A DNA stretch of 41,177 bases, taken from Thermodesulfovibrionales bacterium. Lineage in GTDB: Bacteria > Nitrospirota > Thermodesulfovibrionia > Thermodesulfovibrionales > SM23-35. The notes under the pieces were generated by a model. It searched no databases and had not been told where the DNA came from. It saw only the letters and a program-made list of their open reading frames with translations. The position numbers and the translations under genes were made by a program. Position 1 is the stretch's first letter; each line of letters begins with the position of its first letter. The DNA is taken from NCBI GenBank assembly GCA_031082155.1, contig JAVHLL010000006.1, positions 64,952 through 106,128 of the forward strand. The letters are read 5' to 3'. Shown here one piece after another: positions 1-41,177 of this stretch.

Positions 1-38
1 AGCTTTGCCACGTCCCCAGCCGTCAAATATTTTTCCAT
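1..38 (-). CDS. Partial helix-turn-helix protein (N-terminus only)
   Basis: Only the first twelve codons are in the window, running off the left edge on the minus strand. They read MEKYLTAGDVAK, which resembles the start of excisionase/MerR-type helix-turn-helix proteins ('YLTxxDVAKLL'). The ATG at 36-38 has a strong ribosome binding site (GGAGG, seven bases upstream). Inference: an element-borne DNA-binding protein or excisionase. Too short to be sure of the family. Confidence 0.55.
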   Translation of the reverse strand, partial: MEKYLTAGDVAK

Positions 39-45
39 TCACTGA

Positions 46-70
46 CCTCCTAATACATAAATGCATTCAG
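46..70 (-). promoter_or_regulatory. Shared island motif, copy a
   Basis: On the minus strand this reads CTGAATGCATTTATGTATTA followed by GGAGG. The same core, ATGCATTTAT then TAG and GAGG, recurs at 1926-1949 (minus) and 10061-10084 (plus), always upstream of and pointing toward a gene of the element. Here it runs directly into the ribosome binding site of the partial helix-turn-helix gene. Likely a promoter or operator recognised by an element regulator (inference). Confidence 0.45.
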
Positions 71-150
71 AAAGATAATTTTTTTAGAATATTTAACGGC
101 GCTTTGATATTTCTAAAAAAATGTGTAAGGCCAATCTAATTGAATAAGAT

Positions 151-1125
151 TTACCTGCCCGAGGAGTTACTTGCGGGCGGACCCGGTTGCATCGTCAAAG
201 AGGGACTATTCTTGCTTGCTGACAAGCTATGTTCCAAACTCTGCTTCTCTTTTTCACTGTCGTAATAGTATACGTTGTGGCTTGTATCGTAAATCAAATC
301 ATGAATTCCGATGAAGTCTTTCCCCCAGTAGCTCCGGATTACCCAACCATCCAGGTAGAACTTTTTGTGATAACAGGCCAATACGAGTTCACTTAGTTCC
401 CTGGAAATCCTCTGTGCTTCATCGTCAAATACAAATATGTTATACAGATGGTTATAGCAGATATCTTTCTCAATGAACGTTTGACCGTTGTTTTCTGTAG
501 AAAACGAAACAAAGACCCATAACAGATAGATGTTATTTTCCCGGTAGTAATTTTCCCGTCCAACGACCGTACTCAGGAATGTTCGGGACCGCTGAATTTC
601 GATGACAATTTCTTTATCACTGAACTTTGCGAATATATCGGGTCTCCGCCACCTCCGGCGATTATTGTAATGCCTGTGAACTCCTTCGACTCTGACGTCC
701 AAAACTGCCTTATCCATGCACAAATGATTTCCGATTGATTCTTTCAGCTCTCTATGTTCCCTACTTTCCTGAGCACCCTTGAATTGTAGTGCCCTTATTC
801 TTGCTTCGGAAAGACGTGATTTTTTGCATTTTACAGGACATGTGCCGCTGTTATGGACATGTTGAAAGTAAAATATTCTCACACCGGCCATAAAACTGAT
901 GAGCTTCACCGGCTGTTTACAGTAGTAGCAGACACATTCAGCATTGCCGGACTGAATTCCCTGTTCGATTCTGTATCTCATCTTGTGGAGTTCTGACTCG
1001 TCTTCATCATATTTCCTGAGGAGTGAGTTAACATCTACTACTGACCCATTCTTTGGAAATCTAATGATGTCTATGCTTCTCTTTATGGGTTCTTTCTTTG
1101 ATATATTTTCTTCTTTATCTTGCAT
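151..1125 (-). CDS. CoiA-like / DUF6035-type protein with zinc-finger and PD-(D/E)XK-like region
   Basis: A 324-residue protein that resembles DUF6035/CoiA-like proteins of mobile elements. An N-terminal Cys cluster (C64, C66, C69, with H89 and C96) looks like a metal-binding finger. It is followed by RRPDIFA (D163) and VIEIQRS (E176, Q178), the arrangement of a CoiA-type PD-(D/E)XK nuclease fold, with an aromatic FYR/NYYRENN-type stretch after it. It starts 13 bases after the stop of the replication-relaxation-like gene, so the two probably share a transcript. The true substrate is unknown; a DNA-processing role is inferred from the fold. The C-terminal 50 residues are low complexity. Confidence 0.65.
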   Translation of the reverse strand: MQDKEENISKKEPIKRSIDIIRFPKNGSVVDVNSLLRKYDEDESELHKMRYRIEQGIQSGNAECVCYYCKQPVKLISFMAGVRIFYFQHVHNSGTCPVKCKKSRLSEARIRALQFKGAQESREHRELKESIGNHLCMDKAVLDVRVEGVHRHYNNRRRWRRPDIFAKFSDKEIVIEIQRSRTFLSTVVGRENYYRENNIYLLWVFVSFSTENNGQTFIEKDICYNHLYNIFVFDDEAQRISRELSELVLACYHKKFYLDGWVIRSYWGKDFIGIHDLIYDTSHNVYYYDSEKEKQSLEHSLSASKNSPSLTMQPGPPASNSSGR

Positions 1126-1138
1126 ATTCCTACCCGTC

Positions 1139-1888
1139 TTACAACGTCAACTTTATCGGATTTTCAGAGAAATTCGTATGCCAATTACACTCGGGGAGAG
1201 CAGTGTAGAAAAATTCCTCGAAAGTAGTAAGATAAACATGTTTTGCGATCCTGGCTGCCTTCAGATACGACTTCAGCAGGCTCAACCGCTTTTGCGTGTT
1301 TATGATAACGAGGGGGGTGTCCTGGAAGTACTTAATCTTTCCGAGAAAATCCTTCCGAGAGATTGTTCCACAATCTACTTCAAGATTGAAGTCCAGTATG
1401 TGTTTATTATCCAGCCCTTGAATTGCGAATATGATGTCCGGCAAGTAAACTCCTTTCCGTAGCTTTTCAATTCTCCTAAGGCCATATTCAAATTGGAGAA
1501 AAGTCAGCTTATAGAGTTTCAGCTCTTCACTTTCTCTATGGATTTTCTTGGCTGCTCCGGCAACATAAAGATCATGCTTGATATTCTTCACATTGGGGTT
1601 GACCCACACATTGGACAGTTCTATCCCCTGATCGTTGGCAACGATCGAAGCAGAGTGACTAGTGAGCGCATATATGCGGTCGCTAACGATCGGACTGCTG
1701 ATCGACCTTATAAGATCCTCCTGCTCAAGTTTTCTCAGCCGTCTCTGCATTACCCTCTCCCGGGTCTTTGGATTCGAATCCGCAGTGTTGAAAAAATACT
1801 TAAAAATATTACCTACTGTGCACGGCCCAAGTGAAAGATGCCTAAGCAGCTCATGATCTCTTTCCGTGAGCAGCAACCCTTTTCTCAT
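1139..1888 (-). CDS. Replication-relaxation-like winged-helix protein
   Basis: The ATG at 1888 is preferred over an upstream in-frame start at 1945 because a GGGAGG ribosome binding site lies six bases before it. The 249-residue product begins with a winged-helix region (LLLTERDHELLRHLSLGPC, then RLRKLEQEDLIRS) and continues with HDLYVAGAAKKIHRE, LPDIIFAI and LEVDCGTISRKDF, the pattern of the replication-relaxation family, which occurs on plasmids and conjugative elements. Those proteins are thought to bind DNA in element replication or transfer. It is followed by the CoiA-like gene. Family assignment is from remembered patterns and is moderate. Confidence 0.65.
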   Translation of the reverse strand: MRKGLLLTERDHELLRHLSLGPCTVGNIFKYFFNTADSNPKTRERVMQRRLRKLEQEDLIRSISSPIVSDRIYALTSHSASIVANDQGIELSNVWVNPNVKNIKHDLYVAGAAKKIHRESEELKLYKLTFLQFEYGLRRIEKLRKGVYLPDIIFAIQGLDNKHILDFNLEVDCGTISRKDFLGKIKYFQDTPLVIINTQKRLSLLKSYLKAARIAKHVYLTTFEEFFYTALPECNWHTNFSENPIKLTL

Positions 1889-1925
1889 CGTATCCTCCCT
1901 ATACTTCTTTGTGTACCTATTTGTG

Positions 1926-1949
1926 CCTCTACTTAATAAATGCATCTAG
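1926..1949 (-). promoter_or_regulatory. Shared island motif, copy b
   Basis: Minus-strand reading: CTAGATGCATTTATTAAG then TAGAGG. It shares the ATGCATTTAT core and TAGAGG end, with identical spacing, with the copy ahead of the integrase. It lies about 38 bases upstream of the start of the replication-relaxation-like gene. Confidence 0.45.
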
Positions 1950-2165
1950 AAGGGGATTTTTTCGGACTTTGTTGCTTTTCGTCAAAAAAAGTTTTCTTTG
2001 ATCGGTTGGAATGCCTTTAATCCTAAGAATATTGATTCAAAATGAAGAAAATCTAACCCTATTTCAGAGTGCCATGTGTTCCCGGAGGCGAATCCTGAAT
2101 ACCATCGTCAAAGCATTGATTGAAAATCTATGGCCGAAGACATGGAGGGAACGCCTCTTATTGTC

Positions 2166-2194
2166 TTGTCAAAAAGACCGCTCCATAGTATACT
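2166..2194 (+). promoter_or_regulatory. Sigma-70-type promoter of mazEF
   Basis: TTGTCA (2166-2171), a 17-base spacer, then TATACT (2189-2194). Both hexamers are five of six matches to consensus with ideal spacing. The predicted start of transcription falls inside the palindrome just downstream. Confidence 0.75.
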
Positions 2195-2211
2195 TATTGT
2201 AGATACAATAA
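2194..2211. promoter_or_regulatory. Palindromic operator of mazEF
   Basis: A perfect inverted repeat, TTATTGTA-GA-TACAATAA, starts on the last base of the -10 box and ends just before the ribosome binding site. MazE/AbrB-type antitoxins bind such palindromes and repress their own promoter, so this is the likely autoregulatory site. Confidence 0.7.
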
Positions 2212-2223
2212 AGGAGGTAGAGC

Positions 2224-2466
2224 ATGAACACAAAGATACAGCAATGGGGAAATAGTCTGGCTTTGAGAATTCCCAAGGCATTTGCCGTGGAAGCAAATCT
2301 TCACAAGGGAGCAGTCGTTGACGTTTCCGAAGAAGGCGGTAAAATTATCCTCACTCCCGTCAAGAAAAGGAAATTTACTTTAGAAGGTTTATTGTCAGGG
2401 GTGACAAAGGAAAATATCCATGGTGAGATTAGCACTGGGAAGAGGGTTGGCAAGGAAATATGGTAA
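2224..2466 (+). CDS. mazE: MazE-type antitoxin (SpoVT/AbrB fold)
   Basis: An 80-residue protein whose N-terminus, MNTKIQQWGNSLALRIPKAF, is the typical AbrB/MazE swapped-hairpin DNA-binding domain; the C-terminal part would wrap and neutralise the toxin. A full AAAGGAGG ribosome binding site sits six bases upstream. Its last seven bases overlap the toxin gene, the usual translational coupling of this family. Expected to repress its own promoter through the palindrome at 2194-2211. Confidence 0.93.
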   Translation: MNTKIQQWGNSLALRIPKAFAVEANLHKGAVVDVSEEGGKIILTPVKKRKFTLEGLLSGVTKENIHGEISTGKRVGKEIW

Positions 2467-2804
2467 AACGGAGAGGTTTTATTCCCAATCGGGGGCATAT
2501 CGTTTGGATAGATTTTGACCCACAGTCTGGCCACGAGCAGGCAGGGAGGAGACCAGCCTTTGTAGTGTCTCCAGCTGCCTACAATGAAAAGATCGGTTTA
2601 GCCTTGTTGTGCCCTATAACGAATCAGGTGAAAGGCTATCCTTTTGAGGTTGCACTCCCAAAAGGGACAAGCGTATCGGGCGTCATTCTTGCAGATCAGA
2701 TAAAAAGTCTCGATTGGAAGAGCCGGAATGCAGAGTTTAATTGCAATGCTCCTTATGATGTCGTTAATCTTGTCATAGAGAAACTGGCTACACTTTTATC
2801 GTGA
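2460..2804 (+). CDS. mazF: MazF-type mRNA interferase toxin
   Basis: A 114-residue PemK/MazF-family toxin. The N-terminus RGHIVWIDFDPQSGHEQAGR followed by RPAFVVSP is the family signature, with the conserved Arg-Arg-Pro; the second half has CPITNQVKGYPFEV and SVSGVILADQIKSLDW, covering the catalytic Thr/Ser and the dimer strand. Known members cleave RNA at short sequence motifs when the antitoxin is lost. The pair probably stabilises the mobile element or acts in stress or phage defence (inference). Confidence 0.94.
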   Translation: MVKRRGFIPNRGHIVWIDFDPQSGHEQAGRRPAFVVSPAAYNEKIGLALLCPITNQVKGYPFEVALPKGTSVSGVILADQIKSLDWKSRNAEFNCNAPYDVVNLVIEKLATLLS

Positions 2805-2947
2805 CAATCCCCTGCTGACTTCAAGTGATGTTTTATTAATTAAGAAACACTACCACCACAAATGTGTGCAGCCTGAAGGAAATATAATTCTTTTCGGAGT
2901 ATCCTGACACCTCTCAATTAGTTAAATGTGTGCTAATCGTATTTTCT
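2805..2947. other. Intergenic spacer between mazF and the OMPDC operon
   Basis: AT-rich spacer between the stop of the rightward mazF and the stop of the leftward operon. I see a TTAATTAA palindrome near 2835 but no clear terminator hairpin with a T tract on either strand. Confidence 0.4.
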
Positions 2948-3670
2948 TTAGGAAGCTAATATTTCAAGTTTTAGTAATTCAATCATACTAGCTAAATCAT
3001 TATGCTGCAGAAATTTTCTTCCTAAAATAAGAAGATCTGCTCCAGCTCTTACAGCTTCTTGAGGTTTTATTGTTGTCTTATAAAAATCAGGAGGAACCCA
3101 TGAAGGCCTTATAAGAGCAGCTAGTAAAAAATCTTCCCTGCAAACTTTTCTTACCTTCGCGATCTCAAAGGCCGGTATCATAATACCATCAAAACCAGCT
3201 TTTTGTGAATTTATTGCTAAGAATTTTACATACGAAGAAAATGAATGGTTTACTCCCAGCTCTTCATTTAGGTTTTTTTGAGATAAACTTGAAAGAACAG
3301 TTACACCTAATATTATTGGTTTTTTAAGATTCTCTTTTAGGCAGAATTCAGACACTTTTCCTAAACTGTTTTTAATATTTTCAGCACCGATTGTAGAATG
3401 CACACTTATCATATAAGTACCTGCCTTTGCAGCATTTATGATTGCATTTGTGATCGTATTAGGTATGTCGTTAAGTTTAATATCCAGGAAAATTTTTTTA
3501 TCTAGTTTGTTAATTGCTTCGACAATATTTAAACCTGATGAAATGAATAGATCAAGTCCAACTCTGAAAATATTAATATGTTCGCGGAAAGTTTTTACAA
3601 CTTCTAAGGCAATATTATAATCTGATGTATCTAACGTAAGTATAATTCGTTCTTGCGGATTAATGAACAT
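2948..3670 (-). CDS. OMP decarboxylase-superfamily protein, compact paralogue 1
   Basis: A 240-residue (beta/alpha)8 protein of the orotidine-5'-phosphate decarboxylase superfamily. It keeps the first Asp (LTLD, D14), the catalytic D63-x-K65-x-x-D68 in FLDIKLNDIPNT, and the phosphate-loop end AGADLLILGRKF. The strand-2 Lys of OMP decarboxylases (usually KVG) is Arg here (FRVGLDLF, R36), and the usual 'GIRP' segment is LIRP. It is the last gene of the leftward operon, 22 bases after the cupin. Known family reactions are OMP to UMP, or sugar-phosphate aldol/decarboxylation in HPS and KGPDC. The actual substrate here is unknown. Confidence 0.8.
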   Translation of the reverse strand: MFINPQERIILTLDTSDYNIALEVVKTFREHINIFRVGLDLFISSGLNIVEAINKLDKKIFLDIKLNDIPNTITNAIINAAKAGTYMISVHSTIGAENIKNSLGKVSEFCLKENLKKPIILGVTVLSSLSQKNLNEELGVNHSFSSYVKFLAINSQKAGFDGIMIPAFEIAKVRKVCREDFLLAALIRPSWVPPDFYKTTIKPQEAVRAGADLLILGRKFLQHNDLASMIELLKLEILAS

Positions 3671-3692
3671 ACATCTTCCGTATTGGTTCAGA

Positions 3693-4064
3693 TTAAACTG
3701 CTTCTTCGATCAGTATCATGTCCGAAATCTGCCAAGATGGAGAGTTAATAGAAAGGAATCTTAACATTTTTTTATTACTTGTATTTCTCATTCGATGTTT
3801 TTTGCCGATAGGTATAGCTATACTATCTTCCGGCCTGACCCTATGCCATTTTCCATCTATCTCTATTTCACCTTCTCCATCAAGTATGAAGTATATCTCC
3901 TCCAACTTATTATGATAGTGCAGATTTGCAATTTCTCCAGGGCTAAAAATACATAAGGCAATTTCCACATTCTGCAGCTCCGAATTTTCAGTATCTAATA
4001 TCTTATAGATAATTCCCCCACATCCATCCTCAATCTTATTTAGAACTTGCCAGTTGATGATCAT
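3693..4064 (-). CDS. Small cupin-domain protein
   Basis: A 123-residue single-domain cupin. Motif 1 is visible as LHYHNKLEEIYFILDGEGEI (two His and Glu for metal binding plus the Gly-rich turn) and motif 2 as PIGKKHRMRN. Cupins of this size bind a metal and act as sugar or nucleotide-sugar isomerases, dioxygenases or ligand sensors. The gene overlaps the end of the upstream OMPDC-like gene by 29 bases, so it is part of the same translation unit. A role acting on the product of the neighbouring enzymes is plausible but not shown. Confidence 0.85.
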   Translation of the reverse strand: MIINWQVLNKIEDGCGGIIYKILDTENSELQNVEIALCIFSPGEIANLHYHNKLEEIYFILDGEGEIEIDGKWHRVRPEDSIAIPIGKKHRMRNTSNKKMLRFLSINSPSWQISDMILIEEAV

Positions 4065-4731
4065 ATTTCCTTAATCCCACTGAAATCATTTTATGGGCTG
4101 TCATTGCTGCCTCCCCTGGTGTCGTTCCTAATTCGTTAGGACTGTATATTGATCGTCCAATAATTTCGTAATCAGCACCTGCAGCGATTGCACTTCCAAT
4201 CTGAGGTCCTTGTATACCGATACCACATGAAATAATTATTAATCTATTATTTACTTTCTTTTTAATCGCTGATATTCTTTCGTGTTTAGTCCCGGGAACT
4301 TGAATACCATCACAATTAAGAGTCAATGCAAGCTCAATATACTCATCAGCCATTTCATCGGTGATCAATCCTGATGGATGCGTAAACTCTGTAAAAAGGA
4401 ATATCATTTTTGATTTAAAGATAGCTTTGCATGTTGATATAGTTTCATCTCCGACGGGCCCGCAAATGATCATTCCGTCAGCTCCATTTTCTAAGGCTTT
4501 TCTTGATAGTTTCTCCGATATGTATGGGATATCCATTAATTTTAAATCTACAATTAGCGGTTTATTAGTATATGTTTTTAATTCTTTAAGAATATTCCAT
4601 CCAAATTCGTAAAGAACCAAATTCCCTATTTTTATAGCCTCAATATAAGGCGCAACCTGTTTTATAACGTCAAAAAGTTGCTTCTTTTGTTCGATATCAG
4701 CCGCAAAGATAATTCCCTTAGATTCTAGCAT
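4036..4731 (-). CDS. OMP decarboxylase-superfamily protein, compact paralogue 2
   Basis: A 231-residue protein resembling the short archaeal-type OMP decarboxylases. All catalytic residues appear present: FAADIEQ (D12), AIKIGN (K34), VDLKLMDIPY (D62, K64, D67), a GIGIQGP segment where these enzymes bind phosphate, and AGADYEIIGRSIY near the end. It overlaps the paralogue upstream by 14 bases and the cupin downstream by 29. Of the compact members it looks most like a competent decarboxylase; substrate is inferred only. Confidence 0.82.
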   Translation of the reverse strand: MLESKGIIFAADIEQKKQLFDVIKQVAPYIEAIKIGNLVLYEFGWNILKELKTYTNKPLIVDLKLMDIPYISEKLSRKALENGADGMIICGPVGDETISTCKAIFKSKMIFLFTEFTHPSGLITDEMADEYIELALTLNCDGIQVPGTKHERISAIKKKVNNRLIIISCGIGIQGPQIGSAIAAGADYEIIGRSIYSPNELGTTPGEAAMTAHKMISVGLRKYDHQLASSK

Positions 4732-5554
4732 CTCCCTTTAAAAATCCGATCACTACACCAGTCATTGTCATGGATGTGGAAACAAAAATATTTACCAACG
4801 GTGGTTCTGCAATTTTTTTTATTGCGTCGGGCAACAATATTGTTAAAAGAAGACTTAAAATAAAGGCTACTCCTGCATATATTCCTATCTGGCCAAGAAG
4901 TTTTTTTACGTCCTGTTTGTCAAGAAGTCTTTGATATTCTCTGCCCTCCATAATAAGATCTGCCCCATGCTTTATCGCTTCATCTTCTTCATTTTTATTG
5001 GCTATTCCTACCGCAATTATTTTCGTTTTATCATTTACTCCATCTTTTACTGAATTCTTAATCAGTTGTATTCGTTCTGGTCGTTCCCCTGGGCCAATAA
5101 TACCTTCCAGCTGAAAATCTTTTGCCATTTTACAGAAATCTTCTAAATGCTCGCTTGTATAACCACCAGCATTATGGCTCATTTCAGAAACGAGATAAAT
5201 GTGTAAATAAGGAGTCCGAGCTTTAATATGTTTAATAACTTCTTTCCCAACAAAACCTTGTATGACAATACCATCCGCTCCTGCAGCGTAAACTTTTTCA
5301 GAAATGTCTGCGGCTATATGTGGAACGTCGGCGATTTTAAGATCACATATGATAGGAAGCTTTGTTATTTTCTTAAGCTCATTAATTATAGATAAGCCAT
5401 TATCTATGATACTAATAAGACCTATTTTAATTGCATATGTATGCCTTATTAAATCAACTCGCTGTTTTAATTTTCTTGCATATCTGAGCGCTGTTTTTCT
5501 TTTTTTCGTATCGATAGCACATATCTTATATTGTTCTCCGAAATTATTTACCAT
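4718..5554 (-). CDS. Membrane-anchored OMP decarboxylase-superfamily protein
   Basis: A 278-residue fusion. Residues 10-215 are an OMPDC-like barrel with CAIDTKK (D15), AIKIGL (K43), CDLKIADVPH (D71, K73, D76) and GADLIMEGRE. After the barrel come two hydrophobic helices, about 223-241 (IGIYAGVAFILSLLLTILL) and 253-272, ending with KGDARI. I know of no standard PyrF with membrane helices. It overlaps the type-2 PyrF gene upstream by seven bases and paralogue 2 downstream by 14. The barrel would sit in the cytoplasm on the membrane; the purpose is unknown. Confidence 0.8.
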   Translation of the reverse strand: MVNNFGEQYKICAIDTKKRKTALRYARKLKQRVDLIRHTYAIKIGLISIIDNGLSIINELKKITKLPIICDLKIADVPHIAADISEKVYAAGADGIVIQGFVGKEVIKHIKARTPYLHIYLVSEMSHNAGGYTSEHLEDFCKMAKDFQLEGIIGPGERPERIQLIKNSVKDGVNDKTKIIAVGIANKNEEDEAIKHGADLIMEGREYQRLLDKQDVKKLLGQIGIYAGVAFILSLLLTILLPDAIKKIAEPPLVNIFVSTSMTMTGVVIGFLKGDARI

Positions 5555-6495
5555 TTTAGAAGTTTTGCTTTCTGCAGTTCTTTATTTATTTCTTTATTCA
5601 TTCTTATTACTGCTTCTCGTGCTGCATCGGCAAATTCATGATCTTTAAATCTTTTGTCACTTTTAAAAGCATAATTTATGCTCCGTGAAGCAGCGATTAG
5701 AGCGCCATATCCATCTGTATTAAAGCAGTTTATAATATCAGAAGCTTTTCCACCTTGAGTCCCGTATCCGGGAACCAAGAAGTATGCTTGGGGCATTAGC
5801 TTTCGTAATATCTTTGCTTCCTTGGGGAAGGTGGCTCCGACTACGGCCCCAACGGAGCTATACCCTGAATTACCTTTACTATTGTTTCCCCATTCATTAA
5901 CGAGTCTCGCAACCATTTCATACAGTTTCAATCTTTTCCTATTGTATACTACCTCCAGATCTTGCAGATCCTTAGACGATGGATTAGACGTCTTTACTAA
6001 AACAAAAATACCTTTCCCATATTTATTCACATCATGCAAAAAAGGATTTATTCCATCGGCGCCAAGATAAGGGTTAACCGTAATAGCATCAACATCGTAA
6101 ATTGATACACTGTGAGTGGCCAGCTTTACTCTTCCAATGTGTCCCTCTGAATAGGCAGTGGCAGTCGATCCTATGTCGTTTCTTTTCGCATCTTCTATAA
6201 CAATCAACCCTTTTTGCTTTCCGTATTCAACGGTCTTTATAAAAGCCTTTACTCCTTCAATGCCATAGCGTTCATAGAATGCAATTTGAGGTTTTATTGA
6301 TGGCACAAGCTCATACACAGCATCAATGAGCTTACAATTAAACTCTGAAATGGCAGCTCCGACGCCCTTTATAGATACTGCGTAAGCTTTCCTGAGACTT
6401 TGAGGAAGCTTGTCATAATCTGGATCTAAGCCAACAATCACATGACTTTTTTTCTTTTTAATCTCTTTAATTAATTTATCGGCAAAATTTTTCAT
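5548..6495 (-). CDS. OMP decarboxylase, type-2 PyrF-like
   Basis: A 315-residue protein matching the longer 'type 2' PyrF group: VIVGLDPDYDKLP (D24), PSIKPQIAFYERYG (K68) and IEDAKRNDIGSTA (D102, K104, D107), with VVGATFPKEA and LVPGYGTQGG near the phosphate site. In that group the enzyme converts OMP to UMP in the last step of pyrimidine synthesis. It is embedded in an element-borne operon with three other OMPDC-like genes, so it may not be the housekeeping enzyme. It begins nine bases after the SAH-hydrolase-like gene. Confidence 0.85.
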   Translation of the reverse strand: MKNFADKLIKEIKKKKSHVIVGLDPDYDKLPQSLRKAYAVSIKGVGAAISEFNCKLIDAVYELVPSIKPQIAFYERYGIEGVKAFIKTVEYGKQKGLIVIEDAKRNDIGSTATAYSEGHIGRVKLATHSVSIYDVDAITVNPYLGADGINPFLHDVNKYGKGIFVLVKTSNPSSKDLQDLEVVYNRKRLKLYEMVARLVNEWGNNSKGNSGYSSVGAVVGATFPKEAKILRKLMPQAYFLVPGYGTQGGKASDIINCFNTDGYGALIAASRSINYAFKSDKRFKDHEFADAAREAVIRMNKEINKELQKAKLLKW

Positions 6496-6503
6496 TAGAT
6501 ACT

Positions 6504-8306
6504 TTAATTGAACCTATAATGTTTATCGGCTATTTTATCTTGCAATTCAATTAATTCCTTTTTCTTATGCTGGAGTTGTTCAGAGTCATCTTTCCTCTCC
6601 CTGAACTCTACAATATCCTTTGGTAAGAGTTTACTATTCCTGACCAAGAATTTAGCACTTTCGAAAAGAATCGTAGGAATAAATTCTATCGCCTTATCTG
6701 GAACGCTCTCACTATCAAAGAAGTTCACAGGATATCCATCTGCCAGCAGAGTTACAGCGTTACCAGAGCTTATTATTTCATACTTTACGCCAATGCCTGG
6801 AACATTAAGAACTTTATCAGTATTAATAAGGCTCATGAATTCAGAGTATTTTATCCCAAGCCTTTTTGAAGAAGCACTGACGAAATAACTGTTGTTTTGA
6901 AAAAAATTAATCGCGTCAACACCAGCCCATTCTCTACCGGTAGCTTCTATTATAATTCGACAATTTTTTATCAACTCCTCTGCAGTATCGGCGATATTGT
7001 ATCCCTCAGCTTTTGCAAAACTCAAATCAATTTTTTTGTCTGAAAAAATGGTGACATTTGCTCCCATGTCCCTGAGGGTTTTTACAATTCTGGAACCAGT
7101 GTTACCAAAACCCGCTACCCCAACCTTTTTCCCTGCAATTTCAAGATAGTCTTTACCTAATAATAGTGCAATATTATGGTAAACTGCTCTTCCAATCAAT
7201 GGACTTTCCAGCCGCAATTTGATGTCAGATCTTGCAACATCCATAATTGGAATACAGTAATTGCGCTTACATTTGAGAAGTTCTTTATAAAGCTCCTCAT
7301 CTTTCCAAATGCCATTAGCAGTTTGTTCAACAGCTCCGACAAAATGTTCTGAACATTCATAGTATTCCTTATGCAAGATTGGAACAGCATATCCTCCATC
7401 TTCAATAATTAAAATTTGCTTGCCTGTCTCCATAGCAAGATCAATGGCTTGTAACATTGTTAGCCTTACTTGATCATCAAAAGGATAAGTTTGAGGTATT
7501 GTCAAATTTTTATAATTGCTGAGTTTCAGATATTTGACTGTCTTATCCTTAGTTGAATAGGGAATTCCTATGATAAAAATATTGGATTTATCAGCTTTGT
7601 TTTGCTCAAGAGCATCAACTAAATGAATAAAATCGCTCAATAAATGTTGAATAAGGATAATTATATATTCGGAAAAATCTACTTTGTCATTGTCTGCAAA
7701 AAAATGTAAGGTTGAAAGTGTTTTTGCTGTTGAAAGTACAAGGAGTCTTATTCTAACGGGATTGTTTGTGTCAAGATCAATATCATTGAAGATGATTGAA
7801 TCGGATGTGATGAAATAATCCTTATTTTTTTCTGCCTTGCGATCTCCAATATGAAAAAAATATGGTCTATTTTCTATAGGAATGCCTTGAATTATTAGTT
7901 TGTATCTGGTTTTTTCAGGAAAGGTAAATGTAAAAAAACTATCGTCAATCGAAGAGACAAAATTTTTCCACTTGCAACGAATCTGTATTTCTAATTTTTT
8001 TCCAGGCTCTACCTCTCCTGAATAATTAATTCGTACTATCTTTGAATAGTTTTCATAATCTTCTTTAAATGAACCTGGGTGAGTTATCGAATTAATGCTT
8101 ACTGTAAAATTTTCACAGGTAGAGAAAAAAGCAATATCGATTTTTTTAAAATCGACAGGAAAACTCTTGAGTCCTTCATTAACATAGGTTATGGTTCTGA
8201 CACAATCGGCATCCTTTAGGTGTAGGAAATATTCATCTTTAATGGATACCGAATATTTGATTTCATCAATCGGAGTCTGGGTAATCTTTAGTGGTGATTC
8301 AGACAT
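6504..8306 (-). CDS. S-adenosylhomocysteine-hydrolase-like protein with novel N-terminal domain
   Basis: A 600-residue protein. Residues about 285-560 follow the SAH hydrolase order: IIEDGGYAV (D303, cf. DDGGD), VGAVEQTANG (cf. SEETTTG), PIMDVARSDIKLRLESPLIG, the NAD Rossmann loop GVAGFGNTGS (G399, G401, G404), IIEATG, and LLADGYPVNF (cf. LLAEGRLVNL). The catalytic Lys is kept (K363) but the Asp, Asn and Cys that follow it in true SAH hydrolases align with Glu, Ser and Gly. Residues 1-200 are strand-rich, perhaps a beta-sandwich, and not recognised. The C-terminal 35 residues are a charged helix. An NAD-dependent redox-type reaction on a nucleoside-like ligand, or binding only, is inferred. 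Confidence 0.72.
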   Translation of the reverse strand: MSESPLKITQTPIDEIKYSVSIKDEYFLHLKDADCVRTITYVNEGLKSFPVDFKKIDIAFFSTCENFTVSINSITHPGSFKEDYENYSKIVRINYSGEVEPGKKLEIQIRCKWKNFVSSIDDSFFTFTFPEKTRYKLIIQGIPIENRPYFFHIGDRKAEKNKDYFITSDSIIFNDIDLDTNNPVRIRLLVLSTAKTLSTLHFFADNDKVDFSEYIIILIQHLLSDFIHLVDALEQNKADKSNIFIIGIPYSTKDKTVKYLKLSNYKNLTIPQTYPFDDQVRLTMLQAIDLAMETGKQILIIEDGGYAVPILHKEYYECSEHFVGAVEQTANGIWKDEELYKELLKCKRNYCIPIMDVARSDIKLRLESPLIGRAVYHNIALLLGKDYLEIAGKKVGVAGFGNTGSRIVKTLRDMGANVTIFSDKKIDLSFAKAEGYNIADTAEELIKNCRIIIEATGREWAGVDAINFFQNNSYFVSASSKRLGIKYSEFMSLINTDKVLNVPGIGVKYEIISSGNAVTLLADGYPVNFFDSESVPDKAIEFIPTILFESAKFLVRNSKLLPKDIVEFRERKDDSEQLQHKKKELIELQDKIADKHYRFN

Positions 8307-8317
8307 CAGATGCGAAC

Positions 8318-9004
8318 TCAGTAGACAGAAGTAGAGGAACTTCCACCGAAATCTACCAACTGCATGATAAATCTATCTTCTATCCCTGTTTTATAGTGCT
8401 CTTTTAACTCCGAGCCCTTCTTTTCACGTATCGTTTTGGCGGTATAGATTGACAAAAGTTCTATACCTTTTCGCCCCAAGTTCACAGTCGCACCCTGATC
8501 CCTATCAATAACAACTAAAGCATAAGGTACTTTGGCGCCGAGATCCCAGACTTTTTCTGCCGCTTCGAAAATGGTCCAACCTATTGTTGCAACATCACTG
8601 AGTATTATCACCCGGTCGTCTTTATTTAGCGAGCCCTTAATGGTACCTCGTAGCAGACGCTTTTTAGATCTAATTATTATCATTTCCTTCTCGATCAGTG
8701 TTCCGAGCGTAGATCTAATCGAGATTAAACCAACAGGCCCAGCACCACCTTTTTCAATAAAGGCGACTTTATTAAATTCATGACTTTTTGATAATTGATT
8801 GATTTTATCTGCAAGAAGTTTAGCTAAAGCTGTCGCATTATTTTTATTTTCCATTAAGTAGCTATCTATATCAAAATAATGCGCGCTGGGTAGACCACCT
8901 ATAAGCGTATACTCACTATTCCGTAAGCTCAATCCAGCAATTTTTAGACAAAGAGAGGCTTCCTCAGGGTCATCCCAATTACATAACTCTTGTTTATAAA
9001 ACAC
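8318..9004 (-). CDS. Orotate phosphoribosyltransferase-like protein
   Basis: A 228-residue type I phosphoribosyltransferase. Starts with GTG at 9004, supported by an AAAGGAGG ribosome binding site. The hood and N-terminus (EYTLIGGLPSAHYFDIDSYL) resemble PyrE (cf. 'F.L.SG..S.yY.dl'), and IIRSKKRLLRG occupies the catalytic flexible loop. The PRPP loop is degenerate: VIILSDVATIG (S136-D137 instead of Glu/Asp-Asp, and Ile where a Thr is usual). OPRT makes OMP from orotate and PRPP; with OMPDC-like genes next door the substrate may be a related base, or catalysis may be weak. It lies 18 bases after the unknown 134-residue gene. Confidence 0.72.
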   Translation of the reverse strand: MFYKQELCNWDDPEEASLCLKIAGLSLRNSEYTLIGGLPSAHYFDIDSYLMENKNNATALAKLLADKINQLSKSHEFNKVAFIEKGGAGPVGLISIRSTLGTLIEKEMIIIRSKKRLLRGTIKGSLNKDDRVIILSDVATIGWTIFEAAEKVWDLGAKVPYALVVIDRDQGATVNLGRKGIELLSIYTAKTIREKKGSELKEHYKTGIEDRFIMQLVDFGGSSSTSVY

Positions 9005-9022
9005 TTAGCCCTCCTTTCTAAT

Positions 9023-9427
9023 TTAAGAACTCACCATTGTTTTATTTAAGAAATTGATGCTATCAGCATAGTTGCTTACCAAAGCAGATAAATTATCCAA
9101 CAATCTCTGCGCATTATTCTCTTCACCACATTCTCTCCCTATCTTAGTCAATATTTCTGAAATCTTGTTATACAAAGAAATCCTTTCCTTATGCAATTGC
9201 AAATCATAGGGAGTATCTCCTCCAAGGTTCAAAAAAATATCATCAATAAAAGAACAAATGAAAAAACAAATAAATCGGTCTTTGTTATGCTGAGACTCAA
9301 GAAAAATTCGCGAGCAAAAATGGCGTAATTTACGTAAAGCTGTTATATTAGGATGCATTGGATCCGCTTCTAAAGAAGCTTTGAGCTCATCGGCCGCCAT
9401 AATTATATTGTCATAAATACTTTCCAT
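9023..9427 (-). CDS. Unrecognised helical protein, first gene of the OMPDC operon
   Basis: A 134-residue protein that looks wholly alpha-helical, with a hydrophobic, aromatic central stretch (DRFICFFICSFIDDIFL) and three cysteines. I do not recognise the family. It is the promoter-proximal gene of the leftward eight-gene operon, 18 bases before the OPRT-like gene. Its ribosome binding site is weak (AGAG). It could be a small regulatory or complex subunit; no function can be assigned. Confidence 0.65.
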   Translation of the reverse strand: MESIYDNIIMAADELKASLEADPMHPNITALRKLRHFCSRIFLESQHNKDRFICFFICSFIDDIFLNLGGDTPYDLQLHKERISLYNKISEILTKIGRECGEENNAQRLLDNLSALVSNYADSINFLNKTMVSS

Positions 9428-9511
9428 GCTATCAATTTACTCTACAAAATAAAAAAGAGCTATATTTTAGAGTATGTTCGATAAAGTAGTCAAATGCAAA
9501 GATTGACTGTG

Positions 9512-9709
9512 TCATGGAAAAACTTCCTCGTGATTTTTCCCGAGTGCTTTTGCGACTTTTAACTGAGTATGCCTTCTTGTTGACAAGCCATTTTCCATCT
9601 TAGATATTGTCTGATATGCAACGCCTGCAGCTCGTGCAAGTTCAGCGATAGACCAAGGCTTGGCCTCTCTAAATTCTCTTACTCTATTTCTTCCTGTTTC
9701 CTTAACCAT
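9512..9709 (-). CDS. Xre-family regulator (Cro/CI helix-turn-helix)
   Basis: A 65-residue single-domain regulator: WSIAELARAAGVAYQTISKMENG is the helix-turn-helix, followed by TQLKVAKALGKNHEEVF, the standard fourth and fifth helices. It stands 84 bases ahead of the eight-gene operon in the same direction and downstream of the AT-rich palindrome at 9770-9803. Likely represses itself and perhaps the operon (inference from position). Confidence 0.9.
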   Translation of the reverse strand: MVKETGRNRVREFREAKPWSIAELARAAGVAYQTISKMENGLSTRRHTQLKVAKALGKNHEEVFP

Positions 9710-9742
9710 GCTTAATATTAATTTTTAAAACTATCTTTTAAT

Positions 9743-9771
9743 TGTTTATCATAAATTTAATTAAATGTCAA
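9743..9771 (-). promoter_or_regulatory. Promoter candidate for the Xre regulator
   Basis: On the minus strand, TTGACA (9771-9766) is followed after 17 bases by TAAACA (9748-9743). The -35 box is perfect; the -10 box is weak. The -35 box overlaps the arm of the 13-bp inverted repeat by two bases, suited to repression. Confidence 0.5.
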
Positions 9772-9803
9772 TATAAATTAATTAATATTGATTAATTTAT
9801 ATT
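9770..9803. promoter_or_regulatory. Perfect 13-bp inverted repeat, probable operator
   Basis: AATATAAATTAAT (9770-9782) and its exact complement ATTAATTTATATT (9791-9803) flank an eight-base spacer. It abuts and overlaps the -35 box of the Xre gene. Likely the binding site of that regulator. No T-tract after a GC stem, so not a terminator. Confidence 0.6.
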
Positions 9804-10060
9804 TGGAGCTTCGGACTATGAGTTGCGCTGAAATTATCGATTATCGACAAGTAGTTAAAGTATAGACTTCTATGTGCTATTGAGATCATTCGTATCATAC
9901 ATACAAATAATCCTTCGGACTGTAACAAGTCAGGTCAATTTTCCACAAACTTAGGAAAAGAAATCTTAAATCATCTGATTTACCTAATCATTAATCCCTC
10001 TTTTGATACCCCGTAAATATTTTTTGAGAATCTTGCAGCTGAAACAAAAAAAATTGTCTT

Positions 10061-10084
10061 CTCAATGCATTTATACATTAGAGG
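10061..10084 (+). promoter_or_regulatory. Shared island motif, copy c
   Basis: CTCAATGCATTTATACAT followed by TAGAGG, pointing toward the integrase. It matches copy b (1926-1949) in length and in both conserved blocks, and copy a (46-70) in the core. Confidence 0.45.
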
Positions 10085-10131
10085 AGGTTAAAGCCTCGGT
10101 GTGATAAATGGTGAAAAGGAGGGGTGAAGTA

Positions 10132-10164
10132 ATGGTAAACTATAACTGTATTTTCAAGCCTTAA
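10132..10164 (+). CDS. Possible ten-codon leader peptide before the integrase
   Basis: ATG at 10132 reads MVNYNCIFKP and stops; an AGGAGGGG ribosome binding site stands seven bases ahead, stronger than most in the window. An in-frame ATG at 10108 would give 18 residues. It lies between the shared motif and the integrase. It may be a translated leader that tunes integrase expression, or a chance frame. Confidence 0.3.
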   Translation: MVNYNCIFKP

Positions 10165-10210
10165 TTGGTCCCTTAATGCCTCAAAGAGGCAGGAAAGGAG
10201 GATAGTTTAG

Positions 10211-11329
10211 ATGGGACTATTTAAGCGAAAGAAGAATGGCAAATTCACGAATGTATGGTGGATGTGTTTTACGGCGGACAGTGTTCAGCACCGGAAGAGC
10301 ACCGGCACAAGTAATAAGAAATCAGCGCAAAAGATACTGAACAAGATTGAGACACAAATTGCAGAGGGGAAATGGCTCGACATCGATACTGCAAAGTTCC
10401 ATGACTTTGACGAGTTGATGCAAAGGTACCTTAATGAACATTCGAAGATCAATAAAGCCGCCTCTACATATGAGAAAGATCTCAGCATGAAAGCTAACCT
10501 CGAAGAAACCTTTAAGGGGATGCCCCTCGATAAGATTACAAGCAATGCAATTGTGTCCTACAAGAACAAGAGGCTCACAGAAGGCGTTGCGCAAAACACA
10601 GTCAAAAACGAGCTTGGGATGCTCAGAAATGCTTTGAACATTGCCCAACATATCTGGAAGTGGATTAGAGAGAACCCTTTTTCAGGATTGAAATTGGGGC
10701 TCAAGGCAAATGAGATCGACCGCTGGCTGAATCCTGAGGAAGAAAAACTTCTTCTCACGGCTGCTGAAGACAAATTGTTCGGGACACTTCCTGACATCAT
10801 TCTTTTGGACCTTCATACTGGTTTGTCGCAAGAGGAAATCCTGAACTTGAAGTGGTCTCAAATCGACCTTACCAGCAAAACCCTGAGAACCACACGGAAA
10901 AAGACAAAGAAAAAGGATAGGCCTACTCGTATCATCCCTCTCAATGCGGCTGCAGTCGAGATTCTCACGCGCAGAGCAAAGGTTCGGTCGCTGTCAGGTT
11001 ATGTATTCTTCAATACAGCGGGCAATAAGATTGATGCCGGGAAATTGAAAAAGACATTTAAAAAAGCACGTGAAGACTCAGGTATTGCCTCTTTTCGCTT
11101 CCACGACCTTAGGCATACTTTTGCAACCAGGCTTGCTCAGAGAGGCGTCGACCTCTACAAGATTGCAAAACTGCTGGGGCACGAAGACATATCAACGACT
11201 CAGCGGTACGCTCATCATTGCTCCGAGTCTCTCAGGGATGGCGTTGAGATCCTCGATAATAAGGCGACGTCAGTGCTTGAAGAAAAGCCCGCAACATTGC
11301 GTGAAAAGAGGAAAAGAAAGAAAGGGTGA
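10211..11329 (+). CDS. int: Tyrosine recombinase / integrase with atypical Arg-I position
   Basis: A 372-residue tyrosine integrase: arm-binding N-terminus (1-55), SAM-like core-binding domain (about 65-155), catalytic domain (about 170-345). H298 and R301 (FHDLRHTF), H324 (LLGHEDIS) and the nucleophile Y333 (RYAHH) are in place. The first catalytic Arg is missing: the usual TGLRxxEI reads TGLSQEEI, with S206 (TCG codon). Arg-I is normally essential. GGAGG ribosome binding site upstream. It adjoins the 3' end of tRNA-Arg, the standard layout of a tRNA-integrated element. The last 25 residues are a basic tail. Confidence 0.93.
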   Translation: MGLFKRKKNGKFTNVWWMCFTADSVQHRKSTGTSNKKSAQKILNKIETQIAEGKWLDIDTAKFHDFDELMQRYLNEHSKINKAASTYEKDLSMKANLEETFKGMPLDKITSNAIVSYKNKRLTEGVAQNTVKNELGMLRNALNIAQHIWKWIRENPFSGLKLGLKANEIDRWLNPEEEKLLLTAAEDKLFGTLPDIILLDLHTGLSQEEILNLKWSQIDLTSKTLRTTRKKTKKKDRPTRIIPLNAAAVEILTRRAKVRSLSGYVFFNTAGNKIDAGKLKKTFKKAREDSGIASFRFHDLRHTFATRLAQRGVDLYKIAKLLGHEDISTTQRYAHHCSESLRDGVEILDNKATSVLEEKPATLREKRKRKKG

Positions 11330-11334
11330 ATGAA

Positions 11335-11356
11335 TTTTATCACACTTTTATCACAC
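11335..11356 (+). repeat. Tandem 11-bp repeats, possible integrase arm sites
   Basis: TTTTATCACAC occurs twice without a gap (11335-11345 and 11346-11356) between the integrase stop and the tRNA, and its complement GTGTGATAAA lies before the integrase near 10099. Short direct repeats beside an attachment site are typical arm-type integrase sites. Confidence 0.45.
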
Positions 11357-11373
11357 CAGGGGGTTAAGGCAAT

Positions 11374-11413
11374 AATTGAGGAGTCATACCATCAATATAA
11401 CTCCTCGATTTTA
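11374..11413 (+). terminator. Hairpin after the integrase
   Basis: GAGGAGT (11378-11384) and ACTCCTC (11400-11406) form a seven-pair stem, extended by A-T pairs, with a 15-base loop, followed by GATTTTATT. It stands between the converging integrase and tRNA genes. A weak intrinsic terminator is likely. Confidence 0.5.
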
Positions 11414-11425
11414 TTAGGTAAAAGA

Positions 11426-11502
11426 TGGTACCCCCTGCAGGAATTGAACCTGCGGCACCAGGTTTAGGAAACCTGTGCTCTATCCGACTGAGCTAAGGGG
11501 GC
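11426..11502 (-). tRNA. tRNA-Arg (anticodon CCT)
   Basis: A full cloverleaf on the minus strand: acceptor GCCCCCT/AGGGGGT (first pair G-T), D-arm GCTC...GAGC, anticodon stem CAGGT/ACCTG with loop TTCCTAA, T-arm GCAGG-TTCAATT-CCTGC, discriminator A, encoded CCA at 11428-11426. The 3' end faces the integrase, so this gene is the probable insertion site of the element. It decodes AGG. Confidence 0.97.
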
Positions 11503-11521
11503 ACGCGGTGTGTGACTAAAT

Positions 11522-11527
11522 ATTATA
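11522..11527 (-). promoter_or_regulatory. -10 box of tRNA-Arg
   Basis: TATAAT on the minus strand, 20 bases before the tRNA 5' end. No convincing -35 box at the right distance. Confidence 0.45.
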
Positions 11528-11641
11528 CCTCAAAATGCTATAAAATGGGGTACCGACAGCAGTGGTCAAGCCTTAGGGAATATTCTGTTCATACAACCCT
11601 GGAACGGATTCGCCCTGCGCCTCAATCCGTGCCCCCGGCGG

Positions 11642-11764
11642 TCATAAATCAGCGCGAACAATAGATCTCATCCACAGAGTGCCGTCCTGAAGATTCTGTC
11701 TGATCTTCCAGAAACGCCAACCTACAAGGGGCATACAATAATCAGGCGCTTTAATTTCTTTCAC
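11642..11764 (-). CDS. Small reading frame B, 40 residues
   Basis: GTG at 11764 opens a 40-residue frame with the aromatic-rich segment MPLVGWRFWKIRQ and ends RADL. It overlaps the stop of the neighbouring frame (11761-11907) by four bases in another phase (GTGA). It may be a coupled small gene or the C-terminal half of that frame after a frameshift. There is no independent strong ribosome binding site. Not recognised. Confidence 0.35.
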   Translation of the reverse strand: MKEIKAPDYCMPLVGWRFWKIRQNLQDGTLWMRSIVRADL

Positions 11765-11907
11765 TTCTTCGATGGCTTCACCTTAACAGGCTGCAGTTCT
11801 TTTTTCTTCACAGGCTCCGGAACCTCCGGAATCACTCTTTTCGCGGGCAGCGGCTCTTTGAGAGGCTCTGCCACAACCGTTTTTTCGAATTCTCCTGTCT
11901 TGCCCAC
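11761..11907 (-). CDS. Small Pro/Lys-rich reading frame A, 48 residues
   Basis: A GTG at 11907 with an AAAGGAG ribosome binding site six bases upstream opens a 48-residue frame rich in Pro, Glu, Lys and Val (for example VIPEVPEPVKKKELQPVKV). The composition suggests a disordered linker rather than noise. It is followed by frame B with a four-base overlap. Function unknown. Between these frames and the tRNA promoter (11528-11641) I see nothing else. Confidence 0.45.
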   Translation of the reverse strand: MGKTGEFEKTVVAEPLKEPLPAKRVIPEVPEPVKKKELQPVKVKPSKK

Positions 11908-12252
11908 AAGAAACTCCTTTCTCTTCCTCTTTCCTTACTTTAATTTAACACAAAAAAACTTGTCATGCGTGCGGAGACTGCGTGGCACTCGCTTGCTACC
12001 TTATTCCTGCGTTCACTCTTTGCCTCCGTCACGATATTGTTGCTTTCTATTTCTTGAAAAAAGATTTGCGGCAATTATTTTCATACCCCTGCTTGTATCC
12101 GGAAGGTTTTTCCCTTATCATTAATGATATGAAAAGAGTTCCATATTTTCTGATTTATTGTCTAACCGGATTTCTGATTGTCGTACAGGGGTATGTAACT
12201 GGGAAACTCTTAGAAACGCTTCGGGCAGGATCAATTTGGGGAGCATTCCGAT

Positions 12253-12714
12253 ATGTCTAAGGAATTCACACAGAAAGAATTAGAAGACCTCATCACAGAG
12301 TTCATGAAGGCCCGTGCTACCTGTGTAATTGCTACCTGCTCCGACACCATGCCCCGCGCATCAACAGTGGAGTTCTTCCCCTCAGGACTGGCTGTCTATA
12401 TCCTTACCGAGGGGGGGAGAAAGCTTGAGAATATCAGGAAGAACCCCCAGGTATCCATAGCGGTCTCCGATGCATTCACGAACTGGGAGGGTTTGCGGGG
12501 TCTTCAGATTACCGGAGCTGCGGAGATTGGGACAAAAGGCTCGGAGATATTCCATGAAGGACTCGCAGCATACCGGAAAAGGAGAGGAAAACAGGATGCT
12601 GCACTGCCTGATTTCATGAGCGTTATTAAAGTGATCCCGATACAGATTGAATATATAGATACACGGCTTGCAAAGAGAGGGTATCCGATAAGGAATATCC
12701 TCTCCCTCATGTGA
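12253..12714 (+). CDS. PPOX-family (pyridoxamine 5'-phosphate oxidase-like) FMN-binding protein
   Basis: A 153-residue split-barrel protein. CVIATCSDTMPRASTVEFF and the segment IRKNPQVSIAVSD follow the PPOX pattern of FMN-binding strands. Such proteins reduce or sense small substrates with FMN or F420; the substrate is not evident. A GGGGAG ribosome binding site lies nine bases upstream. It converges with the nitroreductase gene, also an FMN protein. The 345 bases before it (11908-12252) hold a weak hydrophobic frame that I do not accept as a gene. Confidence 0.85.
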   Translation: MSKEFTQKELEDLITEFMKARATCVIATCSDTMPRASTVEFFPSGLAVYILTEGGRKLENIRKNPQVSIAVSDAFTNWEGLRGLQITGAAEIGTKGSEIFHEGLAAYRKRRGKQDAALPDFMSVIKVIPIQIEYIDTRLAKRGYPIRNILSLM

Positions 12715-12782
12715 TATTCGCCCAGACCGGGCTTTTCCTGAAACTGCACCTCTCATAGGGTGGAGAATGTTCTCACCCATTC

Positions 12783-13403
12783 TCAGTCCGCGATATATTT
12801 TACCTTTATCTCAACAGGGAGTTTCTGCGGACCCCGGGAGGACCGTTCTGCATAGCCCACGGGTACTACTGCCATGAATTCTCCCTGCGGTTCACCGAGA
12901 AAATCGAGGATGTCATCCTTGATCAGGAAAAGAATCCCGAGCCATACGGTTGCAAGGCCGATCGATGTTGCAGCAAGGAGCATGTTCTGAACTGCTGCGG
13001 CCGAACTCTGTATTTCCATGGTCCGGAAAAAATCATGGGCCATTTCCTTCTCGACCTTGAACAGGTTAGTCCCGTGCTTGATCAACTCACCCGTATTTGC
13101 CACACCGATTACCAGTGGCGCACTCATGATGCTCCGCGCAGCCATCCGGAGCAGGGTTGATGAAGGCTTGGGGAATACTGCCGATCTGGAGTTAACGAGA
13201 TGCGCCAGGTCCTCTTTCTTCCTCCCCCGCAGGACGAAAAACCTCCAAGGCTGCTGATTATGGGCAGAAGGGGCTTCATTTGCCGCCTTAAGCAGAATTC
13301 TCAGAATCTCGTCCGGGACATTCTGTTTTGTGAACGCCCTGATACTCCGCCTGCTTTCAATGATCCGCAGGGTTTCATTGTTCGACAAATCCTCATTGGG
13401 CAT
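12783..13403 (-). CDS. Nitroreductase-family flavoprotein
   Basis: A 206-residue FMN-dependent oxidoreductase. The N-terminal SRRSIRAFTKQNVPDEILR and EAPSAHNQQPWRFFVL are the standard FMN phosphate and ring contacts; AVQNMLLAATSIGLATVWLG is the dimer helix; the end (MAVVPVGYAE) closes the fold. It probably reduces nitro or quinone compounds with NAD(P)H. Full length for the family, soluble, single-gene unit read leftward. Confidence 0.93.
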   Translation of the reverse strand: MPNEDLSNNETLRIIESRRSIRAFTKQNVPDEILRILLKAANEAPSAHNQQPWRFFVLRGRKKEDLAHLVNSRSAVFPKPSSTLLRMAARSIMSAPLVIGVANTGELIKHGTNLFKVEKEMAHDFFRTMEIQSSAAAVQNMLLAATSIGLATVWLGILFLIKDDILDFLGEPQGEFMAVVPVGYAERSSRGPQKLPVEIKVKYIAD

Positions 13404-13456
13404 TGTACTTGTATTCCCACCTGGTCACAATATAAAAAAGTATCGACAGGATATCA

Positions 13457-13978
13457 TTATGGGGGGGTCCCCAAAACCAGAGTCCAGAAAGTCCTCAGGT
13501 TTTTGCTCTTGGCAAAGGCGGCTCCGGTTTCTTTGTAATCCGGGTTCATGATGTTCCTGCAGTGCATCTCGCTTTTCAGCCACGCGTTTACTGCTTCCCC
13601 GGCAGTCTTGTAGCCCTGACCGACATTTTCACCATATGCGGACCATGCGTAACCTGCCCTCGCAAGCCTCTTGTCCGTGCCGCTGCCATCCGAACCTTTA
13701 TGCCCCATGAATCCGTTTTTCGCCATATCCAGGGAATGGTCCAGAGATGCCCGTGCGAGTTTCTCATTCCATCGCACCGGCTGAACTGCACTAAAATACA
13801 CGCTTCCACAAGTCATTCCCCTCGTACGTGCCTCATTGAGCAATTTCATTACCTGTTCGGCAGTGACGTGATCGACTACTCCCGACGCAGGAGACACATA
13901 CTGACTCGTGCTGCATCCGCATATGAGTGAACTGGGAAATATCAACAGGAAAAGACTTGTAAATAATAATTTCTTCAT
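13457..13978 (-). CDS. CAP/SCP-domain lipoprotein
   Basis: The ATG at 13978 is chosen over a GTG six codons upstream because it begins a clean lipoprotein signal, MKKLLFTSLFLLIFPSSLIC-G-C, with the lipobox Cys at +1. The 173-residue product has the bacterial CAP fold: LNEARTRGMTC, PVRWNEKLARASLDHS, YGENVGQGY and the signature HCRNIMNPDYKETG. Members are secreted or outer-membrane tethered; their activity is mostly unknown. The start overlaps the TerB-like gene region, suggesting co-transcription. Confidence 0.88.
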   Translation of the reverse strand: MKKLLFTSLFLLIFPSSLICGCSTSQYVSPASGVVDHVTAEQVMKLLNEARTRGMTCGSVYFSAVQPVRWNEKLARASLDHSLDMAKNGFMGHKGSDGSGTDKRLARAGYAWSAYGENVGQGYKTAGEAVNAWLKSEMHCRNIMNPDYKETGAAFAKSKNLRTFWTLVLGTPP

Positions 13979-13992
13979 TTCATTGCACACTT

Positions 13993-14460
13993 TCACTGTA
14001 GAGCCAGCTTCTTCTTTACTCTGAGTTTTGCTTGGATGAAATCTTTATGTTCAACGTATATCAGGTCTGCGATTTTCCGCACCATGTGCTCCTCATGTTT
14101 CTCAAGTTCTGCATCTGAAAAGGCAACTTCCCACAGGTGCTCTATCACCCTGATCTTCTGCTGATACGTAAAACCCTTGTTTATGAGAGACGTAAATGCA
14201 TAATACCCCGAAGCTTTCCCGATTTCCTCATCTGCAAGCTGCAGGAGTGTCTGCGTTTCTTCCCTGCCAAGGTCGAATTTCGATTGAATGGTCTTCATCA
14301 CTGTTTCCTGTTCATTTTCCTGAATCGTGGCATCAGCCCGCATCATCTCTATGAGAAGGGCGGCTGTCGCGAGCTGAAGGGAATGTTCTGAAACCTCATC
14401 CGGCTTGTTCTGGGCGGGTTGTATGTATTTGTCGAAGAATTTCTTGAGCGAACGAACCAT
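13993..14460 (-). CDS. TerB-like (tellurite-resistance TerB family) protein
   Basis: A 155-residue helical protein starting at the ATG at 14460 (AAGG site upstream; the longer frame from 14490 has none). LATAALLIEMMRADATIQENE and VAFSDAELEKHEEHMVRKIADL are the paired acidic metal-binding repeats of TerB. Known TerB binds calcium or other divalent ions and is cytoplasmic or membrane-associated. Its stop lies just before the CAP lipoprotein start and it follows the thioesterase gene closely, so the three may form an operon. Confidence 0.87.
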   Translation of the reverse strand: MVRSLKKFFDKYIQPAQNKPDEVSEHSLQLATAALLIEMMRADATIQENEQETVMKTIQSKFDLGREETQTLLQLADEEIGKASGYYAFTSLINKGFTYQQKIRVIEHLWEVAFSDAELEKHEEHMVRKIADLIYVEHKDFIQAKLRVKKKLALQ

Positions 14461-14494
14461 GACTTCATACCTTAATACAAGGCATCCCATACTG

Positions 14495-14923
14495 TCAAAT
14501 GCATGGTTCCTGATCTTCAGCGACGAGTTCGAACGTATTTTTCACCTCATCCGGGATAGTGAGCGGTCGTCCGGTCTTTCCGTCTACGAAAACCCAGTCG
14601 GTCTCTCCCCGCGCAATGACAACGTTGTCTTTCGGTCTGACGAATTTGTATCTCCTCAGTGATCTGACCCTGCGGAAATTGACGACCCAGGTCAGGACCG
14701 CAATGGTATCCCCGATATAAGCCGGGCGGAGGTATTCGACAGTATGAGAGCGAACAACCCATGTGGCACCGGCTGACCGCGTGGCCCGCGTACACCCCGT
14801 CTCTTCTGCATGAAGAACGGCAACGTCCTGCATCCACTGGATATACACCACGTTATTCACATGACCATTCTCGTCAACAGTATTTTCTGGAACCGTGAAC
14901 TCATATTGGTAAATTGGGGTCAT
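14495..14923 (-). CDS. Acyl-CoA thioesterase, 4-hydroxybenzoyl-CoA thioesterase / YbgC type
   Basis: A 142-residue hot-dog-fold protein. The start at 14923 (MTPIYQYEF) has a GAGGGG site; the longer frame from 14965 does not. VDENGHVNNVVYIQWMQ holds the YbgC/FadM catalytic Asp and the conserved His-Val-Asn-Asn. These enzymes hydrolyse acyl-CoA esters; the acyl specificity cannot be read. It precedes the TerB-like gene by 35 bases. Confidence 0.9.
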   Translation of the reverse strand: MTPIYQYEFTVPENTVDENGHVNNVVYIQWMQDVAVLHAEETGCTRATRSAGATWVVRSHTVEYLRPAYIGDTIAVLTWVVNFRRVRSLRRYKFVRPKDNVVIARGETDWVFVDGKTGRPLTIPDEVKNTFELVAEDQEPCI

Positions 14924-15054
14924 TGGATTTCCCCTCGTTATGTATGGTGAACACAAAAAGTGCACTTGTAAACCCTCTTCCGTTGAAAGAAGTTATGAGG
15001 AATGTGCGGTCTCATGATGTTTTCGGGAAGTCCCGGTCTATCCGGATAAGGTGC

Positions 15055-16347
15055 CTACTTTTTAATCGTAACATGGACATTTTCAACAAGCAGTGCCGGG
15101 AAATTTCCTCCGGAAGAGGGGTGGAGTCTGTTTTCGACAGCAATGACATGCTGCATCGTATCATAAATATTTCCTGCAATCATAACGTCTTTCACATTGC
15201 CGGTGATTTCACCCTTTTCGACACAGAGGGCGGGAGAGACACCGATTGAAAAATCTCCATGGGGAATGTTCCCGCTATGCGCACCCAGGGCGCCGGCAAT
15301 GATTATCCCATGGTCTACGGACCGAACCATATCAGCAAAGGATGAACCACCCGGAGGCATGGTGAGGTGGTGGAGAGACGGCGCCGGTTTTCCGGATACC
15401 GAACTCTTAAACCCGTGTCCTGCAGGCCGGGTCTTCATTTTATGCGCAAAATAGAGGTCATAATAGCAGTTTCTGAGCACGCCGTTCTCAATAACAGGAA
15501 ACCGGCTGCAGGGCATGCCTTCATCGTCAAAAGCCCGTGCACCGGGCAGTGTGTCATTCAATGGATCGTTATATACGGAAACCAGATCGCTGAAAATTTT
15601 TTCACCCATCCTCTGAGCAAGAGGCGAGATGTTCTGATAAATACTCAAGCCGCTTGTCGCGGTCTGGAGTCTCCACATGAGGACATACACCGTCTCCGGC
15701 AGGAAGATGACCTTCAGCGGTTTGCTGCCCGGGATGACTTCCCTGGCAGACTTTGTGTAAGTTTCGGAAAGAAAATTCATATATTCTTCCGGGAGCGTTT
15801 GAAATGTCTTTGCCCGAAAGGTACGGTAAAGAGACGCCGAGGTATAAGGATAGAGAAGCCCTGTCTGGAAACCATATGCAGATGTTTGCAGTGAAAGGTC
15901 CGTTCCGGAACTATTCATAAGCCGCATACTGCCGGCAGAACGGTAAGCGGACACGTTAATCTGTGCGGTCGTTCTCTGTGATAAAAGATCACAGACCCTT
16001 GCGCATTCTTCAACCATAGTCTCATTCCGGAGGTTTCCAATTGAGGGATCATAGGTTTCAAGGGACGGCAAGCCGGTTGTGAAAGGGAATTCAAATGCTC
16101 CCTCAACCCCTCCCTTCAGGGACTCAAGGGCATTCCGGATGAGTTCCTCCCTGCTTCTCAGGTTCCGTGTGTATGCAAACCCCTGAACTCCGTTCTTCAG
16201 TATCCTCAGGCTGATCCCCGACTGTATCCTGCTCTCGATATCCTTTAACCGTGCATCCTCAAACGAGACGCCGTCAGCCTGCATATCAGCAGCATAGATT
16301 TCAGCCGCATTACTTTCGCTGATCGCCATATCGAGCAGCTTTTCCAT
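15055..16347 (-). CDS. tldE: TldE/PmbA subunit of the TldD/TldE protease
   Basis: A 430-residue PmbA/TldE-family protein, starting at the ATG at 16347 that overlaps the tldD stop (ATGA), so the two are translationally coupled. It has the family's overall layout (IESRIQSGISLRIL near the start; RAFDDEGMPCSRFPVIENG; GVSPALCVEKGEI; NRLHPSSGG) but no HExxxH, as expected for the non-catalytic partner. With TldD it degrades unfolded peptides and matures some peptide antibiotics and modified peptides. Confidence 0.95.
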   Translation of the reverse strand: MEKLLDMAISESNAAEIYAADMQADGVSFEDARLKDIESRIQSGISLRILKNGVQGFAYTRNLRSREELIRNALESLKGGVEGAFEFPFTTGLPSLETYDPSIGNLRNETMVEECARVCDLLSQRTTAQINVSAYRSAGSMRLMNSSGTDLSLQTSAYGFQTGLLYPYTSASLYRTFRAKTFQTLPEEYMNFLSETYTKSAREVIPGSKPLKVIFLPETVYVLMWRLQTATSGLSIYQNISPLAQRMGEKIFSDLVSVYNDPLNDTLPGARAFDDEGMPCSRFPVIENGVLRNCYYDLYFAHKMKTRPAGHGFKSSVSGKPAPSLHHLTMPPGGSSFADMVRSVDHGIIIAGALGAHSGNIPHGDFSIGVSPALCVEKGEITGNVKDVMIAGNIYDTMQHVIAVENRLHPSSGGNFPALLVENVHVTIKK

Positions 16348-17711
16348 CAGGCTCCTCCCACCACCACGGCACTGATCAGGACATGAGGCGCTCCGTGGCA
16401 TGATCGGATATTCAACTGCCCTTTGCCACAGCCGCCTGTTTTGCTGAGGACAAGGTCATCGCCGACGGCAGTGATATTCTTTAGAGTATGATAAAGGTTG
16501 CCGGAGATATTGATATCACGTATCATTTCTCCTTTTTTCCCGTCTTTCACCATGTAGCCGAACTGCGCTCCGAAGGTAAAACTCTCTCCGCTCGTTTGGC
16601 CGCCCTTTGCATCGAGGATGTACAGACCATCGCCGAGCGCCTCAAGGAGTTCTGCAAGGGTGTTTCTTCCGGGCTCTATAAAGATATTCCCCATTCTCAC
16701 TATAGGAGCATACCGGTAGTCCTCTGCAACACAGTGGCCTGTTAGTCTTTCGCCGAAAGCTGCCGCAGTCCTTCTCGAATGGAGCCGCCCGGCGAGCACG
16801 CCGTGGTCCATAAGCACGATACGCCTCGCTGCCACCCCTTCATCGTCATAGCGATAAAAGCCCAGCTGGCCGGAAACCAGGGGGTCATCGACAATACTGA
16901 CGCTCTCACTGCCAAGTTTTGCGCCAATCTGCATCTTCTCACGCATGAGCGGAGAATCTTCTATGAGATCAGCTTCGGAAAAATGACCGAATGCCTCGTG
17001 GGTGAATACACCAGCCAGGTCCTGGTTGAGTACCACCTTGTATGTTCCTCCAGCCACCGGACCTGCCTTGAGAAGATCGAGGGCTATTCGTTTCCTCTGT
17101 TCGAATTCTTCTTCCTGACCCCTCAATGAGCCAAACCCGTCGCTTCCCCCAAGGGCAACCCGGACATTCTGGGTAAGTGTTCCGTCTTTGCTTGTGATCA
17201 GGCCGTTTATCGAGGTTGTGACAAGATCTTCCCTTATCTCCATCCCCTCGGAATTCACGAAGTATTTTTCACGGCTCACTTCGCTGTACTGGATATTCGT
17301 TGTTGCAATCCTGTCATGGTTCAGCGATAGTTCATTGTAATTTCGCGTCATTGCAAGTTTTTCATCAACCGGGACCTTCCTCGGGTCTTCATGGAGACGA
17401 GGAAGAAAAGTATCTTTGATGATTTCCGCCCGGGCAAACTGCACAGGTCTTTTCACATGAAGGGCCACCAGCGCCGCATTTTCTATCGCAGTACGGACAG
17501 CTTTTTCGGCATCGTCCGGACGGGTAAAGGCTACCGACGAGAAGCCGCCGTTTTTCATAGCCCTTATTACATACCCGTCCGTGACATTCGTGCCGATATG
17601 GAAGAGTTCCCTGCCATGGAACACGATCTTCGTATCGCTCATGATCTCGTACCGTATATCTGCATAATCGGCCGGCATACGGCAAAGAATCTTTCTTAAT
17701 GTTTCAAACAT
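16347..17711 (-). CDS. tldD: TldD metalloprotease
   Basis: A 454-residue TldD. The zinc motif HEAFGHFSEAD (HExxxH) sits mid-protein, followed by DDEGVAARRIVLMDHGVLAG and GTxxHxR-like contexts of the family; the C-terminus has KTGGCGKGQLNIRSCHG. A good AAGGA ribosome binding site precedes the ATG. TldD opens the pair and is the catalytic subunit with TldE. No peptide precursor gene was seen nearby. Confidence 0.96.
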   Translation of the reverse strand: MFETLRKILCRMPADYADIRYEIMSDTKIVFHGRELFHIGTNVTDGYVIRAMKNGGFSSVAFTRPDDAEKAVRTAIENAALVALHVKRPVQFARAEIIKDTFLPRLHEDPRKVPVDEKLAMTRNYNELSLNHDRIATTNIQYSEVSREKYFVNSEGMEIREDLVTTSINGLITSKDGTLTQNVRVALGGSDGFGSLRGQEEEFEQRKRIALDLLKAGPVAGGTYKVVLNQDLAGVFTHEAFGHFSEADLIEDSPLMREKMQIGAKLGSESVSIVDDPLVSGQLGFYRYDDEGVAARRIVLMDHGVLAGRLHSRRTAAAFGERLTGHCVAEDYRYAPIVRMGNIFIEPGRNTLAELLEALGDGLYILDAKGGQTSGESFTFGAQFGYMVKDGKKGEMIRDINISGNLYHTLKNITAVGDDLVLSKTGGCGKGQLNIRSCHGAPHVLISAVVVGGA

Positions 17712-17850
17712 TTTTTTCCTTCTCTCTCGGCATCCCTGTCATGACGGATGCGTGTACTGTTCATCACCGCACTTTACCTGTCTTATCAGACGAAAGTTCT
17801 GCAGGGAAAAGGGAAATATTCAGACCCGAATCATTCTGCCGGTGAATTGT

Positions 17851-18225
17851 TTATATTCTTCCGGGTGAATGCTCGTCCCAAAACTTTTCGAGAAAAACAA
17901 TCTTTGCATCTTTTAACCGGCTATAATCCATTTTCAGACGTTCGTTCGCAATATATATGTTCCGTTCTGTTTTGGCGGTTGACTCACCCTCAATCCCTGA
18001 TACATAGAATTTTGTAATTTCATTCACATTCCCTTCGATCACGAAGAAATAATCAGCTGAGAGAATATACATATCTATTTCATCTTCGGATTCTCCCGCT
18101 GTATGCGGAGAAAATTTCCGGGTGAAAATCCGCTTGTTCAGGGTGACCGTGAGATCGACCTTTTCTCCTTTTCTTGCAAGAGATATAAAGTCTTCGAGTC
18201 TGCTCAACACTTGATGTTCCGCCAT
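17851..18225 (-). CDS. Unrecognised 124-residue protein
   Basis: A soluble, charged alpha/beta protein with no signal peptide and no motif I recognise (MYILSADYFFVIEGNVNEI, then IANERLKMDYSRLKDAKIVFLEKFW). Its ribosome binding site AAGGAG seven bases before the ATG is good, and codon use matches the neighbours, so it is a real gene. It stands alone between tldD and the 112-bp element. Function unknown. Confidence 0.7.
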   Translation of the reverse strand: MAEHQVLSRLEDFISLARKGEKVDLTVTLNKRIFTRKFSPHTAGESEDEIDMYILSADYFFVIEGNVNEITKFYVSGIEGESTAKTERNIYIANERLKMDYSRLKDAKIVFLEKFWDEHSPGRI

Positions 18226-18366
18226 AGAACCACTCCTTTTCTCTCATTTCGCGTGGGGCGAGAGTATTGCTTCGATTTTACTCAAAAACAACTATACTGC
18301 GCCGGCAGATATTTTTCAAGCATACCAAGCCTTACACCTGGGATATCCGCTCTTATTCATATCGAT

Positions 18367-18478
18367 CATGGTGGATGCAGTATTTTTGCGGATTTATCCC
18401 GATTTTTATCGGGATCCCTTGGAGTCTCCCGATTCCTATCGGGAGACGAGAATGAGCAAAAATACTGCATCCACCATG
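18367..18478. repeat. 112-bp palindromic element, copy 1 (MITE-like)
   Basis: Perfect 23-bp terminal inverted repeats: CATGGTGGATGCAGTATTTT plus TGC at 18367-18389, and its complement at 18456-18478. Inside are two further hairpins (around 18398-18413 and 18425-18446) built from CCCGAT/ATCGGG repeats. The element matches, in reverse orientation, an equally long copy at 36497-36608 over both ends (about 30 bp each); the centres differ. No coding capacity. It separates the stop of the L,D-transpeptidase from the start of the 124-residue gene. Confidence 0.75.
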
Positions 18479-18503
18479 CTCATCGAAAAACTTCTGAATA
18501 ATC

Positions 18504-20207
18504 CTAGAGTAAAGGAGGATGTTTTTTCATCGCTTCGTCAAGCTTTGCGTCCCTTCCATAGATGTCGTCACGGAAATGGAGCAGGCCGTCTTCATCTACC
18601 CATGCGGTCAGATAAAGGATATGGACATTCACCGGATCGGGGAGACGAACCTCTTTCTTCTCCCCTTTTTTGATTTCCAAAACGATCCGTTCACGCGTCC
18701 ATTTCGGATCCTTTTTCATGACATATTCTGCAAGGTCGAGAGGTTTTTCAAGCCTGATACATCCGTGGCTGAAGCTACGCACACTCCGCTCAAACAACCT
18801 CTTGCTCGGGGTATCGTGGAGATATACTCCGAAACGGTTCGGGAACATAAACTTTATTGTGCCGAGCGGGTTCCTTGGTCCGGACTCCTGCCTGAAACGG
18901 TATCTGAACGTCTCCCCGTTCATGTCGGCCCATTGTATCGTTGCAGGATCAATTTCCTCCTCTTCCCCGCCCCGCCCCATGAGTACCTTCATATTCTGTC
19001 TCCCCAGATAGTCCGGATTTTTCTGTACCTTCGGGATAACCTCTTCGAGCGCGATGCTTTTTGGCACATTCCATTGCGGATTCAGAACAAGATACCTCAT
19101 AGTCTCACTAAAAACAGGCGTATGCCAGAACGGCTTGCCTACGACAACTTTCATGCGCAGTATATTCCTGTTTGCCTCTACAACGTCAAGAGTAAAGTCA
19201 GCGATATTGACCTTGATGTACCGCTGTCCAAGGTTTCCCGACAACCACCTGAGACGCTCCATATTCAGTTCTATCTGACGGGCGCGCTCCCCTGCAGATC
19301 CATTCAGTTCTTTCAGAGTCCTGCGGCCTGCAATCCCATCGGCATCAAGGCCGTGCTGTTTCTGAAACCGGATTACCGCCTGTTCCAGTGCGGCATCGAA
19401 AAGCTTTTCGGAGTTTCTCTGCCCAGGGCTCAGATATCCCCCGATGACGAGACGCTCTCTTAAAAGGATTACCCTGCCGTCTGGTTCCCCCTTCCTCAGC
19501 TTTTTCCCTTCGGGAATAACCGGCCATCCTCCCCGGGCAGCGATCTCCCTGTACCGGATAAGGTACTGCCTCAACTTCGTATATTCGTCCTGACAGGGAA
19601 GCAGCCCACGGAGCGAATCTTGAATCCTGTCCTCCCTCAGTGCTCTTTCAAAGACTGAGGTGATATCAAGTTCATCCCGGCGAATAAACCACTCTGCCTG
19701 AAGTGTCACCGGGTCAATGCATCCTGCCGAAAAGTGGCACCCCAGAAGCAGATACGCATCAGAGAGAAGGAGTTCCAGGTCTGTGAGCATTTCGGAAAAA
19801 CGCATCGTTTGTTTTTCTTTATGGGCGGAAATTTCCGAGAACAGGGATATGATCGCTGACAGATGGTAATGCTCCGGGATAAGGCCTTCCTCGCCGACCC
19901 TGCTGATCGCATCAACGAAGGATTCTACCCTATCGAGTGGGCCTTGCAGTCCTATCCATACAGGTCGGTAATTGAGCTTCTGATAAAAACCAGCGAGTAG
20001 TTCCGCAGCAAGCAGACGTTCATTCCTCACCATAAGCTTTGGAGGAATGCCGGCTTCTGTTACGCGTTTTTTAAGGAGGGCACTGGTGTCCGTAACAACG
20101 GGAAGTTCTGCCGCCTGATTCGCCGTAGTGAGAAGGGGAAAAAAGAGGAGGAAAAAAGCGATAGCAGAGGAAAGGCAAACTCTCCGGTGAAATCTGCAGA
20201 AGTTCAT
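18504..20207 (-). CDS. L,D-transpeptidase, YcbB/LdtD-like
   Basis: A 567-residue periplasmic enzyme. A signal peptide spans residues 1-30 (LSSAIAFFLLFFPLLTTANQA). A peptidoglycan-binding domain lies at about 255-300 (AVIRFQKQHGLDADGIAGRR). The YkuD catalytic domain has YLHDTPSK and SFSHGCIRLEKP, with H481 and C483. The long helical N-terminal region matches YcbB, which makes 3-3 cross-links in peptidoglycan. Length agrees with the family (about 600). The palindromic element follows its stop within 30 bases. Confidence 0.93.
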   Translation of the reverse strand: MNFCRFHRRVCLSSAIAFFLLFFPLLTTANQAAELPVVTDTSALLKKRVTEAGIPPKLMVRNERLLAAELLAGFYQKLNYRPVWIGLQGPLDRVESFVDAISRVGEEGLIPEHYHLSAIISLFSEISAHKEKQTMRFSEMLTDLELLLSDAYLLLGCHFSAGCIDPVTLQAEWFIRRDELDITSVFERALREDRIQDSLRGLLPCQDEYTKLRQYLIRYREIAARGGWPVIPEGKKLRKGEPDGRVILLRERLVIGGYLSPGQRNSEKLFDAALEQAVIRFQKQHGLDADGIAGRRTLKELNGSAGERARQIELNMERLRWLSGNLGQRYIKVNIADFTLDVVEANRNILRMKVVVGKPFWHTPVFSETMRYLVLNPQWNVPKSIALEEVIPKVQKNPDYLGRQNMKVLMGRGGEEEEIDPATIQWADMNGETFRYRFRQESGPRNPLGTIKFMFPNRFGVYLHDTPSKRLFERSVRSFSHGCIRLEKPLDLAEYVMKKDPKWTRERIVLEIKKGEKKEVRLPDPVNVHILYLTAWVDEDGLLHFRDDIYGRDAKLDEAMKKHPPLL

Positions 20208-20327
20208 TGTTCTATTGTAAAAAACCGGCGCAATGAAATCCAGTACGCCTGTGCCCAGGCTCCATGCTACCCCTTTCTTATCATCCCAATCTTTTCATTT
20301 GCCACTGATATAGTATAGAATTCCCCC

Positions 20328-21170
20328 ATGGCATTCACAATCGTAAAGGCATCCGGCCGCAGCGAGGAGTTCAAAATCAGCAAGCTCGTCGATTCCCTCA
20401 TCCGCTCCGGAGCATCTCCGGATATCGCATGGAATATCGCAAAAAAAGTTGAGAAGAAGATCACCCGGCCAGCGCATACCAAACATATTTTCAGGATGGC
20501 CAGACGGCTCCTTAAGCAGTATACCCAGACATCGGACATGAAATATTCCATAAAGAGGGCTCTCTATTCTCTGGGGCCTGCAGGATATCAGTTCGAAAAA
20601 TATTTTTCAGGGATACTCATGGCGTACGGGTATGAGGCAGAGACAAACAGGTTTATGGCCGGATACTGCGTAACCCATGAGGTCGATGTCTTTGCAGTAA
20701 AGGATAACAGGGGCTGCGTCATTGAATGCAAATATCACAGCAACGGAGAAAATCCGACCGATGTAAAAACAGCCCTCTATATTCACTCACGCTTCGAAGA
20801 CATCAAAAAGGCCTTTTCGGTCAAGCCCGGGAATACTCTGCACATCACTGAAGGATGGCTTGTCACAAATACCCGGTGCACCTCTGACGCACAGAAATAT
20901 GCTGAATGTGTAGGCCTGAAAATAGTAAGCTGGAAGTATCCTCCCGCACTGAGCCTCGAAAAAATGATCGAGCAGAAGATGCTCTATCCCGTCACCGTCC
21001 TGTCATCCATCAAGAAGAGTTCCCTCGAAGCCCTTTTCCGCAAAAACATCATGTTCGCGAAAGATATTGCTGATATGGACGAGCAGCACTTCCTGAAGCA
21101 GAGCGGGCTTGATCATGCAACCGCTCTCGCGCTGAAAAAAGAAGCAGATGCGCTCTGTTTGCATGCCTGA
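20328..21170 (+). CDS. ATP-cone / restriction-endonuclease-like / helix-hairpin-helix protein
   Basis: A 280-residue three-part protein. Residues 1-85 form an ATP-cone (FTIVKASGRSEEFKISKLVDS, as in ribonucleotide reductases and NrdR). Residues 85-200 are an Mrr-like nuclease fold: GYQFEKYFS (E90), HEVDVFAV (D120), VIECKYH (E133, K135). Residues 230-280 look like helix-hairpin-helix DNA binding (DIADMDEQHFLKQSGLDHA). Likely a nucleotide-controlled DNA nuclease of unknown role. No clear ribosome binding site; it diverges from the L,D-transpeptidase gene. Confidence 0.8.
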   Translation: MAFTIVKASGRSEEFKISKLVDSLIRSGASPDIAWNIAKKVEKKITRPAHTKHIFRMARRLLKQYTQTSDMKYSIKRALYSLGPAGYQFEKYFSGILMAYGYEAETNRFMAGYCVTHEVDVFAVKDNRGCVIECKYHSNGENPTDVKTALYIHSRFEDIKKAFSVKPGNTLHITEGWLVTNTRCTSDAQKYAECVGLKIVSWKYPPALSLEKMIEQKMLYPVTVLSSIKKSSLEALFRKNIMFAKDIADMDEQHFLKQSGLDHATALALKKEADALCLHA

Positions 21171-21272
21171 GGCTCTGCAGGGTTTAGCGAGTGAAGGCAG
21201 GACAGAAGTCCTGTCCCGATTCCGCAATACCAATACTACATTTAAAAATTGGGGGTGCAAGTCCTGACTGTA

Positions 21273-21467
21273 CTATAATATTTTCCCGCAATTGGAGCAT
21301 TCAGTCTGTTTTTGGGTCACAAATGCTCCGCAGGAAGGACATCTTTTATTCTGAAAATCCTTTATATTTTCACGGGAAGATGACTTTTTGCCCTTCTCCT
21401 GCCATTCTTCGATAATATCGAAGAGCACATCGAAAGGACACCTTTGCTTGTTATCATTGTCAGCCAT
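21273..21467 (-). CDS. Small zinc-ribbon protein
   Basis: A 64-residue protein with a charged N-terminal helix and a C-terminal zinc ribbon, CPSCGAFVTQKQTECSNCG (CPxCG-x10-CxNCG). Such small ribbons bind nucleic acid or protein partners; the role here is unknown. The frame sits between the nuclease and helicase genes. The upstream ribosome binding site is weak. Confidence 0.7.
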   Translation of the reverse strand: MADNDNKQRCPFDVLFDIIEEWQEKGKKSSSRENIKDFQNKRCPSCGAFVTQKQTECSNCGKIL

Positions 21468-21548
21468 ACCTATAGTCTAACCCATACTATTCATAAATTC
21501 CCGGATGGATACGGCAGATAGGGTATGCCTGAAAATATTTTTGGATTC

Positions 21549-22877
21549 TTAGCGCTGCGGATTTTTTTTAGGATCTCTCTTGCTTTCGGCCCGACGCCGG
21601 CCTGCATGCCCGGAGCCGCGTGATTCACCGCCGGTTCGTGCAGGTTTTTCTTTTCGGTCTGTTGCCCTGGACGGCCTTCCCTGCTGCCGCGCAGCGGTAT
21701 TCCTCCCGGCAGGTCTGGACCTCCTGCGATAGTCTGTGACTACCATCGCATCAGTCATCGGCGTTATCGGTATCTTCTGTCTGATATACTCCTCTATGTC
21801 CGGGAGGGAACGGACGTATTCCTCACACGCAAGGCTGATCGCTCTGCCGCGTGCTCCTGCACGGGCCGTCCTGCCTATACGGTGCACATAGTCCTCCGAA
21901 TCCTGGGGCAGATCATAATTGATCACGTGCGTCACCCCTTCGATATGGAGCCCTCTGCTTGCCACATCCGTAGCCACAAGGATTGATAACGTGCCTTCCC
22001 GGAACCGGGTAAGCACCTGAATCCGCTTCTTCTGGGGGAGATCTCCGGTAATGGCTGCGGTAGCAAAACCATTTACGTTCAGGAGAACTTCAAGCCGTTC
22101 CGCTGCAGCTTTGGTGTTGCAGAAGATAAGATACCGGCCCTCCGGTTCATTTTTAATGATTCCGAGGAGGAGGCCGACCTTTTCTGACATGCCGACATGA
22201 TAAATCTCCTGCTCGACCTGTTCCACGGTTATTTTTTCCGGTGTCACAGTAAACCGTTCCGGCATGTTCATGTATTCATAGCATAATTCGAGAACACGGT
22301 GGGACAACGTGGCGGAAAAAAGCATGGACTGCCGCCTGTTGTAAGGAGACATTCGCCTGAGCAGGAACCTGACATCGCTGATGAAGCCCATATCGAACAG
22401 ACGGTCGGCCTCATCGATCACGAGGAACTGGGTCTTCTTCAGGTTGTAGACCCTCTGTTTGAGATAATCAATAAGCCTTCCGGGCGTTCCTATGACCATA
22501 TCAACGCCTTTGGCTAAGTCATCGCGCTGCTTCTGATAGTCGATCCCGCCAAACACAGGGACAATCCTGAAGCCTGAAGAACCACCCAGCAGTTTTGCCT
22601 CGGCATGTATCTGGATGACAAGTTCACGCGTCGGGGCAATGATGAGCGCACGGGGAGAAGATCCCTGTCCCGGGGAGGGTATCTGGAGCATGCGCGAAAA
22701 GACCGCGATCAGAAAGTTCGCGGTCTTGCCGGTGCCTGTCTGGGCCTGAGCCGCGATGTCTTTGCCGCTCAGTGCAACCGGCAGCGTCAGTTCCTGGACC
22801 GGTGTGCATTCGGTAAACCCTGCTGCCCTGATTCCCTCAAGCACCTTCTCCGGAATACGTAGTTCTTCAAATCTCAC
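21549..22877 (-). CDS. DEAD-box RNA helicase, RhlE-like
   Basis: A 442-residue helicase with all motifs: Q motif (FTECTPVQ), AQTGTGKT, PTRELVIQI, TPGRLID, DEAD, SAT, LIFCNTK, ATDVASRGLHIEG and HRIGRTARAG. The last 60 residues are Arg/Gly/Lys-rich and disordered, typical of the RhlE group that acts in ribosome assembly and RNA turnover. ATP-dependent, cytoplasmic. The gene stands alone, reading left; 220 bases before it hold the promoter of the flavin reductase on the other strand. Confidence 0.96.
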   Translation of the reverse strand: MRFEELRIPEKVLEGIRAAGFTECTPVQELTLPVALSGKDIAAQAQTGTGKTANFLIAVFSRMLQIPSPGQGSSPRALIIAPTRELVIQIHAEAKLLGGSSGFRIVPVFGGIDYQKQRDDLAKGVDMVIGTPGRLIDYLKQRVYNLKKTQFLVIDEADRLFDMGFISDVRFLLRRMSPYNRRQSMLFSATLSHRVLELCYEYMNMPERFTVTPEKITVEQVEQEIYHVGMSEKVGLLLGIIKNEPEGRYLIFCNTKAAAERLEVLLNVNGFATAAITGDLPQKKRIQVLTRFREGTLSILVATDVASRGLHIEGVTHVINYDLPQDSEDYVHRIGRTARAGARGRAISLACEEYVRSLPDIEEYIRQKIPITPMTDAMVVTDYRRRSRPAGRNTAARQQGRPSRATDRKEKPARTGGESRGSGHAGRRRAESKRDPKKNPQR

Positions 22878-23029
22878 TTCTTCTACTATATGCTAATTCC
22901 CCGGCAAAGTCGATTCATAAAGTTGAAGGAAGGCCCGAATGGAGGATTCAAGACAAAGGCTATAAAGGTTTTTCCACCCGGATCAATGGTCAGTTCTTCA
23001 TCCGGGAAGCAGCTCAATTGTGAAGTGCC

Positions 23030-23058
23030 TTGACCCTGGCCCTCCTTTCTCCTATACT
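23030..23058 (+). promoter_or_regulatory. Promoter of the flavin reductase-like gene
   Basis: TTGACC (23030-23035), a 17-base spacer, TATACT (23053-23058). Its position inside a longer possible reading frame supports the downstream ATG at 23098 as the true start. Confidence 0.7.
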
Positions 23059-23097
23059 TTCTTTAGGCGACTATCTTTACTGACAAGGAGGGAACAT

Positions 23098-23556
23098 ATG
23101 CAGGAGATTGTATCAAAAGCAATATCACACGGAGTCTATATCATTACGGCGAGGACAAAGGAGAGGATAAACGGCATGACAGCTGCATGGGTTTCCCAGG
23201 TATCCATGAAGCCTCTCCTGCTCATGGTCTCAATCGCCCCTGCACGGTATACCCACAATCTGATAAAAGAGTCCGGATATTTTGCAATCAATACGATCGA
23301 TGAAGACGGGGAGAACTACGCTGCAGTTTTCGGGTTCAAGAGCGGCAGAAAAGTCGATAAATTTCAGGGGATATCCTATTCCGATGCTCCTCACGGCTCA
23401 CCGGTACTCGAAGGTTCCACGGCATATCTGGAATGCAAAGTAGTTGATACCTTTTCCGCCGGGGACCACACCCTTTTCATCGGGGAAGTCACTGCGGGGA
23501 AATTATTGAAAGATAAGGTTGACCCGTTGATCTTCCATTGGGAGGATTATTTTTGA
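23098..23556 (+). CDS. Flavin reductase-like protein (FMN split barrel)
   Basis: A 152-residue protein starting at the ATG at 23098, which has an AAGGAGG site seven bases upstream and a promoter at 23030. HGVYIITARTKERINGMTAAWVSQVSMKP is spread over the flavin-binding strands, followed by MVSIAPARYTHNLIKESGYFAINTI (typical 'f.vnvl' turn) and GDHTLFIGEV. Related proteins reduce FMN with NAD(P)H to feed a monooxygenase or diiron protein, or bind FMN as high-molecular-weight rubredoxin domains do. No partner gene nearby. Confidence 0.9.
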   Translation: MQEIVSKAISHGVYIITARTKERINGMTAAWVSQVSMKPLLLMVSIAPARYTHNLIKESGYFAINTIDEDGENYAAVFGFKSGRKVDKFQGISYSDAPHGSPVLEGSTAYLECKVVDTFSAGDHTLFIGEVTAGKLLKDKVDPLIFHWEDYF

Positions 23557-23616
23557 TCGTGCGCAATCATTTTCAGGCCATGTATTTCCTTTCTCAATCC
23601 TGTTTGTGTGGTCTTT

Positions 23617-24291
23617 ATGTCAACATTCCTTAAAGTAGGCCACCGCGGGGCCAAAGCCTACGAAACCGAGAACACGCTCGAAAGTTTCACGAAAGCAATC
23701 GAACTGGGGGCAAATGCAATTGAGCTCGATGTGCGAACCTCGGGAGACGGTGAACTGATTCTCATCCACGATGACAATCTGAAAAGGGTCTTCGGCAGTG
23801 ATGTGCCCGTAAAGGGGGTGACCCTGAATGAATTGAAGGAACTGACCGGCAACAGGATTGCCACTCTTGATGAGGCGTTGCGGTATATCGGGAGGAAGGT
23901 CGAAAAAATACTGGTGGAATTAAAAGAGGTCGGGTATGAAGACAAGGTCATCGAAACAGTCAGGAAAATGAATTTGACAGACCGGGTGATCCTTCTCTCC
24001 TTTCACGAAGAATCTCTTGCCCGGGCAAGGGACCTCGACAGGACAATCGAAACCGGACTTGTTTATACAAAATTAAAAAAACCTTTGGACGCAGCACTCA
24101 GGCTGAATGCCCAATATATTGTCCCGCTGTACAGATTCGTTCACGCAGCAAAGGTGACAAAAGCCCATAAAAAAGGCCTGAAGGTGATTGTCTGGACGAT
24201 CAACACCGAAAATGAAGCGAGGACTTACAGGGCCAAAGACGTTGACGGCATCGCCACAGACAAACCTGATATTCTCAAGGGAATTATTTGA
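23617..24291 (+). CDS. Glycerophosphodiester phosphodiesterase
   Basis: A 224-residue GDPD. FLKVGHRGAKAYETENT holds the first catalytic His and Glu; AIELDVRTSGDGELILIHDD holds the metal-binding Glu and Asp and the second His; LVELKEVG and the end VDGIATDKPD complete the barrel. It has no signal peptide, so it acts in the cytoplasm on glycerophosphodiesters. A GTG three codons earlier (23608) is an alternative start; neither has a strong ribosome binding site. Confidence 0.93.
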   Translation: MSTFLKVGHRGAKAYETENTLESFTKAIELGANAIELDVRTSGDGELILIHDDNLKRVFGSDVPVKGVTLNELKELTGNRIATLDEALRYIGRKVEKILVELKEVGYEDKVIETVRKMNLTDRVILLSFHEESLARARDLDRTIETGLVYTKLKKPLDAALRLNAQYIVPLYRFVHAAKVTKAHKKGLKVIVWTINTENEARTYRAKDVDGIATDKPDILKGII

Positions 24292-24318
24292 AATTGCATC
24301 GATCCTCTTGCCCGCGAA

Positions 24319-25386
24319 CTAATAATACATAAACTTTCTTTCCAGGTCGGTAGAACGGGAAATCCTTTTTGCTTCATCCATCGTTATTCTGTCCTGTTTG
24401 CAGAGTTCAATCAAATGCTGGTCAAAAGTCTGCATGCCGTATTCATCGCGCCCTTTTTCAATGTATTGTTCAATTTCATCAAGATGGCCTTCCCGGATAC
24501 AGGCCTTGATCGTCGATGTTGAATACATCACCTCAACGACCGGCACGAGGTATTCACCACTTTTATCAGTGACGAGTTTCAGCGAAACTGTTGCCACGAG
24601 CATCTCCGCCAGTCTTTGCCGGATAATATCCTGTGCCTGCGAGGGAAAGTATCCGACGATTCTGTTAATGGTAGCGGCTGCGTTATGGGTATGGAGGGTC
24701 GACAAAACCAGATGACCCGTCTCGGCAGCTTTGATGCAGGCGTCAATTGTTTCCAGGTCGCGCATCTCGCCAACCATGATGACATCGGGGTCCATGCGCA
24801 TAGCTGCCCTCAAAGCTCCGCTGAAACTCTCGGTATCGATGCTGACTTCTCTCTGGATGATGCAGCTTTTATTGGAAGAAAAAAGAAATTCGATAGGGTC
24901 CTCGATAGTAATTACATTGTAGTTGAAATTATCATTGATGAATCTTATCATCGAAGCCATAGTCGTAGATTTGCCATTGCCTGTCGGGCCGGTGACAAGA
25001 ATCAGGCCATTCGGTGCCTGCACGATCTTTCCCAGGGCAGGAGGGAGATGGAGTTCCTTGAACGTCCCGATATCATGGGGTATTACCCGCATCACGATGC
25101 CGATATTCCCCCGCTGACGGAAGATACTCGCGCGGAAACGGCCGACATCCGGCAAGGTGTAAGACATATCGAATTCCCTGAGGTCTTCAGGGAGCTTCCG
25201 GTTGCATTGCTGGAGAACAGTGTCTGCAAGGAATTCGGTATCTTTATTTGTCAGATTTTTCAGTTTTGAGCGGATCAGGTGTCCCCGGGCCCTGAAGAGA
25301 GGAGGGTTGTCGACTTCGAAATGAATGTCTGAAACCCTCTTTTCAAAGGCAATCTCCAGAATTTGCTTGAATGTGGCAATGTCCAT
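24319..25386 (-). CDS. PilT/PilU-type retraction ATPase
   Basis: A 355-residue type IV pilus retraction-type ATPase. The ATG at 25386 is chosen because it has an AAGGA site and begins the family N-terminus (MDIATFKQILEIAFEKRVSDIHFE); the open frame extends 61 codons upstream into the neighbour's 3' end. Walker A is GPTGNGKSTT (133-142), the Walker B region DPDVIMVGEMRD, and the His box TGHLVLSTLHTHNA. The usual Ser in Walker A is Asn. It follows the DUF4388 gene and is probably co-transcribed. No other pilus gene is in the window. Confidence 0.93.
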   Translation of the reverse strand: MDIATFKQILEIAFEKRVSDIHFEVDNPPLFRARGHLIRSKLKNLTNKDTEFLADTVLQQCNRKLPEDLREFDMSYTLPDVGRFRASIFRQRGNIGIVMRVIPHDIGTFKELHLPPALGKIVQAPNGLILVTGPTGNGKSTTMASMIRFINDNFNYNVITIEDPIEFLFSSNKSCIIQREVSIDTESFSGALRAAMRMDPDVIMVGEMRDLETIDACIKAAETGHLVLSTLHTHNAAATINRIVGYFPSQAQDIIRQRLAEMLVATVSLKLVTDKSGEYLVPVVEVMYSTSTIKACIREGHLDEIEQYIEKGRDEYGMQTFDQHLIELCKQDRITMDEAKRISRSTDLERKFMYY

Positions 25387-25438
25387 AGTCTGTTCCTTTT
25401 TTATTGGCATGCTGGTTACAATGAATACCGGTTTCCCG

Positions 25439-27253
25439 TCATTTCTGGGAAGCCTTTTTGATATGTTTCCGATAGAGCGCATTTTCGAGAACCAACCCTG
25501 CCTGACTGGCCAGCATCTCCAGCACATCCATCTGCACAGGTGACGGTTCTTCCATGCCGAAATCTCCATATGCCAGGGCCATGATCTTCCCCTGAATTTT
25601 CACCGGGAGGAGCAGTATAGTTGATCTCAGGGGATGGCCGATCTTTTCAAAGAGAGATTCCTTCAACACTGCATCTTCACTGTTTCCGAAAAAAACCTGT
25701 CCGTGTTCGATCACGTCATGGAACACCGAACCGTTTGTGAGAGGGATTTTCAGTTTTGGGGCCGTAGCCTGCCCCCCAGTTTCGTCTGTATAAACCCCGA
25801 TGGCTTTTTCACTGATAAGCTCTGAAGATCGCACTATGAAGGTGATCGAGCGGCTGAACATTTCTGCGACAGACTGAAGGAGGGCAAAGGAAATATCGGG
25901 AGGATCGTTCAGATCCCGAAGAGCAAGGAACTGACCTCTGAATTTCTTCATCCCGGCGGATGTTCCGTAGATACCGTCCTGTTCCCGCAACATTTCATTG
26001 ACATACAATTTAAAGGTCTCCAGAAATTTTATCGTATCTTCAATAAACATCTCTTTCCTGACATCTCTGAGAGGCTTGGGGAGAACCGTTTTCATTCCCT
26101 CGTCAAAAGACTGCAGGGTGAAGGTGTAATCCAGGGGAGAAGCAAACTGAATAGTCTGAATAGAGGGATAGTGTGCTCTCACATGCCTTCGCAGACTGAC
26201 AATTGTTTCCTCGGAAAGTCTGCCCTCTGACTTTTCGGGGCTATCAAAAACCAGGATAAAGGGGATCTCTTTGCTGAGACATTGGTCTATGATACGATCA
26301 AGCTCTTCTTTTTCTTCCGTAGCAAATACAAGGATGCCCTCATTTTTGCAAATGGTCATAATAGAATGTTTTATAAGCTTATCGCTGCTGAACAGGATAA
26401 GAGCGCCGGCCTTCCCCTCAGGCCTTACCGTTTCCGTCCAGACGCCTGCATTCATTATGGACTTCTCCAGGAAAGAGACAAAGGTCTCCTGCTCCTCTGA
26501 TGAAAAATCGACCAGTGTCTCCCTGATGTTCTGGCGATGCATTTCGATCGGGCTAAAAACTTCTTTTTGAGACAGGGGCTGGGGCATTTTTCTCTCCAGC
26601 CGGTCGAGATCGGCAAGGCCCAGATCTTCTGCACTTAGGGATGCACTCTTTGCCTCGAGTGGTGCAGTCTTGCCCGGTATAAGAATATCCGCATACTCGT
26701 CCTCATAGGACAGTACATGCTTCCCTGCAACACGGTCACGTTCCCGTTCATCAAAAATACGGAGCGCATCCATCAATACCATCTGGGCGTCGAGACTCAC
26801 CTCCTGTTCCATTGAATCGGGGCAATAGCTGCATTCTGGAGAAACAGCAATCGCTTCCGTATCGAATGTAAAGGTTCCGCGTGTCCACCCGATCAATTCT
26901 ACGATCGTCATCTCTATCAGCTTCTTCAACCCTTTCGATGCATCTTCGTGTTTCAGCTTCCCGAGTTCGATCAGGGTTGTGAGCAAAGGTTTGCGGTCCT
27001 TCCCGGCTTTCTTCTGTATGGCAAGGGCCTGCGCGAGATCTTCCCTGGTTATGGCATTTATTTTTACGAGGACGGTCCCGATACGCACCTTGTTGCTGAG
27101 ATGATTCGCGCCGACAATATACCCGTTGCCGAAAATAATCCGGCTTTCACCTCTCTCTCCTTTGACAGAAAAGGTGCCTGATTTTCTGGTCGTATGGACC
27201 AGCTGAATGATATCGACTATATGGAGATGTTCTAAGTCACCGGTAAAGGCCAT
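25439..27253 (-). CDS. DUF4388 (PATAN-like) protein with receiver-like and GAF domains
   Basis: A 604-residue cytoplasmic protein. Residues 1-60 (MAFTGDLEHLHIVDIIQLVH) are a DUF4388 start; SGTFSVKGERGESRIIFGNGYIVGA is its core. A middle segment (GALILFSSDKLIKHSIMTIC, then IPFILVFDSP) looks like a degenerate receiver. The last 170 residues look like a GAF domain (AMAYGD... VLEMLASQAGLVLENA). DUF4388 proteins often accompany type IV pilus or gliding control. PilT gene follows by 52 bases. Likely a regulator of retraction (inference). Confidence 0.85.
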   Translation of the reverse strand: MAFTGDLEHLHIVDIIQLVHTTRKSGTFSVKGERGESRIIFGNGYIVGANHLSNKVRIGTVLVKINAITREDLAQALAIQKKAGKDRKPLLTTLIELGKLKHEDASKGLKKLIEMTIVELIGWTRGTFTFDTEAIAVSPECSYCPDSMEQEVSLDAQMVLMDALRIFDERERDRVAGKHVLSYEDEYADILIPGKTAPLEAKSASLSAEDLGLADLDRLERKMPQPLSQKEVFSPIEMHRQNIRETLVDFSSEEQETFVSFLEKSIMNAGVWTETVRPEGKAGALILFSSDKLIKHSIMTICKNEGILVFATEEKEELDRIIDQCLSKEIPFILVFDSPEKSEGRLSEETIVSLRRHVRAHYPSIQTIQFASPLDYTFTLQSFDEGMKTVLPKPLRDVRKEMFIEDTIKFLETFKLYVNEMLREQDGIYGTSAGMKKFRGQFLALRDLNDPPDISFALLQSVAEMFSRSITFIVRSSELISEKAIGVYTDETGGQATAPKLKIPLTNGSVFHDVIEHGQVFFGNSEDAVLKESLFEKIGHPLRSTILLLPVKIQGKIMALAYGDFGMEEPSPVQMDVLEMLASQAGLVLENALYRKHIKKASQK

Positions 27254-27354
27254 TGGTATATATACCTGCGAGTAGAGTATTTGAGTATGAAAAAGAATAC
27301 CACAAGAAATGCCGGTCGGTAAAGGCGTGAGCGAGAGAAAATCTTTACAGCCGG

Positions 27355-27513
27355 CTAAAATTTCAGAAAGAGCGGTTTATGGATTTTCGGCTTTTTCTCT
27401 TTCCCCCTCTTCTTCTGAAGGGGAGCACGGCACATGTTGCATCGTGTATTGGAGCAGTACTGGCAAAAGGTACAGTCGGGACAGGGGTTCTTGTTTGCCG
27501 TCTTCTTGTCCAT
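27355..27513 (-). CDS. 52-residue Cys-rich protein
   Basis: A short gene with ATG at 27513. The N-terminal half has CPDCTFCQYCSNTRCNMCR: six CxxC-spaced or nearby cysteines that would bind zinc or an iron-sulfur cluster. The C-terminal half is a Lys-rich tail (QKKRGKEKKPKIHK). Such sequences cannot arise easily by chance. No recognised family and only a weak ribosome binding site. It fills most of the 390-base gap between the DUF4388 gene and the kinase gene. Confidence 0.7.
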   Translation of the reverse strand: MDKKTANKNPCPDCTFCQYCSNTRCNMCRAPLQKKRGKEKKPKIHKPLFLKF

Positions 27514-27564
27514 GGCTATATTTTACACCCTTTCACCGATGGATCGCACTGCATTTCACCCTGT

Positions 27565-27593
27565 TTGACAACTGATTCCAGATGCAATAAACT
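27565..27593 (+). promoter_or_regulatory. Promoter of the phosphoglycerate kinase gene
   Basis: TTGACA (27565-27570), 17 bases, TAAACT (27588-27593). A perfect -35 box and ideal spacing, about 50 bases before the start codon. Confidence 0.6.
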
Positions 27594-27643
27594 TTGGCTG
27601 AATCCCAGAAAACAATGCGCGAAACCCTTTCAGGAGGTGACCA

Positions 27644-28951
27644 TTGAAGAATACTCTTACAGAACACGGCCTGCCGTTGATCCAGGATGCGGACCTGAAC
27701 GGCAAAATCGTCCTTGTCCGTTTCGACCACAATGTGGTCAAACAGGGAGAGATACGGGATCCCTTCAGGATCGACAGAACAATCGGGACACTGTTTCACA
27801 TCGTGGAGCGGGGGGGCAGACCTGTCATGATGACCCATGTGGGAAGGCCCAGGGACAAGAAGACAGGGAACATCCTCTGCAGACCTGAAGAATCAGTGGA
27901 ACCGATCGTACAGTATCTTGAGCAAAAGCTCCACACAAAGATCCATATCCCGCGATTTCCTGCTGAGAACGGGAAAGGGATTGCCGGAATAGATACCTCG
28001 GTGAACCTCGCCATCAGGGAACTCAGAGAAAGGAAACTCGGCGCTCTCTATCTCCCAAATACGCGGTGGTTCAGCGGCGAAGAGTCAAAGGGAGCGGCCG
28101 GGGAAAGCTTTGCCATTCAGCTCGCCGGCCTGGCGGATATCTATGTGAATGACGCTTTCGGATCATGGCAGCCCCATGCATCAACCTCTCTCATCACCCG
28201 CTATCTTCCGTCCTATGCAGGATTTCTGCTACAGCAGGAGATAGTGAACCTAGACAGGGTGCTCAACCCTGAAAGGCCCTTCCTCGCGGTCGTCGCAGGC
28301 GCAAAGTATGATACAAAGATCAGGCCGCTCTATGCGATTTATGAAAAAGTAGACCATCTCATTCTCGGCGGCGTCCTCTATAACACTTACCTTTGTGCAA
28401 AATATGATATACGCATACAAGGCGTGACCGATGAAGATATCCAGCTTGCAAAGGAACTGGTAGCGAAGGACCGGGATCAGAAAAAGATTGTCGAGCTTCC
28501 CTATATTGTAGAGTCGGATATCCTGGAGGGAAAGAAGGAAGGGAAACACAGGACAATCTCCGTAAAGGATTTCAGTCCGGGGAAATTCTATGGATATATC
28601 CTCGACATCGATCCTGCATCCTTTGAGGACGTCGCGGTTTCGACTGTTCTCGCCGGTGCAAAAACTATCTTCGTGAACGCGGTGATGGGATTCACCCCTC
28701 ATTTTACCGCAGGCTCACAGGCACTCGATCACACGATAGACAATAACAGCGCAGCAATGAAGATGTACGGCGGGGGGGATACGCTCCAGGAGTTCAAGGA
28801 CCTCTGTCCGGGACTCTACCTGTCGGTGATGGACAATGCCAATTATTACTTTTTCACCGGCGGCGGGACAGTCCTGACCGCCATCGAGCAGGGCAGCCCC
28901 TACGGACTGAAACCTGTGCAAGCTCTGATAGAAGCGGGAAGAAGAAAATAA
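27644..28951 (+). CDS. Divergent phosphoglycerate kinase
   Basis: A 435-residue PGK-family protein starting with TTG, supported by AGGAGGTGA six bases upstream. It follows the PGK order: VRFDHNVV (cf. VRVDFNVP), THVGRP (cf. SHLGRP), LPNTRWFSGEE (cf. ENVRF), YVNDAFGSWQPHAST (cf. HRAHAS, where the Arg is lost), AGAKYDTKI, NAVMGFT, GGGDT and FTGGGT. Enough is kept for the fold and nucleotide site, but several 3-phosphoglycerate contacts are changed. It may be a PGK paralogue with another substrate. It converges with the histidine kinase gene. Confidence 0.85.
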   Translation: MKNTLTEHGLPLIQDADLNGKIVLVRFDHNVVKQGEIRDPFRIDRTIGTLFHIVERGGRPVMMTHVGRPRDKKTGNILCRPEESVEPIVQYLEQKLHTKIHIPRFPAENGKGIAGIDTSVNLAIRELRERKLGALYLPNTRWFSGEESKGAAGESFAIQLAGLADIYVNDAFGSWQPHASTSLITRYLPSYAGFLLQQEIVNLDRVLNPERPFLAVVAGAKYDTKIRPLYAIYEKVDHLILGGVLYNTYLCAKYDIRIQGVTDEDIQLAKELVAKDRDQKKIVELPYIVESDILEGKKEGKHRTISVKDFSPGKFYGYILDIDPASFEDVAVSTVLAGAKTIFVNAVMGFTPHFTAGSQALDHTIDNNSAAMKMYGGGDTLQEFKDLCPGLYLSVMDNANYYFFTGGGTVLTAIEQGSPYGLKPVQALIEAGRRK

Positions 28952-28962
28952 AATCCCCTATG

Positions 28963-31128
28963 CTACGCTGATTTATAGAGAGCAGGCAAGGTGACGATAA
29001 ATGTGGTCCCCGAATCAGGGGCTTCGTCTTTCACCCGTGTTTCAAATATGATATCTCCGCCATATTTTTTCACGATCGCATACGATACCGTCAACCCGAG
29101 GCCGGTCCCTTCCCCCACCTTTTTCGTGGTGAATAACGGGTCGAAAATTCTTGATCTGTGCTCAGGTCTTATTCCTGCGCCTGTATCCGAAATCCTTACT
29201 TCAACGTCCCGCATGCCTTCTCTCTCGATCTGCCTTGTTCGTATCGTAAGCCTGCCGCCGCCTTTCATGACAGGAATGGCATTATTGATGATGTTAAAGA
29301 AAACCTGTTGAAGCTCATTGGGGTCTCCCCTGATAAGAGGAATGGACTTTTCCATGTCTTTTTCGACAGAGATATTATTAATCGACAGGTTATTCCCCTT
29401 CACTGCAAGCACTTCTTCGATACACTTGTTCACGTCTATTTCTTCCTCCCTGTACTCCCGGTATCTCACGAAGCTCAAAAGATTCTCTACAATCCTTTTT
29501 GCGTTATTGCCCTGTTTTTGAATGGTTTTCAGCATATCGTATGCTTCGGGGTCATCGGGTAATTTCTCCATCAGCAATTCAGTAAATCCCAGGATAACCG
29601 CCAGGGGGTTGTTTATCTCATGCGCGACACCGGCAGCCAGCGTGCCGATAGACGCCAGTTTTTCTGTATGGAGCATCTGTTCTTCCATCTTTTTCCTGTC
29701 GGTAATATCGATCAGGGACTCGACGGACTTCCCCGTGCCCGGGATAAGCGATACACTGTGGAGCACATTTCTCACATTGCCATGCCTGTCAATAAAATGT
29801 GTTTCGTAATTCGTAAACGCATTCCCGGGATAGGTCCGTCGTGCATGGTGATATTTTTCCATTTTCTCAAGATCTTCCTTATCAAAAAATTCCGTCCAGT
29901 TCTTCTTCCATTCGATCTCTTCTTTTAAATATCCGGAAAGCATTTCGAATTTCGTATTCACCAGGGATATCGTCGTGTCCTCCTCAACGATGATCGTAGC
30001 GTTCCCGGTGTTTTCAAAGACGGTCCGGTACTTCTCCTCGGATTCCCTCAGTGCCTGTCGGCTCTTCATCCGCTCGATGAACCTTCCGCAATGTTTTGCG
30101 ATTGCATCGAGCAGGTCCCGCTCTTCCTTGATAAAAGGGCCTTCATCAACCACAGGTTTTTCCTCAAGATAGTACACCTCGACTGCCCCTATCCACATGC
30201 CGTAGACCGAGATCCCGCTTTCCTGCTTCCAGGGAGTCTCCGCAAAGTTACCCGTCCTGAATTCGCGGTCTCCCAGCGTAATACGTGCGCATGTACTTTC
30301 GGGATACCGCCATCCGAAAACGATCCTGTCAACGATCCCTTTCAGCACTTCATCCTGTGGAATGCTCCGTTTCTCTGTGAGTTCTGAAATGCTGTAGAGG
30401 CAGTTTATCTCCTTGACACGTTCCCAGAGATCATGCGTACGGTCCTGCAGAACCTCCTCTGTCCTGATCCTTTCACTGATCTCCCGCGATATGCCCGTAA
30501 TCATCTCATTGGTCACCGTCTTAAGCGACTCCAGGAGTTCTATCTTCGATTCGCCGGATACCCGGGCGGCGAGTTCACCTTTTGAGACCTTATGGAGTAT
30601 TTCAAAGTGTTCGGCCAGGCCTATCGCTATTTCATGGGACTGATCAACAATCTCTCCTATCTCTTCAGCGGTAAGGTTGACCATGTGTTTCAGTTTCCTG
30701 ATCAGTTCAATGTCCGAAATCTCGTCAACCCTCACCGTCGGGTCTCCGGAGGCGATCTTTTTCAGCGCCTCGAACACTTCAGACAGACTGATGGCAAGTT
30801 CCATGCTCATGCTCTCGAGCTCCCTGTCGCGCTCACCGATAATCCTGTTATATTCATTGAACTGCCTGTTGACAACGCCGAGCGTTGCTTTCATCGCAGC
30901 GACATCTTTGTTCGATTTCAGGACCCTGCACCCGAGGCACAACTCTATCTTTTCGATAAACCTGCCCTGGATTTCGTTCCGGCAATGGGTCCCGGAAAAG
31001 AGCCAGCATTTGAGGTTCCGTGACTTATAGGCAGGACATTCTTTTTTTTCACACGTGAAGATTTCCCAGCATTTGACCTTCCGAGGCACTCTCGATGGCT
31101 TCTTTGGAGTATTTTTGTCTGCGTTCAT
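28963..31128 (-). CDS. Cytoplasmic two-CW histidine kinase
   Basis: A 721-residue sensor kinase without membrane helices. Residues 19-70 are a Cys-rich two-CW domain (CWEIFTCEKKECPAY, CW, HC, CLGC). Two HAMP-like segments span about 110-220. A GAF-like domain spans about 240-355, a PAS domain 365-480, the HisKA domain has H503 in AAGVAHEINNPLA, and the ATPase domain has NNAI, SDTGAGI and GEGTGLGL. The Cys cluster may hold a metal or redox center, suggesting redox or ligand sensing. No response regulator is adjacent. Confidence 0.93.
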   Translation of the reverse strand: MNADKNTPKKPSRVPRKVKCWEIFTCEKKECPAYKSRNLKCWLFSGTHCRNEIQGRFIEKIELCLGCRVLKSNKDVAAMKATLGVVNRQFNEYNRIIGERDRELESMSMELAISLSEVFEALKKIASGDPTVRVDEISDIELIRKLKHMVNLTAEEIGEIVDQSHEIAIGLAEHFEILHKVSKGELAARVSGESKIELLESLKTVTNEMITGISREISERIRTEEVLQDRTHDLWERVKEINCLYSISELTEKRSIPQDEVLKGIVDRIVFGWRYPESTCARITLGDREFRTGNFAETPWKQESGISVYGMWIGAVEVYYLEEKPVVDEGPFIKEERDLLDAIAKHCGRFIERMKSRQALRESEEKYRTVFENTGNATIIVEEDTTISLVNTKFEMLSGYLKEEIEWKKNWTEFFDKEDLEKMEKYHHARRTYPGNAFTNYETHFIDRHGNVRNVLHSVSLIPGTGKSVESLIDITDRKKMEEQMLHTEKLASIGTLAAGVAHEINNPLAVILGFTELLMEKLPDDPEAYDMLKTIQKQGNNAKRIVENLLSFVRYREYREEEIDVNKCIEEVLAVKGNNLSINNISVEKDMEKSIPLIRGDPNELQQVFFNIINNAIPVMKGGGRLTIRTRQIEREGMRDVEVRISDTGAGIRPEHRSRIFDPLFTTKKVGEGTGLGLTVSYAIVKKYGGDIIFETRVKDEAPDSGTTFIVTLPALYKSA

Positions 31129-31237
31129 GGCTATAGAACCATTGTAACAGGAGGATAAATCCTGTCAACCATTCTTATTCATATTGTATTCTGATTAAGG
31201 GAAATTTATCTCCGTCCAATTCCAGGGGACAGAGGTT

Positions 31238-31266
31238 CGCTTTGTTTGGCCCGGATTATCTATAAT
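31238..31266 (+). promoter_or_regulatory. Promoter candidate of the efflux operon
   Basis: TATAAT (31261-31266) preceded by CGCTTT (31238-31243) with a 17-base spacer. The sequence GTTCGCTTT-N17-TATAAT is shared exactly with the region before typA (36671-36702). Confidence 0.45.
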
Positions 31267-31348
31267 TTGATATTATGAGAAAGGGAGAAAGGTTCGAGTT
31301 ATTTGGTGAAAGGAAACCGGAGGGAAGAAAGAAAAAGGAGAAGAAGCA

Positions 31349-32395
31349 ATGAAGAACAGAAAAATTCGCCTTCTCATCACGGTTCTGGTTCTAGCCGGTT
31401 TGATATTCGCAGGTATCCGTCTGTGGCATTCCTCCAGGAACAGAACTTCGGGGAACACCCTTATTCTCTACGGCAATGTTGACATCCGTCAGGTTGACCT
31501 CGCATTCAATGCAAATGAGCGCATTGCACAAGTTCTGGCGGAAGAGGGTGACAGAGTGGAAAAAGGAACGCTTCTCGCAACTCTTGAGACCGACCGTCTG
31601 GTGCACGAAGTCGCACGTGCCGGGGCACAGGTGCGTGCACAAAAAGAATTTGTTGCACGGCTGGAAGCCGGCAGCCGGCAGGAAGAAATCCGTAAAGCCC
31701 GGGCCGAGGTAAACGCGGCGGAAGCGGAAGCAGAGAATGCAAAAACCAATGCTCAACGCATGAAATCATTGGCAGAAGAGGGAGCAGTCACGATCAAGCA
31801 GAGAGACGATGCGAACACGGCGGCAGAAGCGGCTGCTGCACATTTAGAGGCAGCCCGGGAGGTTCTGGAACTCGCGCTCAAGGGCCCCCGCAAAGAAGAT
31901 ATTGCCTCGGCGAAAGCCACTCTGAACGCTTCTGAATCAGAGCTTGCGGTGGTACAACGCAGGCTGGATGATGCTTCTCTTTCTGCTCCTTCGGACGGAG
32001 TGATCCAGAACCGCATCATGGAACCGGGCGATATGGCCTCCCCTCTGAAACCCGTCTTCACACTCGCACTGGTAAATCCTGTATGGGTCCGGGCATATGT
32101 ACAAGAGCCCGACCTCGGAAAGGTGAAACCTGGGATGACTGCAGAAGTCAGTACTGACAGTTTCCCGGATAAAACATATAAAGGCTGGGTAGGCTTTGTC
32201 TCGTCAACCGCGGAATTCACTCCAAAATCTGTTGAGACGACAGAGGTGCGGACCAAGCTTGTCTATCAGTTGCGAATCTACGTCTGTAATCCGGAGCACG
32301 AGCTCCGTCTGGGCATGCCTGCTACCGTTACTATTCCTCTTGGTCAGGATACCGGAGAGACAACTTCTGAGCAGGACCGCTGTAAAAATCCCTGA
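31349..32395 (+). CDS. ybhG: HlyD-type membrane fusion protein, YbhG-like
   Basis: A 348-residue periplasmic adaptor with one N-terminal membrane anchor (LLITVLVLAGLIFAGIRLW). The lipoyl half-motif (VDIRQVDLAFNANERIAQVL), a long Ala/Glu-rich coiled coil (about 80-205) and the second lipoyl half with LSAPSDGVIQNRIMEPGDMA follow. It would link the inner-membrane ABC exporter to an outer-membrane channel. AGGAG site upstream; overlaps the ATPase gene start by one base (TGATG). Orthology to E. coli YbhG is by family and gene order. Confidence 0.92.
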   Translation: MKNRKIRLLITVLVLAGLIFAGIRLWHSSRNRTSGNTLILYGNVDIRQVDLAFNANERIAQVLAEEGDRVEKGTLLATLETDRLVHEVARAGAQVRAQKEFVARLEAGSRQEEIRKARAEVNAAEAEAENAKTNAQRMKSLAEEGAVTIKQRDDANTAAEAAAAHLEAAREVLELALKGPRKEDIASAKATLNASESELAVVQRRLDDASLSAPSDGVIQNRIMEPGDMASPLKPVFTLALVNPVWVRAYVQEPDLGKVKPGMTAEVSTDSFPDKTYKGWVGFVSSTAEFTPKSVETTEVRTKLVYQLRIYVCNPEHELRLGMPATVTIPLGQDTGETTSEQDRCKNP

Positions 32396-34188
32396 TGGCA
32401 AACCTTCAGCCAGAAGGCACCTGCAAAGCGGGAAACGGCAATGCGATCATCACGCTTCTCAATGTCAGCAAGTCATTTGTTACAGGGAAACGAACAATCC
32501 AGGCACTGGACAATGTAAGTGCTCGTGTGCAGAGATGTATGATAACCGGCCTTGTCGGACCTGACGGTTCAGGAAAAACAACCCTTATGAGATTGATCGC
32601 CGGCCTTCTGGAACCGGACAAGGGCACAGTAACCGCGCTCGGCAGGGATGCAACCGCTGAATCACTGCTGGTGCAGGCCTCAGCAGGGTATATGCCTCAG
32701 AGATTCGGCCTGTATGAAGATCTGACCGTTTCGGAAAATCTCAACCTTTATGCCGATCTCCAGGGAGTTCCGGGGGATGCACGGCACGAACGGTTTCGGG
32801 AACTCATGCACATGACAGGGCTGGGGCCTTTTGTTTCCCGGCTGGCAGGACGCCTGTCCGGAGGAATGAAGCAGAAGCTCGGACTGGCGTGCACCCTCGT
32901 GCGGTATCCGCAACTGCTGCTTCTGGACGAACCCACAGTGGGCGTTGACCCTGTTTCGCGCCGGGAACTCTGGTCTATAGTCTCCCGTCTCGTGCGAGAA
33001 GAGGGCATGAGCGTCCTCCTGAGCACCTCGTATCTTGATGAAGCCGAAAATTGCAATGAAGTAATCATGATGTTTGAGGGGCAGATCCTCGGCCAGGACC
33101 GGCCGGAAAAGTTCAGCAGCACCATGGAAGGCCGCACATTCACTGTATCGGTCCCAGGCATGAAAGGCCGTATTCTCCAGAAAAAACTGCTTATGCGCGA
33201 GGACGTAACCGATGCGATTGTACAGGGTGACTGCATCCGTCTTGTTATGCAAACACAGGGCAACCCCGATGCGTCTGCCCTTGTGCCCGATACGCCGGAC
33301 ATTACACTCAGGCCTGTTCAGCCACGCTTCGAGGACGCCTTTATCTCGGTGCTCAGGCAGCAGCGCTCAGCCAGGATTATGAACCGTGAGGAAGATACGA
33401 AGCCGGGTCCTTCTCCAGGAGGGAACGGAGGGAATGTAATCGAGGTGAAAAACCTGAAGAGGAGGTTCGGAGATTTCTATGCCGTGAAAGGCGTAACCTT
33501 TTCCGTAGAAAGAGGCGAGGTCTTCGGCCTCCTCGGCCCAAACGGTGCAGGCAAATCAACCACGTTCAGAATGTTGTGCGGCCTGCTGCCCCCGACCGAG
33601 GGCATGTTAAGCGTTGCAGGCCATGACCTCAGGAGGGCTCCTTCTGCAGCGCGTGCGCATATCGGCTACATGTCACAGAAGTTCTCCCTGTACGGGAACC
33701 TCAGCGTCAGAGAAAACCTGCGTTTCTTCATCAGTGTGTACGGACTCACGGGAAACGCCGGCCAGAAAAAAATCCAGTGGGCGCTGGACCAGTTCGAACT
33801 CGGCGATCATGCGGAATCCACAAGCAACGATCTCTCGCTCGGTCACAAACAGCGGCTTGCGATGGCATGCTCGCTCATGCATGAACCGGATATCCTCTTT
33901 CTCGACGAACCCACGTCCGGAGTCGATCCTCTCGCGCGAAGGGAATTCTGGCACCGTATCAATGCACTCGCAGAACATGGCATAACCGTCCTGGTCACCA
34001 CGCATTTTATGGAAGAGGCGGACTACTGCGACAGGCTGGCTATTATGACTGCAGGCGAGGTTCTTGCCCTCGGCACACCCGCTGAGATCAAGTCAGAAGT
34101 CCGGTCTGCTAAAATCCCGGAACCGACGATGGAAGACGCTTTTATCAGCCTCATTCAAACAAGTGCACGGGGAGAACGCGCTTCATGA
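32395..34188 (+). CDS. ybhF: Tandem ABC transporter ATPase, YbhF-like
   Basis: A 597-residue fusion of two ABC ATPase domains. Domain 1: Walker A GPDGSGKTT, signature LSGGMKQ, Walker B LLLLDEPTVGVDP. Domain 2 (from about 350): GPNGAGKST, LSLGHKQ, ILFLDEPTSGVDP. The second signature has Leu for Gly, which is common in such tandems. It powers export by the two downstream permeases. It overlaps the first permease gene by four bases (ATGA). Confidence 0.95.
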   Translation: MANLQPEGTCKAGNGNAIITLLNVSKSFVTGKRTIQALDNVSARVQRCMITGLVGPDGSGKTTLMRLIAGLLEPDKGTVTALGRDATAESLLVQASAGYMPQRFGLYEDLTVSENLNLYADLQGVPGDARHERFRELMHMTGLGPFVSRLAGRLSGGMKQKLGLACTLVRYPQLLLLDEPTVGVDPVSRRELWSIVSRLVREEGMSVLLSTSYLDEAENCNEVIMMFEGQILGQDRPEKFSSTMEGRTFTVSVPGMKGRILQKKLLMREDVTDAIVQGDCIRLVMQTQGNPDASALVPDTPDITLRPVQPRFEDAFISVLRQQRSARIMNREEDTKPGPSPGGNGGNVIEVKNLKRRFGDFYAVKGVTFSVERGEVFGLLGPNGAGKSTTFRMLCGLLPPTEGMLSVAGHDLRRAPSAARAHIGYMSQKFSLYGNLSVRENLRFFISVYGLTGNAGQKKIQWALDQFELGDHAESTSNDLSLGHKQRLAMACSLMHEPDILFLDEPTSGVDPLARREFWHRINALAEHGITVLVTTHFMEEADYCDRLAIMTAGEVLALGTPAEIKSEVRSAKIPEPTMEDAFISLIQTSARGERAS

Positions 34189-35348
34189 ACGGGAAACCCG
34201 GAGAATCCGGCCCTGCCGAATCCCGGAGGGCAGGGAGCAGGATGCGGCTCGCGGGTCTTGTGCGGAAGGAATTCCTCCAGATCCTGCGGGATCCCAGCAG
34301 CATTGCGATCGCTTTCCTGATGCCCGTTGTGCTCCTCTTCCTGTTCGGCTACGGCGTCTCACTCGATGCGGAACATATGCCGGTCGGCATTGTGGTTGAA
34401 AAGCCTGACCAGGATACTTCACGGTTTCTCGGGTCTTTCAGACAGTCCCGCTATTTCGAACCTGTTCTTCTCTCTACCATGCCCGAAGCAGTGGAGGCCC
34501 TAGAATCAGGGACTATAGACGCCATTATTCACCTCAGGCAGGACTTTTCAAAAAAGCGAAAGACTTCCGGAGATGCTCCTATGCAGGTCATCGTAAACGG
34601 AGTGGACGCGAATACCGCACGCATTCTCTCGGGATATATAGAGGGTGCATGGATCAGGTGGCTCGGACATGAGGCAATTGCAGAGGGGACGGACCTCAAA
34701 ATACCCGTGCAGATGGAGCATCGGGTCTGGTTCAACAGCGAACTGAGAAGCCGCAACTACCTCGTGCCCGGCCTCATAGCCATCATCATGACCCTGATCG
34801 GAGCCCTGCTGACCGCTATGGTGATGGCCCGGGAATGGGAACGCGGCACCATGGAAGCGCTTATGGTCACCCCTGTCGCACGGAGAGAAATAATCCTCGG
34901 CAAACTCATTCCCTACTTTACCCTCGGTATAGGCGGCATGGCGTTGTCCGTGCTTCTGGCAGTCTTCCTGTTCAATGTGCCGCTGAGAGGTTCGGTTATC
35001 GTGCTCTTTGCGGCTTCATCGCTTTTCCTGCTTACTGCATTGGGGATGGGGCTTCTCATCTCGATCCTTGCGAAGAACCAGTTTGTTGCAGGCCAGGCAG
35101 CGATAATCGTGACCTTTCTCCCTGCGTTCATACTCTCCGGCTTCATCTTCGACATCAACAGCATGCCTGCACCGATACAGGTGATCACCCATCTTATCGC
35201 CGCACGGTATTTTGTGGCAATACTCCAGACAATATTCCTGGCAGGCAATATCTGGTCCGTGATCGCATGGAATGCATTGGCACTGGTGGTCATGTCAACG
35301 GTATTCCTTGGTATCAGCCGGCGGAAATTCCGGAAACGTCTTGAATAG
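34185..35348 (+). CDS. ybhS: ABC-2 type permease, YbhS-like
   Basis: A 387-residue ABC-2 permease: N-terminal helix (IAIAFLMPVVLLFLFGYGVSL), a periplasmic domain of about 170 residues, then five membrane helices with the EWERGTMEALMVTPVARREI amphipathic loop of the family. It pairs with YbhR to form the exporter. In E. coli the system exports drugs and sodium or lithium ions; substrate here is unproven. Translation is coupled to the ATPase gene. Confidence 0.94.
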   Translation: MNGKPGESGPAESRRAGSRMRLAGLVRKEFLQILRDPSSIAIAFLMPVVLLFLFGYGVSLDAEHMPVGIVVEKPDQDTSRFLGSFRQSRYFEPVLLSTMPEAVEALESGTIDAIIHLRQDFSKKRKTSGDAPMQVIVNGVDANTARILSGYIEGAWIRWLGHEAIAEGTDLKIPVQMEHRVWFNSELRSRNYLVPGLIAIIMTLIGALLTAMVMAREWERGTMEALMVTPVARREIILGKLIPYFTLGIGGMALSVLLAVFLFNVPLRGSVIVLFAASSLFLLTALGMGLLISILAKNQFVAGQAAIIVTFLPAFILSGFIFDINSMPAPIQVITHLIAARYFVAILQTIFLAGNIWSVIAWNALALVVMSTVFLGISRRKFRKRLE

Positions 35349-35357
35349 AGGATAGCC

Positions 35358-36467
35358 ATGTGGAGGAGAGTTTTTGCTCTTACAGTCAAAGAATTCCTTG
35401 CCCTTCTGAAAGACAAGAAAAGCAGGCTGGTGGTTTTTATTCCACCCCTGGTCCAGCTGCTCGTCTTCGGCTATGCGGCGACCTTCGACCTGAAGAATGT
35501 CCCGTTTGCGGTCTATAATGAGGACAGAGGGAACTTTTCGAGAGAGCTGCTCTCCCGTTTCAGGGGTTCCGGGAATTTCACCGAGGTTGCGGCACTCCGG
35601 AACGAAGGGGAAATCTCTTCCGTCATCAACCGGAAAGAAGCGCTTCTCGTCATTCACATAGGGCCGGAATTCAGCCGTAATCTTCTGAAGGGTGGGACGA
35701 GCCCGGTGCAGGTCATTGTAGACGGCAGGAATTCGAATACAGCCATGCTCGCCATGAATTATGCCAGGACAATAGTGAACGAATTCAACAGAACGTGGAG
35801 TGAACGTTCAGGGAGAACCGGACCTCCTGCGCACCTTGTGACCCGCGCCTGGTTCAATCCGAACCTTGAAAGCCGATGGTTCATTGTTCCCGGTATTGTC
35901 GGCCTCCTTACTCTTGTCGTCACCACACTGGTCACCGCCCTTTCAGTCGCCCGGGAACGTGAGCAGGGCACATTCGACCAGCTGCTGGTAACCCCGATCC
36001 GTCCTGTTGAGATCATCATAGGGAAGACACTCCCCGGATTTTTCATCGGGATTGCCGAAGCCACGATAATCATTCTCGCAACGGTATTCTGGTTCGATAT
36101 TCCCCTGCGCGGAAGCGTACTCACACTCTATACGGGCATAATCCTTTTCATCCTGTCTGCCATCGGAATCGGACTTATGATCTCCTCCCTTGCGACCACC
36201 CAGCAGCAGGGACTGTTGGGCGCTTTCCTGTTTCTTGTCCCCGCGATTATTCTGTCGGGCTTCACGACACCCATTGCCAATATGCCGCCATTCCTGCAGG
36301 ACCTTACCCTTCTGAATCCCCTGAGATACTTCATGGTAATTCTGCGCGGAGTTTTTCTGGAAGGAGCGCCCTTTCACCGGCTGATCAATCAATTCTGGCC
36401 TATGGCCGTGATCGGCATGGTAAATCTGACTATTGCAGGATGGCTCTTCCGCCATCGTTTGTATTAG
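35358..36467 (+). CDS. ybhR: ABC-2 type permease, YbhR-like
   Basis: A 369-residue ABC-2 permease with the same layout as its neighbour: KKSRLVVFIPPLVQLLVFGY, a periplasmic domain, five helices, and the loop REREQGTFDQLLVTPIRPVEI. AGAGGA site upstream, nine bases after the previous stop. It is the last gene of the efflux operon; copy 2 of the 112-bp element begins 29 bases after its stop and may act as a terminator or mRNA 3' end. Confidence 0.94.
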   Translation: MWRRVFALTVKEFLALLKDKKSRLVVFIPPLVQLLVFGYAATFDLKNVPFAVYNEDRGNFSRELLSRFRGSGNFTEVAALRNEGEISSVINRKEALLVIHIGPEFSRNLLKGGTSPVQVIVDGRNSNTAMLAMNYARTIVNEFNRTWSERSGRTGPPAHLVTRAWFNPNLESRWFIVPGIVGLLTLVVTTLVTALSVAREREQGTFDQLLVTPIRPVEIIIGKTLPGFFIGIAEATIIILATVFWFDIPLRGSVLTLYTGIILFILSAIGIGLMISSLATTQQQGLLGAFLFLVPAIILSGFTTPIANMPPFLQDLTLLNPLRYFMVILRGVFLEGAPFHRLINQFWPMAVIGMVNLTIAGWLFRHRLY

Positions 36468-36496
36468 TCTTCGTCATTTATACAATTGATCTCTAT

Positions 36497-36608
36497 CATG
36501 GTGGATGCGGTATTTTTTCTCATTCTCGGGCTATCACCCTCCGAGGGAAATTCTGTTCCGTTCCCTCTCCACAGAATTTAAATCCGCAAAAATATCACAT
36601 CCACCATG
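36497..36608. repeat. 112-bp palindromic element, copy 2 (MITE-like)
   Basis: Same length as copy 1 and opposite orientation. The ends CATGGTGGATGC (36497) and GCATCCACCATG-like CACATCCACCATG (36596-36608) pair; with the reverse complement of copy 1 it shares about 30 bases at each end, including CTCATTCTCG on one side and AAATCCGCAAAAATA on the other. The center has diverged completely. No coding capacity. Confidence 0.75.
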
Positions 36609-36673
36609 TTTTATATGATCAGTTTTATGAATAAGAAAAGAACGGTCAGACGCTGTTTTTCATTGTTAAAGTT

Positions 36674-36702
36674 CGCTTTTATCAGGACATTTCGATTATA
36701 AT
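36674..36702 (+). promoter_or_regulatory. Promoter candidate of typA
   Basis: TATAAT (36697-36702) with CGCTTT (36674-36679) 17 bases upstream, preceded by GTT. The same GTTCGCTTT-N17-TATAAT pattern occurs ahead of the efflux operon. Start of transcription would be about 36709, 57 bases before the ATG. Confidence 0.5.
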
Positions 36703-36765
36703 AAAAGGCTTTGTTGCCGGAGACCATTCCCTGCAGCAACCCAATACAATACACTGGAGAATCAA

Positions 36766-38583
36766 ATGAGTAGTGTGAAGTGTGACGATTTCAGAAATAT
36801 TGCAATTATTGCGCATGTAGACCACGGGAAGACCACCCTCCTGGACGGTATGCTGAAGCAGGCCGGCATATTCCGTTCCCCGGAAAAGATGCAGGAGCGT
36901 ATCATGGACTCGATAGACCTCGAGCGTGAACGCGGCATCACAATCATGGCAAAGAACACAGCTGTTGAGTATAACGGCGTGAAGATAAATATCGTTGATA
37001 CCCCCGGCCATGCCGATTTCGGCGGAGAGGTTGAGCGGACACTCAAGATGGTAGACGGCGTTCTGCTTCTTGTCGATGCATCCGAGGGTCCTCTTCCGCA
37101 GACACGCTTTGTCCTGAAAAAAGCCCTTGAGCTGGGGCTCCCGCCGGTCCTTGTCGTGAATAAGATAGACAGGACAGACGCAAGGATCCAGGAAGTCCTG
37201 AACGAGGTCTATGACCTCTTCATCGATCTCGATGCCACAGAAGAGCAGCTTGACTTTCCGGTGCTCTACACAAATGCAAAGGCGGGTATTGCAAAAACAA
37301 ACCTGTTGCATGAATCTTCGAACCTTCAGCCGCTCTTCGAAACGATCCTGAATACCATCCCTCCTCCCGGAGATGACGCGACCTCTGCCCTTCAGCTTCT
37401 TGTCACGAACATCGACTACGACGATTATGTGGGAAGGCTGGCCATCGGGCGCATCTTCTCAGGGACAGTCAGGGTCGGGGATATCGTGGCTATGGTAAAG
37501 TCTGACGGCGGGACGATAAAAACAAAGGTCACCTCTCTCTATACTTTCCAGGGCCTTGAGCGGATTCCGGTAAAAGAAGCAGTTGCGGGAGATATCGTTT
37601 CTCTTGCAGGTATTGAGGGGATTACCATAGGCGATACGATCACAAGCGCCGAGACGCCCATGCCTCTCCCACGGATAACTGTTGATGAACCTACGATCTC
37701 CATCGTCTTTCAGGTCAATACCTCTCCATTCGCCGGGAGGGAAGGGACTTATGTCACGTCGAGGCATCTGCGGGAACGTCTCGAAAAGGAGCTTCTCTAC
37801 AACGTTGCGATCAGAGCCGATTTCTCCGGCACCGATTCCTTCATTATTCAGGGAAGGGGAGAACTCCAGCTTGCCATCCTCATCGAGATGATGAGAAGAG
37901 AGGGATACGAAATGGCAGTCTCGATGCCCGAGATCATTACGAAAACCATTAACGGAGCCGTCCATGAACCGATGGAAATCCTTGTTATAGACGTGCCGGA
38001 AGAATATGTCGGAGTGGTAACCCAGCAGGCGGGCATAAGGCGGGGGAAGCTCCAGAAGATGCAGAACAACGGGTATGGCAGGGTGAGGATCGAGTTCCGG
38101 ATCCCGTCACGCGGACTCATAGGTTTCCGGTCCCAGTTCCTCACCGACTCAAGGGGCACAGGCCTTCTCAATCACATCTTTGACGGCTATGAGCCCTGGC
38201 AGGGGTCGATCACCAAGAGACAGACCGGTGCACTCGTTGCCGACAGGCCTGGAAAATCCACGATCTATGCCCTTCACCACCTCCAGCCGCGCGGGGTCCT
38301 TTTTATCAGGGAGAACACACCCGTATACGAGGGCATGATCATCGGAGAGAACTCGCGCGACAATGATCTTGATGTGAATGTGATCAAGGAAAAGAAACTC
38401 ACGAATATGCGGGCGTCGAATGCCGACGAGGCCCTGCAGCTTGTTCCTCCCCGGCCCATGAGCCTGGAGCAGGCAATCGAGTTCGTCAGGGAGGATGAAC
38501 TTGTCGAGGTCACACTCCAGTCCATCCGGCTGCGGAAGAAGGTGCTCGAAGCAAACAGGAGGCCAAAGCTCAGCAAGGAGTGA
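36766..38583 (+). CDS. typA: Ribosome-associated GTPase BipA/TypA
   Basis: A 605-residue translational GTPase of full length. G1 [14 protein letters not shown], switch [11 protein letters not shown]3 [15 protein letters not shown]4 NKIDR. It continues with domain II, the EF-G-like domains III and V, and the BipA-specific C-terminal domain ([30 protein letters not shown]). BipA/TypA supports 50S assembly and stress adaptation. Upstream of the YchF-like GTPase gene by 63 bases, probably in one transcript. Confidence 0.97.
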
Positions 38584-38646
38584 TCTTCCCAGGATACGAA
38601 ACAGAACGGTATCCATTTCATTTTTTATGCTCTTGAAGGAGGACCA

Positions 38647-39726
38647 ATGAAGGTCGCGATTACAGGCTTATCGAATTCAGGGAAAACAACAGTCTTCAAT
38701 GCACTGACAGGACTGAACAGTGATACAACAATCTATCCGACAATATCCGGCGAACCGAATATCGGGGTCGTAAAAGTGCCCGATCCGGAAATTGATACGC
38801 TTTCCGGAATCTATATGCCGAAAAAGACAACATACGCCACAATTGAATATATTGACTACATCGGTCTGACCAAGGGTGATTTCAAACAGAACAGGAAGGT
38901 CTTCGACCTGATAAAAGACGTTGACACTATCGTCCATGTCGTGAGGACCTTTTCCGATGAGTCTGTGGTTCATCCAATGGAAAGCATAAACCCTGTGAGG
39001 GATATTGAAACGCTTGAACTCGAACTGGTCTTTGCCGACCTTGCACTCGTTGAAACCCGCCTCGAACGTATGGAGGACGGCAAAAAACGGGGGAAGAAAC
39101 CTGACGAATCAGAAAGGAAACTGCTTCTGAAATGCCGGGATTTCCTTATGCAGGAAACTGCGCTGAGAGACGTGGAATTCACCAAAGAGGAGTTGAAGGC
39201 GATGAGCCAGCTGCAGTTTATCTCATCAATTCCGAAAGTTATTGTGCTGAATACCGGCGAAAGGGATGGCGACACAGAACATGTACAGACAGTTGAGTCA
39301 GCATTGCTGAACCGGTATCCGTCTGCACACACCATTGCCCTCTGCGGCAAAATCGAGATGGAAATCGCACAGCTTCCCGATGATGAAAAGGGGCCTTTCC
39401 TTGAGGAACTCGGCATCAAGGAGCCTGCGGCAAACAGACTTATACGGATATGCTATGAGATCCTCGGCCTCATATCATTCGTTACGGTAGGAGACGACGA
39501 AGTGAGGGCCTGGACTATCAGGAACAAAACGAATGCAGTGACTGCGGCGGGAAAGATCCATTCGGACATCGAGAGAGGATTTATCAGGGCTGAAGTCATT
39601 TCTTATGCTGACTTCATGAAATCAGGAGATATGCATACAGCGAGAGAAAAGGGGCTCCTGAGGCTTGAAGGCAAGACATATGAAGTACAGAACGGGGATA
39701 TTATTAATTTCAGGTTCAATGTGTAG
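38647..39726 (+). CDS. YchF-like Obg-family GTPase with TGS-type C-terminus
   Basis: A 359-residue GTP/ATP-binding protein. G1 is GLSNSGKTT (7-15), G3 EYIDYIGLTKGDF (cf. VDIAGLVKGA), and VLNTGERD stands at the G4 place where YchF has N-x-x-E. The C-terminal TGS-like region has AWTIRNKTNAVTAAGKIHSDIERGFIRAEVI and ends LRLEGKTYEVQNGDIINFRF, the usual YchF end. Sequence is clearly diverged from housekeeping YchF. GGAGG site upstream. Confidence 0.88.
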   Translation: MKVAITGLSNSGKTTVFNALTGLNSDTTIYPTISGEPNIGVVKVPDPEIDTLSGIYMPKKTTYATIEYIDYIGLTKGDFKQNRKVFDLIKDVDTIVHVVRTFSDESVVHPMESINPVRDIETLELELVFADLALVETRLERMEDGKKRGKKPDESERKLLLKCRDFLMQETALRDVEFTKEELKAMSQLQFISSIPKVIVLNTGERDGDTEHVQTVESALLNRYPSAHTIALCGKIEMEIAQLPDDEKGPFLEELGIKEPAANRLIRICYEILGLISFVTVGDDEVRAWTIRNKTNAVTAAGKIHSDIERGFIRAEVISYADFMKSGDMHTAREKGLLRLEGKTYEVQNGDIINFRFNV

Positions 39727-39814
39727 GCCAGATCAAAGAGAAACCGGGAGAGCTCTGTTTGTGCAGCGCGACTTGCTGAGTTCCCGGCAATTTCCTGACT
39801 GATACAAAAAAAGC

Positions 39815-39843
39815 TTGACAACCGTTCTGAATTGCGATATGGT
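39815..39843 (+). promoter_or_regulatory. Sigma-70-type promoter of the structured transcript candidate
   Basis: TTGACA (39815-39820), 17 bases, TATGGT (39838-39843). There is no protein-coding gene downstream on this strand, but a long inverted repeat ending in a T tract follows. Confidence 0.55.
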
Positions 39844-39849
39844 TGAAGT

Positions 39850-40013
39850 AAGAAGAGCGGGCTTACCAAAAGTGGTGGACTTGCTCCTCTCGAACTCAGC
39901 ACTAAAGTTGTAAGGTCGTAGGACGTAAAGTTGCAGACGTTAAAAGTCTTTAGCTGTATGTCTCAAGATGTACAATTTGCTGAGAAAGAGGGGAAGCAAG
40001 CACCACTTTTTTT
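39850..40013 (+). ncRNA. Candidate structured RNA (6S-like architecture)
   Basis: A transcript from the promoter at 39815 would run about 165 bases to a run of seven T (40007-40013). Its ends pair: 39868-39901 with 39978-40010 (GTGGTG, CTTGCT, CCTCT and CTCAGCA blocks find partners), with a looser middle containing CTAAAG/CTTTAG and TTGTA/TACAA partners. Long paired ends, an internal bubble region and a total near 165-185 nt resemble 6S RNA. I cannot match 6S sequence signatures by eye. An alternative is a miniature mobile element. Confidence 0.4.
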
Positions 40014-40115
40014 ATTGAATTCTCTCCCTTTTATTTCTTCTCCAGGTCTAACTCATTGAATTCATCAATTCTGTCACATCTGTCCAAAATATATGCTTGC
40101 CGCGCTGCAAATCAG

Positions 40116-40278
40116 GGGATATGGCTCAATTCCTTAAGCCAGATCACGGGTAATCCCGATGAGGCTGAAGACGAAGCGGAAGCCTCACGTATAAATTGAG
40201 TGCAAACATTATAGTCAGAAAAAAGCATGTACAGAAACAAAGGGAGTTTATCTGGCTTTAGGAATTGAGCCATATCCC
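40116..40278. repeat. 163-bp element with 29-bp terminal inverted repeats
   Basis: The ends 40116-40144 (GGGATATGGCTCAATTCC...) and 40250-40278 are complementary at 28 of 29 positions. Internal hairpins CGGG-TAAT-CCCG and GAGGCT...AGCCTC follow the left arm. No coding capacity. It looks like a MITE; no clear target duplication, though GCAAAT occurs on both sides (about 40107 and 40285). Confidence 0.65.
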
Positions 40279-40356
40279 ATAAAGCAAATTATTTTAAACA
40301 GGCGGGATGAAAAGAAAGGGAAGGAAAGATTTCTCCCCTTCCCCTGGAGTTTTTTC

Positions 40357-40932
40357 CTAAAACATATAGCCTATTTGTCCGCCGAGTCTCCAGTTACTGA
40401 GTTCAAAATCGTCGTGTTTGAATTCCTCGGTTATCTGATATTTCCCGTTAAAGCCGATAAAGATTTTCTCAAACATGTAGTTGACGTCGACAAAGAACTG
40501 TCCTCCGAATACCCAATCATCCGTGCTGTCGGACCCAAGCCCGTCCGAAATCTCGAATTCGCTATAGTTGTACGATATTCCCGCACCCAGATCTACAACG
40601 AGGTAGGGGCTAATCGGCAAGGCATATTTGGCATTCAATTCGACAGGAACATAGGTCAATTCTGTGTCGTAAGGACCGATTTCTCCTTCGGGGTGAGCGT
40701 ATCCGGCCTCAAGACCGAGGTACAGCTGCGGTACAAGCTGGGTATAGCCTTCCAGTCCGATATAGAGCGCCTTATCGACATCTGCGTCACCCAAATCTCC
40801 ATTCGTAAATTCTATGTATCCGAGTTTCACTGCGAGGTGCCCTGCTCCGAGCGACGCTTTTTCCGCTGCGTACGCCGATATACTGACGAACACAAATAAA
40901 AACATGCCTGCTACTACAATCGCTTTTTTCAT
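40357..40932 (-). CDS. Outer-membrane beta-barrel protein
   Basis: A 191-residue protein with a signal peptide (AIVVAGMFLFVFVSISAYA, cleavage after AYA) and about eight amphipathic strands alternating hydrophobic and polar residues (LAVKLGYIEFTN, LYLGLEAGYAHPEG, LVVDLGAGISYNYSEFEI, FFVDVNYMFEKIFIGFNGKYQI), ending in Phe (LGGQIGYMF), the outer-membrane assembly signal. Small OmpA/OmpW-like eight-strand barrel; transport or adhesion role unknown. AAAGGAGGTGAT site upstream. Confidence 0.92.
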   Translation of the reverse strand: MKKAIVVAGMFLFVFVSISAYAAEKASLGAGHLAVKLGYIEFTNGDLGDADVDKALYIGLEGYTQLVPQLYLGLEAGYAHPEGEIGPYDTELTYVPVELNAKYALPISPYLVVDLGAGISYNYSEFEISDGLGSDSTDDWVFGGQFFVDVNYMFEKIFIGFNGKYQITEEFKHDDFELSNWRLGGQIGYMF

Positions 40933-40971
40933 GTCTGTATCACCTCCTTTCTGTTCTTTTACCCAGGTTTC

Positions 40972-41037
40972 CAGTCAGGTTGTCTGCAAAAACGAGTCGT
41001 CTTCTGCAAGAGTTCATTGCACTTTGCAACCTGACTG
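40972..41037 (-). promoter_or_regulatory. Inverted repeat in the leader of the barrel gene
   Basis: CAGTCAGGTTG (40972-40982) and CAACCTGACTG (41027-41037) are exact complements 44 bases apart, between the promoter candidate and the start of the barrel gene. An RNA stem here could control translation or mRNA stability, or a protein may bind the DNA. Confidence 0.4.
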
Positions 41038-41106
41038 TCCCCTTCAATGCGTTATCCATATCTCTTCTACTTCTAAAAAAAGTATACTGAAATAAGACTA
41101 AAGATT

Positions 41107-41135
41107 CAAATATAATCCTGTTTTGGTAGTGTCAA
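41107..41135 (-). promoter_or_regulatory. Promoter candidate of the barrel gene
   Basis: On the minus strand TTGACA (41135-41130) is perfect; TATTTG follows after 17 bases (41112-41107), with TATATT two bases nearer as an alternative. It would give a leader of about 170 bases. Confidence 0.5.
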
Positions 41136-41177
41136 TCTTTATGTGTAAATTCTTTTAGGGGTTTCTTTCCCCATTGC

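Follow-up and report, generated by a model that had tools for sequence, protein, structure and literature searches.

Organization of the locus

The window, by which we mean the whole stretch of 41,177 nucleotides that was analyzed, contains one part of a complete 39-kb integrative element in a tRNA-Arg(CCT) gene of a Nitrospirota bacterium. The element extends over G000:C56:37343-76391, is bounded by perfect 48-bp repeats of the 3' part of the tRNA gene at C56:37343 and C56:76377, and occupies positions 1-11473 of the window. A minus-strand operon on the element encodes, in order, an XRE-type HTH protein, a small helical protein, a PRTase, an SAH hydrolase (SAHH)-like protein, the OMP decarboxylase homologs OMPa, OMPb and OMPc, a cupin and a fourth homolog, OMPd; from the PRTase gene onward, the spacing ranges from overlap up to approximately 25 bp. 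The G+C content of the operon part is 33-38%, which is lower than the 45-56% of the window sequence past the tRNA gene. Scans for promoters and terminators performed no better than chance.

Table 1. Features of the integrative element in the window
Feature	Position in window	Strand	Remarks
CoiA-nuclease-like protein	151..1125	-	With DUF6035 and DUF7830; on the element
MazF endoribonuclease	2460..2804	+	NF007386 5e-39; adjoins the operon end
OMPd, fourth OMP decarboxylase homolog	2948..3670	-	
Cupin (Cupin_2)	3693..4064	-	65-72% identity among the loci having the cupin
OMPc, OMP decarboxylase homolog	4036..4731	-	Catalytic motif intact
OMPb, OMP decarboxylase homolog with C-terminal hydrophobic segments	4718..5554	-	
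OMPa, OMP decarboxylase homolog, PyrF_sub2 type	5548..6495	-	TIGR02127 3.1e-86
SAHH-like protein	6504..8306	-	600 aa, ATG start; β-rich N-terminal domain (aa ~1-190) and SAH-hydrolase-fold NAD core
N-terminal domain coding region	7707..8306	-	aa 1-200; no known family; fold matches weak only (Z <= 6)
Divergent orotate-PRTase-like protein	8318..9004	-	TIGR00336 2.2e-18, below cutoff
Small protein, 134 aa	9023..9427	-	Looks helical from its sequence; no family
XRE-type HTH regulator, 65 aa	9512..9709	-	Probably the opening gene of the operon or its regulator
Tyrosine integrase of the island	10211..11329	+	PF00589 6e-37; beside the window att repeat
att repeat, 48 bp	11426..11473		3' part of tRNA-Arg CCT; same as C56:76377; other copy 39 kb away

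Defense genes and toxin-antitoxin-like genes are numerous on the element. It carries a Type IIG R-M enzyme (E 1.8e-288), and its further genes include DrmD/PLD-helicase-like, SoFic-like (Fic), PDC-M41A, AbiEi-like and MazF genes. When PADLOC-DB models were compared with the cassette proteins, no meaningful match was obtained for any operon protein.

The products of the operon depart to different degrees from their housekeeping counterparts. In the PRPP loop of the PRTase, the DD and TTG of PyrE are replaced by SD and TIG. The catalytic motif is complete in OMPa (K68, D102-K104-D107 and the phosphate-binding R271) and in OMPc (K34, D62-K64-D67 and the phosphate-binding R193). Hydropathy shows hydrophobic segments toward the C-terminus of each of the three OMPb copies inspected; the window copy keeps the Lys, DxKxxD and Arg, whereas the copies of the related genomes G234 and G331 have DxKxxE and have lost the phosphate Arg. 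In OMPd, the first catalytic Lys is replaced by Arg and the TPGIR loop is altered, and its identity of 46% with the PyrF of the host suggests that it is probably a redeployed PyrF. A separate host PyrF (201 bits) and PyrE (141 bits) are encoded elsewhere in the genome, and the host has a canonical AhcY of its own (locus L002), away from the cassette, which is therefore accessory. This conserved nucleotide-enzyme operon, which the initial annotation of the SAHH-like gene missed, is the stronger lead.

Structure and family assignment of the SAHH-like protein

The SAHH-like gene had been annotated with the right coordinates and without a strand; it lies on the minus strand (8306..6504), and the plus strand of window 6504-8306 contains many stops. 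A 600-codon open frame that is conserved at the level of a family far exceeds what chance would produce. In Pfam, the protein matches AdoHcyase_NAD (3.6e-8, above the cutoff) and otherwise just general Rossmann families. The NCBIfam model ahcY (TIGR00936) matches residues 219-541 at 3e-17, but its score of 62.5 bits falls far short of the cut-off, which is 497.6, and NF004005 gives 73.6 bits, which does not reach its cut-off of 275.

In the predicted model (11-sequence alignment, mean pLDDT 75), residues 18-190 are nearly all strand and residues 198-560 form the SAHH core, which may also be placed at ~205-560. The core of the predicted model aligns with the AhcY structure 7zd8 with a Z of 41.4 and an rmsd of 3.1 over 378 residues (VIA-align). 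This match and that to AdoHcyase_NAD bear out the SAHH-like core that had been proposed from the sequence, and the DGG (303-305), the Lys (K363, corresponding to human K186) and the NAD loop (GFGNTG, 399-404), all said to be kept, are indeed present, the loop conforming to GxGxxG as G399-F-G401-N-T-G404. The C-terminus, which in AhcY is the tail closing the NAD site of the neighbor, aligns poorly and differs between relatives.

When the full model was compared with the viral library, the matches to ITIH-like proteins (E 3.6e-9) had TM-scores of 0.17 and an rmsd near 19 Å and were discarded. A phage search with the SAHH-like protein returned a single weak match, and among viral contigs the single-sequence query found no close relatives and the profile found only three weak SAHH-like loci; as far as these searches show, it is not a phage gene.

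An altered active site shared by a clade

AhcY residues are given below in human numbering. In the alignment with the AhcY of the host (L002) and other AhcYs, His55, Asp131, Glu156 and Lys186 are kept as H221, D303, E327 and K363, whereas Asp134, Asn181, Asp190, Asn191, His301 and His353 are replaced by Tyr306, Ala358, Glu367, Ser368, Ser480 and Val535, respectively, and the ETT motif of AhcY reads EQT (Q328). In the stretch that follows the Lys, AhcY has D190-N191...C/T195 and the SAHH-like protein has E367-S368...G372. The comparison with true AhcY for which the initial annotation had called thus confirms the altered active site, including the change of Asp-Asn to Glu-Ser, and extends it by D134 to Y306, ETT to EQT, N181 to A358, H301 to S480 and H353 to V535. 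The Cys-to-Gly change that had also been listed holds in that Gly372 is present, but position 195 is not diagnostic, as the true AhcY of the host is also non-Cys there.

The altered site is not peculiar to this one protein; it is the signature of a widespread SAHH-like clade. Most of the substitutions are common to relatives in Nitrospirota, an archaeal Methanomicrobia bin, Thermoplasmata, Bacillota and Streptomyces. In the maximum-likelihood tree, this clade is split from true AhcY with a support of 100/100, and the window protein and three relatives with the same fusion group together at 99/97. D131, E156 and K186 are kept in each of the 13 clade members of the tree alignment, and position 190 is Glu in all 13. 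The altered site is therefore a stable clade signature with conserved diagnostic substitutions and not decay.

The N-terminal domain

The N-terminal ~200 residues, annotated as an unrecognized strand-rich domain, returned no Pfam family at a threshold as lenient as E=10 and are almost all predicted β strand, in agreement with that description. A profile of the domain searched against PDB sequences gave a best E of 0.16, which is noise. A structure prediction and fold search of residues 1-200, as had been suggested, named no fold: the single-sequence model is poor (pLDDT 46.6), and the best Z of 6.0, to assorted jelly-roll and CUB-like β domains, is not above the usual background, so a fold assignment was rejected.

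A fused layout of this kind was known to the initial annotation from no family, but it recurs in other genomes. The domain is found with 22-30% identity in three related loci, namely in the Nitrospirota genomes G372 (28% identity over 198 residues, E 2e-20 in a single comparison) and G234 and, in a shorter version, on contig L037; the closest archaeal relative (L036) is without it. This recurrence, in addition to the predicted strands and the absence of a Pfam family, indicates from sequence that the domain is a real, inherited unit.

Occurrence of the cassette in other genomes

Near-identical gene order is observed in two other Nitrospirota families of the class, represented by G372 (without OMPb) and G234 (without OMPd). 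At the equivalent place, an HTH gene is present in both (XRE in G372, MerR in G234), as is a homolog of the small protein (48% identity in G372, 26% in G234). The genes for PRTase, SAHH-like protein, OMPa and OMPc are found together on contig L037, from a bin labeled Deltaproteobacteria, and G331 contains the OMPa-OMPb-OMPc trio alone. G284 (L010:102-2488) contains a decaying cassette with a truncated SAHH-like gene, an IS-like transposase and an intact cupin (67%). The cassette is rare: when fragments are counted, about 5 of the 230 genomes in the class have it, and in the phylum to which L037 belongs the figure is 1 of 395. A literature search in which few subscription papers were covered found no description of the gene set. 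The SAHH-like protein is real and conserved, a novel form of the SAHH family within an apparently undescribed cassette.

R-M genes lie beside the cassette genes of G331 (TdeIII, 1.2e-37, and a methyltransferase), and HsdR is located ~1 kb beyond the cupin in G284. In G372 and G234, the flanking stretches that were read contain no R-M genes, and methyltransferase loci are numerous in these genomes; therefore, the linkage of the cassette with R-M genes is suggestive only. The R-M genes of Types I, II and IIG in the neighborhood of several loci would fit an enzyme that still processes SAH or a close analog in support of the DNA methyltransferases on the same mobile elements. However, a canonical AhcY is present in the host, several substrate-side residues of AhcY are replaced, and the tightly linked partners are pyrimidine-nucleotide enzymes and not methyltransferases, all of which makes such a role highly improbable.

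Members of the SAHH-like clade also occur in other settings. In Bacillota (L041:7345-9041 and L046:7429-9050), they directly follow and overlap a STAS anti-sigma-factor-antagonist gene, and a gene that looks like a MATE-type exporter and then a HAMP-type membrane protein come next, forming a conserved, signaling-like set. On a Streptomyces plasmid (NZ_CP109170.1; L004:5215-12972), a clade member is accompanied by a GNAT, a methyltransferase, a 652-aa PRTase-domain protein and a HAD hydrolase, in a cluster that looks like nucleoside biosynthesis. In Thermoplasmata (L039:1346-5814), a stand-alone member is followed by two type-II-like DNA methyltransferases. Additionally, short SAHH-like proteins are encoded beside an HD-domain protein and an MFS transporter in L003:6262-7918 and about 40 Lactiplantibacillus plasmid records; the L003 copy does not retain Asp131. 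A Vibrio nigripulchritudo plasmid (L006:7079-11152) carries an AhcY-like gene with a nucleoside hydrolase, an adenosine deaminase, a ribokinase and a nucleoside transporter, possibly a nucleoside catabolic operon.

Possible function of the SAHH-like protein

AhcY chemistry opens with the NAD-dependent oxidation of the ribose 3'-OH. The SAHH-like protein resembles AhcY (TIGR00936) in fold, in the NAD loop and in the equivalents of Asp131, Glu156, Lys186 and His55. It differs in D134Y, N181A, D190E, N191S, H301S and H353V, in its extra N-terminal domain, in forming a clade of its own and in scoring far under the equivalog cut-offs. The residues for 3'-OH oxidation are kept or conservatively changed. 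Among the residues that recognize the substrate or serve in elimination and water addition, several are neither. The reading that we favor, tentatively and at somewhat less than even odds, is that of a NAD-binding nucleoside or nucleotide oxidoreductase that diverged from AhcY, is not an SAH hydrolase, and performs one step of an accessory mobile nucleotide cassette with a possible stress or anti-phage role.

A precedent is provided by the angustmycin dehydratase AgmF, an SAHH homolog that does not accept SAH and instead uses its bound NAD to dehydrate a different nucleoside; its His56, Asp129, Lys184, Asp188 and His299 are all essential by mutation (PMC8599513). AgmF also acts in a pathway with a PRTase, and its His, Asp and Lys are kept in the SAHH-like protein; Asp188 and His299, in contrast, correspond to Glu367 and Ser480. 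Catalysis by the SAHH-like protein is not assured, because these two positions, equivalent to Asp190 and His301 and essential in AgmF, are Glu and Ser here. The earlier suggestion that the protein may oxidize a different nucleoside fits both the kept oxidation residues and the AgmF precedent; for its substrate, which we infer, a pyrimidine nucleotide or nucleoside is likeliest because the PRTase and several OMP decarboxylase homologs are fixed partners.

AgmF could also be the precedent for a biosynthetic, not defensive, cassette whose product is a diffusible modified nucleoside, like the products of nucleoside-antibiotic clusters. The clustering of the Streptomyces relative with a PRTase, a HAD hydrolase, a methyltransferase and a GNAT agrees with this, as does the MATE-type exporter gene (assigned by eye) after several Bacillota relatives. 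The window operon, however, is without an exporter or resistance gene and the surrounding element is rich in defense genes, so we consider a biosynthetic cassette unlikely.

The replacement of the D190 and H301 equivalents also bears on whether the protein is an enzyme. In a non-catalytic NAD-bound scaffold or sensor, the latter being the other option raised by the initial annotation, the cofactor and the nucleotide pocket would be kept and the N-terminal domain would signal to other gene products, which would suit the fusion to a β domain so far found nowhere else, the place of the Bacillota relatives directly after a STAS gene, and a neighboring OMPb that, judged by its hydropathy, is membrane-bound and that has partly degenerated in relatives. 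Nevertheless, despite its wide divergence, the clade preserves Asp131, Glu156, Lys186 and the Gly-rich loop and invariably has an acidic residue at position 190. Such conservation suggests that chemistry is under selection, and we regard a purely sensory protein as doubtful.

A proposed role for the cassette

In the favored oxidoreductase reading, the SAHH-like protein would bind a nucleoside or nucleotide and oxidize the ribose 3'-OH, which is the first half of the SAHH reaction, by means of the equivalents of Asp131, Lys186, Glu156 and His55 and with Glu replacing Asp190. The loss of His301, His353, Asn181, Asn191 and Asp134 would accommodate another substrate, and the normal elimination and water-addition steps would be gone. 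For the cassette as a whole, we infer a substrate, an order of steps, a membrane read-out and a defense role as follows. The divergent PRTase may load a base onto PRPP, OMPa and OMPc, with their complete catalytic motifs, may act on the resulting nucleotide, and the SAHH-like protein and the cupin may modify it; the membrane-attached, partly degenerate OMPb could then read out or anchor the product. The β-rich N-terminal domain would most likely serve in assembly or ligand binding, which is a guess, and the neighboring genes point to a stress or anti-phage role.

A more specific form of this proposal is possible, if rather doubtful: an undescribed anti-phage or conflict system for producing or sensing a modified pyrimidine nucleotide, in which the PRTase and the OMP decarboxylase homologs would set the nucleotide, the SAHH-derived enzyme would oxidize the ribose, and the membrane-anchored OMPb would be the read-out or effector. 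Anantharaman reportedly described, in 2012, Ter-associated operons that are centered on a PRTase and predicted to produce a nucleoside-like metabolite in a conflict setting; in the window operon, no Ter-type, ATP-grasp or CitE gene was recognized. All four neighboring homologs belong to the OMP decarboxylase/HUMPS superfamily (PF00215), and OMPa and OMPc keep its DxKxxD and phosphate Arg. What sets the cassette apart within the superfamily is that three to four such genes are clustered with those for a PRTase, an SAHH-like protein and a cupin, that OMPb has membrane segments and (in relatives) lost residues, and that OMPd has Arg for Lys. A read-out role for OMPb is conceivable because an OMP-decarboxylase-like domain is listed as a putative effector in caspase-linked NTP-dependent conflict systems (PMC7159879); this likeness is a lead only, and a caspase/EACC1-type component is not seen in the cassette.

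If this interpretation is right, the fold of SAH hydrolase and the housekeeping pathway that leads from orotate to UMP would have been re-used together on mobile elements to make or sense an unusual nucleotide, which would represent new chemistry for nucleotide-based bacterial immunity or signaling. Additionally, it would provide a function for a large unnamed clade whose members appear in databases as "adenosylhomocysteinase" or "oxidoreductase".
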